From contig CALAHN010000088.1 in the NCBI GenBank assembly GCA_937891825.1, positions 1 to 50,008 of the forward strand: a stretch of 50,008 bases of DNA. Reading direction: 5' to 3'. This DNA is from an uncultured Alphaproteobacteria bacterium. Its GTDB lineage: Bacteria; Pseudomonadota; Alphaproteobacteria; Bin95. The first letter of the stretch is position 1; each line of letters begins with the position of its first letter. The translations under genes were made by a program, and so were the position numbers. This document shows, in pieces, positions 1-50,008 of the stretch. A model generated the notes under the pieces. It was not told where the DNA came from. It saw only the letters and a program-made list of their open reading frames with translations, and made no database searches.

Positions 1-44
1 CGCCAGCGAAAGTCCGACCTGCTTGATAGATATGGAGGCAATCC

Positions 45-824
45 ATGGATGAAGCCTGGTTCACAACGCGACGGACGCTGCACTGGGGCGGCGGCCTTCT
101 GGCAGGCTATTGCCTCCTGGCGATCGCAGTCTCCGCTGGGAGCATATCTGCGGACGCCGAGCAGCGCGCCAACCAGAACCTGAACCTCGCGGGCCATAAA
201 TGGGCGCAAGCTGAGGCCCATGGCCGCGGATTCGCGATCCTCGGCGTCGCGCCATCGGAAGCGGCCGGGGCCGCCGCTATCGCAATCGTCGAGCGCGACT
301 GGTCAGCTCGTCGGGCCTGGACAGCCTATAGCATTCAGCCGACCGCACTGGCTCCAACGCCTCTGCCAGGCGCCAAGGCGGGCGCTGCCGCATTGGCCGA
401 AGCGCAGCCGCCGCTCCAGGCGAGCGGCCCGCCGATCAACGATTCGCGGCTTTGCCAGAGCTTGCTCGACAGCGTTCTCGATGACGACGGCATCGCCTTT
501 GAGCCGGGCGGCGCTGCCCTGGACCCCGCGAGCTTGCCGCTGCTGGATGCGCTCGGCGCGGCCTTGATGCGCTGCGAGACCGTGTGGGCCGATATTTCAG
601 GGCATGCGGATGCGACGGGCGACGCCGCCGCCGACTTGGCGCTCAGCCAGGCGCGCGCAGACGCCGTGGCGGACTATCTGAAGGCCCGTGGCGTCCCGAC
701 ACGCCGTCTCGCCGGCGTCGGCCGCGGCTCTGGCGCCCCGCTCGCCGATCATGCGACGGCGGCTGGGCGCGCTCCGAACCGGCAGATCGAGTTCCGCGTC
801 GTCACGATTGGAGATTCCGAATGA
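45..824 (+). CDS. Membrane-anchored OmpA-domain protein
   Basis: 259 residues. A hydrophobic segment at about 13-34 with basic residues before it looks like an uncleaved inner-membrane anchor. Residues 45-97 contain a small alpha/beta stretch that resembles a BON-type fold, but weakly. The C-terminal third (about 147-253) is an OmpA-like peptidoglycan-binding domain, shown by the SGHADATG motif (185-192), the LSQARADAVADYL helix and the closing NRQIEFRV strand (245-252). By family knowledge this domain binds diaminopimelate in peptidoglycan. The start is supported by GGAGG about 6 bases upstream. The stop overlaps the next start (ATGA), so the two genes are probably co-translated. The pair may tether the inner membrane to the wall, which is inference. 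A signal peptide and periplasmic form is the alternative. Confidence 0.8.
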   Translation: MDEAWFTTRRTLHWGGGLLAGYCLLAIAVSAGSISADAEQRANQNLNLAGHKWAQAEAHGRGFAILGVAPSEAAGAAAIAIVERDWSARRAWTAYSIQPTALAPTPLPGAKAGAAALAEAQPPLQASGPPINDSRLCQSLLDSVLDDDGIAFEPGGAALDPASLPLLDALGAALMRCETVWADISGHADATGDAAADLALSQARADAVADYLKARGVPTRRLAGVGRGSGAPLADHATAAGRAPNRQIEFRVVTIGDSE

Positions 825-1381
825 TCTATCTGATTGTAAAGATGCTGGCCCTGCTGCTGATCGCGGCTGCCCTCGGCGTCGCCTTGGGCTGGATCCTGCG
901 CGGCGCCCGCGACCGGGAAGGCATTGCGGCGCGGGAGGCGGAAGCCGCCGCGCGGGTGGCGACCCTGCGCGCCGAACGGGATGCCGTCGATGTCAGCCTG
1001 GCAGAGGCCCGCGCCCAGATCGCCGCAGCCAAGGCGGCCGTCAGCGCCGCCGCGGCCGAGGCGGCCGCGTCAGAGGCCCCGGGCCAACCGCAGACGGCCG
1101 CCAAGACCGAGGACGTTGCTGCTGACGATCAGGTCGACGTAGAGCATCAACGGCCGGCGCCGCTTGCCAGGCCGGCTGACGGCGGCGACGATCTTCGCGT
1201 CATCAATGGCATCGGACCGAAACTGGAAGAGCTGCTGCATGAGCTTGGCATCTGGCGCTATGGGCAGATCGCAGCGTTGACCCCGGCGGAAGCGGCGTGG
1301 GTCGACGATCATCTAAGGTTCAAGGGCCGGATCGCGCGGGAGCAATGGATCGAGCAAGCGAAGGCGTTGTCTGGAAATTGA
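821..1381 (+). CDS. Membrane-anchored coiled-coil protein with C-terminal helix-hairpin-helix domain
   Basis: 186 residues from the ATG that overlaps the upstream stop codon. Residues 3-26 are a transmembrane helix. They are followed by an Ala/Glu/Arg-rich, heptad-like stretch (about 35-85) likely to be a coiled coil. A low-complexity linker follows, then a compact C-terminal domain (about 126-183) starting LRVINGIGPKLEELLHELGI. That segment is the helix-hairpin-helix motif often annotated as a 'flap endonuclease-like' or NADH-dehydrogenase-subunit-E-like tail. In this family the domain is not shown to be catalytic and no nuclease residues are visible, so I call no enzyme activity. The partner is the upstream OmpA-domain gene. 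Function unknown. Confidence 0.8.
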   Translation: MIYLIVKMLALLLIAAALGVALGWILRGARDREGIAAREAEAAARVATLRAERDAVDVSLAEARAQIAAAKAAVSAAAAEAAASEAPGQPQTAAKTEDVAADDQVDVEHQRPAPLARPADGGDDLRVINGIGPKLEELLHELGIWRYGQIAALTPAEAAWVDDHLRFKGRIAREQWIEQAKALSGN

Positions 1382-1460
1382 GGCTGGTCGGGCGCCTTCG
1401 CCCCGCCAAATCACTGATCAAAACGCAATGACATCAATCGGGGACATGAAGGAAACGATT

Positions 1461-2252
1461 ATGGACTATCAGGATATCGTCTACGAAGAGAAGGGCGCCA
1501 CCGCGACCATCCGGATCAATCGGCCGGAGGTCTATAACGCCTTCCGGCCGCTGACAGTGGTCGAGATGATCGACGGGCTGCTCCGGGCCGGGTGGAATGA
1601 CGCCATCGGCTCGATCGTCCTGACCGGCACGGGCGCCAAGGCGTTCTGCACGGGCGGCGACCAGTCGGACAAGTCCGGCAGCTATGGCCATGGCGAGACC
1701 CGCGGCACGGTCGGCATGCCGATGGAGGAGTTGCACACCGCCATCCGCGATGTGCCGAAGCCCGTCGTCGCCAAGGTGCGCGGCTACGCCATTGGCGGCG
1801 GCAATGTGCTGGCGACGCTTTGCGACATGACGATCGCATCGGAGAACGCGGTCTTCGGCCAGGTCGGCCCCAAGATGGGCTCGGTCGATCCGGGCTTCGG
1901 CACGGCCTATCTGGCGCGCATCGTCGGCGAGAAGAAAGCCCGTGAGTTCTGGTATATGTGCAAGCGCTATACGGCCAAGGAAGCGGCTGCGATGGGCCTC
2001 GTCAACGCCGTCGTGCCGGACGACAAGCTCGACGAGGAAGTCGATGCGTGGTGCGCGGAACTGAATTTACGCAGCCCGACGGCCATCGCCATCGCCAAGC
2101 GGTCGTTCAATGCAGACACCGACGCCATTCGCGGCATTGGCGGCCTCGGGTTTCAGGCGCTTCGGCTCTATTACCATACGGACGAATCGAAAGAGGGCGG
2201 CAATGCGTTCCGCGAGAAGCGCGCCCCGGATTTCCGACGGTTCTATAAGTAG
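1461..2252 (+). CDS. badI: 2-ketocyclohexane-1-carboxyl-CoA hydrolase (BadI-like, crotonase superfamily)
   Basis: 263 residues, close to the roughly 260 of known BadI. The crotonase fold is clear: oxyanion-hole segment FCTGGDQS (62-69), GYAIGGGNVL (108-117) and GQVGPKMGSVDPG (133-145). The run GTVGMPMEELHTAIRDVPKP (82-101) and the YHTDESKEG stretch near the end are typical of BadI and set it apart from generic enoyl-CoA hydratases and from MenB. BadI hydrolytically opens the ring of 2-ketocyclohexanecarboxyl-CoA to pimelyl-CoA during degradation of cyclohexanecarboxylate or benzoate. The ATG at 1461 follows AAGGAAACG; an in-frame start 33 bases upstream (1428) is less likely. No other bad genes are in view. 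It converges on a transporter operon that contains an acyl-CoA ligase. A naphthoate-synthase-like role is the main alternative. Confidence 0.85.
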   Translation: MDYQDIVYEEKGATATIRINRPEVYNAFRPLTVVEMIDGLLRAGWNDAIGSIVLTGTGAKAFCTGGDQSDKSGSYGHGETRGTVGMPMEELHTAIRDVPKPVVAKVRGYAIGGGNVLATLCDMTIASENAVFGQVGPKMGSVDPGFGTAYLARIVGEKKAREFWYMCKRYTAKEAAAMGLVNAVVPDDKLDEEVDAWCAELNLRSPTAIAIAKRSFNADTDAIRGIGGLGFQALRLYYHTDESKEGGNAFREKRAPDFRRFYK

Positions 2253-2277
2253 CCAGCGCGACGAAGCGCCACTTTAT

Positions 2278-2318
2278 AGCCCTGCTCAGGCGGTGCCCTT
2301 GGCCGCATGAGCAGGGCT
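2278..2318. terminator. Inverted repeat between convergent genes, possible terminator
   Basis: A perfect 11-base inverted repeat (AGCCCTGCTCA at 2278-2288 with its complement at 2308-2318, loop of 19) lies 26 bases after the badI stop and 88 bases after the ATPase gene that converges on it. There is no T-run on either side, so intrinsic termination is only likely, not shown. It could also act as a 3'-end stabiliser. Confidence 0.5.
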
Positions 2319-2405
2319 CGACTAATAGCAACGCATTCAGCATTAAGACGGCGTCTGCTTGGGCACAGGATTGAACCTGGCATGCAAGGCTGCCCGCCCG
2401 CCAGA

Positions 2406-3200
2406 TCAGGAGAGCCAGCGTTTGCGGCGGCGATAGTGTTTGACGTCGCGGTAGGACTTCCGTTCGCCGTGTTCGCTCATGCCCAGGTAGAATTCCTGGA
2501 CGTCGGAATTGCTGCGCAACATTTCGGCCGCGCCTTCCATGACGATCGAGCCGTTTTCCATGACATAGCCGTAGTCGGCATATTCCAGGGCGAGAGCGGC
2601 GTTTTGTTCGACCAGGAGGATTGTGACGCCCTGTTCCGAGTTCAGGCGCTTGATGATGCCGAAAATTTCTTCGACGATCATCGGCGCCAGGCCAAGCGAC
2701 GGTTCGTCCAGCAGCACCATTTTCGGGTTCGACATCAAGGCGCGGCCGATCGCCACCATTTGCTGTTCGCCGCCTGAATAATAGCCGGCGCGGATGTTGC
2801 GGCGTTCCTTGATGCGCGGGAAATAGGAATAGACCAGCTCTTTCCGCCGGTTCATTTCGACGGTGGAGGGTTCGATATGGCCGCCGGCGATCAGGTTCTC
2901 GTCGCCGGTCAAGTTCACGAACACGCGCCGGCCTTCGAAGACCTGAACAATGCCTTTGCGGACGATATTGAAGCCGGCCATGCGGTCGATCCGCTCGCCT
3001 GCGAATTCGATCGTGCCGCGGGTGATCTCGCCGCGCTCCGGGCGGAGCATGCCGGAGATGGCTTTCAGAGTTGTGGTCTTGCCCGCGCCATTCGCGCCGA
3101 GGACCGTCGTGATCTTACCTTCCTTCGCCTCAAGCGACACGCCTTTCAGGACAAGGACGACGTTGTTGTACATCACCTCGATATTGTTGATCTGAAGCAT
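2406..3200 (-). CDS. Branched-chain-amino-acid-type ABC transporter ATPase (LivF type)
   Basis: 264 residues. Nucleotide-binding subunit with Walker A GANGAGKTT (35-43), signature YSGGEQQ (141-147) and Walker B MVLLDEPS (161-168). The H-loop region reads LLVEQN, the LivF-type variant with Gln instead of His. The protein ends in a very basic tail (YRDVKHYRRRKRW), longer than E. coli LivF and typical of importers whose operons contain acyl-CoA ligases. It is the last gene of the reverse-strand operon 9313-2406 and works with the LivG-type ATPase, two permeases and the binding protein to drive uptake into the cytoplasm. The substrate is unknown; given the embedded CoA ligase and nearby badI, an organic acid is a better guess than an amino acid. 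The ribosome binding site is weak. Confidence 0.93.
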   Translation of the reverse strand: MLQINNIEVMYNNVVLVLKGVSLEAKEGKITTVLGANGAGKTTTLKAISGMLRPERGEITRGTIEFAGERIDRMAGFNIVRKGIVQVFEGRRVFVNLTGDENLIAGGHIEPSTVEMNRRKELVYSYFPRIKERRNIRAGYYSGGEQQMVAIGRALMSNPKMVLLDEPSLGLAPMIVEEIFGIIKRLNSEQGVTILLVEQNAALALEYADYGYVMENGSIVMEGAAEMLRSNSDVQEFYLGMSEHGERKSYRDVKHYRRRKRWLS

Positions 3201-3272
3201 CGGCGTATCCGCTTTATGGGTGAGGGCGTGGGCGAAAGCATTGACGAAGGCGTCGGCGAAGGACGAAAGATT

Positions 3273-3317
3273 GAGTGCGGGCGGGCATCGATGGCGTCGC
3301 GACGCCTGCCCGCACTC
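3273..3317 (-). other. Strong hairpin between binding-protein and ATPase genes
   Basis: A 14-base inverted repeat (3273-3286 with 3304-3317, one G-U or A-C pair depending on strand, loop of 17) lies 18 bases after the stop of the substrate-binding-protein gene on the transcribed strand. No T-run follows. Hairpins here are commonly mRNA 3'-end stabilisers or partial attenuators that keep the binding protein in excess over the ATPase. Confidence 0.5.
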
Positions 3318-3334
3318 GCTAGACTGGCCGGCGG

Positions 3335-4573
3335 CTACTTCGCCTTTTCTTCTTCTGCAAGCAATTCGACAACTTCCGGACGGAAGGCGCGGAACCAGTC
3401 GGTTTCAGCGACATAACCGGTCTTGCCGACTTTGAAGATCCGGACCCAACCGCCGCCTTCATGATCCTGGCGGGTGATTTCCAGCGGCGGCAGCAGGCCG
3501 CCAAGCGTGAAGTCCTTGATTTCATAGAAGCCGTCACGGACATTCTCGCCAGTGATATCGCCGCTGCCGCCTTTGGCTTTCACAGCGTTCTCGATCGCGG
3601 CGACATGGACCGCGGCCTGGAAGACGCCGCGATTGTAGTAGGCGGTGTACTTCATGGCGCTTGGGTCTTCGCTGCCATTCGCCTTGTACATGTCGCGGAT
3701 TTCCTGGAGCACAGGATAGTCCGAGCCCACGCCGGCGAACTGGATGGTGTTATAGCCTTCGGCTGCTTCCCAGCCGCCGGCGGCCTGGATGTCGCCTTCG
3801 CTGCCAGCCCAGACAAAGCCGACGATCTTTTCGAGCGGGAACCCGGCGCGCTTGAACTCTTTCAAGGCGACGGAGGGCGCGCGGCCGAACAACTGCGCGA
3901 TCACGAAGTCAGCCCGGTAGCGCCGGGTGATGTCGAGGACCTGAGGACCCATTTCGATGCCCGGAGGGGGCACGGCGAACTCGCGATATTCGAACCCTTC
4001 TTTCGGCGCGAGTTTCTCGAGCACGGGAAGGCCTTCACGGCCCGCCGGGTTATCGTAGTAGATATAGGCAATCTTCTTGCCCTTCAGGCTGCCGCCCAGC
4101 TTGTCTTTGGCGAACTGCACGGCTGCGGCCGCCTGAGACCAATAGCTGGCGGCGATCGGGAACATGTAGGGATAGCGCTCGCCGTTGCCGGCGGCCGCGG
4201 AACCGAATCCGGCGGACGTGCCGGGGATCTTGTCCTCGCGCATTTTCTGCACCAGAGCATAGACCATGGGCGTGCCGTAGGGCGAAACCAGAACAGCGCC
4301 TTCGGCCTTGTAGGTCTGGTAGGCTTCGACCGCTGGCGGGACCTTGTATTCATGATCGATCTCATGGGCGACGAGTTTGTTGCCCATGACGCCGCCCTTG
4401 CTGTTCACAAGGTTAATATAGTCATGATACCCGGGGCAGAGCGCGGTGCCCGTGACAGAGGTTGGTCCGGTGCGGTCGCACATCATGCCGATGATGATGT
4501 CTTTTGCGCTGGCCGTGCCGGCGATGGAGCTGGCCACGATAGCGGCGGCTCCCAAAGTTGTCAGTAGTCGCAT
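3335..4573 (-). CDS. Periplasmic substrate-binding protein of LIV-type ABC importer
   Basis: 412 residues. A classic Sec signal peptide (residues 1-23, cleavage after TASA) precedes a type-1 periplasmic-binding-protein fold starting KDIIIGMMCDRTGPTS, where the early D-x-TGP segment resembles the ligand-binding start of LivK/urea-binding relatives. The ribosome site GGGAGG sits 8 bases before the ATG, the best in this operon. This fits the need for high expression of a binding protein. The protein captures solute in the periplasm and hands it to the two permeases encoded just upstream. Its length is slightly above the usual 370-400. Ligand cannot be read from the sequence; aromatic or alicyclic carboxylates are suggested only by neighbours. 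Confidence 0.92.
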   Translation of the reverse strand: MRLLTTLGAAAIVASSIAGTASAKDIIIGMMCDRTGPTSVTGTALCPGYHDYINLVNSKGGVMGNKLVAHEIDHEYKVPPAVEAYQTYKAEGAVLVSPYGTPMVYALVQKMREDKIPGTSAGFGSAAAGNGERYPYMFPIAASYWSQAAAAVQFAKDKLGGSLKGKKIAYIYYDNPAGREGLPVLEKLAPKEGFEYREFAVPPPGIEMGPQVLDITRRYRADFVIAQLFGRAPSVALKEFKRAGFPLEKIVGFVWAGSEGDIQAAGGWEAAEGYNTIQFAGVGSDYPVLQEIRDMYKANGSEDPSAMKYTAYYNRGVFQAAVHVAAIENAVKAKGGSGDITGENVRDGFYEIKDFTLGGLLPPLEITRQDHEGGGWVRIFKVGKTGYVAETDWFRAFRPEVVELLAEEEKAK

Positions 4574-4618
4574 CTGCGTACCTCCCTTAGTTGTTGTTCT
4601 TCCGCCAGCGGCGCCCCG

Positions 4619-5686
4619 CTAGTAGGAGAACGGCCATACCCGGAAATAATTCCGGATATTGATCCAGAGTCGGTTCAGTCCGTCAGGCTCCACGATCAGG
4701 AAGACGATGATCAGGACCCCGAACAGGATCTGCCGCAATTGTGAAATGACTTGGGCGAGCACATCGTGTTCGACGAACCGGGTCCCGATCTCTTCCATCG
4801 CCAAGCGAATGCCGATCGGGAGGAGCGTGACGAAGAACGCCCCCAGAACGGAGCCCAGGACCGAGCCGAGGCCCCCGATGATGATCATCGCGAGATAGTC
4901 GATCGAAACGCCAAGCTGGAACTGCTCATACGAGGCGATGCCGAGATAATAGGTATAGAGCACGCCCGTCACGCCGGCATAAAAGGATGAGATCGCAAAG
5001 GCGTAGAGCTTGTACTTGAACACGCTGATGCCGATGATTTCCGCCGCGATATCCTGGTCGCGGATCGCGATGAAGGCGCGCCCGATCCGGCTGCGGATCA
5101 GGTTCTGGGTGGCGATGATCGCGATGACGGCGACGATCAGCAGGAAATAGTACAGTTCGGCCGGTTGATCGAGCTTCACCCCGAGGAGCGTTGGCCGATC
5201 GACTTCGATCGATGCCTGGACGCCGCCCGAGATCGATGGGGAATGGTTGATGATCCATTCGATGATGAACTGCGCGGCGAGCGTCGCGATCGCGAGATAC
5301 ACCCCCTTGATGCGCAAGCTGGGCACGCCGACCATGACGCCAACCGCCGCCGCCATCAAGCCGCCTGCCGGCAGGGTGATCAGGAACGGCAGATCGAAGT
5401 TGTTGGCGAGGTTGGCCGCCGTATAAGCCCCGACGGACATGAAGGCCGCATGGCCGATCGAAAGCTGGCCTGTATACCCAAGCAGAATATTCAGGCCGAG
5501 CGCGCCGACGACCGCGATGGCGACGAGGCTGAGCAGGGTGAGGTGATATTCGGAAAGGACAAGCGGCGCGACGGCGAAGAACAGCACCAGCATGCCGAAA
5601 GCGGCGAAGCGGGAAATGGGCAGGCGATACAGCCCCATGTCCGACTTGTAATCGGTTTTGTAAAAGCCGGACTCACGGTGCAACAT
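4619..5686 (-). CDS. LIV-type ABC transporter permease (LivM type)
   Basis: 355 residues, strongly hydrophobic, with about nine to ten predicted transmembrane segments. The LivM-family signature LNILLGYTGQLSIGHAAFM lies near residues 64-82, and the cytoplasmic coupling region has GRAFIAIRDQDIAAEIIG. A short polar N-terminal extension (about 25 residues) precedes the first helix. The start lies 4 bases after the stop of the other permease and has GAGGA 9 bases upstream, so translation is probably coupled. It forms the membrane channel together with the LivH-type partner. Confidence 0.93.
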   Translation of the reverse strand: MLHRESGFYKTDYKSDMGLYRLPISRFAAFGMLVLFFAVAPLVLSEYHLTLLSLVAIAVVGALGLNILLGYTGQLSIGHAAFMSVGAYTAANLANNFDLPFLITLPAGGLMAAAVGVMVGVPSLRIKGVYLAIATLAAQFIIEWIINHSPSISGGVQASIEVDRPTLLGVKLDQPAELYYFLLIVAVIAIIATQNLIRSRIGRAFIAIRDQDIAAEIIGISVFKYKLYAFAISSFYAGVTGVLYTYYLGIASYEQFQLGVSIDYLAMIIIGGLGSVLGSVLGAFFVTLLPIGIRLAMEEIGTRFVEHDVLAQVISQLRQILFGVLIIVFLIVEPDGLNRLWINIRNYFRVWPFSY

Positions 5687-5690
5687 CGAC

Positions 5691-6587
5691 CTAGATCCTC
5701 TCGATCAATTTGCGGCCGAACAAGCCATAGGGTCTGATCATCAACATCAGGATCATCAAGACATACGGCGCGAAGTCCTTCGTGCCGCCGCCGACATACG
5801 GATCGATGAAGCCCGAGGCCAAAGCCTCGACGACGCCGACGATGATGCCGCCGACGACGACGCCGATAATGGAATCTAGGCCGCCCAGGATCACGACCGG
5901 GAAGACTTTTAGCCCAACCAGCGCAAGCTGCGTGTCGACGCCGCTCATGCTGCCCCAGAGCACCCCGCCGAGCATCGCGACAACGCCGGCCATGACCCAG
6001 GCGAGCGCGAAATACTGCTCGACGTTGATGCCCATGGCGGACGAGACCTGGTGGCTGTCGGCGACGGCGCGCATGGCGACGCCCTTGCGGGTCTTCATGA
6101 AGAACCAGCCGAAACCCAATAGGAAGACAATGCTCACCCCGGCGCCGACCAACTGGATCGGGTTGAAGAAGAACGGCCCGAAGATGATTGGGAAATCCGG
6201 GATCGGCAATTTGATCGCCCGCGGGGCGGCGCCAAAGACCATCGGCCCGAGACCGCGCAGAATGAACGCAAGGCCGATGGTCGCCATGATGATCGAGACG
6301 ATTGGGCGTCCAATCAATGGCCGCAGAACAACACGTTCCAGCGCGATATTGAAAATGACCATGAAGGCGAGGCCGATGAATAACGCCAGCCAGATCGGGA
6401 AACCGTAGGCCGGGCTGAGCAGGGCCGAGACCACAATGCCGGCTATCATGACGAATTCGCCTTGCGCGAAGTTGATCGCGTCGGTCGCCTTATAGATCAG
6501 CACGAACCCCAATGCGACGAGCGAGTACATCAGGCCGTTCGCGACGCCCTGGCCGAACAGTTCGGTCGCAAACTGAAAATCACTCAT
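5691..6587 (-). CDS. LIV-type ABC transporter permease (LivH type)
   Basis: 298 residues, the usual LivH length, with about eight transmembrane helices. The family motifs are visible: LFGQGVANGLMYSLVALGF at the N-terminus, ATDAINFAQGEF, and the cytoplasmic coupling stretch with TRKGVAMRAVADS. The region ILGGLDSIIGVVVGG is also typical. It lies 12 bases after the stop of the CoA ligase gene and just before the LivM-type gene, and pairs with that protein to form the membrane part of the importer. Confidence 0.93.
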   Translation of the reverse strand: MSDFQFATELFGQGVANGLMYSLVALGFVLIYKATDAINFAQGEFVMIAGIVVSALLSPAYGFPIWLALFIGLAFMVIFNIALERVVLRPLIGRPIVSIIMATIGLAFILRGLGPMVFGAAPRAIKLPIPDFPIIFGPFFFNPIQLVGAGVSIVFLLGFGWFFMKTRKGVAMRAVADSHQVSSAMGINVEQYFALAWVMAGVVAMLGGVLWGSMSGVDTQLALVGLKVFPVVILGGLDSIIGVVVGGIIVGVVEALASGFIDPYVGGGTKDFAPYVLMILMLMIRPYGLFGRKLIERI

Positions 6588-6599
6588 TGAACGGTTTCC

Positions 6600-8495
6600 C
6601 TAGGCTGCGTTCAAAATGGACAGGCGCATCTCGACGTGGCTCTTGCGTCCGTCTTCGAACGTCACTTCGGCCCTGAGATCGACCGCGTCCTGATCGCCGT
6701 AAAAAGCGTCGATCACGTTGGCATAGCGATCCGCTATATAGCTGCGGCGAAGTTTCCGTGTGCGGGTGATCTCGGTGTCGTCAGCGTCAAAATCCTTGCC
6801 GAGCAGGAGGAACCGCTTGACCCGAAGCGCCTCTGGCAGGGACCGGTTGATGCCGGCGATTTCCTCGCCGATCAGGGCGCTGACTTCCGGCTTTTGGCTG
6901 AGGTCGAGATAATTGGTATAGGGCAGAGCGCGGCGTTCCGCCCATTTTCCGATGGTGTTGAAGTCGATTGCGATCATCGCGCAGACAAACGGCCGCTCGT
7001 GGCCGAATGAAATCGCTTCCGAGATATAGGCGCTGTACTTCAGTTTGTTCTCGACAAACTGCGGCGCGAAGGCGGACCCGGCTGCGTCCGTCAGTTTGCC
7101 GACATCCTTGGCGCGGTCGATGATGGTCAGTTGACCGTCGCTTTCCAGGACGCCGGCGTCGCCGGTCTTGAACCAGCCGTCTTCGGTGAAAGCATCCTTG
7201 GTCGCAGCTTCGTTCTTGTAATAGCCAAGGAAGACGCCCGCGCTCTTGACCTGGACCTCGCCGCTCGCCGCGATCCGGACTTCAATGCCGGGGCAGGGCG
7301 TGCCGACGGTATTCGGGTTAGCGGAGCCGTCCCGCTGCAACGCGCCGAGCCCGCTCAATTCCGTGGAGCCGTAGACCTGTTTCAAGTTGACGCCGAAGGC
7401 GCGGAAGAAGCGGAAGGTGTCGGGCCCAAGCGGGGCGCCGCCAGTATAGCACCAGCGCGCCCGGCGGAGGCCGAACTGGTCACGAACCGGCGCATAGACA
7501 AGAAACTCGCCAATTCCCTGCATCAGCCTGGCGCCAAGGGACGGTGTTTCGCCCGCTTCTTCCTTGCGGCGCGCTTCGATGGCGACATCGCGGAATGTGT
7601 TAAAGACCCATCGTTTCAGGCCGCTCAAATCTTCGGCCTTGACCTGGATCTCGGACAGGATGGCTTCCCAGACCCGTGGCGCTGCGATCATGCCGGTCGG
7701 CCCGAGCTCGCGCAGGTCGCGTTGCACCGTCTCGGGGCTTTCGGGGCAATTGCAGGCGGCGCCGGTCAACAAGCTGGCCGCAAGGCTGTAGGTGGCGTCG
7801 CCGACCCAGGCCATTGGCAGGTAGGAGAGAAAGTCGTCGCTTTCGCGGACATCTTCGCTGGCGACGAAGGTCCGCGCGGTCATCAGCATGTTGCGATGGC
7901 TCAGCATCACGCCTTTCGGGCGGCCGGTCGTGCCGGACGTGTAGCACATCAATGCGACGCTATCGGGATCGAGCGCGCGCACGTCGGAGGCATAGCGGGA
8001 TGCGTCGGACGCGATGCCAGCCTGGCGGACGTTGTCGTAAGATTTAACCTTGGGGCCCATGAAGTCGCCAAGTCCGCGCGGGTCGTCATAAATGATCGCG
8101 ATCAGATTCGGCAGGCGATCCTGGATCGACAGCACCTTGTCTACCTGTTCTTGATTTTCCGCGACGATCACCGAAACATCGGCGTCGGACAGGACAAACG
8201 CCAGTTCGTCGGCGATGGAGTCCTGGTAGACCGGCACCGCCGCCCCGCCGACGGCCTGGGCCGAAAGCTGGGCCCAATACAGCCGGGGCCGGTTGTCGCC
8301 AATAACCGCGAGCGTGGTCCCGGCCTTGAAGCCTATGGCTTTCAGGCCAAGCGCAAAATCCCTCACCTCATTGTTGTAGTCGGTCCAGGTATATGTCTTC
8401 CAGATGCCGTGGTCCTTCTCCCGCATCGCTGCGACGGTTCCACGGGTTTCAGCATTGTGAAGCGCCAGCGCTGGCAGGGTCATCGGCTCTGACAT
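6600..8495 (-). CDS. AMP-dependent acyl-CoA ligase (long-chain/aromatic acid type)
   Basis: 631 residues, a full-length ANL-superfamily enzyme. The AMP-binding P-loop YTSGTTGRPKGVMLSH lies at 185-200, followed by the YGSTE-type A5 motif (KQVYGSTELSG) and the GWFKTGD motif. The catalytic C-terminal domain reads IIDRAKDVGKLTDAAGSAFAP. It lacks a signal or membrane segment, so it is cytosolic. The family activates a carboxylic acid with ATP to an acyl-adenylate and then an acyl-CoA; the long form (over 600 residues) is usual for FadD15-like enzymes. Its place between ABC transporter genes, 8 bases after the LivG-type stop, suggests that the imported acid is trapped as a CoA thioester. The exact substrate is unknown. 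No strong ribosome site is visible, which fits coupling. Confidence 0.9.
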   Translation of the reverse strand: MSEPMTLPALALHNAETRGTVAAMREKDHGIWKTYTWTDYNNEVRDFALGLKAIGFKAGTTLAVIGDNRPRLYWAQLSAQAVGGAAVPVYQDSIADELAFVLSDADVSVIVAENQEQVDKVLSIQDRLPNLIAIIYDDPRGLGDFMGPKVKSYDNVRQAGIASDASRYASDVRALDPDSVALMCYTSGTTGRPKGVMLSHRNMLMTARTFVASEDVRESDDFLSYLPMAWVGDATYSLAASLLTGAACNCPESPETVQRDLRELGPTGMIAAPRVWEAILSEIQVKAEDLSGLKRWVFNTFRDVAIEARRKEEAGETPSLGARLMQGIGEFLVYAPVRDQFGLRRARWCYTGGAPLGPDTFRFFRAFGVNLKQVYGSTELSGLGALQRDGSANPNTVGTPCPGIEVRIAASGEVQVKSAGVFLGYYKNEAATKDAFTEDGWFKTGDAGVLESDGQLTIIDRAKDVGKLTDAAGSAFAPQFVENKLKYSAYISEAISFGHERPFVCAMIAIDFNTIGKWAERRALPYTNYLDLSQKPEVSALIGEEIAGINRSLPEALRVKRFLLLGKDFDADDTEITRTRKLRRSYIADRYANVIDAFYGDQDAVDLRAEVTFEDGRKSHVEMRLSILNAA

Positions 8496-8503
8496 GGGCT
8501 TGC

Positions 8504-9313
8504 TCAGACCTTATCTTGCAAATGCGATGCGCCCAGGTAGGCGCGGATAACGGCAGGGTCCTCCTTCACCCGATCTGGCGTGCCGTCCGCGATCTTCACG
8601 CCCTGGTCGAGCACGGCGATGTAGTCGGAGATATCCATAACAACGCCCATGTCATGCTCGATCAGAACGATAGTCGTTCCAAATTCCGCATTAACATCGA
8701 GGACATAGCGGACCATGTCTTCTTTCTCTTCCTGGTTCATACCGGCCATCGGCTCATCGAGCAGGAGGAGGGTGGGATCCAGGGCGAGCGCACGGCCAAG
8801 CTCGACGCGCTTCTGCAGCCCGTAAGCCAGTTCGCCGGTGTTCAGGCGGCGGAGATCGGTGATGCGCAGGAAGTCGATGATTTCTTCGGCGCGCTTGCGG
8901 TGTTCGACCTCTTCGCGTTGCGCCGGGCCCCAGAAGGCGAAACAGGAGAGCACGCCCGACTTCATCCGGACATGCCGGCCGAGCATCAGGTTGTCGAGGA
9001 CGGTCAGGCCGCGAAACAGCGCGATGTTCTGGAATGTCCGCGCGACCCCAAGTTCGGCGATCTTGCTAGGCCGACGGCCGATCAGTTCGGTTCCGTCCAG
9101 CTTGATGGAGCCGCGGTCGGCCTTGTAGAAGCCGCTGATCATATTGACAAGGGAGGTCTTGCCCGCGCCGTTCGGGCCGATGATCGAATAGATCGATCCC
9201 CGCGGCACCTCCAGGCTGACGTCGTTGACCGCCTGCACGCCGCCAAAACTCTTGGCGACATTGGCGACCGTCAATATCGTGTCGCTGCTTTTAGCTGCGC
9301 CAGCGTCAAGCAT
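8504..9313 (-). CDS. LIV-type ABC transporter ATPase (LivG type), first gene of operon
   Basis: 269 residues. Walker A GPNGAGKTS at 46-54, signature region LAYGLQKRVELGRAL, Walker B LLLLDEPMAGM and H-loop VLIEHDM. The DEPMAGM form with two helices inserted before the signature (about 115-145) is normal for LivG. GGAGG lies 9 bases before the ATG. It is the promoter-proximal gene of the six-gene operon and the second ATPase of the importer. Confidence 0.93.
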   Translation of the reverse strand: MLDAGAAKSSDTILTVANVAKSFGGVQAVNDVSLEVPRGSIYSIIGPNGAGKTSLVNMISGFYKADRGSIKLDGTELIGRRPSKIAELGVARTFQNIALFRGLTVLDNLMLGRHVRMKSGVLSCFAFWGPAQREEVEHRKRAEEIIDFLRITDLRRLNTGELAYGLQKRVELGRALALDPTLLLLDEPMAGMNQEEKEDMVRYVLDVNAEFGTTIVLIEHDMGVVMDISDYIAVLDQGVKIADGTPDRVKEDPAVIRAYLGASHLQDKV

Positions 9314-9342
9314 ATGGCGAACCTCCCCGCCGTTATTAGAGC

Positions 9343-9363
9343 GACTGTGTCTTCCGCACAGTC
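9343..9363. promoter_or_regulatory. Inverted repeat upstream of the transporter operon, possible operator
   Basis: A perfect 7-base inverted repeat (GACTGTG at 9343-9349, CACAGTC at 9357-9363, spacer of 7) lies 30-50 bases before the first gene of the transporter operon, in the 120-base gap between it and the flavoprotein gene. Size and place fit a repressor operator or a leader hairpin. No regulator gene is adjacent. Confidence 0.35.
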
Positions 9364-9433
9364 TTCCTCTGTCGAATCAGGTTAGGGCAATCCGCCGCAG
9401 ATGCGCAACAGGTTCGACGCGTTTCTTTTTTGG

Positions 9434-10858
9434 TCAGCCGAAGCGCGCCAAAAACCTGACGAATCTGCGTGTGCAATCGCTGTAGAGCTTCGGCGTGAAA
9501 TAGGCGCCGGCCACATGCTTGGAAGCTTCCGACCGCGTCGGATAAGGCAAGATAGCTCGGGCGAGTCGGCTGAGCTTATCCCGGCGCGCGACCGCAAGCG
9601 CCCAGGGCGCGATCAACTCGCCAGCGCCCTTCCCGACAATGCTCGCGCCGAGCGTGCGTCCGCTCCTGGTCGCGACTGCCTTCAGGAAGCCGTCTGTCCG
9701 TCCCTCGGCTTGCGCCCGGTCATTTTCTGTGAACGCCCGCCGGAGGACCGTCACGCCACTGCCATATCGCGCCCTTGCATCGGCTTCAGAGAGGCCGACA
9801 TGCGCCAGTTCCGGGTCGGTATAGGTGACCCACGGGACCGCGGTGACGTCTGCCTTGACCGGCAGCCGGAAAAGCGCGTTCTGAACGATCAGCCCGGCAT
9901 GATATCCGGCGACATGGGTGAATTGCAGCCCGCCCGCGACATCGCCCGCTGCATAGACCCGCCGATTGCTGATGCTGCGAAGCCCCGCTGTCACCGTAAT
10001 GCCGCGAGGGGCATGGGCGATGCCGCCAATCTCAAGCTCGAGATCGCTAAGATTTGGCGCCCTGCCAGCCGCGACGAGCAGATGGCTGCCGGTCAGCGGT
10101 GCGGCGCCCTCCAGCGTCACCTGAAAGCCCGCGTCGCTGTGGTCGACGCTCAGGATCGTCTGCCCCGTCCGGATGTCGATGCCTTCCTCTGCCAGGCGCT
10201 GCAGGACGATGGCGGTCAGTTCAGGATCGTCCTTGCTGAGAGGCGAAGACGCCTCAAGCACGGTCACGGCGGCGCCAAGCCTGCGGTGGGCCTGGGCCAT
10301 TTCCATGCCGATCGGCCCGCCGCCGATGATGATGAGATGGCTGGGCAGGACAGTGTTCGTGAACACGGTTTCGTTGGTGAGATAGGGCGTCGCGTCCAGG
10401 CCGGGGATCGGCGGCGCCGCCGGCCTTGACCCAGTCGCGATGACGAAGCGGCGCGGTCGGATCGTCCGGCCGTCCGCCACGACCGTCAGGGGCGAGGTAA
10501 ACTTGGCGGAGGCGCGAATGACAGTCACGCCGAGGCCTTCAAACCGGTCCTGGCTGTCATGGGGGGCAATCGCCGCGATGACGCGGCTGACATGGGCCAT
10601 GACGGCGGCGAAATCGATATCGGGCTCAACCGGCTTGATCCCGAACTTCGCGCCCTGGCGCATCGCGGCCGCCTGTTGAGCGGCCGCCAGCAAGGCCTTG
10701 GATGGGACACAGCCATAGTTCAGGCAGTCGCCGCCCATCCTTCCGCGTTCGATCAGGACGACGCTCGCGCCCATCTGCACGGCGCCGGCCGCGACCGCGA
10801 GACCGGCCGAGCCCGCCCCGATGACGCAGAGGTCCGGGGTAAGATCGCCGTTCGCCAT
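9434..10858 (-). CDS. FAD-dependent pyridine nucleotide-disulfide oxidoreductase (MerA-like subgroup)
   Basis: 474 residues from the ATG at 10858, which has GGAG 8 bases upstream; longer starts at 10873 and 10876 exist but lack one. FAD-binding GAGSAG at 14-19; redox-active disulfide C45-LNYG-C50 in the CLNYGCVPSKALL motif; NAD(P)H-binding GGGPIGMEMA in the middle; second FAD motif YAAGDVAGG. The C-terminal dimer domain has PYPTRSEA where glutathione reductase and lipoamide dehydrogenase carry the catalytic His of HPTxSE; Tyr here is the state seen in MerA-like members. The N-terminal mercury-binding domain and the C-terminal vicinal Cys pair of true MerA are absent, so mercury reduction is not supported. 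Cytosolic; the electron acceptor is unknown. Confidence 0.88.
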   Translation of the reverse strand: MANGDLTPDLCVIGAGSAGLAVAAGAVQMGASVVLIERGRMGGDCLNYGCVPSKALLAAAQQAAAMRQGAKFGIKPVEPDIDFAAVMAHVSRVIAAIAPHDSQDRFEGLGVTVIRASAKFTSPLTVVADGRTIRPRRFVIATGSRPAAPPIPGLDATPYLTNETVFTNTVLPSHLIIIGGGPIGMEMAQAHRRLGAAVTVLEASSPLSKDDPELTAIVLQRLAEEGIDIRTGQTILSVDHSDAGFQVTLEGAAPLTGSHLLVAAGRAPNLSDLELEIGGIAHAPRGITVTAGLRSISNRRVYAAGDVAGGLQFTHVAGYHAGLIVQNALFRLPVKADVTAVPWVTYTDPELAHVGLSEADARARYGSGVTVLRRAFTENDRAQAEGRTDGFLKAVATRSGRTLGASIVGKGAGELIAPWALAVARRDKLSRLARAILPYPTRSEASKHVAGAYFTPKLYSDCTRRFVRFLARFG

Positions 10859-10947
10859 GTCGCTACGCTCCATCAAAAGGTTCAGGCGATGACATGGCGT
10901 ACGGCAAGCTTGAGCGCCAATAACCTTCCGGTGATGAGCCGCGCGCC

Positions 10948-12504
10948 TTACATGACCAGTTCAATCAGATATGGGCCTTTGCTCTCCAACCCGTGCCGGA
11001 GCGCTCGGACCAGTTCGTCGCAATTCGTGGCGCGGCTCGCCTCGACGCCGAGGCCTTTCGCCAGGTTGGTCCAACCGATCGCCGGCCGGTCCAAGCTCAA
11101 CATGTCGACGGCGCGGGGGCCGGGATTCTGCACGCCGACATTCGTCAACTCGCCTTGCAGGATCTTGTAGGCCCGATTGGCGAACACGATGATCGTGATG
11201 TCGAGATTTTCCCGCGCCATCGTCCAGAGCGACTGGAGCGTGTACATGCCGCTGCCGTCGCCTTCGAGGGTGACGATCTTGCGGTCCGGCGCCGCAACCG
11301 CCGCGCCGATGGAGACCGGCATGGCATAGCCGATCGATCCGCCCATGCCGTTCAGCCAGGAATGCCGGGGCGCGTTGGCCGTCAAAGGGAAGAAGCCGCG
11401 GCCAGACGTCACCGATTCGTCGACGACGACCGCGTTCTCCGGCAGCATCGCGCCAAGGACGGCGGCGATCTTGTCGAGCGTGATTTCCCCGGTCGGGGTC
11501 GCCGGCCGGTCAAGGGCCGCCATGTGCGCCGGCGCGTCGTTCAGGCAACCGAGTTCAGCCGCGAGCGCTTCAAGCGCGCCTTCCAGGTCGTCCTCGACGC
11601 TGGCGAGCGGCGCGATCTTGCAGCCCTCCGCGGTCAGGATGCTGGGCTTGTTGGGATAGGCGAAAAACGCGACAGGCTGCTTGGCGCCGCAGAGGACCAT
11701 ATGCGTCACGTCCTTCAGGACGCCGCGGGCCATGTCGACGACATAGGGCACGCGCTCGATCTTGACCCGGCCCGCGCCGCGTTCCAGATGCGCGTTCTGG
11801 CCTTCCGAAAGCAGACGGCAGCCAGTCTTGGCGGCGATCCGACCGGCATAGTTCAGCGCCTTTTCCCGGAGCGCGACATTCCCGAGCATCAGCATGCCGG
11901 CGCCGCCAGCCGCTGTCAGCGCCTTTGCGGACGCGACGACCGCATCCTTATCGACGGCGCCGCGGGCGGCGGGCGCCTTGGCCGTGACCGGCGCGCCGCC
12001 AGGGTTCCAGGCCGTATCGGCGGGAAGGATCAAGGTGGCGATCTGGCCGGGCGCGGTGCGCGCTGCTTCGACGGCGAGGGCACCGTCCGCCGCAATGCCC
12101 TCAGCTTTCGGCGAGGATTTGACCCAATGGGACATGGGCGCGGCGACGCCTTCGATGTCGGATGTCAGCGGCGCATCGTGCTCCAGGTGATACGTGGCGT
12201 GATCGCCGACGACATTGACGATGCCGGAGCGCGCCTTCTTCGCATTGTGCAAATTGGCGAGGCCATTGGCGAGGCCTGGTCCCAGATGCAGCAGCGTCGA
12301 GGCCGGTTTGCCGGACAGGCGGTAGTAGCCGTCGGCGGCGCCGGTCACTACACCTTCGAAAAGGCCGAGCACGCAGCGCATGCCGGGCACCGAATCCAGG
12401 GCCGCGACGAAGTGCATTTCCGACGTGCCGGGATTGGTGAAACACACGTCGACCTCGCTGGCGACGAGGGTCCGGACAAGGCTTTCTGCGCCATTCATGC
12501 TCAT
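10948..12504 (-). CDS. Thiamine-diphosphate-dependent enzyme, acetolactate-synthase-like (IlvX/benzoylformate decarboxylase group)
   Basis: 518 residues starting at the ATG that follows AAGGA by 7 bases; an in-frame start further upstream has no ribosome site. The N-terminal Pyr domain has the ThDP-activating Glu at 50 (LFEGVV). The C-terminal PP domain has the metal-binding GDGSGMYTLQSLWTMAREN stretch around residue 410 followed by the Asn of VFANRAY. The order Pyr-central-PP is that of IlvB. No ilvN small subunit is near, and FAD- and branched-chain-specific features cannot be confirmed, so I do not call it a biosynthetic acetolactate synthase. It is divergent from an acyl-CoA-dehydrogenase-like gene with a 101-base shared control region, suggesting a joint catabolic role. 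Confidence 0.85.
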   Translation of the reverse strand: MSMNGAESLVRTLVASEVDVCFTNPGTSEMHFVAALDSVPGMRCVLGLFEGVVTGAADGYYRLSGKPASTLLHLGPGLANGLANLHNAKKARSGIVNVVGDHATYHLEHDAPLTSDIEGVAAPMSHWVKSSPKAEGIAADGALAVEAARTAPGQIATLILPADTAWNPGGAPVTAKAPAARGAVDKDAVVASAKALTAAGGAGMLMLGNVALREKALNYAGRIAAKTGCRLLSEGQNAHLERGAGRVKIERVPYVVDMARGVLKDVTHMVLCGAKQPVAFFAYPNKPSILTAEGCKIAPLASVEDDLEGALEALAAELGCLNDAPAHMAALDRPATPTGEITLDKIAAVLGAMLPENAVVVDESVTSGRGFFPLTANAPRHSWLNGMGGSIGYAMPVSIGAAVAAPDRKIVTLEGDGSGMYTLQSLWTMARENLDITIIVFANRAYKILQGELTNVGVQNPGPRAVDMLSLDRPAIGWTNLAKGLGVEASRATNCDELVRALRHGLESKGPYLIELVM

Positions 12505-12605
12505 TGGGGGGTCCTTGCAAAAGTTCTGGTTCGCTTGACGACTTGCCGGAGAGGCTCGCAAGCTAGCGGCGTTTGGGCAAGAGCAAAGATATTGGAGGCC
12601 ATGGG

Positions 12606-13793
12606 ATGGATGGAGCGAAAGGACCGCGCCGGTTCGAAACGCCGCCGGGGGAGCGCGCCGCCGCCATCGCTGACGTGATCGACGCCCATGCCGATGCGCT
12701 TGAAGCGACCCAGCGCATGTCCGCCGAACTGCTGGACGCTTTGCACGAGCAGGCGCTGTTTCGAATGTTGCTGCCGAAGCCCTATGGCGGCGAGGAGGCC
12801 AATCCGGTCGCCTTCATGGAGGCGATTGAAACGCTGGCCCGGCATGACGCCAGCGTCGCCTGGTGCGTCTGTCAGGCAAACGGTTGCGCCATGACAGCCG
12901 CATATCTGGCGCCGGCGACCGCAGACCTGATCTGGGGCAAGGACCCACGCGCAGTCGTCGCGTGGGGGCCGGGACGGTCAGCCGCGGTCGAGACAGAGGG
13001 CGGGTATCTGCTCTCGGGCTCGCTCATGTTCGCGAGCGGCGGACGCCATGCGACCTGGCTTGGGGCCCACAGCCCGGTCAAGACGCCAGAAGGCGCTGGC
13101 CGGAAGGCTGCCGACGGCCGTCCGGTGCTGGCGACCCTGCTATTCCCGGCGTCCAGCGTCGCGATGCAGGAGATCTGGGATGTGATCGGGCTCCGTGGCA
13201 CCGCGAGCGACGGGTATGACGTGGACAAGTTGTTCGTCCCGGCGGCCCTGACGACGGCGCGGGACGATGAAGCGGCGCGCACATATCGGGCGCCGCTCTA
13301 TCATTATCCGTCCATGTCGTTGTTTTCCATGGGGTTCGCATCGGTCGCCCTAGGGATCGCCCAGGGGTTCCTCGGCGATTTTCTGGGCTTCGCCCAGGGG
13401 AAGACGCCGCGCTTAAGCAAATCGACCATCGCCGACAGCCCGGTCGCGCAGTCGGAGACGGCGCTCGCGTCGGCGCGGATCATGGCGGCGCGGGCCTTCC
13501 TGCGGCAGGAGGCGAGCCAGGTCTGGGCGGAAACCCTGGCGAACGATCGGCTATCGATCGCCGGGCGGGCGCGCATCCGGTTGGCGACCACCTTCGCCAT
13601 TCATGAAGCGAAAGCCGCCGTCGACGGATTGTATGATCTCGCCGGCGCGGACGCGATTTTCGCGTCGCGTCCGTTCGAGCGGCGCTTCCGGGATATCCAC
13701 ACCGTCACGCAGCAGCTGCAAGGCCGGAAAACCCATTTCCAGTCGGTCGGCGCCTGGCTGATGGGCCGCGACCCCGATCTCTCCGTGATGTAG
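12606..13793 (+). CDS. Acyl-CoA-dehydrogenase-fold flavoprotein (monooxygenase-like, HpaB/HsaA group)
   Basis: 395 residues from the ATG with GGAGG 7 bases before it. The N-terminal helical domain (MSAELLDALHEQALFRMLLPKPYGG), the beta-barrel middle domain (GGYLLSGSLMFASG) and the C-terminal helical domain are all present. The C-terminal part resembles the type-2 acyl-CoA dehydrogenase domain found in two-component flavin monooxygenases and in desulfurisation enzymes, with QLQGRKTHFQSVGAWL near the end. The catalytic Glu of true acyl-CoA dehydrogenases is not evident. It might be a reduced-flavin-dependent hydroxylase, which would need a separate flavin reductase not seen nearby. Divergent from the ThDP enzyme gene. 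Confidence 0.82.
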   Translation: MDGAKGPRRFETPPGERAAAIADVIDAHADALEATQRMSAELLDALHEQALFRMLLPKPYGGEEANPVAFMEAIETLARHDASVAWCVCQANGCAMTAAYLAPATADLIWGKDPRAVVAWGPGRSAAVETEGGYLLSGSLMFASGGRHATWLGAHSPVKTPEGAGRKAADGRPVLATLLFPASSVAMQEIWDVIGLRGTASDGYDVDKLFVPAALTTARDDEAARTYRAPLYHYPSMSLFSMGFASVALGIAQGFLGDFLGFAQGKTPRLSKSTIADSPVAQSETALASARIMAARAFLRQEASQVWAETLANDRLSIAGRARIRLATTFAIHEAKAAVDGLYDLAGADAIFASRPFERRFRDIHTVTQQLQGRKTHFQSVGAWLMGRDPDLSVM

Positions 13794-13825
13794 CGGCAGA
13801 AGATGCGACGCGGCTACGGCTTGAC

Positions 13826-15007
13826 CTACCGAACAGCCTTCAGCCGGCCGAGCAGGGCGAGCTTGCGCGTATCCATCGACAGCCAGTCTTCAGAGAGGAC
13901 GCCGCCAGTGTCGCCCGAATTCGGGTTGAACTGCCAGTAGAACCAGCAGGTCGCCATGCCGCCACGCTGGGTCATGTAATTGATCAACGCATCCTGCCAG
14001 ACAGCGTCCGGAGTGCCGCGGCGATATTTCCCGCCGAACTCGCCGGCGCAGACCGCGTTGCGGCTAGCCATATGGCCGAAATGCGTATCCCAGATCTTAG
14101 GCATATTACGGGGATAGGACGGGTCCTTGAAGTAGGGCATCATGTAGACATCAGGCCCGTAGACGTGCGGCGACAAGACCAGCTTGTGGTAGGGGATCAT
14201 GTTGACGTCAATCGGCCGCGTCGCAGCTTCGGTCAGGTTGCTGCCCCAAAACGCGCCGTAGCCGCCCGTATCCGTCCGGGTCTCGCCGACGCCCTGCACG
14301 AAGACGAGGAGGCGCGGATTGGTCTGAATGACCCGTTGCCCGCCTTGCTCGGCCAGGCCCTTCCATTCCGTCCAGGACAGGCCGAACGGCTCATTGAACA
14401 GGTCGATGCCGGCGATATAGGGTCGGTTCCGGGCATATTCGGCCATGCGCTGCAGATCGTTCAGCCAGTCGCCGACGCGGTAGCGGCCGTCGGGGCTGTA
14501 GGGCGCCGGGGTGTCGCCGCCCTTGATGGCCGAGCTGTAACTGTTGAAGCTCAACACGACCCACAACCCGGCGCGCGCCGCGGCGTCGATTGTCTGCGTC
14601 AGCATCGTCATGCCGGTCGGACCGTAGCCCGCATCCTTGGCCCAATCGGCGACCGGCAGGCGGTCGTCCAGGACATCGGGCGAGATCGGCAGGCGGATAG
14701 CGGTGAACCCTGCCTGTTTGATCTGTTGCATGTAGTCAGCCATGGGACGCCCGTTCCAAAGGCCATGGGGCGCACGGTCAGCGGTTTCAAGGCCGGACCA
14801 GTTGATGCCATGGAGGTGGACCGGACGCCGGTCGGCGTATATCCGTCCCTCATAAACGTAGAACTGTTGCGGCTGGATATGATGTGGCGACAGCGTGGCT
14901 TGCGCCTGGGCGCTCGCCAGTTGGCCGCGATTCTGGGCGCTGGCCGGGACAAATGCCGTCGCCAGAACCGATATCAGGGTTATTGCCCCAAAGAGTGCGC
15001 GCTTCAT
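13826..15007 (-). CDS. Secreted glycoside hydrolase family 5 (cellulase-like)
   Basis: 393 residues. Signal peptide about 1-24 (cleavage near PASAQ). TIM-barrel GH5 features: GINWSG (67-72), FTAIRLPIS (101-109), acid/base Glu206 in LFNEPFG, His281 in SPHVYGP, and nucleophile Glu323 in AGEFGG; a Trp-rich strand (TCWFYWQFNPNSGDTGG) closes the barrel. The family cleaves beta-1,4 glucans or related glycans with retention. No carbohydrate-binding module is present. It stands alone: the convergent acyl-CoA-dehydrogenase-like gene ends 32 bases away and ruvX lies upstream. No cellulose-synthase genes are in view. Substrate could be cellulose, exopolysaccharide or mannan. Confidence 0.9.
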   Translation of the reverse strand: MKRALFGAITLISVLATAFVPASAQNRGQLASAQAQATLSPHHIQPQQFYVYEGRIYADRRPVHLHGINWSGLETADRAPHGLWNGRPMADYMQQIKQAGFTAIRLPISPDVLDDRLPVADWAKDAGYGPTGMTMLTQTIDAAARAGLWVVLSFNSYSSAIKGGDTPAPYSPDGRYRVGDWLNDLQRMAEYARNRPYIAGIDLFNEPFGLSWTEWKGLAEQGGQRVIQTNPRLLVFVQGVGETRTDTGGYGAFWGSNLTEAATRPIDVNMIPYHKLVLSPHVYGPDVYMMPYFKDPSYPRNMPKIWDTHFGHMASRNAVCAGEFGGKYRRGTPDAVWQDALINYMTQRGGMATCWFYWQFNPNSGDTGGVLSEDWLSMDTRKLALLGRLKAVR

Positions 15008-15121
15008 GCGATGTTGCCCCCAGTCGATACATGCGCTGGAACGACCTGCCAGCCAAGCCGCCGAAGCGCACTATGTAGGAATTCCAGAATGGATTCCATG
15101 CGCCGTCCGGCTTAATTCCCG

Positions 15122-15616
15122 TTAAAAAGCGCCAAAATTTGTGACGTGACCCCGATTTTTTATGAAATCCAGATAGCCTTGCAGGATAAAGGCCGCCGCC
15201 GCCCCATCAATCGACGCAGCTCGCTTGGCCCGGCTCATGTCGGCGTCCAGCATTGGGCGAAGCGCCGCATTGGTGGACATCCGTTCGTCCCAGAAAGCGG
15301 TCGGCAGATCGTTCAGCGCCATCAGATTACGTGCGAAGGCCCTGGAGGCCTGGGCGCGCGGTCCGGCCTTGCCGGAAAGGTCGAGGGGCAGGCCGACGAC
15401 GACGCCGCCGACATTCGCCTCATCGACCAGCGCGAGCAAGGCAGCGCCGACCTCCTGGAAGCGACGAACGCGCGGAATTGTCGTCCGGGCGGTCGCGATG
15501 GTAAGGCTGGGATCGGAAATTGCGACGCCCACGGTGCGCGCGCCGACATCCAGGCACAACAATCGCGTGCTTGGCGGAAGGCGCTCGGCCAAGTCTTCAG
15601 GCTTGCAGATCGGCAT
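15122..15616 (-). CDS. ruvX: Holliday junction resolvase-like RuvX (YqgF)
   Basis: 164 residues from the ATG at 15616. RNase H-like fold with first catalytic Asp23 in LLCLDVGARTVGVAIS, then VVVGLPLDLSGKAG, the WDERMST motif, and the closing SIDGAAAAFILQGYLD helix with the second acidic residue. YqgF acts in 16S rRNA 5'-end maturation and possibly in recombination. No Shine-Dalgarno is seen before this ATG, and a TTGCCT/TTACCA promoter-like pair sits right before it, so a leaderless message is possible. Divergent from gatC with 70 bases between, the arrangement common in Rhodospirillales. Confidence 0.9.
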   Translation of the reverse strand: MPICKPEDLAERLPPSTRLLCLDVGARTVGVAISDPSLTIATARTTIPRVRRFQEVGAALLALVDEANVGGVVVGLPLDLSGKAGPRAQASRAFARNLMALNDLPTAFWDERMSTNAALRPMLDADMSRAKRAASIDGAAAAFILQGYLDFIKNRGHVTNFGAF

Positions 15617-15622
15617 GGGCGA

Positions 15623-15651
15623 TGGTAAGCGCCAACCATGCCGAAAGGCAA
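15623..15651 (-). promoter_or_regulatory. Possible ruvX promoter
   Basis: On the reverse strand TTGCCT and TTACCA are separated by 17 bases, a fair sigma-70-like pair. The expected transcription start would fall at or within a few bases of the ruvX ATG. Based on sequence alone. Confidence 0.25.
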
Positions 15652-15686
15652 GAATATTATACCGTAATTGGAAGGGGCCGTCCCCC

Positions 15687-15974
15687 ATGTCCCTGGATCG
15701 AGACACAGTCGCGCGGATCGCCGGATTGGCGCGAATTCGCGTCGATGCGGACGAATTGGATGGCCTTGCCGGCGAATTGAACGCCATCCTGAACTGGGTT
15801 GAGGCCTTGAACGCTGTCCCGACCGACGGCGTCGAGCCGATGATCGCCGTCGGCGCGACGCGCGCGCCGTTCCGGGACGATGTCGTGACGGAAGGCGATC
15901 AGGCGGACGCCGTGCTGAAGAACGCCCCCGATCCTGTTCCGCCGTTCTTCACCGTGCCGAAAGTGATCGAATAA
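15687..15974 (+). CDS. gatC: Aspartyl/glutamyl-tRNA amidotransferase subunit C
   Basis: 95 residues, the usual GatC length. Begins [17 protein letters not shown] and ends [14 protein letters not shown], both family hallmarks (the KVIE tail inserts into GatA). GatC stabilises the GatA-GatB complex that converts misacylated Glu-tRNA(Gln) or Asp-tRNA(Asn) to Gln/Asn-tRNA. GAAGGGG lies 10 bases before the ATG and can pair with the CCCC between it and the start, a small hairpin over the ribosome site. First gene of gatC-gatA-gatB; gatA starts 2 bases after its stop. Confidence 0.96.
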
Positions 15975-15976
15975 CG

Positions 15977-17473
15977 ATGGCCGACCTATCGGAACTGCTG
16001 GCCCTCGGCATCGCCGACGCGCGCGACGGCCTGCGCGCCCGCCGCTTCACCGCCCGCGAACTGACGTCTGCCTACCTGGCGGCGATGGACGAAGCCCGCG
16101 CGCTCAATCTCTACATTACGGAAACGCCGGAGCGGGCGCTCGCTGACGCCGACCTTGCCGATGCGCGGCTCCAGGCCGGCCACGCCGAAGCGATGACCGG
16201 CATGCCCATCGCCTTGAAGGATCTGTTCTGCACGGAAGGCGTTCGGACGACGGCGGCGTCCCGCATTCTGGGCGATTTCATGCCGCCCTATGAATCCACA
16301 GTTTCGGGCAAGCTGCGCGCGGCGGGCGCGGTGTTGTTGGGCAAGGCCAATCAGGATGAGTTCGCCATGGGCTCTTCCAACATTACGAGCGCCTTCGGCC
16401 CTTCGATCAATCCCTGGCGGGTGACCGGCGCCGGCGTAGGCGAAGCCTTGACGCCCGGCGGCTCCTCCGGCGGATCGGCGGCGGCGGTGGCTGCCGGCGC
16501 CGCCATCGCTGCGACCGGGACCGACACCGGCGGCTCGATCCGCCAGCCCGCCGCCTATTGCGGCGTCGTCGGCCTGAAGCCCACGTATGGCCGCTGCTCC
16601 CGGTGGGGGGTAATCGCCTTCGCCTCATCCCTGGACCAACCCGGCCCGATCGCGCGCTCGGTCGAGGATGCGGCGATCATGCTCGGCGCCATGGCGGGGC
16701 ACGATCCGAAAGATTCCACGTCCGCCGCACAACCTGTCCCGGACTTCGAGGCGGCGCTCCAGGGCGGGGTCAAAGGCATGTGCGTCGGCGTGCCCAAAGA
16801 CTACCGGGTCGACCCCATGCCGCCGGACGTGGAAGCTGCATGGGCGCGGGGCGTCGAGATGGCCAAGGCGGCCGGCGCGGAAATCGTCGAGGTCTCGCTG
16901 CCGATGACGAAACCGGCCCTGCCCACATACTATATCGTGGCGCTTGCTGAGGCTTCGGCCAATCTCGCGCGCTATGATGGCGTGCGCTATGGCGCGCGGC
17001 AGGAGGGCGCCGACCTGGCGGAGATGTACGCGGCGACCCGGGCCGAAGGTTTCGGCGCGGAGGTCCGCCGGCGCATCCTGATCGGCACATATGTGCTGTC
17101 CGCCGGCTATTACGATGCCTATTACAAGAAGGCGCAGCGCGTGCGCGCCCTGATCGCCCAGGATTTCAGCACTGCCTTCCAATCGGTCGACGTATTGTTG
17201 ACGCCGACGGCGCCCGGCCCGGCGTTCGGGCTGAACGAGAAGACGGAAGATCCGGTCGCCATGTACCTGAACGACGTGTTCACCGTTCCCGCCAGCCTTG
17301 CCGGGCTGCCGGCCATGTCCGTGCCGATCGGGTTGACGGCGAGCGGGCTGCCATTGGGCTTGCAGGTCATCGGGCGGCCGTTCGATGAAGCGAGCGTCTT
17401 GCGACTGGGGCGGGCGATCGAGGACGCGGCCGGGTTCGACCGAAGCCCCAGGCTTTTGGCGGGGGGCGTCTGA
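15977..17473 (+). CDS. gatA: Aspartyl/glutamyl-tRNA amidotransferase subunit A
   Basis: 498 residues. Amidase-signature enzyme with the Ser-cisSer-Lys triad: Lys81 in MPIALKDLF, Ser163 in [10 protein letters not shown] and nucleophile Ser187 in [12 protein letters not shown]. It releases ammonia from glutamine for GatB. A slightly extended loop before the GGSSGGS motif ([13 protein letters not shown]) is common in alphaproteobacterial GatA. Its stop shares one base with the gatB start (ATGGGC follows TGA overlap), indicating coupling. Confidence 0.97.
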
Positions 17474-18924
17474 TGGGCCAAGTTATCGAAGGCCGCGACG
17501 GTCCGTGGGAAATGGTGATCGGGCTGGAGACCCATGCTCAGGTCGTCTCCAAGGCGAAGCTGTTCTCTGGCGCATCGGCGGAATTCGGCGCGGCGCCGAA
17601 CAGTCATGTCGGCTTTTTGGACGCTGGCATGCCCGGCATGCTGCCCGTCGTGAACGGCGTCTGCGTCGAGGCGGCGGTCAAGACCGGGATCGCGCTCAAC
17701 GCGGCGATCAACCTCGTCTCGATCTTTGACCGCAAGAATTACTTCTACCCGGATCTGCCGCTTGGCTATCAGATTTCCCAGTTCTCCGATCCGATCGTGG
17801 GGAAGGGCCATCTCGACATCGAAACCGAAGCCGGGCCGAAGCGTATCGGCATTACCCGGCTGCATCTGGAGCAGGACGCCGGCAAGAGCTTGCACGATCA
17901 GGATCCGCTCCGAACCTTCATCGATCTCAATCGAGCTGGCGTCGGTTTGATGGAGATTGTCTCCGAGCCCGATATCCGGAGCGGCGAAGAAGCAGCCGCC
18001 TATGTGGCCAAGCTTCGGGAGATATTGGAAGATCTCGGCGTCTGCGACGGTAACATGGAAGAAGGGTCCCTCAGGTGCGACGTCAATCTTTCCCTGCGGC
18101 GGCCCGGCGGGCCGCTCGGCACAAGGACAGAAATTAAGAACATCAACTCCATCAGGTTTATCCGCCAAGCAATTGCCTGCGAGGCCGCGCGGCAGATAGA
18201 AATTCTGGAGGAGGGCGGCAAAATCCTTCAAGAAACTCGACTGTTTGATCCGGATATTGGTGAGACCCGGGCTATGCGGTCGAAGGAAGAAAGTCACGAT
18301 TACCGGTATTTTCCCGATCCCGATCTGCCGCCGCTGATTCTCGATCAGACATATGTCGACCAGATTCGAGCGACTATGCCTGAAATGCGAGGCGATCGTA
18401 GACGACGACTGGAGCGGGACAATATTCCAGCGGCAAACGTCGAAATTATAACTTCAAGTGCAAAATCTATGAACTATTTTACCGACATGTCGGAAAATTT
18501 TGAAGATAAAATACTCGCGTCCAATATAATGGTTAACGAAATAATGCCAAGAGTATTTTATAGAAACTCAAATCCTGACATAGAGCGGCTCCGGCCATCC
18601 GAGGCGAATACAATAATTAATATGATTTCTTCGGGAAATATTTCCGGCCGGCAGGCCAAGGAAGCCTTTGAGTTCATGTGGGAAGAAGGCAAGTCGGCGG
18701 CGGATGTCGTCGCCGAACGCGGCCTGGCGCAGATGTCGGATGACGGCGCGATCAAGGCGCTCGTCGATCAGGTGGTTGCGGCCAATCCCGACAAGGTCGC
18801 GGAATACCGTAGCGGCAAGACCAAGTTGATCGGCTTCTTCGTCGGGCAGGTCATGAAGGCGAGCCAAGGCAAGGCGAACCCGCAGGCCGTCAATGCGTTG
18901 CTGATGGCGCGCCTGGACGCTTAG
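17473..18924 (+). CDS. gatB: Aspartyl/glutamyl-tRNA amidotransferase subunit B
   Basis: 483 residues, normal length. N-terminal kinase-like cradle domain starts WEMVIGLETHAQV and includes NYFYPDLPLGYQISQ, LEQDAGKS and the YRYFPDPDLPPL motif. The C-terminal YqeY-like tail domain ends GKANPQAVNALL. GatB phosphorylates the misacylated tRNA side chain and uses ammonia from GatA. Odd: from about 18121 to 18645 (residues roughly 217-391) the DNA is strikingly AT-rich with ATA, AGA and AGG codons that are otherwise almost absent from the window, while both flanks have normal usage. The reading frame and conserved motifs stay intact, so the gene looks functional but mosaic. Confidence 0.96.
   Translation: MGQVIEGRDGPWEMVIGLETHAQVVSKAKLFSGASAEFGAAPNSHVGFLDAGMPGMLPVVNGVCVEAAVKTGIALNAAINLVSIFDRKNYFYPDLPLGYQISQFSDPIVGKGHLDIETEAGPKRIGITRLHLEQDAGKSLHDQDPLRTFIDLNRAGVGLMEIVSEPDIRSGEEAAAYVAKLREILEDLGVCDGNMEEGSLRCDVNLSLRRPGGPLGTRTEIKNINSIRFIRQAIACEAARQIEILEEGGKILQETRLFDPDIGETRAMRSKEESHDYRYFPDPDLPPLILDQTYVDQIRATMPEMRGDRRRRLERDNIPAANVEIITSSAKSMNYFTDMSENFEDKILASNIMVNEIMPRVFYRNSNPDIERLRPSEANTIINMISSGNISGRQAKEAFEFMWEEGKSAADVVAERGLAQMSDDGAIKALVDQVVAANPDKVAEYRSGKTKLIGFFVGQVMKASQGKANPQAVNALLMARLDA
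18121..18645 (+). other. AT-rich, rare-codon patch within gatB
   Basis: Seen directly: at least seven ATA isoleucine codons plus AGA and AGG arginine codons within about 175 codons, and runs such as AATATAATGG and CAATAATTAAT. The edges are sharp (after GGGCCGCTCGGC on the left and around TTTCCGGCCGGCAGG on the right). The patch spans the end of the cradle domain and the helical domain. It may be a recombined segment from a low-GC donor. Confidence 0.75.
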
Positions 18925-18949
18925 GGGGAGTCGCCTGGAGCAAGGCGCG

Positions 18950-19189
18950 TCAGGTGCGATGCATCCGCGACGCCGCTGTCGAGATCTGGCGGGGCGGCGT
19001 CACCGGCGTGACGACAAGGCCCAGGATGGCCGCGATCTCGCATCGAGCTTCGGCCAGGATTTTCGCTTCGCGCGCATCTTCCCGATCGAAAACCTCCATG
19101 CTCTGAAGCTTAATTTCGATCAAGTCAAGCAGCGTTGTTAGCGCATCCTGGCTAAATTTCGTGGTATGCACGTGTTTCGGTCGGGCCAT
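18950..19189 (-). CDS. Small protein of unknown function
   Basis: 79 residues from ATG 19189 (AGGA 12 bases upstream); a TTG six codons earlier is possible. Begins MARPKHVHTTKFSQDALTTL. The middle is predicted helical and amphipathic (LLDLIEIKLQSMEVFDREDAREAKILAEARCEIAAIL), with a disordered Thr/Pro-rich end. No known domain recognised. The gene converges with gatB (26 bases between stops) and is divergent from the outer-membrane protein gene. Codon use is compatible with a real gene, but short length limits confidence. Confidence 0.55.
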   Translation of the reverse strand: MARPKHVHTTKFSQDALTTLLDLIEIKLQSMEVFDREDAREAKILAEARCEIAAILGLVVTPVTPPRQISTAASRMHRT

Positions 19190-19304
19190 GGGCCGGATTT
19201 TCCTCAATCTGCCGCTGCGACGACGCTGTTATCCTGCCGTCAACCTTAATTTCGCGTAAAAGAATGCGCAGCCGCATTCACCCTTTTTTGTCGCCGGTCA
19301 TGGA

Positions 19305-19333
19305 TTGTCTGAACAATGGCTCTAATGCTAGAA
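19305..19333 (+). promoter_or_regulatory. Possible promoter of the outer-membrane protein gene
   Basis: TTGTCT and CTAGAA with a 17-base spacer, about 50 bases before the ATG at 19385. The -10 match is weak. The 195-base gap also holds a TTAA-N7-TAAA element at 19246-19260 and a small inverted repeat near the ribosome site. Confidence 0.2.
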
Positions 19334-19345
19334 GTCCGCAGTGAT

Positions 19346-19368
19346 AAGCGTTCGGCAAACTAACGCTT
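19346..19368 (+). promoter_or_regulatory. Inverted repeat in the leader of the outer-membrane protein gene
   Basis: AAGCGTT (19346-19352) and AACGCTT (19362-19368) form a perfect 7-base repeat with a 9-base loop directly before the GGGAGATAG ribosome site. In RNA this would be a 5'-UTR hairpin next to the ribosome site, a form often seen on stable outer-membrane-protein messages; as DNA it could be an operator. Confidence 0.4.
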
Positions 19369-19384
19369 TGGGAGATAGCTTGGT

Positions 19385-20476
19385 ATGCATAAGAAACTTT
19401 TAGGCTTGGCCATGGCGCTTGCCGTCGCTGTGCCGCTGGCGGCGGAAGCGCAGCCGCGTGAAGGCGTCTACATCGGCGCCGGCGGCGGCTTGAACTATCA
19501 CCGCGATGCCGACATCGAAGGAACGCGCCTCAGCGGCGACGTGGAATTCGACCTTGGCGGCGCCGTGATGGGCGTCGTCGGCTATGGCTTCGGCGGCCCG
19601 CGCATCGAAGGCGAGTTGTCCTATCGCGTCAACGCGACGGACAAATCCTCGGTCGTGAATACCGGCATCAATCCGATCGTGACCAGCCCAGATGGCGGGT
19701 TTCATACGGTCGTCGCGATGACCAACCTGTATTACGATATCGATACGGGCACGATCGTGACGCCATATATCGGCGCCGGCCTCGGCGGCGGCTGGGCGGA
19801 ATACACCAGCCTTGGCGAGCATTTGGTGTTCGCCTATCAGGGCATCGTCGGCGCAAGCATTAATCTTGGCGAAAATCTCGATGGTTTCGCGGATTACCGC
19901 TATCTCGGAACAACCAAGATCAAAGGCGGCGACCTTGGCCGCGCCGCCGATATCGAAAACCAGAATCATACCCTGATGGTCGGCCTCCGCTATACCTTCG
20001 GCCCGCTTTGGAGCGAGCAGATGGCAGCGCCTGCGCCGGTGGCCTACACGCCGCCGCCCGCGCCGCCGCCGCCGCCGATCATCCGCCCGGCCGCGCCGCC
20101 CCCCCCGGCCTATCGTCCGCCGCCGGAGCCGATGCGCGCCGAGCCGGAGCGCCGCTTCCTGGTGTTCTTCGATTTCGATAGCGCCCGCGTCCGCGACGAT
20201 GGCGCGCAGATCATCCGCGATGCGGCAGAAGCCTCGCGCGCGGTCCAGGTTACCCGGATCGATGTGACCGGCCATGCGGATACGTCCGGCGGCAAGGCTT
20301 ACAATGAGCGTCTCTCGCGCCGTCGCGCGCTGGCGGTCAAGCAGGGCCTCCTCTCGAACGGGGTGCCGGAGAAGGACATCATCATCTACGCACGGGGCGA
20401 GAACGACAACCTCGTGCCGACGCGAGATGGCGTGCGCGAACCGCGCAACCGCCGGGTAGAAATCGTCCTGAACTAA
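19385..20476 (+). CDS. Outer-membrane beta-barrel protein with C-terminal OmpA domain
   Basis: 363 residues. Signal peptide 1-22 (cleavage after AAEA). Residues about 23-210 form an 8-stranded-type beta-barrel: alternating hydrophobic strands, opening GVYIGAGGGLNYHRD and ending LMVGLRYTFGP. A proline-rich linker (about 213-253) follows, then an OmpA-like peptidoglycan-binding domain (about 255-363) with FLVFFDFDSARV, DVTGHADTSGG, NERLSRRRALAVKQGL and RNRRVEIVL. It anchors the outer membrane to the wall. Monocistronic: own leader upstream and a strong intrinsic terminator downstream. Confidence 0.93.
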   Translation: MHKKLLGLAMALAVAVPLAAEAQPREGVYIGAGGGLNYHRDADIEGTRLSGDVEFDLGGAVMGVVGYGFGGPRIEGELSYRVNATDKSSVVNTGINPIVTSPDGGFHTVVAMTNLYYDIDTGTIVTPYIGAGLGGGWAEYTSLGEHLVFAYQGIVGASINLGENLDGFADYRYLGTTKIKGGDLGRAADIENQNHTLMVGLRYTFGPLWSEQMAAPAPVAYTPPPAPPPPPIIRPAAPPPPAYRPPPEPMRAEPERRFLVFFDFDSARVRDDGAQIIRDAAEASRAVQVTRIDVTGHADTSGGKAYNERLSRRRALAVKQGLLSNGVPEKDIIIYARGENDNLVPTRDGVREPRNRRVEIVLN

Positions 20477-20532
20477 GGCGGCCGATCTGTCGCTTGGCGG
20501 GTCGATCGGGCGCTGAAGTAGCGACTGTAACG

Positions 20533-20566
20533 CGGCGGGGTCCCCCAACGGGGTCCCCGCCGTTTT
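20533..20566 (+). terminator. Intrinsic terminator after the outer-membrane protein gene
   Basis: A 13-base stem (20533-20545 with 20550-20562, a single T-T mismatch, loop CAAC) is followed by TTTT at 20563-20566. It lies 57 bases after the stop and separates this gene from the convergent TauD-type gene ending at 20583. Confidence 0.85.
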
Positions 20567-20582
20567 GCGTTCTGGACTACCG

Positions 20583-21647
20583 CTACGCCCCGCCTGGGAA
20601 GCCCTCGAGCAGGGCGCCGCGTTCCCGCAGAAACCGGGAATGCTCCGGCATGTACCAGTCCATTTTGCCCGGTCCATTGCGCAGACTTGCAGGATTGTCG
20701 AGCCAGAGGCGGACCAGATGGCGGGCGTGGCCGGGGTGGTCCTCGAAAGCCGTCCGGCTGTGCAGCACAAGAAAATTGTTCACGATCTGCAGGTCGCCAG
20801 GCTCGAGGGCCATTGAGACGCGATTCTCCGGCCGAGCGATGACGCTATCGATGAAGTCGAGCGCCGCGGTCTCGGCCGCCGTGATCTCGACGCCTTCAGC
20901 GGCGCAGTAGTCGATCGACGGGCGGATATAGACGATATGAAAGCGGTCGTCGTAATAGGCGAAGACCGGCGTCCGCCAGGGGGTGTAGGTCGGGTCGCCC
21001 GGGTCCCGTTCCTCTCGTCGGTGATGATGGAAGCCGCGTTCCAGGATCGGCAGCAGGTCCGGCCGCTCGTTAAGGACGGCATTGTAGATCGTGGCGCCGC
21101 TGACCAGGAGGCTGCAGCCGCCGCTTGGCGCTGTTTTCAGGCAGAGCAATGCGACCGAATTCGCGCCGTCGGCATGAAACGGCAGCTCCTTGTTGCCATA
21201 GTGCCCGCGCGCCTGTGGGCCGAGGCCGTTGCCCTTGTCTGAGACGTCGACGACATATTCCCCGATCCGGTTCTGAATGGCGATCTGACCGAAGTGCGAC
21301 ATCAGCCCGATATAGGCGAGCTTTGCGTCAGCTTCCGAATAGCGCTCGATCGGAAAGCCGGAGAGGAGGCCGAAGCCCGGTCCGACCTCGACCGCGTCGA
21401 TGACGTCCGCCAGGAATGCGGCGGCGCCGGGAAGCGGGAAATGCGCTGGCCGAACTTCCTTGGGCGCGAGGCCGGCGGCGCGGAGCCGGGGCAGGGCGCG
21501 GTCGATATCATCGATCAGGACGTCCGGGATCGGCCGGACCCAGGACCGGTCATCGAGAAAATCGTCCCGGCCCCAGACCGTCGCATCGGCGATGGGGCGA
21601 CCGGGCGAAATCCGGCCCAGGTTGTTCAACATGCTCGGCATCCTCAT
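20583..21647 (-). CDS. TauD/TfdA-family Fe(II)/2-oxoglutarate dioxygenase
   Basis: Up to 354 residues; starts at 21647, 21641 or 21632 are all possible (the last has GAGG 9 bases upstream). The iron triad and cosubstrate residues are visible: His158-x-Asp160 in LPFHADGAN, distal His296 in LVLHSRTAF and Arg313 in RHLVRLWLDNP. The family couples 2-oxoglutarate decarboxylation to hydroxylation or oxidative cleavage of small substrates (taurine, 2,4-D, carnitine relatives). Substrate not deducible. It is divergent from a ThDP enzyme with only about 56 bases between starts, which suggests one shared control region and possibly a shared pathway. Confidence 0.88.
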   Translation of the reverse strand: MRMPSMLNNLGRISPGRPIADATVWGRDDFLDDRSWVRPIPDVLIDDIDRALPRLRAAGLAPKEVRPAHFPLPGAAAFLADVIDAVEVGPGFGLLSGFPIERYSEADAKLAYIGLMSHFGQIAIQNRIGEYVVDVSDKGNGLGPQARGHYGNKELPFHADGANSVALLCLKTAPSGGCSLLVSGATIYNAVLNERPDLLPILERGFHHHRREERDPGDPTYTPWRTPVFAYYDDRFHIVYIRPSIDYCAAEGVEITAAETAALDFIDSVIARPENRVSMALEPGDLQIVNNFLVLHSRTAFEDHPGHARHLVRLWLDNPASLRNGPGKMDWYMPEHSRFLRERGALLEGFPGGA

Positions 21648-21703
21648 TGCGTTTGATCTAGGCTACTCTTTCCCGGACAGTGGCCACAAGCGAGAGAGAC
21701 GTC

Positions 21704-23377
21704 ATGAGCCTAGCGCCCCAAACCGCGGCGGAAGCGCTGCTGCTCCGCCTGAAGGCCCACGGCGTCGATACGCTTTTCGCGAACGGCGGCACTGACTTTG
21801 CGTCGATCATCGAGGCCTATGCCCGCGCCGGCGATGGCGGGGCATTCCCGGAGCCGCTGGTCATGCCGCACGAGACCGCCGCCGTCGCCATGGCGCACGG
21901 CCGCTATCTGATGACGGGCCGGCCGCAAGCCGTGATGGCCCATGTCACCGTCGGCCTCGCCAATTGCGTCATGGGGGTGATCAACGCCGCCGCGGACAAT
22001 GTGCCGTTGCTGATCATGTCCGGAAAAACTCCGATCACAGAAGGCAGCCGCCCCGGCGCGCGCGATGTCCCGATTCATTGGGGTCAGGATTTGCGCGATG
22101 TCTCGGCCATGGTCCGCAGCGCCTGCAAGTGGGAGTACGAACTGCGTTACGGCGAGGAAGTCGAAGCAGTCATCGACCGGGCGCTCGCCATCGCGATGAC
22201 GGAGCCGCGCGGGCCCGTCTATCTGGCCCTCCCACGGGAGCCGCTGGCGGAGCTGATGCCTCCGGGCTCGGCCAACACGCCGATGCGCGCGGCCGTTTCG
22301 CCAGCCGCGCATCCGGATCCCGCCGCGCTCGACGCCGCCGCGGCTGCTCTGGCCGCCGCGACGCGGCCGGTGGTGATTTCGGGCCGGGGCGACCCCGAAG
22401 GCGCGGTCGCCGCTGCGCTGACAGCGCTCGTGGAGCATGCAGGCGTCCCGGTTATCGAATTCTGGCCGACGCGGAACGTCCTGGCGAGCGATCATCCGCT
22501 CCATGCCGGCTTCGAGGCGGCGCCATTCCTTGCCGAAGCCGATGTCGTTCTAGTGGTTGACGCGCTTGTGCCCTGGATCCCGAACAAGGTGAAGCTAAGG
22601 GAGGATTGCACGGTCATTCAGTTGGGCGCCGACCCGCTGTTCGGGCGCTTCCCGGTGCGCGGGTTCCCGGTCGATATCGCGGTTGCCGGCGCGCCGGCGG
22701 CGGCGCTCCAGGGGCTCATGGCGCGCATCGCGGAGCGACGGGCAGCGGGGGACATGGCCGCCGCCGGGTTCGCAGCCGACCGCGCCAGCCGCGCCGCCAA
22801 GGCGCTTGAGGCGACTTCGCCGATGACGCCGGCGTTCGTCAGCGGCGCTGTCTCCAAGGCCATCGGGCGCGACGGCGTCGTCGTCAATGAACTGGGCGTG
22901 CAACCGGCCTATCTGACGATCGGCGGGCCGAACCGCTTCTTCGGGCATTCGCTCTCGGCGGGCCTGGGCTGGGGGTTTCCAGCCGCGCTCGGCATGGCTC
23001 ACGCGGACCGGTCGCGCCTCGTTGCGGCCTGCGTCGGCGATGGGTCCTACATGTTCGCGAACCCGGTCGCCTGCGGCCAGATCGCGGAGGCTCTGGGGCT
23101 GCCGATCCTGGTGGTCGTCATGCACAACGGCATCTGGAACGCGGTTCGGCGGGCGACGCTGTCGCTCTATCCCGACGGTCAGGCCGCGCGCGCGAACGCG
23201 ATGGCGATCACGTCCCTCGAGCCTGCGCCGGATTTCGCGCTGGTCGCGCGCGCCAACCGCGGCTGGAGCGAGCGGGTCGATGATCCGGCCCGGCTCGCCG
23301 GCGCGCTGGCGGAAGCGGTCACGGTCATCCGAAGCGAAGGGCGCATGGCCACAGTTGAAGTGATGGTCGGGTATTGA
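21704..23377 (+). CDS. Thiamine-diphosphate-dependent enzyme (acetolactate synthase/decarboxylase family)
   Basis: 557 residues from ATG 21704 with GAGAG 7 bases before it. Pyr domain with activating Glu57 in MPHETAAVAMAHGRYLMTG; central domain; PP domain with ThDP/Mg motif VGDGSYMFANPVACGQ and the matching Asn in MHNGIWN. The change of GDGxF to GDGSYMF and the NGIWNAVRRAT segment are like the 'ThDP-requiring protein' group related to oxalyl-CoA or sulfoacetaldehyde-type enzymes, not biosynthetic IlvB. Reaction unknown, probably a 2-oxoacid decarboxylation or ligation. Downstream GNAT gene starts within its stop codon. Confidence 0.87.
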   Translation: MSLAPQTAAEALLLRLKAHGVDTLFANGGTDFASIIEAYARAGDGGAFPEPLVMPHETAAVAMAHGRYLMTGRPQAVMAHVTVGLANCVMGVINAAADNVPLLIMSGKTPITEGSRPGARDVPIHWGQDLRDVSAMVRSACKWEYELRYGEEVEAVIDRALAIAMTEPRGPVYLALPREPLAELMPPGSANTPMRAAVSPAAHPDPAALDAAAAALAAATRPVVISGRGDPEGAVAAALTALVEHAGVPVIEFWPTRNVLASDHPLHAGFEAAPFLAEADVVLVVDALVPWIPNKVKLREDCTVIQLGADPLFGRFPVRGFPVDIAVAGAPAAALQGLMARIAERRAAGDMAAAGFAADRASRAAKALEATSPMTPAFVSGAVSKAIGRDGVVVNELGVQPAYLTIGGPNRFFGHSLSAGLGWGFPAALGMAHADRSRLVAACVGDGSYMFANPVACGQIAEALGLPILVVVMHNGIWNAVRRATLSLYPDGQAARANAMAITSLEPAPDFALVARANRGWSERVDDPARLAGALAEAVTVIRSEGRMATVEVMVGY

Positions 23378-23889
23378 GCAGAGCGCCCGCGATCCGCTGG
23401 GCGGGACCCGATGACGCCGAGGGGATACTGGCGCTGAACGCAAGCGTCGCCCATGAAGCGCCGGAATATCTTGGGCAGGCGCTGGATCCGGTCAGCGGCG
23501 CGGAGATGTTGCAGGCGAAACTGGCGGCTGGCCTGGTCGGCGACGGGGTGCTTGTCACCGTGACGGCGGGCGGGGTCGTCGGCGCGCTGACGCTCCGGGC
23601 GCATGCGCATCCAGCTTTTGCGGGCGTGCTCCAGCTTGGGCTCTGCGTAGCGCCGCGGGCGCGCCGGGAAGGCGTCGGCCTGGCGCTGACGGCCGCCGCC
23701 ATATCTCTAAGCCGCGCGGGCGGCGTCCGGCGCCTGCAACTGGCGGTCATTGACGGCAATGGGGCCGCGCTCTCGCTCTTTCTGAAAGCAGGATTTGCGG
23801 TTGAGGGTCGGCTTCGCCAGGCGGCGCTGGTAGGCGGCGTAGCGCGCGATGTGATCGCGATGGGGCTCGGGCTCGCCTCGGAGCCTTGA
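23374..23889 (+). CDS. GNAT-family N-acetyltransferase
   Basis: 171 residues. Start TTG overlaps the TGA of the ThDP gene (TTGA), so translation is likely coupled. Residues about 7-165 show the GNAT fold: AIRWAGPDDAEGILALN at the start, the beta-4/alpha-3 acetyl-CoA region LGLCVAPRARREGVGLALT (an R-x-x-G-V-G variant of the pyrophosphate loop), and LFLKAGFAVEGRLRQA near the end. The acceptor is unknown; end motifs resemble RimJ/phosphinothricin-acetyltransferase-type proteins. Confidence 0.85.
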   Translation: MSRAPAIRWAGPDDAEGILALNASVAHEAPEYLGQALDPVSGAEMLQAKLAAGLVGDGVLVTVTAGGVVGALTLRAHAHPAFAGVLQLGLCVAPRARREGVGLALTAAAISLSRAGGVRRLQLAVIDGNGAALSLFLKAGFAVEGRLRQAALVGGVARDVIAMGLGLASEP

Positions 23890-23966
23890 GCGCATTCCAG
23901 CTTGCCAGAAGCGGCGCGATCCCTATGATCCGCCGCGAGTTCACCAAAAGACGGAGCCGCCAGTTC

Positions 23967-24140
23967 ATGGAGCCGCCCGAGACCATCGAGACCGATAAAT
24001 CCCGCGTCGCCTGCGATGGCGGCGACGGCGCGCTCGGCCATCCGCGCATTTTTATGGAAATGGGCCATGCCGGCGCCGTCGACTGTCCCTATTGCGGGCG
24101 GCGGTTCGTGTTGGCAAAAGCGGCCGCGGAGGCGCACTGA
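23967..24140 (+). CDS. Zinc-finger (zf-CHCC, NDUFS6-like) small protein
   Basis: 57 residues from the ATG at 23967 with GGAG 11 bases upstream; longer in-frame starts lack support. The pattern Cys16-x8-His25-x14-Cys40-x2-Cys43 (VACDGG, GHPRIF, DCPYCGRRF) is the zf-CHCC domain. In mitochondria the homologous subunit NDUFS6 sits in complex I; alphaproteobacterial homologues are probable complex I accessory subunits. Located between a GNAT gene and convergent rpoH, far from any nuo operon in this window. Confidence 0.85.
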   Translation: MEPPETIETDKSRVACDGGDGALGHPRIFMEMGHAGAVDCPYCGRRFVLAKAAAEAH

Positions 24141-24162
24141 AAGCGGTCGGTCCGGCGGGCGA

Positions 24163-25089
24163 TCAGTCTTCCTGAAAGCGCTCTACCGCCTTTTCCTGGG
24201 CGATGGTTTCCTGCATCGCCATATTCCTTATGGCGCGCTGGACCTTGTCGAAAGCCCGGACCTCGATCTGCCGGACGCGCTCGCGGCTGACGCCGAAGTC
24301 CTTCGAGAGGTCCTCCAGGGTCATCGGTTCGTCCTTCAGGCGGCGTTCCGTCAGGATGCGTCGTTCTCGCTCGGAGAGGCCTTTGATCGCCGTCTCCAGC
24401 ATGGCGCGTCGGTGATCGAGTTCCTGATTCTCCGCGACGACGATGTCCTGGGTGGCGCTGTCATCGATTAGCCAATCCTGCCATTCCGCTTCGCCGTCCT
24501 GGCGCATGGGCGCATTCAGGGATTGATCCCCGCCCATCATCCGACGGTTCATGCTGACCACGTCGTCCTCGCTGACGGCAAGGTCGGTCGCAATTTTCTT
24601 GACGCTCTCCGGCGCCAGATCGCCATCATCCAGTTCTTTGATCTGGCTTTTCATGCGTCGGAGATTAAAGAATAATTTCTTCTGCGCCGCTGTTGTGCCC
24701 ATTTTCACCAGCGACCAGGAATGCAGGATGTATTCCTGGATCGAGGCGCGGATCCACCACATGGCATAGGTCGACAAACGAAAGCCCTTTTCCGGCTCGA
24801 AACGCTTAACGGCTTGCATCATCCCGACATTGCCTTCGGAAATCAGTTCGGCCACCGGCAGGCCATAGCCCCTGTAGCCCATGGCGATCTTAGCGACCAG
24901 GCGAAGGTGGCTCGTGACCAGCCGATGCACGGCTTCCATGTCGCCATGCTCCTTGTAGCGTTTGGCGAGCATGAATTCCTCGTCCGGCGCAAGCATTGGA
25001 AATTTGCGGATTTCCTGCAGATAGCGCTGGAGGTTGCCGTCCGCCGTCAGCGTCGGCAGGGTGATTGGCGCGGACGTCGCGTCGGTCAT
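24163..25089 (-). CDS. rpoH: RNA polymerase sigma-32 factor RpoH
   Basis: 308 residues. Region 2 (about 55-122) with LISEGNVGMMQAVKRFEPEKG and STYAMWWIRASIQEYIL; the RpoH box QKKLFFNLR at 136-144, which distinguishes sigma-32 from RpoD and RpoS; region 4 helix-turn-helix TLEDLSKDFGVSRERVRQIE. It directs heat-shock and other stress transcription. GGGGGAG lies about 12 bases before the ATG. It lies downstream of the pseudouridine synthase gene on the same strand with a 76-base gap, room for its own promoter. Confidence 0.97.
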   Translation of the reverse strand: MTDATSAPITLPTLTADGNLQRYLQEIRKFPMLAPDEEFMLAKRYKEHGDMEAVHRLVTSHLRLVAKIAMGYRGYGLPVAELISEGNVGMMQAVKRFEPEKGFRLSTYAMWWIRASIQEYILHSWSLVKMGTTAAQKKLFFNLRRMKSQIKELDDGDLAPESVKKIATDLAVSEDDVVSMNRRMMGGDQSLNAPMRQDGEAEWQDWLIDDSATQDIVVAENQELDHRRAMLETAIKGLSERERRILTERRLKDEPMTLEDLSKDFGVSRERVRQIEVRAFDKVQRAIRNMAMQETIAQEKAVERFQED

Positions 25090-25165
25090 AATGGTCTGTC
25101 TCCCCCCGAAGGGATAGCGTTCTCGCAGCCCAAGCTAGCGGTCAAATATGGCGAAAATTTGATGT

Positions 25166-26179
25166 TTAGTCCTGATCCCTGGGCGGCTTTAGGCCTGCAT
25201 CCGTGCTGGCTGCAAGCTCGGCCGCCAGAGCGCTCAGGTCGGCGCTGGGCGGCTGCTCAAACTCAAGATACGCGTTTGACCGCGGATGTGCAAAGCCGAT
25301 GACGCCGGCATGCAGGGCCTGACGGCCGAAATTCAAGGCGGCGGACAAGCCTGGCTCGGGTAACTGGGCCTTTCGGTTGCGACTGATGCGCCCATAGAGC
25401 GGATCGCCGATCAACGGCCAGCCGGATTCCGTCATGTGGACACGGATTTGGTGGGTGCGGCCGGTTTCCAATTGACAGGTGATTTCGGACGCGCCGAAGC
25501 CGAAGACCCGGGCTACTTTGTAATGGGTGACGGCGGCCTTGCCGCCGGGCGTGATCGCCATGCGCTTTCGGTTCTTGGGGTCCCGGCCGATCGCCCCCTC
25601 GATCCGGCCGGCGCGCGGCGCGGGCGTGCCCCAGACATATGCCGTGTAGATGCGCCTGACCGTGTGCTGTGCAAACTGCACGGCCAAGCCATTGTGGGCA
25701 TGATCGTTCTTCGCGACGACCAGGAGGCCGCTGGTGTCCTTGTCGATCCGGTGGACGATCCCCGGCCGGCGCACCCCGCCGATGCCGGAGAGGCTGTCGC
25801 CGCAATGATGCAGCAGGGCGTTGACGAGGGTGCCGGTATAATTGCCGGGCGCCGGGTGCACGGTCAGCCCCGCCGGCTTGTCGATGACGATCAGATCGGC
25901 GTCCTCGTATATGACCGTGAGCGGAATGGCCTCCGGCTGCGGCTCGGCTTCAAGCGGCGGCGGCGGGACCGCGATATACACCTCGCCCGCCCGGACCTTG
26001 CTTGCCGGGATCAGCGGTTTCGCCTGGGGCGGATCGACCTGCACCGCTCCAGCCTGAATCAAGCTGATGACCCGCGCGCGGGAGAGATCGGGCCAGGCGT
26101 CCGCCAGAAAGCGGTCAAGCCGACCGCCGGCTGTCGTGTCGGAGACGACGGCAGTCAAAAGGGGCGGCGCATCGTCCAT
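25166..26179 (-). CDS. RluA-family 23S rRNA pseudouridine synthase (RluD type)
   Basis: 337 residues from ATG 26179; this start matches the family N-terminus, although earlier in-frame starts exist. S4 RNA-binding domain about 18-60 (GRLDRFLADAWPDLSRARVISLIQAGAV); catalytic domain with Asp146 in VHRIDKDTSGLLVVAK and the HQIRVHM motif in GRTHQIRVHMTESGWPLIGDPLYG. RluD makes pseudouridines in helix 69 of 23S rRNA; RluC is the alternative. The order rluD-rpoH on one strand is common in alphaproteobacteria. Confidence 0.9.
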   Translation of the reverse strand: MDDAPPLLTAVVSDTTAGGRLDRFLADAWPDLSRARVISLIQAGAVQVDPPQAKPLIPASKVRAGEVYIAVPPPPLEAEPQPEAIPLTVIYEDADLIVIDKPAGLTVHPAPGNYTGTLVNALLHHCGDSLSGIGGVRRPGIVHRIDKDTSGLLVVAKNDHAHNGLAVQFAQHTVRRIYTAYVWGTPAPRAGRIEGAIGRDPKNRKRMAITPGGKAAVTHYKVARVFGFGASEITCQLETGRTHQIRVHMTESGWPLIGDPLYGRISRNRKAQLPEPGLSAALNFGRQALHAGVIGFAHPRSNAYLEFEQPPSADLSALAAELAASTDAGLKPPRDQD

Positions 26180-26335
26180 GGCGATCAGTCCAATTCTTGG
26201 CCGCATTGCCGCGGCGCAGCGGTCGGCGAGCGGCAATCATTATCATGCCTTGCGGCAATTCGTTGGGTCGAAGGCGATTTAATGCAATCGGCGCTTCGCG
26301 TATAAGGCCCAAAGGTTTCGCGAGTTTCGAGGAAG

Positions 26336-26686
26336 ATGATGGCCTGGATCAAAGCGCTGGTAATCGGAATGGCCGTCCTCATCGTCGTCGGGTTCGTCGT
26401 TGTCGCCACAACGCTGATCAATCGCGCGAACGACACAAGCGAAGCCGATGCCGACGGCGCGTTCGTCCATGTCGAGGGTCCGCTCAGCGAACGCGAGGAC
26501 CGGTTCGACGAGCCGGTCATACGTCAGATCGGGCTCGCGCCTGGGGAAAGCCTCCTGGACGCCAGTCTAGACGGCGATGCGCTGCTCCTCCGCATCGCCG
26601 GGCCGCAGGGGACGCGACTTGAAGTGCGCGGCGTCCGGTCCGGGGCGCTCCTCGGTTCGTTCGAGGTCGTCGAGGCGGCGCAGTGA
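26336..26686 (+). CDS. Small single-pass membrane protein of unknown function
   Basis: 116 residues. One transmembrane helix (about 5-27, IKALVIGMAVLIVVGFVVVATTLI), then an acidic linker and a compact beta-rich segment (LAPGESLLDASLDGDALLLRIAG). It resembles the alphaproteobacterial DUF6476-type proteins found beside rluD-rpoH, but I name that only from memory of context. GAGGAAG lies directly before tandem ATG codons. Divergent from the pseudouridine synthase and overlapping the sigma-factor start by 4 bases (GTGA). Confidence 0.75.
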   Translation: MMAWIKALVIGMAVLIVVGFVVVATTLINRANDTSEADADGAFVHVEGPLSEREDRFDEPVIRQIGLAPGESLLDASLDGDALLLRIAGPQGTRLEVRGVRSGALLGSFEVVEAAQ

Positions 26687-27258
26687 CCGATCAGGACCCT
26701 GGCGCCGAACTGACGCCGGCCGCGCTTGCGGCCCTGGCGCAGGCTGTCGGCAAGTCAAAGGACAGGCAGGCGTTCGCGGTCCTGTTTCGGCATTTTGCGC
26801 CGCGGGTGAAAGCCTATATGCGCCGGCTCGGCGCTGACGACGCCGCGGCCGAGGAATTGATGCAGGAAGCCATGATCATGGTCTGGCGCCGCGCCCAGAC
26901 CTACGATCCCAAGCTGGCCGCGGTTTCGACCTGGGTGTTTACCATTGCCCGGAATAAGCGGATCGACGGCCTGCGCCGGATGGCGCGGCCGGAGATCGAT
27001 CCGAACGATCCGACCCTGATGCAAGACCCGACGCAGCCGGATGTCATCGTCAATCAGGCGGAAGCAGCGGCGAAGGTCAGGGCGGCGCTCGGCCGCTTGC
27101 CCGAAGAGCAGGCGGAGGCCATGCGCCTGGCCTATTACGAAGGCCTGACCCAATCGGAGATCGCGACCCGGCTGGATACGCCGCTCGGCACTGTCAAGTC
27201 GCGGATGCGGCTGGCGTTGCAACGCCTTCGCGACGCGCTGGATAGCGACGACGTCTGA
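26683..27258 (+). CDS. ECF-type RNA polymerase sigma factor
   Basis: 191 residues, GTG start overlapping the previous stop. Region 2 (about 30-96): FAVLFRHFAPRVKAYMRRLG, AAEELMQEAMIMVWRRAQTYDP and STWVFTIARNKRIDGLRR. Region 4 (about 135-185): LGRLPEEQAEAMRLAYYEGL and SEIATRLDTPLGTVKSRM. Group assignment resembles the EcfG-unrelated RpoE/ChrR-type factors that respond to singlet oxygen. Their usual cupin or zinc-binding anti-sigma gene does not follow: the next gene is on the opposite strand 24 bases away. Regulation may come from the co-transcribed membrane protein or from elsewhere. Confidence 0.92.
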   Translation: MTDQDPGAELTPAALAALAQAVGKSKDRQAFAVLFRHFAPRVKAYMRRLGADDAAAEELMQEAMIMVWRRAQTYDPKLAAVSTWVFTIARNKRIDGLRRMARPEIDPNDPTLMQDPTQPDVIVNQAEAAAKVRAALGRLPEEQAEAMRLAYYEGLTQSEIATRLDTPLGTVKSRMRLALQRLRDALDSDDV

Positions 27259-27282
27259 AGCTTGGCTGCACGCCTCGAGTCG

Positions 27283-28872
27283 CTAGCTGGCGCTTTCGAG
27301 GATGTAGCTGAGCAGCTGGCGGGGCGGCGCCCACGCGGGCACCGGCTCGACGCCGTGGAAAGACGTATCGGTCTTGAAGAAGCAGAACGCCGAGTTCGGG
27401 ACATAGGGCATCGTCGCGACGTTCAGGAACCGGTCGAACTTATGATGCGGGCCGCCAGGGCAGGCGAAGCCCGGCGCCTTTGGCAGATAGAGCGAGGTGC
27501 CGAGTTCGGGGCGATTGGCGTCTGTCGGGAGATAGAACAAGCTTGCGAGCACGCGCTTCGGACGGTCGGTATGCGGGCCAAGGGCGTATTTGCCAGCGTC
27601 GTTCAACAACATCGACGTCGTCGAGAAGCGCATCTGGCCGATGGTTTCGCCGAACCGCTCCGCCATTTGCGGCAGGAACTTTCGCAGCATGACGAGGGCG
27701 AAGCGCTCGGTCTGGAAGCCGGCGGCCAACGCGCGCCAGAAGTCGCCAAGTTCGCCCGGCAGGGCCTTCAAGCCGTCACCGCCGAATTCCAGGACGCTGC
27801 GGTTCGCCTCGGTATGGTCGCCAGCCGCCACCCAGCCGAGATCGGTGATCGGCGTGAAGAAGCTCGGCGCCGGCATCCGTGACAGCATCTCCTCATAGAA
27901 TGCTGGCGGGAACACCTGATCTGCATACCAGTAGGGCGTCGGGTCCAGATGGACCGGCGCCGCCGCGATCGCGGCCTCGACGGCTTCCATGGCGTCGGCG
28001 GCGGTCAGACCGGCCAGTTTCCTGCCAGCGGATGCAATCGTGGCTGGTCCCTTGCCTGAGAGCTTGAGGCCCAGGGCCGCGGCCGCGTCGGCATCCTTCC
28101 AGAAAATGATATTGCCCGCGCCCTTGAAGAAGCCTTCCTTCTGGAGCGAGGCTTCGCGCTGACGGTCATCGATGTGAAACCCAAGCTGCGCCATCTGCGT
28201 CAGAATTTCAGAATGCTCGTCGAGACGGCCGTTGATCTCGACCAGGACCGATTTCAGCGACGGGTTTTGCAGGGTTTCCGTCATGCCGGCGATGACGGCA
28301 TGCTCGAGGCCATCGACATCGATCTTGACGTGGGTCGGGGCGGGGATGACCCCAGCCGCGATCAATTCGTCGAGCGGGGCTGCGAAACAGCCCTGGCGGA
28401 AGGCCGGCGTCACTGCTTCCAGGTTCGGATCGATCGGCGCGCCGAAGGAATGGCAGGACCCGCCCGCCTCAAAGCGTTGCAGGTAGAAGCTGTCGAAGCC
28501 GGACCGTTCGGAGATCGCCATACAATAGGCGGAAATCTTCTCGGAGAGGCCGTTCAGGTGAATGTTCAGATTGAGCAAGCCGTAGTTCTGAGACTCCGGT
28601 TCGAAGGCGATCACCGATACGCCTCGTGTCTTCGCCGCCCAGATCGCGTACATCCCGACATTCGCGCCGACGTCGACGAGAATATCGCTGGCATCGAAGC
28701 TTTCGATCCAGGCAAGGGTGTCGCGTTCCTTCGAGAAGAACGTATCGACCCGCCACCTGGTGATCGGGTTCGGGGTCGCGTACCGAGCGAATCCGCCGGG
28801 AAAGGCGATGTCCGCGGCGCCTGCTGGCGTCTGGCTGGCGGGGGCGAGCGGGAGGGCGGAGGCTGCCTGCAT
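27283..28872 (-). CDS. FkbM-family methyltransferase fused to a 2-oxoglutarate/Fe(II) oxygenase-like domain
   Basis: 529 residues, about twice a stand-alone FkbM protein. Residues 60-260: SAM-dependent FkbM domain with motif I DVGANVGMYAIWAA (67-80), acidic AFEPESQNY (89-97) and the family KIDVDGLEHAVIAG (183-196). Residues 310-529: a dioxygenase-like fold with PHTDRPKR giving His434-x-Asp436, distal His506 in SFHGVEP and Arg518 in PPRQLLSYIL, the expected iron and 2-oxoglutarate ligands. A short Ala-rich linker (about 261-305) joins them. No signal peptide, so cytosolic. A natural guess is sequential modification of a glycan or small metabolite, but the substrate is unknown. Divergent from the TcuA-like operon with 127 bases between. 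Confidence 0.88.
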   Translation of the reverse strand: MQAASALPLAPASQTPAGAADIAFPGGFARYATPNPITRWRVDTFFSKERDTLAWIESFDASDILVDVGANVGMYAIWAAKTRGVSVIAFEPESQNYGLLNLNIHLNGLSEKISAYCMAISERSGFDSFYLQRFEAGGSCHSFGAPIDPNLEAVTPAFRQGCFAAPLDELIAAGVIPAPTHVKIDVDGLEHAVIAGMTETLQNPSLKSVLVEINGRLDEHSEILTQMAQLGFHIDDRQREASLQKEGFFKGAGNIIFWKDADAAAALGLKLSGKGPATIASAGRKLAGLTAADAMEAVEAAIAAAPVHLDPTPYWYADQVFPPAFYEEMLSRMPAPSFFTPITDLGWVAAGDHTEANRSVLEFGGDGLKALPGELGDFWRALAAGFQTERFALVMLRKFLPQMAERFGETIGQMRFSTTSMLLNDAGKYALGPHTDRPKRVLASLFYLPTDANRPELGTSLYLPKAPGFACPGGPHHKFDRFLNVATMPYVPNSAFCFFKTDTSFHGVEPVPAWAPPRQLLSYILESAS

Positions 28873-28975
28873 GAAACATTCCGATCATCAAAGGTCAGAA
28901 AGCCTAGCCACGGCATGGTTAAGAGGCGGTCAATACGGGCATGGGCTTGCGTGCCGTCGGGGATCGGCTAGCCTT

Positions 28976-28995
28976 CCCTCCCAAATCCAGGAGGG
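28976..28995 (+). promoter_or_regulatory. Hairpin masking the ribosome site of the TcuA-like gene
   Basis: CCCTCC (28976-28981) pairs perfectly with GGAGGG (28990-28995), loop of 8. The 3' arm is the Shine-Dalgarno of the gene starting at 29000. In RNA the hairpin would hide the ribosome site, so control of translation is possible. Confidence 0.4.
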
Positions 28996-28999
28996 CGCC

Positions 29000-30511
29000 A
29001 TGGCCAAGGCCAAATATGATGTCATCGTTGTCGGCGCCGGTAATGCCGCCTTGTGCGCCGCGATCTCCGCGCATGAGCACGGCGCCAAGGTGCTGGTGCT
29101 GGAGAAAGCGCCGGAGGAAGAGAAGGGCGGCAATTCGTACTTCACGGCGGGCGGTTTCCGGTTCGTCCATACCGGTTTGGACGATGTCCGTCAGGATGTC
29201 CTCGTCGACATGAGCGACGAGGAAGCTGGCAAGATGATCCTGCCGAGCCACGACAAGCAGTTTTTCTACGATACCTTGATGAAAGTGACGCGCGGCCAGT
29301 CGAATGAGGATCTGGCCTGGACCTTGATCGACGGGTCCCGTCCGGCGATGGCGTGGCTCAGGAAGAACGGCGTCCGCTTCATTCCGATGTACGGCCGCCA
29401 GTCCTATGAGGTCGAGGGCAAGCAGCATTTCTATGGCGGCGTGAATATCGAAGCTGTCGGAGGCGGCGCCGGGCTCGTTGAGTTTCTGTTGAAGCGCTGC
29501 ACGGACCTCGGCATCGAAATCCGCTATGGCACGGGCGCCACGGAACTGCATCAGGACGACAATTATCGCATCCATGGGCTGACAGTCAGAGCGCCGGGCG
29601 GCTACGAGGATATCGCCTGCAAGGCGGTCATCCTGGCGTGCGGCGGCTTCGAATCGAACCCGGAAATGCGGGTGCGCTACCTGGGGCAGGGCTGGGACCT
29701 GGCGCGGGTGCGCGGCACCCGACACAATACCGGCGACGGCATCCAGATGGCGCTGGATATCGGCGCGGTGCCGTATGGCAACTGGTCCGGCTGCCATTCC
29801 GTCGGCTGGGACATTTCCGCGCCGCCATTCGGCGACCGATGGGTGCTCGATAATTTCCAGAAACATTCCTATCCGCTCGGCATCATGGTCAACGTCAACG
29901 GCGAGCGCTTCGTTGACGAGGGCGAGGACTATCGGAACCTGACCTATGTCCGCTTCGGCAAGGCGATCATGAGCCAGCCTAACTACACGGCCGTCCAGAT
30001 CTTCGATCAGAAGACGGAATACCGCCTGCGCGACGAGTACCGGATCAAGCAAGTAACGCGGGTCCAGGCCGACACGATTGAGGAACTTGCGAAAGGCTTG
30101 GACATCCCGGCCGAACGCCTGAAGCGCACCATTGAGGAGTATAACGCCGCCTGTCCGGACCAGGCCGCCATCGACGCGAACTACAATCCCGCGATCCTGG
30201 ACGGGATCGGCACCAAGGGCATCTATCCGGCGAAGTCGAACTGGGCCTTGCCGATCGACAAGCCCCCTTATGTCGCTTTCGTCACGACGACGGGCGTGAC
30301 GTTCACCTTCGGCGGCCTCAAGATTGACGACAAGAATGCGGTGCAGGATCTGGCCGACCGGCCGATCCCTGGCCTCTTTGCGGCGGGGGAACTCGTCGGC
30401 GGCTTGTTCTATGAGAATTATCCGGGCGGCACGGGCTTGATGTCAGGGTCTGTCTTCGGGCGCCGGGCCGGACAACATGCGGCCGAGCACGCCCGCCAAT
30501 CCAACGCTTAA
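29000..30511 (+). CDS. tcuA: FAD-dependent dehydrogenase, tricarballylate dehydrogenase (TcuA)-like
   Basis: 503 residues from ATG 29000 with GGAGGG 4 bases before it; a longer reading frame upstream has no support. FAD-binding VVGAGNAALCAA (10-21), EKAPEEEKGGNSYFTAGGFRF (about 33-54, typical of TcuA), and the second FAD motif GLFAAGELVGGLFYENYPGGTG near the C-terminus. It belongs to the fumarate reductase/succinate dehydrogenase flavoprotein superfamily. TcuA oxidises tricarballylate to cis-aconitate with TcuB as electron acceptor; no tcuB or tcuC is nearby, so the substrate here may differ. First gene of a probable five-gene run. Confidence 0.85.
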   Translation: MAKAKYDVIVVGAGNAALCAAISAHEHGAKVLVLEKAPEEEKGGNSYFTAGGFRFVHTGLDDVRQDVLVDMSDEEAGKMILPSHDKQFFYDTLMKVTRGQSNEDLAWTLIDGSRPAMAWLRKNGVRFIPMYGRQSYEVEGKQHFYGGVNIEAVGGGAGLVEFLLKRCTDLGIEIRYGTGATELHQDDNYRIHGLTVRAPGGYEDIACKAVILACGGFESNPEMRVRYLGQGWDLARVRGTRHNTGDGIQMALDIGAVPYGNWSGCHSVGWDISAPPFGDRWVLDNFQKHSYPLGIMVNVNGERFVDEGEDYRNLTYVRFGKAIMSQPNYTAVQIFDQKTEYRLRDEYRIKQVTRVQADTIEELAKGLDIPAERLKRTIEEYNAACPDQAAIDANYNPAILDGIGTKGIYPAKSNWALPIDKPPYVAFVTTTGVTFTFGGLKIDDKNAVQDLADRPIPGLFAAGELVGGLFYENYPGGTGLMSGSVFGRRAGQHAAEHARQSNA

Positions 30512-30536
30512 CGCACGCGAACAACAGGAAACAGGC

Positions 30537-31433
30537 ATGAGCGATCAATCTAAACTGGGCTTCGTCGGCGTCGGAGTCATGGGCGAGAAGATGTGCCGCA
30601 ATCTGGTCCAGAAATCGAAGCGGCCGGTGCTGGCGTTCGACCAGATGCCCGCGCCTTTGCAGCGGCTTTCCGAACACGGGGTCGAAGCGGCGAACAGTCT
30701 GGCGGACGTCATGGCGCGGAGCGATATTGTTTTCCTGTCGTTGCCGGGCGAGCCGCAGGTCCGTGAGGTCGTTCTGGGCCCGAACGGGCTCCTGGCCCAT
30801 GCGAAGCCGGGCCAGATCATTGTCGATTGCTCGACCTGCCCGGTCAGGCTCGCTCAGGAAATCGACGTCGCCGCGAAAGCCAAGGGCGTGCGTTTCCTCG
30901 ACGCCCCGGTCGCGCGCGGCGTCACGGCGGCCGAAAACGGCACGCTGAACTTCATGGTCGGCGGCGAGGCCGGCGATTTCGCCGAGATCGAACCATTCCT
31001 GAAATGCATGGGCGGCGACATAACGCTTTGCGGCGCCGCTGGCGCTGGCCAGGCGGTGAAGCTGATGAACAACATGATAGTGGTGCAGACCGTGCGCGCC
31101 ATCGCCGAAGCCTTGAAGGTGGCGCAGGAGTCCGGCGCCGTCGACGGCAAGGTCCTGTTCGAAACCCTGACGACAGGCTCCGCCGACAGCTTCGTGCTGC
31201 GCAATCACGGCATCAAGAGCATGCTGCCCGGCACGCATCCGGCGCAGACCTTCCCCGTCAAGTATATCAAGAAGGATTTGAGCTACGCGCTTGAGCTTGC
31301 TGAATCCTGCGGCGTCGTGATGACCGGCGCCGAGACGACGATGGATCTGCTGAACCGCGCCGACGCCATGGATTTCGGCGATCGCTACTACACGATCATC
31401 ATCGACGCCCTGGAACAGCGAGGCAAAGCTTGA
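30537..31433 (+). CDS. NAD(P)-dependent beta-hydroxyacid dehydrogenase (HIBADH family)
   Basis: 298 residues from ATG 30537 with AGGA about 7 bases before. Rossmann motif GFVGVGVMGEKM (8-19), substrate loop DCSTCPVRLAQEI (97-109), VxRGV-type segment, and catalytic Lys175 in GAGQAVKLMNNM. The family oxidises or reduces 3-hydroxyisobutyrate, tartronate semialdehyde and similar compounds. Its gene follows the TcuA-like gene by 25 bases and precedes the metallo-hydrolase by 3, implying one transcript and linked reactions. Confidence 0.9.
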   Translation: MSDQSKLGFVGVGVMGEKMCRNLVQKSKRPVLAFDQMPAPLQRLSEHGVEAANSLADVMARSDIVFLSLPGEPQVREVVLGPNGLLAHAKPGQIIVDCSTCPVRLAQEIDVAAKAKGVRFLDAPVARGVTAAENGTLNFMVGGEAGDFAEIEPFLKCMGGDITLCGAAGAGQAVKLMNNMIVVQTVRAIAEALKVAQESGAVDGKVLFETLTTGSADSFVLRNHGIKSMLPGTHPAQTFPVKYIKKDLSYALELAESCGVVMTGAETTMDLLNRADAMDFGDRYYTIIIDALEQRGKA

Positions 31434-31436
31434 GCC

Positions 31437-32249
31437 ATGAGCGATATCTGGAAAATTTACGGCATCCGCTACACGGTCCAGCCGACCCGGCCGGCGAGCA
31501 AAACCTTCATCTGGGGCGATCCGGAGGAGGAGACCGGCGGGCTCGACTATTATTCCTGGGTGCTCACGTCGAATGACCGGGCCATCGTGGTCGATACCGG
31601 CGCTGGCGAGCGCAAGGTCAAATCGGCGCCCGGGCGGAATTGGCTCGCGCCGCCGACCGACGCTTTGAAGCAATTGGGCGTCGACCCGGCGCATGTCGAG
31701 GATGTGATCCTGTCCCATGCCCACTGGGACCATGTCGGCGATCTTGGCGCGTTTCCGAAGGCGCGCTTCTACATGAACGACCTGGAGATGGAATCGATCA
31801 CCGGTCCGGATATGACCTACCACCTGTTGCGCGAGCCCTATCACGGCGATGAGACGGCGCAGATCGCGGGGTTGGTTTACGAAGACCGTCTGACCTTCCT
31901 TTCCGGCGACGGCACGTTCGCGCCGGGCATCGACTACACCCTGATCGGCGGTCACAGCGCCGGCCAACTGGCGTTGACCGTCAACACCGAGCGCGGGCCG
32001 GTCGTGCTCGCGACCGATGCCATTCACTTCTGGCAGGAAGTCGAGCAGGAGCGCGCCTTCATCGTGTTCCATGACCTGCGCAAGATGCTGGCGGGCTACC
32101 GCAAGCTCAATCGAATGGTCGGCGGCGATCTTGGCCGTTTGCTGCCGGGGCATGACCCGTTGGTGAAGAGCCGCTATCCGGTCGTCGCGACCCATGCCGA
32201 CGGCTCCCCCTTTATCCTCGACCTGGGGGCCGCTCCGATATCCTGGTGA
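31437..32249 (+). CDS. Metallo-beta-lactamase-fold hydrolase (lactonase-like)
   Basis: 270 residues. The metal site is clear: His94-x-His96-x-Asp98-His99 in LSHAHWDHVGD, a further His in GGHSAGQL, Asp in LATDAIH and His in PGHDPLV. The layout matches the group labelled N-acyl-homoserine lactonase, but the family is broad and members often act on other lactones or thioesters. No quorum-sensing gene is in view, so signal degradation is not supported. In its operon a role in opening a lactone made by the neighbouring dehydrogenases is plausible. No signal peptide. Confidence 0.87.
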   Translation: MSDIWKIYGIRYTVQPTRPASKTFIWGDPEEETGGLDYYSWVLTSNDRAIVVDTGAGERKVKSAPGRNWLAPPTDALKQLGVDPAHVEDVILSHAHWDHVGDLGAFPKARFYMNDLEMESITGPDMTYHLLREPYHGDETAQIAGLVYEDRLTFLSGDGTFAPGIDYTLIGGHSAGQLALTVNTERGPVVLATDAIHFWQEVEQERAFIVFHDLRKMLAGYRKLNRMVGGDLGRLLPGHDPLVKSRYPVVATHADGSPFILDLGAAPISW

Positions 32250-32372
32250 CCCTTGGACATTGCCTAAACTGCCGCCAAGCCTTTATAGATGCCTCACATG
32301 CAATGCGCCGGCGGCCTCGCAAGGGGCGGAAAGAGAGCGCATTTTTGAACAGGGCAGTCGGGACGAATAGCG

Positions 32373-33242
32373 ATGGAAGCAAACCGTGTCGTCGAAGCGG
32401 TTGATCTGAAGATTCACTTTCCGTTAGAGGACACGACCGTCAAGGCGGTCGATGGCGTGAGCTTTCATATCGACCGCGGCGAAACGCTGGCGGTCGTCGG
32501 CGAATCCGGTTCCGGGAAGTCCGTGACCGCCATGGGCTTGATGCGGCTGAACGATTATGCGGGCGGCCGTATTGTCGGCGGCACGGCGCTTCTGCGGCAG
32601 CCGTCCGGCGCCATTGTTGATCTGGTCACGTCCGACCAGGACGAGATGCGGAAAATTCGCGGCAACAATATCTCGATGATCTTCCAGGAGCCGATGACCT
32701 CGCTCAACCCGGTCTACACGGTCGGTTTCCAGATCATGGAAACGATCATGCTGCACCAGCACAAGACCGAGGACGAAGCGCGGAAGATCGCATTCGACAT
32801 GCTGGAGCTGGTGCGCATCCCGGAACCGGCGAAGCAATTGCTGCAATATCCCCATCATCTGTCCGGCGGCATGCGCCAGCGGGTAATGATCGCGATGGCA
32901 TTGGCCTGCCGGCCCGATCTCTTGATCGCCGATGAGCCGACGACAGCGTTGGACGTGACGATCCAGGCGCAAATCCTCGATCTTATCCGGCATCTCCAGA
33001 AGGAGATCGGCATGGCGGTCATGTTCATCACCCATGACATGGGCGTCGTCGCCGAAATGGCGGATCGCGTCATGGTGATGTATCGCGGCCATATGGTGGA
33101 GGACGGCACGGTCGATCGGATTTTCCATGCGCCCGAGCATCCCTATACCAAGGCGCTGCTGAACGCCGTGCCGAAGCTTGGCAGTATGCGGGGCAAATCT
33201 GCGCCGGAGCCATTCCCAGACGTTTCAATCGACGCGGCTTAA
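32373..33242 (+). CDS. Peptide/nickel-type ABC transporter ATPase (OppD/GsiA N-half type)
   Basis: 289 residues. Walker A GESGSGKS (43-50), Q-loop [11 protein letters not shown], signature [15 protein letters not shown], Walker [15 protein letters not shown] and H-loop FITHDMGVV. The C-terminal [14 protein letters not shown] stretch is typical of the Opp/Dpp group. Gap of 123 bases from the hydrolase gene is the widest in this run, so it may have its own promoter. Its permease and binding protein are not in the window. Confidence 0.93.
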
Positions 33243-33258
33243 GGCAGGACCTCAGATC

Positions 33259-34191
33259 ATGCAGCAAGCGCCCGTCGAACCGATCATCGAGGCCCGTAAT
33301 CTCACCACCCGGTTTGACATCAAATCCGGCATGTTCGGCCGCATTTCCGGCCGCGTGCATGCTGTCGAGAATGTCAGCTTCCACGTTGAGCCGCGCGAGA
33401 CGCTCTCGCTCGTCGGGGAGAGCGGCTGCGGCAAGTCGACCACCGGCCGCTCGCTCCTGAAGCTGGTGCAGCCGACCAGCGGCAAGGTGTTGTTCGAGGG
33501 ATCGGACATCACGCACTACTCATCGGCGAAAATGCGGACGATCCGTCCCCGGCTGCAGATGATCTTCCAGGATCCGTTCGCCAGCCTGAACCCGCGCCTC
33601 ACCGCCGGCGCCGCCATCGCCGAGCCGATGCGCGTGCACGGCATCGCGTCGGGATCGGAGTTGAAGGACCGGGTGGCGGAACTGCTGAAGCGCTGCGGCC
33701 TCCCGCCGGAATACGCTCAACGCTTCCCCCATGAGTTCTCCGGCGGCCAGCGCCAGCGCATCTGCATCGCCCGCGCGCTTGGCCTGAACCCGCGCATGAT
33801 CGTCGCCGACGAAGCCGTTTCGGCCCTGGACGTGACCATCAAGGCCCAGGTCATCAATCTGATGATGGAGCTTCAGGACGAATTCGGCATCGCCTTCCTG
33901 TTCATCTCCCACGACATGGCCGTGGTCGAGCGCATCAGCCACCGGGTCGCGGTGATGTATCTTGGCCAGATCGTGGAGATGGGCTCACGGTCCGCAGTCT
34001 TCGAAAACCCGACCCATCCCTACACGAAGAAGCTTCTGGCGGCGGTTCCCGTCGCCGATCCGCGCGCCCGCAATCTCGGCCGGGCCCTGATCGCCGAGGA
34101 AATTCCAAGCCCGGTGAAGCCCGTCGGCTTTGTGCCGAAGCTCGAGGACCTGATCGAGGTGACGCCAGGCCATTTCGTGATGCCGCACTGA
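33259..34191 (+). CDS. Peptide/nickel-type ABC transporter ATPase (OppF/GsiA C-half type)
   Basis: 310 residues from ATG 33259, 16 bases after the first ATPase. Walker [10 protein letters not shown] (53-61), [11 protein letters not shown], signature [15 protein letters not shown], Walker [16 protein letters not shown]-loop FISHDMAVV, and the Opp-type tail [12 protein letters not shown]. Walker B has Glu-Ala (DEAVS) instead of Glu-Pro, common for OppF. Together with the gene before it forms the heterodimeric ATPase pair of a solute importer whose membrane parts lie elsewhere. Confidence 0.93.
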
Positions 34192-34217
34192 CCGAAGCCC
34201 GCCGAACGCCCTTCGGC
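34192..34217 (+). terminator. Small hairpin after the second ATPase gene
   Basis: GCCGAA (34201-34206) and TTCGGC (34212-34217) pair with a 5-base loop, starting 10 bases after the stop; an overlapping CCGAAG/CTTCGG pairing is also possible. No T-run, so weak as a terminator. It separates the accessory operon from hisG. Confidence 0.3.
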
Positions 34218-34282
34218 TGGACCATTCCGGCCTGAGGGCGTAGAACGCAGGCCGCTGTCGCACCGCATTCGGGTGGATACCC

Positions 34283-34966
34283 ATGTCTGTCATACGTCTC
34301 GCCGATGCTGAGCCGATCCGTCTGGCTTTGCCGAAAGGCCGTATCCTCAAGGAATTGAAGCCGATCCTTGAGGCTGCGGACATTCGCCCCGAAGCCGCGT
34401 TCGAGGACGGCGAAGCACGGCAATTGCGCTTCAAGGCCAATATTCCGGGGCTTGAGATCGTGCGGGTCCGCAGTTTCGATGTCGCCAGCTTCGTCGCTTT
34501 CGGCGGCGCGGACATCGGCGTCGCCGGCCGCGACGTGCTGATGGAGTTCGACGACCCGGAAGTCTATGCGCCGCTCGATCTCGGCATTGGCAAGTGCCGC
34601 CTCGCGGTCGCGGAGCCGGAGGCGATGGCGCCCACCGACGATCCAAGCCGCTGGAGCCATGTGCGCGTCGCGACCAAATATCCGAATGTGACCAAGCGCC
34701 ATTTCGCCGCGCGAGGCGTCCAGGCGGAGTGCATCAAGCTGAACGGCGCGATGGAGTTGGCGCCGGTGCTGGGGCTCTGCTCGCGGATCGTCGATCTCGT
34801 TTCGACCGGATCGACCTTGCGCGCCAACGGTCTGGTCGAGATCGAGCATATCGCTGACATTTCTTCGTTGCTGATCGTCAATCGCACCCAACTCAAGACC
34901 CGGCCGCGGCTCTTGAAAGCCTGGATTGATCGTTTCAGGAGCGCGCTTGATGCCCAGGCGGCTTGA
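34283..34966 (+). CDS. hisG: ATP phosphoribosyltransferase, short form
   Basis: 227 residues, the short HisG_S class that lacks the C-terminal regulatory domain and needs HisZ as regulatory partner. LALPKGRI (14-21), a phosphate-binding [14 protein letters not shown] loop near 173-186 and [10 protein letters not shown] are family marks. It catalyses the first step of histidine synthesis (PRPP + ATP). hisZ is not in the window. hisD overlaps its 3' end by 17 bases. Confidence 0.96.
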
Positions 34967-36254
34967 CGCGGGCGCGGCTGGCTTTGCCGCGGCGCTGACG
35001 GGCCTGCTGGACGGTCGCCGCCAGGGCGTCGCGGCTCGGGTCGATCTGGCGGTTTCCGAAATCATTGCCGAGGTCCGCGCACGCGGCATCGCCGCCGTGC
35101 TCGATGCGACGGCGCGGTTCGATCGGTTCAGGGCCGCCGACGCTGACGCCCTGCGGGTCGACCCGACGGACCTGACCCGCGCGCTCGATGACCTCAGTTC
35201 CGATTTGCGTGCGGCGCTTGAAAGTGCGGCGACGCGCATCCGGGCCTTTCACGAGCGACAGTTGCCAGAAGGCTTTTCCTATACAGACGGCGCGGGCGTG
35301 CGCCTTGGCCTCCGCTGGTCGGCGATGGCTGCTGTCGGCTTGTATGTGCCGGGCGGGGCGGCTGCATATCCAAGTTCCGTCCTGATGAATGCGCTGCCGG
35401 CTAAGGTCGCGGGCGTCAACCGGTTGGCCATGGTCGCGCCGACGCCGGACGGCAAGGACAATCAGATGGTGCTGGCGGCCGCCAAGCTGGCGGGCGTCGA
35501 CGAGGTCTGGCGGATCGGCGGCGCCCAGGCCGTCGCGGCGCTGGCCTACGGCGCCGATCCCATTCTGCCCGTCGACAAGATCGTCGGCCCCGGCAATGCC
35601 TATGTGGCGGAAGCGAAGCGCCAGGTCTTCGGGCAGGTCGGCATCGACATGATCGCCGGGCCGTCGGAAGTGCTGGTGATCGCGGACAGGGCGGCGAACC
35701 CGCGCTGGCTGGCGCTCGATCTCCTGGCCCAGGCCGAACATGACGCCGACGCCCAATCCATTCTGATCGCCGACGATCCCGCCTTGCTCGACGCTGTCGC
35801 CGCCGCCGTCGAGGCCGAGCTGGCGCGCCTGCCGCGCGCGGCGGTCGCCGGTGCATCCTGGCGCGATCATGGCGGCTTGATCCTCGTCGGCGATATCTAC
35901 CGCGACGCGCCCGCCATCGCCGACCGCATCGCGCCGGAGCATCTGGAACTGGCCGTGGCCGACCCGGACCGGATCGCGGCCGCCGTCCGGCACGCGGGCG
36001 CGATTTTCCTCGGCGTCGAAACGCCTGAAGCCATCGGCGACTATGTCGGCGGCCCGAACCACGTCCTGCCGACATCCGGCGCCGCGCGCTTTTCCTCGGG
36101 CCTCGGCGTCATCGACTTCATGAAGCGCACGACGCTGCTGGGCTGCGGCCCGGCCGGCCTGGCCGCGCTCGGCCCCGCGGCGATGACCCTGGCCGAAGCC
36201 GAGGGGCTTCAAGCCCACGGGCTGTCGGTGCAGGCGCGCCTGTCGAACGGGTAA
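34950..36254 (+). CDS. hisD: Histidinol dehydrogenase
   Basis: 434 residues from ATG 34950, inside hisG. Family motifs: [63 protein letters not shown] and the late [19 protein letters not shown]. The zinc ligands of the known enzymes (Gln, two His and an Asp) map to these segments. Oxidises L-histidinol to histidine. UPF0262 starts 4 bases after its stop. Confidence 0.97.
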
Positions 36255-36258
36255 CGCC

Positions 36259-36732
36259 ATGAGCGACGCCGACCGCATCGCAGAGATCGGCTTGGACGAA
36301 GCGCTTGGCGGCCGCTTGCGGCCCGAGGTCGAGCACGACAGAGCGGTCGCGCTCCAGGACCTGATCGATGAAAACCGCTTCCGCCTGTCCGCTGGCCCGG
36401 CAGGGCCCTACAGGCTGGAACTGGGCGTCGATGGCGGGCGGCTCCTGGTGCGCGTCCGGCCTCTGGCGGCGGAAGAGACTGTGGTGTTCGGTCTGGCGCT
36501 CAGTCCGTTCCGGCGGATCATCAAGGACTATCACCTGATCTGCGACAGCTATTTCGAGGCCATTCGCCGGCTGGCGCCGTCGCAGATCGAAGCGATCGAT
36601 ATGGGCCGGCGCGGTTTGCACAATGAAGGCGCGGAGAAATTGCTGGAACGGTTGAAGGGCAGGGCGGATATCGACCTCGCGACGGCCCGGCGCTTGTTCA
36701 CGCTGCTCTGCGTGCTGCATGCGCGGGGATAG
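36259..36732 (+). CDS. UPF0262 family protein
   Basis: 157 residues, the size of this alphaproteobacteria-restricted family. Marks are RPEVEHDRAVALQDLIDEN near the start, FGLALSPFRRIIKDYHLICDSYFEAIR in the middle and DMGRRGLHNEGAE with the RLFTLLCVLHARG end. Function unknown. The gene is conserved between hisD and the phosphatase gene across the class. Confidence 0.93.
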   Translation: MSDADRIAEIGLDEALGGRLRPEVEHDRAVALQDLIDENRFRLSAGPAGPYRLELGVDGGRLLVRVRPLAAEETVVFGLALSPFRRIIKDYHLICDSYFEAIRRLAPSQIEAIDMGRRGLHNEGAEKLLERLKGRADIDLATARRLFTLLCVLHARG

Positions 36733-36749
36733 CGCCGTATACTCCCGCA

Positions 36750-37196
36750 ATGACAGAACGACCGATCGCCAGCGTCCTATTTGCCTGCACGTCCAACGCG
36801 ATCCGGTCGCGCCTGGCCGAGACGTTGGCGCGCTGGCGGACTCGCGGCAAGGTGCACATCGATTCATGCGGCGTGACGCCCGGCGAACTCGATGGGTTCG
36901 TGATGGCCGCCCTGGATGAAATCGGTCTGGATGCATCAGAAGAACCGCCGAAGGGGTTCCGCGACCTTGAAGACACGAGCTTTGACCTGATCGTCACCCT
37001 GTCGCCTGAAGCCCATGAAGCTGCGAAGGAATTTGCCGAACACCTGGCGGCCGAGGTCGAATACTGGCCGACGGTCGACCCCTCGCTGGTCGAGGGCAGC
37101 CGCGAGCAGCGGCTCGAAGCATATCGGCGCACCCGCGATGAAATCCTGCAACGCATATCGGCGCGCCTCTCCGGGCCGTCGGCCCCTGTGGTATGA
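36750..37196 (+). CDS. Low-molecular-weight protein-tyrosine-phosphatase-like protein
   Basis: 148 residues. P-loop CX5R: Cys13-TSNAI-Arg19-Ser20 in LFACTSNAIRS. The general-acid position is near WPTVDPSLVEG. The loop lacks the usual Gly-Asn (Cys-x-Gly-Asn) and has Ser-Asn, so activity may be changed; arsenate reductase-like function is possible. In related genomes it is annotated as ArsC/low Mr phosphatase and precedes infA; here maf follows after 10 bases. Confidence 0.88.
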   Translation: MTERPIASVLFACTSNAIRSRLAETLARWRTRGKVHIDSCGVTPGELDGFVMAALDEIGLDASEEPPKGFRDLEDTSFDLIVTLSPEAHEAAKEFAEHLAAEVEYWPTVDPSLVEGSREQRLEAYRRTRDEILQRISARLSGPSAPVV

Positions 37197-37206
37197 GCAA
37201 ATTCCC

Positions 37207-37791
37207 ATGATCCAGGCCCCGCTTGTCCTTGCGTCCGCCTCGCCGCGCCGCGTCGATCTCCTGGCCCAGATCGGCATCCAGCCGGACGAGATTTTGCCGG
37301 CCGACATCGACGAGACCCCGCTCCGCCGGGAACTGCCACGGGCGCTCGCCGGGCGCCTGGCGCGGGCCAAGGCGGCGGCAGTCCAGGCCTTGCGGCCCGG
37401 CGCGTTCGTGCTGGCGGCAGATACCGTCGTCGCCTGCGGCCGGCGGGCATTGCCCAAGGCGGAAACAGAGTCCCAGGCGGCAGCCTGTCTCGATCTGCTG
37501 TCGGGCCGCGCTCACCGGGTCCTGGGCGGGGTGGCGCTCGCCTTGCCGGATGGGCGGATGCTGGAGCGGCTGGTCGTCACCAACGTGACCTTCAAGCGCT
37601 TCGATCGCCGGGAGATGACCGCTTATCTGGCCTCCGGCGAGTGGCGGGGGAAGGCGGGCGGTTACGCCATCCAGGGCCTGGCGGCGGCCCTGGTGCGCCA
37701 GATCAGCGGCTCATATTCGAATGTCGTCGGGCTGCCGCTCTATGAGACAGCAGCCTTGCTGCAAGGCGCGGGACGGCGCGTGTTCACGTGA
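37207..37791 (+). CDS. Maf-like nucleoside triphosphate pyrophosphatase
   Basis: 194 residues. LASASPRRVDLL (8-19), AADTVVACGRRALPK, LSGRAHRVLGGVAL and the GKAGGYAIQGLAAALVRQISGSYSNVVGLPL signature. The family hydrolyses dTTP/UTP or m7GTP and modified nucleotides to guard DNA and RNA. The TGA overlaps the GTG of the RNase gene. Whether it is the YhdE (dTTP/UTP) or YceF (m7GTP) type is not certain. Confidence 0.93.
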   Translation: MIQAPLVLASASPRRVDLLAQIGIQPDEILPADIDETPLRRELPRALAGRLARAKAAAVQALRPGAFVLAADTVVACGRRALPKAETESQAAACLDLLSGRAHRVLGGVALALPDGRMLERLVVTNVTFKRFDRREMTAYLASGEWRGKAGGYAIQGLAAALVRQISGSYSNVVGLPLYETAALLQGAGRRVFT

Positions 37792-39107
37792 CAGCGCCCA
37801 GGATCGACCGGATCCTGGCGGAAGCCGCGCCGGGCGAAATCCGCGCCGTCGCGTTCGCGGGCGATGCTGCTTGGGACATCGCTTTCGAGCGGCCGGGCGG
37901 CGATGCCGGCGAGGGCGACATCTATTGGGCGCGGGCCGGGGCGCCCGGGCCCGGCGGCGGCCGCTTCTTCGACCTGGGCGGCGGGCGCGTCGGCTTCGCC
38001 AGACGTCCGCGCCGGCAATGGAGCGACGGCGCCTATGGCCTGGTGCAGATCGCGCGGGCCAGCGCCGGCGACAAGGGCGCGCGCGTGACCGACAGGGTCG
38101 AACTGGCGGAAGGCTCGGTCGCGGCCTGGCTGCATGCCAGCGGCCCCGTGGCCGACCGCCTGGAGATCGCTCGGGGCGTGCCGAAGGCGGCGCGCGAAGC
38201 CCTTCGGGCGGCGGTCGGGGCCAAGCTGCCGGCGGATGTGGGCGCACGCATTCTACTAGGCGAGCCGGACCGGGTCGTGGCGACGCTTTTGGACCTGCTT
38301 GCGCGTTTGCGCGCCATGGAAGCTGGCTCCGGGCCGCCCAAGCGGGCGTTCGTCGCAGGCGGCGAGGTCACACGGTCGATCCGGCGCTGGCCTGAAGCGA
38401 TCTGGGCGCCCGCCGATCCCGCGACGGCGGCATGGCTCGTGGCGGCCGGCTTGCCGCCAGCCTTGCTGAGCGCGCCTGACGACGGCGTTTGCCGGGAAAT
38501 CGACAGCGAGATCGCCGCCGCCCGCCTAAGCGCGGTCGATCTTCCAGGCGGCGCCCGTCTCTGGATCGAGCCGACACGGGCGTTGGTCGCGATCGATGTC
38601 GACAGCGGCGCCAGCGCGGCCGCCGCGCCCGCGATCAATGCCGCCGCCGGACGGGAAATCGCGCGGCAATTCCGGCTCCGCCGGCTCGGCGGCCTGATCG
38701 CCATCGATTTTCTAAAAGAAGGCATGGCGGAGGGACATGCGGCGCTCCGCAGCTTCGCGGCCGACGATCCTTGGCCCTGGACGCCGCCCGCCTCCGCCGA
38801 CCCGAGCGGCCTGACCGCGTTGCAACGGGCGCGCTTGGGTCCAAGCTTGCTCAATATGACGGAAGGCGATGTCGCGGCCGGGCTGGCGGCGCTCCGCCTG
38901 GCGATCCGGGTCAGTCGGCGCGGCCGGGCGCCGGCCCAGCTTGAAGCGCGCGCGGGCGTGATCGGCCAACTCCGCGGCCAATTGCGGGAGGCCCATCGCG
39001 CGGCCGTCGCCCGCCTTGGCGCGCCGCTCGACTTGACGATTGTCGAAGGGTTACGCTTTGCCCGGATTCTCGGCCAGCATGGGGAAATCCTGGAGGAGGC
39101 GACATGA
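37788..39107 (+). CDS. Ribonuclease E/G-family protein, divergent short form
   Basis: 439 residues, GTG start overlapping maf. An S1-like N-terminal part (to about residue 105, ending KGARVT) is followed by an RNase H-like/catalytic region with Asp270 in LVAIDVDSG and Asp307 in [10 protein letters not shown], positions that align with the metal-binding Asp residues of RNase E. The Asn two residues after the first Asp is Asp272 here. The CPxC zinc-link is absent and the C-terminal half is short. The conserved place between maf and yacG identifies the alphaproteobacterial paralogue, whose substrates are poorly known. Confidence 0.88.
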
Positions 39108-39343
39108 CCGAACCCAAGCAAGCCGCATTCGGCAAGATCGCCCAGTTCCGGGTCAAGGGTCGGCGCTGCCCGATCTGCAAGCAGCCGGCGGTCGTCGCGT
39201 TCCGCCCGTTCTGCTCGAAGCGCTGCGGCCAGATCGATCTTGGCCGCTGGCTCGGCGAAGCCTACAGGGCGCCGGCCAGCGATGAGGGCTGGAGCGAAAG
39301 CGACGTCTGGTTCGAGGACCGCGACCGGGAAGATCGGTCGTGA
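39104..39343 (+). CDS. yacG: DNA gyrase inhibitor YacG
   Basis: 79 residues. Four-Cys zinc ribbon Cys22-x2-Cys25...Cys37-x3-Cys41 in [29 protein letters not shown], followed by the acidic [10 protein letters not shown] tail. YacG binds the GyrB C-terminal region in E. coli and blocks DNA binding. Start overlaps the RNase stop by 4 bases, stop overlaps the next GTG by 4 bases. Confidence 0.95.
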
Positions 39344-40533
39344 CGGGCTTGAAGGTCATCATCGTCGGCGCCGGGATCGGCGGCCTCGCGGCGGCCAATG
39401 CGTTGGCGCGGGGCGGGATCGACGTCACGGTGCTGGAACAGGCCCGCGCGCTTGGTGAGGTCGGCGCCGGCGTGCAACTCGGGCCAAATGCGACGCGGGT
39501 GCTCGCCAGCATGGACCTGCTCCAGCCGATGCTCGACCGCGCGGTCGTGCCCGAAGCGCAGATCGCGTTCTCGTTCGACGATGGCCGGGAACTTCGCCGT
39601 GTCGCATTCGCGGACAAGCTGAAGCAGACCTTCGGCTTCCCGTATCTGCATATGTACCGGCCCGATCTGCTGGATGTCCTGGCGAAGGGTTTCGGCGGCG
39701 ATCTGCGCCTGGGCGCCGCCGTCGCGGCAGTCGAGGAAGAACCCGGCCGCGTCGGCGCCCGGCTCGCCTCAGGCGAGGTCGTCTGGGGCGATGTCCTGGT
39801 CGGCGCCGATGGCATCCACTCGGTTATCCGCAGGATGCTGCACGGCGATGTGCCGGCGCGCTTCTCGGGCTACATGGCATGGCGCGGCCTCTGTCCGGGC
39901 GACGCCGGGCGCGCCATGAGGACGCCGGTCGTCTCCGCCAACTGGTGGGGGCCGGGCGCGCATTTCGTGCATTATTACGTCGCGGGCGGGCGCTATCTCA
40001 ATTGGGTCGGCGTGACGCCCCATGACGGCAGCGCGGTCGAAAGCTGGACCGCCAAGGGCGACATCGTCCAGGCGCTTCGGGATTATGGCGGCTGGCATTA
40101 TCGGGTCGCGGACATCATCAAGGCGACGCCGCGGGCGATGAAATGGGCGCTGCATGATCGGGACCCCTTGCCATTCTGGTCGAAGGGCCGCGTGACGCTG
40201 CTGGGCGACGCTGCCCATCCGATGCTGCCGTTCATGGCCCAGGGCGCTGCCCAGAGCATCGAGGATGGCTTCGTGCTCCGCCGTTGCCTGGAAGCTGCGG
40301 ACGATGTTCCGGCGGCCCTCAAACGCTATGAGCGCAATCGCCTGGAGCGGACGGCCTGGGTGCAGAGCGGCAGCCGGAAGAACGAGCACTTGTTTCATCT
40401 GGCCGACGCGGCGGCCGTCGCAGCGCGGAACGCACGCATGCAAGGCGAAGTCGACGCCAATCCGGAAGCCGTGCAGCCGGATCAGTCGCGGCTCTTCGGC
40501 TACGACCCGGTTTACGATTCATTGCAAGACTAA
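39340..40533 (+). CDS. FAD-dependent aromatic hydroxylase (salicylate hydroxylase-like)
   Basis: 397 residues, GTG start overlapping yacG. FAD motif [17 protein letters not shown] (10-26), the DG motif [14 protein letters not shown] near 157-170, and the second FAD motif [23 protein letters not shown] near 287-309. The class A flavin monooxygenases use NAD(P)H and O2 to hydroxylate phenolic acids such as salicylate or 3-hydroxybenzoate. Substrate is unknown. An aromatic-degrading gene translationally joined to a housekeeping chain is odd. Confidence 0.9.
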
Positions 40534-40611
40534 CCGTTATTACGCTTGATTTTGGCTTCCAAGGCTACTGTGCCATAACTTCATCTACCGGAGACAACTC
40601 ACAGGACCAAT

Positions 40612-42183
40612 ATGCCCCACGAGACCAAAGCCAAACTGATAATCCGCAACGCGACGACGCCGGACATTCCAGCGATCGCGGAAATGTCTCGTCGGATCTA
40701 CGCGGCGGAGATCGCCTACAATGAGCCGCAGATCCGGGGCCAGATCAACAATTTTCCCGAGGGCGTCTTCGTCGCGGAATATGAGGGCATCATCGTCGGC
40801 TATTGCGCGACGAGCATTGTCGACGAGAAGCTGGCGCTCCGGCCCCATACCTGGGACGAAGTCTCCGGCGCCGGCTATGGCTCGCGGCATAATCCCGAAG
40901 GCGACATCCTCTACGGGATCGAGGTATCAGTGCATCCGGATTTCCGGCGGCTCCGGATCGGACAGCGCTTCTACCGGGCGCGGCGGGAGCTATGTCGCCG
41001 GCTCGAGTTGAAGGCCATCGTGTTTGGCGGGCGCCTGCCGGCCTATCAACGGCGGAAGAAGGAATACCCGGACCCCAAGGATTACCTTGCGGCAGTTCTC
41101 AGTCTTGCTGTCCGCGATCAGGTCATTAATTTTCAGTTGAAACAAGGCTTTGAAGCCATTGGAATTCTGAAAAATTATCTCCCGGCGGACAAGGCCTCCG
41201 GCGGCCATGCGGTCCACATGATGTGGAGCAATCCGCTCGCCGCCGTGCTGCCCGCGTCCCGTATGACGCGCCCGGATCGCCGCCTGCCAAACAAGGTGCG
41301 TGTCGCGACCGTGCAATTCCAGATGCGCAAGATCACCTGCATCGAGGAATTCGAGGAGCAGGTGGAATATTTCGTCGATGTCGCGTCCGATCACAAATCC
41401 GACTTCGTGACATTCCCGGAGCTGTTTACGACCCAGTTACTGCAACTGGAGACGGAGAAGCGCCCGCCCCATGAGATGATCGAAAAGATCGCTGAATACA
41501 CGCCGCGCTTCAAGGCGTTCATGGAGCGCCTGGCGGTTTCCTATAATATCAACATCATCGGCGGGTCGCATCTGACCAAGGCCGAGGATGGGTCGATGCG
41601 CAATACCTGCTTTGTGTTTCTGCGCGACGGCGCCGTCTATGCCCAGGACAAGCTGCACCCGACGCCGGGCGAACGGGAATGGTGGAACCTGAAGGGGGGC
41701 GATCGCACCGCCGTCATCCCAACGGACTGCGGTCCAATCGGCGTGATGATCTGCTATGACAGCGAGTTCCCCGAGCTTGCCCGCGTGCTGGCCGATCAGG
41801 GCGCGCTGATGCTGTTCGTGCCGTTCTGCACAAACGAGCGTCGCGGCTATATGCGGGTCCGGTATTGCTGCCATGCCCGCGCGATCGAGAATCAGTGCTA
41901 CATGATCCTGTCCGGGGTGGTCGGCAATCTGCCGAATGTCGACGCTATGGACGTGCATTATGCGGAAAGTTGCATCCTGACGCCCTCCGACTTTCCGTTC
42001 GCCCGCGACGGCGTGGCCGCCGATACGGCGCCCAATACCGAAACGATCGCGATCGCGGATCTGGTGCTGGCCGATCTCCTGACCAATCGGGCAAGCGGCA
42101 CGACGCGGAACTTCGCCGATCGCCGGTTCGACCTGTATCAGGTGCGCTGGGCCAAAGGCGCGCCGCTCGCCACAGAAGTCTGA
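40612..42183 (+). CDS. GNAT acetyltransferase-carbon-nitrogen hydrolase fusion
   Basis: 523 residues. Residues about 8-190 are a GNAT domain (GIEVSVHPDFRRLRIGQRFYRARRE, where the usual acetyl-CoA R-x-x-G-x-G/A loop reads RRLRIGQRF). Residues about 228-515 are a nitrilase-superfamily domain with Glu270 in VTFPELFTT, Lys347 in AQDKLHPTPGEREWW and Cys381 in VMICYDSEFPE. The two-domain form is a known bifunctional family found in many bacteria, cytosolic, with no characterised reaction that I can name. An AT-richer stretch at about 41095-41190 covers the end of the GNAT domain. Upstream: 78-base gap with weak promoter-like elements. Confidence 0.92.
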   Translation: MPHETKAKLIIRNATTPDIPAIAEMSRRIYAAEIAYNEPQIRGQINNFPEGVFVAEYEGIIVGYCATSIVDEKLALRPHTWDEVSGAGYGSRHNPEGDILYGIEVSVHPDFRRLRIGQRFYRARRELCRRLELKAIVFGGRLPAYQRRKKEYPDPKDYLAAVLSLAVRDQVINFQLKQGFEAIGILKNYLPADKASGGHAVHMMWSNPLAAVLPASRMTRPDRRLPNKVRVATVQFQMRKITCIEEFEEQVEYFVDVASDHKSDFVTFPELFTTQLLQLETEKRPPHEMIEKIAEYTPRFKAFMERLAVSYNINIIGGSHLTKAEDGSMRNTCFVFLRDGAVYAQDKLHPTPGEREWWNLKGGDRTAVIPTDCGPIGVMICYDSEFPELARVLADQGALMLFVPFCTNERRGYMRVRYCCHARAIENQCYMILSGVVGNLPNVDAMDVHYAESCILTPSDFPFARDGVAADTAPNTETIAIADLVLADLLTNRASGTTRNFADRRFDLYQVRWAKGAPLATEV

Positions 42184-42207
42184 CGTGGAAGGAGAGGGGA
42201 AAGAGCC

Positions 42208-42591
42208 ATGACCGAACAGAGTGAGGCCTATGCCGCCGCGCTGGCGGTTATGGACGCCCATATGGCGGCCCTGAACGCTCAGGATAACCAAGCGCTGACG
42301 GCGACGCTGCATTTCCCGCATCATCGCCTGGCATCCGGCCGCTTGCAGACCTGGACCTCGCCGGAAAGCTATCTGGACGACTTCTACGCCCGCGCCGGCG
42401 AGGGCTGGTCTCATAGCGCCTGGGACAAGCGCGATCTGATCGCCGCCTCCGCCGATAAGGCGCATCTGGACGTGGCCTTCACCCGCTACCGCGCCGACGG
42501 CTCGGCACTCGGGCAGTTCCGCTCCTTGTGGATCATCGCCAGGATCGACGGCCGCTGGGCCGCCGCATTCCGCTCCAGCTTCGCGGCATAA
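42208..42591 (+). CDS. NTF2-like (SnoaL-type) protein of unknown function
   Basis: 127 residues. An alpha+beta cone-like fold is suggested by the N-terminal helices (AALAVMDAHMAALNAQDNQAL), FPHHRLASGRLQTW and the closing strands LGQFRSLWIIARIDGRWAAAFRSSF. No catalytic set is clear. AGGAGAGGGGAAAG before the ATG is a strong ribosome site. Probably co-transcribed with the fusion gene 24 bases upstream. Confidence 0.82.
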   Translation: MTEQSEAYAAALAVMDAHMAALNAQDNQALTATLHFPHHRLASGRLQTWTSPESYLDDFYARAGEGWSHSAWDKRDLIAASADKAHLDVAFTRYRADGSALGQFRSLWIIARIDGRWAAAFRSSFAA

Positions 42592-42628
42592 AAAACGCCG
42601 CTTTGGCTGCATGCCAGGGCGGCGTTTT
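42592..42628. terminator. Bidirectional intrinsic terminator
   Basis: A perfect 10-base stem (AAAACGCCGC at 42592-42601, GCGGCGTTTT at 42619-42628) with an inner TGGC/GCCA pair in the loop. It has an A-run on the left and a T-run on the right, so it can end transcription in both directions. It begins right after the stop of the NTF2-like gene and lies 22 bases from the rpmG stop. Confidence 0.88.
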
Positions 42629-42650
42629 CAACGCTCAATAAGCGGAAGCG

Positions 42651-42818
42651 TCACTTCATTTTCTGTTCGCGGAACAGAACATGCTTGCGGGCTTTCGGAT
42701 CGTATTTCTTCAGCTCAAGCTTCTCGGGCTTCGTGCGCGGGTTCTTCTTTGCAACATAGAAGAAGCCGGTGTCGGCCGAGCTGACCAATTTGACCTGAAC
42801 GGTCGCTGGCTTCGCCAT
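42651..42818 (-). CDS. rpmG: 50S ribosomal protein L33
   Basis: 55 residues, normal for bacterial L33. Reads [20 protein letters not shown] and goes on with the [20 protein letters not shown] block and the VLFREQKMK end. It lacks the CxxC zinc pair of the other L33 form. AGGAG lies 8 bases before the ATG. Lies 53 bases downstream of the S41 protease gene on the same strand, as in related genomes, and ends at the bidirectional terminator. Confidence 0.97.
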
Positions 42819-42871
42819 GATGTCGTCTCCTGAATATGTCGCCGGGTTATGCCGGGCAAGGCGGGCTCATG

Positions 42872-44473
42872 TCAACTGTTCTTGGGCGGGCGCAGTTGCA
42901 ACAGGGCATGATTGCGATTGTCGGCCGCAGGCGTCAGCGTCGCTTCATAGGCCTTTCGGTCGGTGAGCAATTGCCGGGCGACGGCGATATCGATATCGCC
43001 GCCCGCGTCGACCTTCGGACAGATCGCCCGTAACTGGCCCATGCTCTGCTGGTTCGGCGCTGTATAGGCCCGCCAGGATGCGGCTTCCTGGACATGCCGC
43101 CGGCTTTCCAGAATCAGCGCTTCGGCATTGCTGTCGTCCGGCTTGGTGCAGACGGTCGGGCGCACCCCAAGCCCGTCGAGCAGATAGCCCGACGGCGCAT
43201 GCATGCGCGACCAGGTGACGATCAACTCGCCGCCATTCGCCAGAGCTTCAAGGTTCTGGATCGAGCCCTTGCCATAGGTGACGCTGCCGACGGCGACAGC
43301 GCGCCCGGCATCGACGAGGGCGGCCGCCAACAGTTCCGAAGCCGAGGCCGAGCCGCCGTCTATCAGCAGGATCAAGGGTTTACCCTGGGCGACGACGCCG
43401 GTGCGGGCTCGGTAGCTGCTGCTGCTGGACGGATGGCGGCCATGGGTGGAGACGACGACGCCGCCTTCCATGAACAGGTCCGCGACATCGACAGCCTGGG
43501 TCAGGTAGCCGCCGGGATTGCCGCGGAGATCCAGCACGATCCCGGGCAGGCCGCCAGTCGCGCGTTCGGCGTCGGCGATCGCCTGCGAGAGCGCATCGGC
43601 GGTGTTGCGGCTGAACGAGGAAATGCGGAAGCGGGGCAGGTTCTGGTCGTTGATGAAGTAAACTGTCGTCGGGATGATCTCGGCCCGCTCCAGCCTGACC
43701 GTGAACGGCGTCACATTCTGCCGCCATACGGATACGTCGACCGTTTTGCCGATCGGACCGCGGAGCCGTTCGGCGCGGTCCTCCTTCTTGAGCGAGCGCA
43801 AGGGCACGCCATCCGCATGGGTGATGATGTCCTTGGCCTGAAGATTGGCGCGGCCGGCCGGCGAGTCGGGAATGACTTCCTGGATGACGGTTTCGCCTTC
43901 CTCATCGCGGATCGTCACGCCGATGCCGCCATAGCCTTTGCGGCGCGCCCGGCTCTCGGCGGCGCGCTTGGGCGATTCGTAGCGGGAAAAGCCGTCAAGC
44001 GTGGCCGTCATGCCGTCCATGACGGCGGTATAAACGTCATCGGGCGTCTGGGCCTTGAGCGAGGGCGAGCGTTCCCGTGCGGTCGCGACCGCTTCGGCAA
44101 GCAAGCTGGCCCAGCCGCTCGCGTCGTGATCGACGGGGGCCGCATATTTCGCGGGTTCGGCGCCGCCGGAATAGACGACATAGCCCTGGCCCGGTCCGAC
44201 AAGCGCGCGGATCGTCGGATCGTAGGTTCGAAGGCCATTCAACCCGGCGATGGAGAGGCGCTGCAGATCGATCGGATCGATATAATTGTCGTTCAGATGG
44301 TTCAGCGCTTCGGAAAATAGAAGGTTCGCCGATTTGTAATCGTAGGTCGCCGTTTCGAATTTCTCCGGCGCGGCGCAGGCGGCCGCAAGCGCGCCGAGCG
44401 CGACGACGGCGACGCGCAGGGACCGAAGATATTCGAGGGGCGTGAACGCTGACCGCATGGCGTTTATATTCAC
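42872..44473 (-). CDS. S41-family C-terminal processing protease
   Basis: 533 residues from GTG 44473, which overlaps the rnr stop; ATG 44458 is the alternative. N-terminal hydrophobic segment (19-33) ends in a lipobox-like LAAAC (Cys33), so probably a lipoprotein or a membrane-anchored periplasmic protein. PDZ domain about 182-265, then the S41 domain with catalytic Ser377 in GGSASASELL and Lys402 in TYGKGSIQ. It trims or degrades exported proteins with exposed C-termini. Fourth gene of the dprA-topA-rnr run. Confidence 0.93.
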   Translation of the reverse strand: MNINAMRSAFTPLEYLRSLRVAVVALGALAAACAAPEKFETATYDYKSANLLFSEALNHLNDNYIDPIDLQRLSIAGLNGLRTYDPTIRALVGPGQGYVVYSGGAEPAKYAAPVDHDASGWASLLAEAVATARERSPSLKAQTPDDVYTAVMDGMTATLDGFSRYESPKRAAESRARRKGYGGIGVTIRDEEGETVIQEVIPDSPAGRANLQAKDIITHADGVPLRSLKKEDRAERLRGPIGKTVDVSVWRQNVTPFTVRLERAEIIPTTVYFINDQNLPRFRISSFSRNTADALSQAIADAERATGGLPGIVLDLRGNPGGYLTQAVDVADLFMEGGVVVSTHGRHPSSSSSYRARTGVVAQGKPLILLIDGGSASASELLAAALVDAGRAVAVGSVTYGKGSIQNLEALANGGELIVTWSRMHAPSGYLLDGLGVRPTVCTKPDDSNAEALILESRRHVQEAASWRAYTAPNQQSMGQLRAICPKVDAGGDIDIAVARQLLTDRKAYEATLTPAADNRNHALLQLRPPKNS

Positions 44474-46638
44474 CGTCGCCGCTTTTTAGTAAAGCCTTTA
44501 CCGTGTGACCGACGCCGCAATGAGGTGGTAATCTCTAAGGTTACGCCCCCTGTCGCGGGATCGGCATCTCGAATCCGGGCGGTCACCGCGTCGCCCATGC
44601 GCATCACGGCGCCGCTGCGGCGGCCTTCCATGGCGAGGCCGTCCCGGCTCAACGACCAGTAATCGTCAGGCAGGAGCGCCGCTGGCGCAAAGCCTTCGAG
44701 CAGGGGATCGACAAAGCGGATGAAGAGGCCGACCCGGTTGGCGCCGACGATCCGCCCTTCCAGCTCCTCGCCGACATGCTCGGCCGCGAACAGCGCGCCG
44801 TAGCGGTCGACCGTCGCCCGCTCGACGCTCGCCGACCGGCGTTCGGTCCGGTTGACGCCGTCGGCGATGGCTTCCAGCGTGTCGACGCTTTTCACGTCGC
44901 CGTCCGGCCCGAGATCGAGGCAGGAGATCAAGGCGCGGTGGACGATCAGGTCGGCATAACGGCGGATCGGCGAAGTGAAATGCGCATAAGCCTCGAGCGC
45001 CAGGCCGAAATGCGGCTCGCATTCTTCGGCATATCGAGCTTGCGCCTGGGACCGCAAGATAAGCTCGCTGAGGATCGTCCGCGTCGCGGCGTCTGCGATC
45101 GGCTCCAGCAGCGCGTTCAGCCGTCTGGTGCTGTCGAGGCGCACGCCCGCGCCTGCCGCGCCGAGGCTCTGCGCCGTCTCGGCCAGCAGGCCGATGCGTT
45201 CCGGGTCCGGCTTGTCATGGACGCGGAAGAGGGCGCCTGCATGCTTCGCCAGCAGCGTCTCCGCCGCCGCCGCGTTGGCCTGGACCATGAACTCCTCGAT
45301 CAGTTTGTGGCTGGAGAGCGCCGGGCGGAGCGCCAGCCCGATCGGTTTGCCAGCGTCATCGAACAGCACCTTGCGTTCCGGCAGGTCGAGTTCCAGCGGC
45401 GCGCGCCTGGCCCGGCCCGTCATGAGGCAGGCAAAGGCCCCATAGAGCGCCTGCAACGCTGCGTGTTCAGGCTCAGGGAAACGGGATTCGGCGGCGGCCT
45501 CAACTGCCTCATAGGTCCAGCGCCGGCTGGAGCGCATTAGCCCACGCCCGAACCGGCTGCGAATCCGCTTGCCCTCGGCGTCGAAGATCATCTCGACATA
45601 GAGGCACGCGCGGTCTTCGTCCGGCTTCAATGAACAGAGGCCAGTGGAGAGCGCTTCCGGCAGCATGGGGATCGCCCGATCCGGAAGGTATGTGGAATTG
45701 CCGCGCTCCCGTGCTTCCCGGTCGAGCGCCCCGCCGGGCCGCACATAGAACGAAACGTCGGCGATCGCGACGACGACGCGCCAGCCAGGGCCGGCCGGCT
45801 CGGCATAGACAGCGTCATCGAAGTCGCGGGCGTCGGCGCCGTCGATGGTGGCGAGCGGCGTCGCGCGGAGGTCGTCGCGCTTGCCGAGGCTTGGGACGTG
45901 GCTGTCCTCAGCCTCGGCCAGCGCCGCGTTGGAAAAAACCAGGGGCGCTTCGAGCGAGGCCAGCATGGCGAGGCCGAACGCTGCTGGGTCGCTGGCCTGG
46001 CCATGGGTCGAGAGGATGCGGGCGCGATAGTCCCGCCCACGCGGTCCGGGGCGTGCTGCTTCCGGGCTCGCGAGAACGAGTTGCCCATCGACAAGGCCGG
46101 CGGGCGGCTTGCCGGCGAGCGTCCAGGTCCGCTCGCGCCCCGGCTTTGCGGCCCGCAAGGTGATACGGTCGCGCCCGTCGATCTCGACGATGGCCAATTC
46201 CGGCCCCGATGCCGCGCCCTCCGGCAAGACCCGGATGGGGCGGGCGATCCAGCCGCCTTCGCCGTCGCTTTCGGTCCGCGCGATCAGCCGCGCGCCGATG
46301 GCGAGACGCCCCGCGGCGCGTCCGCTTTCGACCCGGGCGGACGGAATGGGCGTCGGCTCCGTCCAACGCTCCGGTTGGGCGATGATGGCGCCCTCCTTGT
46401 CGATCAGAGTGACCCGGAACAGCGTCACAGGCGGCATGCCGCCGGCCGCGTCGCCGCTTGAGGTTTCTCCGGCAAGCGCTTGTTTGAATATGATTTTGAA
46501 CGCGCGGCGCTCGTCTGCGCCCTTGATCCCGAAGGCGCGGGCGGCGGCGCTCGGTTTCGGCCGCTCATCGCTTGCCGCCAGCCAGGCGCGCACGTCGGCA
46601 AGGGTTGGAAGCGGCCGCGGCTGACGGTTCAGGCTCAC
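44470..46638 (-). CDS. rnr: Ribonuclease R
   Basis: 722 residues. N-terminal winged-helix/cold-shock part, a central RNB domain starting near residue 255 (TIDGADARDFDDAVYAEPAG with the metal-binding Asp residues), YxHFTSPIRRYADL-type motif in AHFTSPIRRYADLIVHRAL, and a C-terminal S1 domain (LEGRIVGANRVGLFIRFVD). It is a 3'-5' exoribonuclease for structured RNA. GTG start overlaps the topA stop. Tail is short and basic (RRRSHGKGFTKKRRR). Confidence 0.96.
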   Translation of the reverse strand: MSLNRQPRPLPTLADVRAWLAASDERPKPSAAARAFGIKGADERRAFKIIFKQALAGETSSGDAAGGMPPVTLFRVTLIDKEGAIIAQPERWTEPTPIPSARVESGRAAGRLAIGARLIARTESDGEGGWIARPIRVLPEGAASGPELAIVEIDGRDRITLRAAKPGRERTWTLAGKPPAGLVDGQLVLASPEAARPGPRGRDYRARILSTHGQASDPAAFGLAMLASLEAPLVFSNAALAEAEDSHVPSLGKRDDLRATPLATIDGADARDFDDAVYAEPAGPGWRVVVAIADVSFYVRPGGALDREARERGNSTYLPDRAIPMLPEALSTGLCSLKPDEDRACLYVEMIFDAEGKRIRSRFGRGLMRSSRRWTYEAVEAAAESRFPEPEHAALQALYGAFACLMTGRARRAPLELDLPERKVLFDDAGKPIGLALRPALSSHKLIEEFMVQANAAAAETLLAKHAGALFRVHDKPDPERIGLLAETAQSLGAAGAGVRLDSTRRLNALLEPIADAATRTILSELILRSQAQARYAEECEPHFGLALEAYAHFTSPIRRYADLIVHRALISCLDLGPDGDVKSVDTLEAIADGVNRTERRSASVERATVDRYGALFAAEHVGEELEGRIVGANRVGLFIRFVDPLLEGFAPAALLPDDYWSLSRDGLAMEGRRSGAVMRMGDAVTARIRDADPATGGVTLEITTSLRRRSHGKGFTKKRRR

Positions 46639-49364
46639 GATTCCGCCGGGTCGGGTTTCGTCTTGGGCGGCGCTTTGGGCTTCGCCTTCGGTTTGGCTTT
46701 CGCTTTCGGCTTGGCCTTGGGCTTCGCCGCTGTCTTGGACTTGGCTGCAGCCTTTGGCTTGGCCTCCGCCTTCGGTTTCGCCGCCTTGGCCTTGCCGCCC
46801 TTGGCCTCCGCCTTGCCGCCCGCGCCTTTCTTCTCGATCAGCGCCAGCGCTTCCTCGAGGGTGTAGGCATCGATGTCGGCGGATTTCGGCAATGTGGCGC
46901 GGACGCGGCCGAAGTGCACATAGGGACCGAAGCGGCCCTTGCGGATCGCTATGACGCCGCCCTTCGGATGCTCGCCGAGGGTGCGCAGCGTCGAGGCTTC
47001 CAGCTTCGCCCTCGCTTCGGCCAGGATCGTGACGGCCCGGTTCAGGCCGATTGTCAGGACATCATCGTCCTTCGGCAGCGAGGTATAGGCGCCGTCATGG
47101 TGCAGATAGGGCCCGAAGCGGCCGAGCCCGGCCTTGATGACCTTGCCGGTTTCGGGGTTGTCGCCGATGGCGCGGGGCAGGGAGAGCAGCGCGAGGGCGC
47201 TTTCCAGGGTGATGCCGGCCGGGTCCTCGCCCTTCTGCAGCGACGCGCGTTTGGGCTTCTTCGCGCCCTTTTCCTCGCTTGCCTCGCCGAGTTGCACATA
47301 GACCCCGTAGGGGCCGCGCCGCATGGAGACCGGCTCGCCGGTTTCGGGATCCTGGCCCAACAGTTTCGGGCCGTCGAGCGCTTCCTCGCCGCTTTCGCCG
47401 CCTGGCGCCGCCAGCGGGCGGGTGTGCTTGCATTCCGGGTAATTCGAGCAGCCGATGAAGGCGCCATGCCGGCCGAGGCGGAGGCCAAGCCGGCCGGCGC
47501 CGCAAGCCGGGCAGCCGCGCGGATCGCCGCCGCCCGCAGGTTCTGGAAAGAAATGCGGCCCAAGCTGAGCGTCGATGGCGTCGATCACTTCCGTGATCGA
47601 AAGTTCCTTGGCTGCGTCGATCCTGGCGTTGAAGCCGGTCCAGAAATCCCGCAGCAGCTTGCGCCACGGAATCTGCCCATTCGACACTTCATCGAGGCTG
47701 TTCTCAAGGTCAGCCGTGAAATCGTATTCGACGTACTTCGGAAAGAAGTTCTCGAGGAATGCCGTGACCAGCCTGCCGCGATCTTCCGGAATGAAGCGGC
47801 GGCTTTCCAGTTTCACATAATCCCGTTCCTGCAGAACCTGGAGGATCGAGGCATAGGTTGAGGGCCGCCCGATGCCGAGTTCTTCCATACGTTTGACGAG
47901 GCTGGCTTCGGAATATCGGGGCGGCGGCTGGGTGAAATGCTGCTCGGGCAGGATCGCTTTCGGCCTGACCCGTTCGTCGGCCTTGAAGACCGGCAGCGCC
48001 TGGCCGTTTTCATCGTCGCCCGCTTCGTCGCGGCCTTCCTGGTAAAGCTTCAGGAAGCCGTCGAACGCGATGACGGAGCCAGTCGCCCGGAACTGCGCCC
48101 GGTCCTGCTTGTCGGCGAAGACGAGGGCGGTCTGGTCGATCTTGGCCGACGCCATCTGGGAGGCGACGGCGCGCTTCCAGATCAGCTCATACAATTTCAG
48201 GTCGCCGCCGGTGAGCACGCGCGCCATCTCCGCCGGGGTGCGGCGCATATCGGTCGGCCGGATCGCCTCATGGGCTTCCTGGGCGTTCTTCGCCTTGCTG
48301 GAATAGTGCCGCGGGCTCGCGGGCAGATAGTCGGCGCCATAGTCGCTGGCGATCAACGCGCGGGCGCCGTCGACGGCTTCCTTCGACATGATGACGCTAT
48401 CGGTTCGCATATAGGTGATCAGCCCGACTGTTTCCCCGCCGACGTCGAAGCCTTCATAGAGCTTCTGTGCGATGCGCATGGTCTGGCTGGTTGGGAGATA
48501 CAGGCGGCGCGAGGCTTCCTGTTGCAAGGTCGAGGTTGTGAACGGCGGGGCGGGGTTCCGGGTCGTCTGCTTCTTCTCGATCGCGGCGACCGTGTAGGCG
48601 CCCTGTTCGGCCTTCGCGACAGCGGCCTTTGCGGCGGCTTCGTCCGCGATGTCGAACCGATCGAGCTTGACCGCGCCCAGATGCGTCAGCCGCGCCTTGG
48701 CTTTCCGGCCGTCGTCGGCGAAGAATTCCGCTTCGATCGTCCAGTATTCGCGCGGTTTGAACGCCTCGATCTCGCTCTCGCGCTGGCAGATCAGCCTGAG
48801 AGCGACGGATTGCACGCGCCCGGCCGAGCGGGAGCCGGGCAGCTTCCGCCAGAGCACCGGCGACAGCGTGAACCCGACCAGATAATCGAGCGCCCGGCGG
48901 GCCAGATATGCTTCGACCAGTTCCTGATTGACGGCGCGCGGGTTGGCGACCGCTTCCAGGATGGCATTCCGGGTGATCTCATGAAAAACGACGCGGGAGA
49001 CCTCTTTGCCTTTCAGCGCGCCTTTCTCTTCCAGCAGCTTCTGCACATGCCAGGAAATCGCTTCGCCCTCGCGGTCCGGGTCCGTCGCGAGCAAAATGGA
49101 ATCGGCGCGCTTGGCCGCCTTGGCGATCTCGTTGACATGCTTGACGGAGCGTTCGTCGACCGCCCAGGACATGGCGAAGTCCTCGTCCGGGCGAACCGAC
49201 CCATCTTTCGGCGGGAGGTCGCGGACATGGCCGTAGGATGCCAGGACCTCATAGCCGCTGCCAAGATATTTGTTGATTGTCTTGGCTTTAGCAGGGGATT
49301 CGACGACAACGACTTTCAAGGCGCGCTCTCGATCCTTAACGGGGTGCGATACGCGCCGCTTCAT
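46635..49364 (-). CDS. topA: DNA topoisomerase I
   Basis: About 909 residues from ATG 49364; TTG 49319, giving the family-typical MKVVVVESPAKAKTI start, is equally plausible. TOPRIM domain at the N-terminus (VVESPAKAKTINKYLG, DPDREGEAIS), active-site Tyr in GLITYMRTDS, then a single topo zinc ribbon (CPACGAG ... GCSNYPECK) and several toprim C-terminal repeats (each with a GRFGPY motif). The end is a long Lys/Ala/Pro-rich tail of about 60 residues. It relaxes negative supercoils. Confidence 0.96.
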   Translation of the reverse strand: MKRRVSHPVKDRERALKVVVVESPAKAKTINKYLGSGYEVLASYGHVRDLPPKDGSVRPDEDFAMSWAVDERSVKHVNEIAKAAKRADSILLATDPDREGEAISWHVQKLLEEKGALKGKEVSRVVFHEITRNAILEAVANPRAVNQELVEAYLARRALDYLVGFTLSPVLWRKLPGSRSAGRVQSVALRLICQRESEIEAFKPREYWTIEAEFFADDGRKAKARLTHLGAVKLDRFDIADEAAAKAAVAKAEQGAYTVAAIEKKQTTRNPAPPFTTSTLQQEASRRLYLPTSQTMRIAQKLYEGFDVGGETVGLITYMRTDSVIMSKEAVDGARALIASDYGADYLPASPRHYSSKAKNAQEAHEAIRPTDMRRTPAEMARVLTGGDLKLYELIWKRAVASQMASAKIDQTALVFADKQDRAQFRATGSVIAFDGFLKLYQEGRDEAGDDENGQALPVFKADERVRPKAILPEQHFTQPPPRYSEASLVKRMEELGIGRPSTYASILQVLQERDYVKLESRRFIPEDRGRLVTAFLENFFPKYVEYDFTADLENSLDEVSNGQIPWRKLLRDFWTGFNARIDAAKELSITEVIDAIDAQLGPHFFPEPAGGGDPRGCPACGAGRLGLRLGRHGAFIGCSNYPECKHTRPLAAPGGESGEEALDGPKLLGQDPETGEPVSMRRGPYGVYVQLGEASEEKGAKKPKRASLQKGEDPAGITLESALALLSLPRAIGDNPETGKVIKAGLGRFGPYLHHDGAYTSLPKDDDVLTIGLNRAVTILAEARAKLEASTLRTLGEHPKGGVIAIRKGRFGPYVHFGRVRATLPKSADIDAYTLEEALALIEKKGAGGKAEAKGGKAKAAKPKAEAKPKAAAKSKTAAKPKAKPKAKAKPKAKPKAPPKTKPDPAES
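46650..46815 (-). repeat. Low-complexity coding repeat for Lys/Ala/Pro tail of TopA
   Basis: Repeating AAGCC(G/C)AAGGC-like units read as alternating KAK, PKA and KPK blocks. The tail is histone H1-like in composition and likely disordered and DNA-binding. Confidence 0.75.
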
Positions 49365-49369
49365 CCGGG

Positions 49370-50008
49370 CTAGCGGAGCGTCACCCGTTGCCCGGGCAGG
49401 CGTTCCAATACCCCGCCAAGCTCCAATTCCTGGAGGACCGCGGCGACGACAGAGGCCGACAATTGGCACTCGCGAGTCAGTTCGTCAACCGTGACCGGCG
49501 CGACAGCCAGCGCGGCGCGCACAATTTCGATGGGATCGGCGGGAGCGTCGTCGGCTTCAGGAAAGGGCAGATCGCTCAAATCGGCGCTTGGGCGAGCGCC
49601 GATTATTTTTGCCGGGGCCGGCCTCGCTCTGGGAATGGCGGCGGCCGTCGCCGCGCCCAGTTCCGCCAGCACGTCGTCGGCGGAGCGGATCAGCACGGCG
49701 CCCTCGCGGATCAGCCGGTTGGCGCCAGCCGCGCGGGGATCGGTCGGGAAACCGGGCGCCGCCATGACATCCCGGCCTTCTTCCATGGCGAAGCGGGCGG
49801 TGATCAGGGAGCCCGAACGCTCCGCCGCTTCAATGACGACGACGGCGGCCGCCAGGCCAGCGACAATGCGATTGCGGCGCGGAAAGTGGCGCTCGGTCGG
49901 CTGCGCGCCGACGGGCGATTCGGCGAGGAGGACGCCGCGGTCGGCAATATCAGCTTGCAGCTTCGCATGCTCCCTGGGGTAGGTCACATCGATGCCGCCG
50001 GCGACGAC
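49370..50008 (-). CDS. dprA: DNA-processing protein DprA (5' end outside window)
   Basis: 212 residues are visible; the frame runs off the window end at 50008. The Rossmann-like DprA core shows VVAGGIDVTYPREHAKLQ, HFPRRNRIVAGL and RSGSLITARFAMEEGRDVMA. The C-terminal winged helix (VDELTRECQLSASVVAAVLQELELGGVLERLPG) is present. DprA loads RecA on incoming ssDNA in transformation. Its stop is 6 bases from topA's ATG, so it is the first visible gene of the dprA-topA-rnr-protease operon. Confidence 0.95.
   Translation of the reverse strand, partial: VVAGGIDVTYPREHAKLQADIADRGVLLAESPVGAQPTERHFPRRNRIVAGLAAAVVVIEAAERSGSLITARFAMEEGRDVMAAPGFPTDPRAAGANRLIREGAVLIRSADDVLAELGAATAAAIPRARPAPAKIIGARPSADLSDLPFPEADDAPADPIEIVRAALAVAPVTVDELTRECQLSASVVAAVLQELELGGVLERLPGQRVTLR

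Follow-up and report, generated by a model that had tools for sequence, protein, structure and literature searches.

The window analysed here is the whole stretch of 50,008 bases, corresponding to bases 1-50008 of contig C88 from an uncultured alphaproteobacterium. The host genome is a 4.3 Mb draft in 163 contigs and is rated 99.97% complete with 0.29% contamination. The genes gatC, gatA, and gatB are arranged head to tail at 15687-18924:

15687-15974, plus strand: gatC, upstream of gatB in the same operon (Pfam GatC on 15708-15971; the start was chosen by us within the open reading frame)
15977-17473, plus strand: gatA, upstream of gatB in the same operon (Pfam Amidase; GC3 of 0.84, which is normal)
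17473-18924, plus strand: gatB, open reading frame and translation of 483 amino acids, the sole gatB found in its own genome

The encoded GatB displays the domains expected for this protein. Namely, the catalytic domain is recognized by Pfam GatB_N (E 4.5e-114, residues 14-295) and the C-terminal region by Pfam GatB_Yqey (E 1.8e-44, residues 334-481). The latter score is probably carried largely by the part that follows residues 305-383. The usual conserved residues of the helical domain, which are typical of the family and lie outside the Pfam definition, are largely missing from the window GatB. The nearest plasmid-borne GatBs belong to Azospirillum, Tistrella, and similar genera.

The gene for AsnRS, asnS, gave no match over the cut-off in any of the 14 genomes of the host family; glnS exceeded it in 10 of the 14, host included. 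GatCAB is therefore presumably needed for Asn-tRNA and not for Gln-tRNA, and since no AsnRS exceeded the cut-off, the window GatCAB presumably works. Amidation of Asp-tRNA-Asn would be its presumed activity, as judged indirectly from the lack of an asnS over the cut-off in 14 of 14 family genomes. A tRNA-Asn was not found in 99 stretches of the own genome and the window.

An AT-rich tract in gatB

The original prediction described an AT-rich segment with rare codons at 18121-18645, inside gatB, and this description was confirmed in part. The GC and GC3 values of the segment are 0.45 and 0.46, as compared with GC3 values of 0.77 before and 0.84 after it in the same gene. The codons ATA, AGA, and AGG make up 12 of its 175 codons, where 1.03 would be expected given their usage in 439,529 codons of this genome (binomial tail 8e-10). 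The reading frame is kept, as had also been stated. A two-step fit of GC3 along gatB placed the tract differently:

18220-18642, plus strand: low-GC3 tract, codons 250-390, with 9 rare codons among 141 (two-step fit; a left ramp fits equally well)

In this fit, GC3 is 0.76 before the tract, 0.41 within it, and 0.84 after it (BIC 581.3). The alternative fit is a ramp that starts at approximately codon 116 and stops abruptly at codon 390 (BIC 581.8). Thus, of the two abrupt edges claimed originally, the right one stands, but an abrupt left edge at 18121 is unsupported, since the step begins only at 18220 and the ramp describes the data equally well.

Within the 50 kb window, 225-base stretches below 47% GC occur nowhere but in the gatB patch. 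A broader survey covered 1,162 mechanically called open reading frames in 1.56 Mb, or 36% of the genome. The lowest GC over 60 codons was that of gatB (0.344); the next values were 0.383 and 0.472. Positions 18421-18645 have a GC of 0.356 as compared with 0.637 in host intergenic DNA, calculated from the 1.56 Mb sample with mechanically called frames. Only 12 of 7,663 tiles of 200 bases were below 42% GC, and the gatB tile alone among these was located inside an open reading frame. The gatB patch, with its AT-rich sequence and rare codons, is genuine, and no second one of its kind was seen in the surveyed 36% of the genome.

Several other AT-rich spots were recorded in the own genome. The second-lowest 60-codon stretch of the survey (0.383) belongs to L213 11030-11857. 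AT-rich starts of short contigs (L037, L177, L188, L189, and L191) yielded tiles of 34-42% GC outside called frames. The low-GC3 spots L029, L027, and L036 were judged by eye to be over-extended starts or doubtful open reading frames, and the AT-rich dips L026, L034, and L037 look intergenic or marginal.

The three codon positions of the patch are almost equally AT-rich. GC1, GC2, and GC3 are 0.35, 0.36, and 0.36 for residues 317-391 and 0.37, 0.34, and 0.36 for residues 317-383. In other GatBs with such GC3, a GC1 near 0.53 would be expected, so that the window value for residues 317-383 is unusually low (z -2.3). The same residues of GatBs from small AT-rich genomes display ranges of 0.37-0.48 (GC1), 0.22-0.34 (GC2), and 0.12-0.26 (GC3). 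The flat profile is compatible both with AT-rich foreign DNA that has gained GC at its third positions and with drift toward a balance rich in AT.

A further explanation is that a second function of the DNA, such as an overlapping gene, an RNA element, or the scar of a mobile element, forced the odd sequence. Two observations agree with it, one of them being an additional feature at the right edge of the tract:

18634-18645, no strand: perfect 12-base palindrome, noticed afterwards by eye and absent from the repeat listing at its length limit

The other one is a slightly stable predicted RNA folding (z -2.1), which was equalled by 6 of 200 shuffles. Against these stand stop codons in all five other frames of 18421-18645, the absence of Rfam matches in the window, and the absence of direct repeats in 17900-18900. 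The patch follows the GatB family in its own frame, and we rejected compensating frameshifts or an overlapping gene on these grounds. An RNA element was rejected given the Rfam result and the modest folding score. A repeat or second copy was dismissed as well: the patch sequence has no match elsewhere in its own genome, in which only one gatB was found. We therefore regard a second function of this DNA as very improbable.

Protein sequence of the helical domain

Comparison of the window GatB with those of three congeners revealed a second, narrower boundary, which the original prediction had missed:

18385-18621, plus strand: protein patch with sharp edges, residues 305-383, in the helical domain (step fit)

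Within the patch, 19% of residues match any of the three congeners, versus 86% outside (lnL gain of 70 for the step). Edges within 2 lnL units of the optimum are confined to residues 304-306 at the start and 382-386 at the end. Block-wise identities to the congeners are 66-89% for residues 1-308, 8-28% for residues 309-391, and 65-76% after residue 392. The congeners share 52-97% identity among themselves in the patch.

The claim that conserved motifs are kept did not hold here. At near-invariant positions, defined by conservation of 90% or more across 73 other GatBs, the window protein keeps only 5 of 18 residues in 303-391, as opposed to 152 of 154 elsewhere. With fast-evolving small genomes added (102 rows), it keeps 4 of 16 conserved positions in 303-383 and 109 of 110 outside the patch. 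The next lowest rows keep 6, 7, and 7 of these 16 and originate from genomes of 0.6-0.8 Mb. In its length class, domains, operon, and nearly full conservation outside the patch, the window protein resembles the bacterial GatBs of GatCAB, for which solved structures are available (3h0l, 2df4, 3al0, and 3kfu). It differs from them in residues 305-383, which keep a minority of the conserved helical residues and are encoded by AT-rich DNA with rare codons. A role in gripping and anchoring the tRNA is given for the helical and YqeY domains in PMC4027206.

A profile of other GatBs recognizes residues 303-391 with 31.9 bits; the best shuffle reached 4.0 bits and relatives scored at least 107. The left half obtained 11.6 bits versus 6.8 for its best shuffle. 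Homology of the right half alone is undetectable by profile, because its score of 3.8 bits is below that of its best shuffle (8.5). Hydrophobicity correlates with that of the family in register: r is 0.59 over the whole stretch, and the left and right halves reach 0.67 and 0.53, respectively. At other shifts of up to 8 residues, r did not exceed 0.28, and the share of 5,000 shuffles reaching the in-register value was printed as 0.0 in each case. The correlation is stronger in relatives (5th percentile 0.66, median 0.84, versus 0.59 overall in the window protein). An equally open frame was obtained in 21 of 5,000 shuffles. The in-register hydrophobicity together with the open frame suggests that the patch folds as a helical domain under selection and has not decayed. 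An AlphaFold model built from a two-row alignment was too poor to be given weight (mean pLDDT 45.5).

The same data bear on the idea that the contig misstates the gatB of this strain in the patch, through an error of assembly or consensus. The draft state of the genome would agree with such an error, as would the loss of residues retained by most GatBs from a gene on which Asn-tRNA formation presumably depends. The open frame, the hydrophobic register in both halves, and the high completeness and low contamination of the genome speak against it. Also, none of the other GatBs seen resembles the patch. A chimera of two genes of known type therefore offers no explanation, and a chimeric assembly seems unlikely. 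On balance, an error of this kind is improbable.

Similar tracts in other GatBs

Dips of GC3 were scanned in 169 GatB rows from 174 loci, after removal of rows shorter than 380 residues and of identical rows. These rows are a non-random selection of near kin, best hits to the patch, low- and high-scoring genomes, and some other classes, and a few genes are present twice (e.g., L124 and L145). The three strongest 60-codon dips, each below 1e-9, all fall into the helical domain. They belong to G069 (L260, G069:C75:40635-42176), G378 (L149, G378:C17:75023-76438), and the window. The dips that follow (1e-7 and 1e-6) map to the tail and N-terminus of GatB. No comparable dip was found in 76 gatA genes, where the strongest reached 2.5e-4. 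By our estimate, 3 of 169 gatB versus 0 of 76 gatA is by itself not a significant difference.

G069 and G378 represent other alphaproteobacterial families and possess a low-GC3 helical tract as in the window, but a milder one. The tract has a GC3 of 0.53 in G069, with 0.90 and 0.88 in its flanks, and of 0.47 in G378, with 0.84 and 0.81. Conserved helical positions are kept at 77% in G069, 62% in G378, and 19% in the window, and identity to near kin is lowered in the helical domain of both G069 and G378. In G069, a gatA frame is located directly upstream. The stretch comprises the lowest-GC 180 bases of the 12.3 kb read, contains an insertion of approximately 36 residues, and is missing a conserved Trp. 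The composition of its own codons 345-400 is nearly flat (GC1 0.45, GC2 0.39, GC3 0.45). In G378, the tract occupies its own codons 302-421 and has the second-lowest GC of the 15.7 kb read. Relative to G209, a family member without the tract, identity in 30-residue bins falls from 0.72-0.93 to 0.27-0.60. Residues 351-383 of G378 are nearest to other lineages (0.70 to L254) and not to G209.

GatBs from small AT-rich genomes (G030, G161, G338, and others) resemble the window protein in the loss of many helical residues and in low GC1. In these organisms, however, the whole gene is AT-rich and fast-evolving, whereas in the window gatB this applies to the patch alone.

Taken together, these cases could mean that local rewriting toward AT repeatedly affects the GatB helical domain in alphaproteobacteria. 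The tRNA-anchoring surface would be exchanged wholesale in place, with only the hydrophobic skeleton kept, in an enzyme that is single-copy and needed by the cell, and the window would be the extreme of the process seen in G069 and G378. We consider this generalization unlikely.

Loss of conserved residues is not tied to a GC3 dip. L250 (G157:C1:430703-432181), which is outside the eight strongest dips, keeps 58% of the conserved helical positions; the median in high-GC3 rows is 95-96%. Two further loci are unusual in other respects. L258, in one small genome, contains two gatB-like matches in tandem (G104:C2:19037-20335 and 20481-21926). In L253, gatB is split between two frames meeting near residue 411 (G385:C2:93080-94318 and 94320-94532), which may be due to a frameshift or a sequencing error.

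GlnRS exceeded the cut-off in 56 of 385 genomes of the class, including the window genome and G069 but not G378. Its distribution is uneven within families: in f57, G069 was positive and G190, G285, and G361 gave no match over the cut-off. GlnRS as a general cause of helical relaxation was rejected, since 24 positive and 77 negative rows did not differ in the share of conserved helical residues kept (p 0.62 and 0.74). This comparison used high-GC3 rows with the window left out; rows with a GC3 up to 0.55 were excluded, as were rows of unknown GlnRS state (most of the rows from the 102-residue phylum search, L007, L013, L015, and a few more). A link between GlnRS and the patch is at most a lead.

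Possible origins of the patch

Phylogenetic trees were calculated from 40 of the 169 aligned rows, chosen for near kin and spread. Separate trees had been suggested originally. In these, the window GatB clusters with the congeners in residues 12-216 (support 100), in residues 217-302 (support 83, not starred), and in residues 384-483 (support 97), and the middle is too diverged to place. The end branches of the window protein are 0.21, 0.26, and 0.12 changes per site in these three parts and 4.28 in residues 303-383. A free quick tree of residues 303-383 placed the window away from the congeners, but constraining it to group with them raised the likelihood by 7.3 (p-AU 0.62). Vertical placement is accordingly not rejected, and the trees provide no evidence for a donor.

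The three congeners have several rare residues in common. Of these, the window shares 2 of 3 in residues 217-302, 1 of 6 in residues 303-383 (against 0.5 expected), and 3 of 3 in residues 384-400. Those within the low-GC3 flanks are S274 and Y294 (217-302) and M384 at the right end. By plain identity, residues 259-302 are closest to two congeners, and residues 217-258 are closer to several other lineages.

The survey for a donor covered several collections. With an 80-residue query at E of 0.001 or less, matches were obtained in 3 of 385 genomes of the class, namely the own genome and two others at 27-28% identity. With a 102-residue query at E up to 5, 274 of 398 genomes of the phylum matched, the best other one at 32% identity. 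No donor was found in viral contigs or plasmids. The matches in phage records were to the conserved left part of the query. A 32-base piece inside the patch that also matched (E 0.6), in two entries for a single E. coli phage, was taken as chance. A species-wide peptide scan yielded one candidate only, L093 from an Anaerolineae MAG (64% over 22 residues). It was set aside as a chance match because its frame runs antisense inside another gene, which we take to encode a lipoyl acyltransferase. Outside the Pseudomonadota, coverage was limited to the peptide scan, the solved structures, and the collections of plasmids and phages. Among the titles listed on mosaicism, recombination, and horizontal transfer of gatB and GatCAB, none was recognized as describing such a patch.

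Mosaic genes that arise by intragenic recombination are of a known kind. The window gatB shares with them a delimited stretch whose composition looks foreign, in an otherwise conserved gene. It differs in that neither a donor nor a supported conflicting tree was found, and in that some of the AT-rich tract codes for congener-like protein. Even so, an imported and partly ameliorated AT-rich segment of the helical domain is the explanation that we tentatively prefer, and we slightly favour it over rewriting in place. The original reading, recombination with a low-GC GatB, thus narrowly retains the lead by virtue of the composition and the sharp protein edges.

We infer four elements, which are import, the kind of donor, amelioration, and retained function. 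The core of the helical domain would have been overwritten in a vertically inherited gatB. An AT-rich GatB segment, covering roughly residues 250-390, may have entered by intragenic recombination via the conserved sequence on either side. It would stem from a low-GC lineage not yet sampled, within the genus or among fast-evolving small genomes, in which the helical domain had diverged strongly beforehand. Partial amelioration would have followed, beginning with the third positions. The product presumably works, given its normal catalytic cradle and YqeY tail. The new helical domain, which keeps the hydrophobic spacing of the family, can probably fold and hold tRNA-Asn with a changed surface.

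Import is favoured because of the composition (GC of 0.356 versus 0.637 in intergenic DNA) and the sharp edges of the protein patch. The right GC3 edge is also sharp, GC1 is near that of GatBs from small AT-rich genomes, the frame is open, and hydrophobicity is in register. The genus includes a low-GC member (L005, gatB GC3 of 0.31-0.54 by block). A small-genome donor is conceivable as well, because the GatBs of such genomes have also lost helical residues (6-9 of 16 kept). The affinity of residues 351-383 of G378 to other lineages points in the same direction. On the other side, no donor emerged from the 385 class genomes, the 398 phylum genomes, the peptide scan, the viral contigs, or the plasmids. 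The low-GC3 flanks encode congener-like protein (217-302; S274, Y294, M384), vertical placement of the patch has the higher likelihood, the left edge may be a ramp, and GC1 is unusually low for its GC3. The lack of residues that most GatBs keep argues against import in its simple form. Recombination with a donor this diverged would be rare.

A serious, if somewhat less probable, alternative is rewriting in place. In this scenario, no donor was involved, and mutation biased toward AT changed this stretch of gatB very rapidly. Such a mutational bias is common to most bacteria. The essential flanks would have taken mostly silent AT changes, and the tolerant helical core would also have changed amino acids within the limits set by folding. 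Once its divergence prevents recombination with other strains, such a stretch could escape GC-biased gene conversion, a process described for bacteria in PMC4450053, and drift AT-rich; persistence of the tract might be explained in this way.

Rewriting in place agrees with the equal depression of all codon positions (0.35-0.36 in residues 317-391) and with the run of the AT shift into flanks that encode congener-like protein. It is also in line with the vertical placement, the fruitless donor searches, the possible left ramp, and the milder tracts in the same domain of two unrelated GatBs, of which that of G069 is nearly flat by codon position. However, host intergenic DNA is 63.7% GC, so that a value of 36% is not one that ordinary drift would reach here. 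The protein edges are sharp, and end branches of 4.28 versus 0.12-0.26 call for a local acceleration of approximately 16- to 36-fold. No other sampled frame is alike, with the low stretch in L213 as a potential exception. We know of no described mechanism for such local AT-biased rewriting.

Whichever of these routes was taken, the gene would offer a natural GatB that lacks most conserved helical residues, in a genome with no AsnRS over the cut-off. It would show which features of the tRNA anchor matter. It would also be a compact case for how an AT-rich tract arises and lasts inside a core gene of a GC-rich genome.
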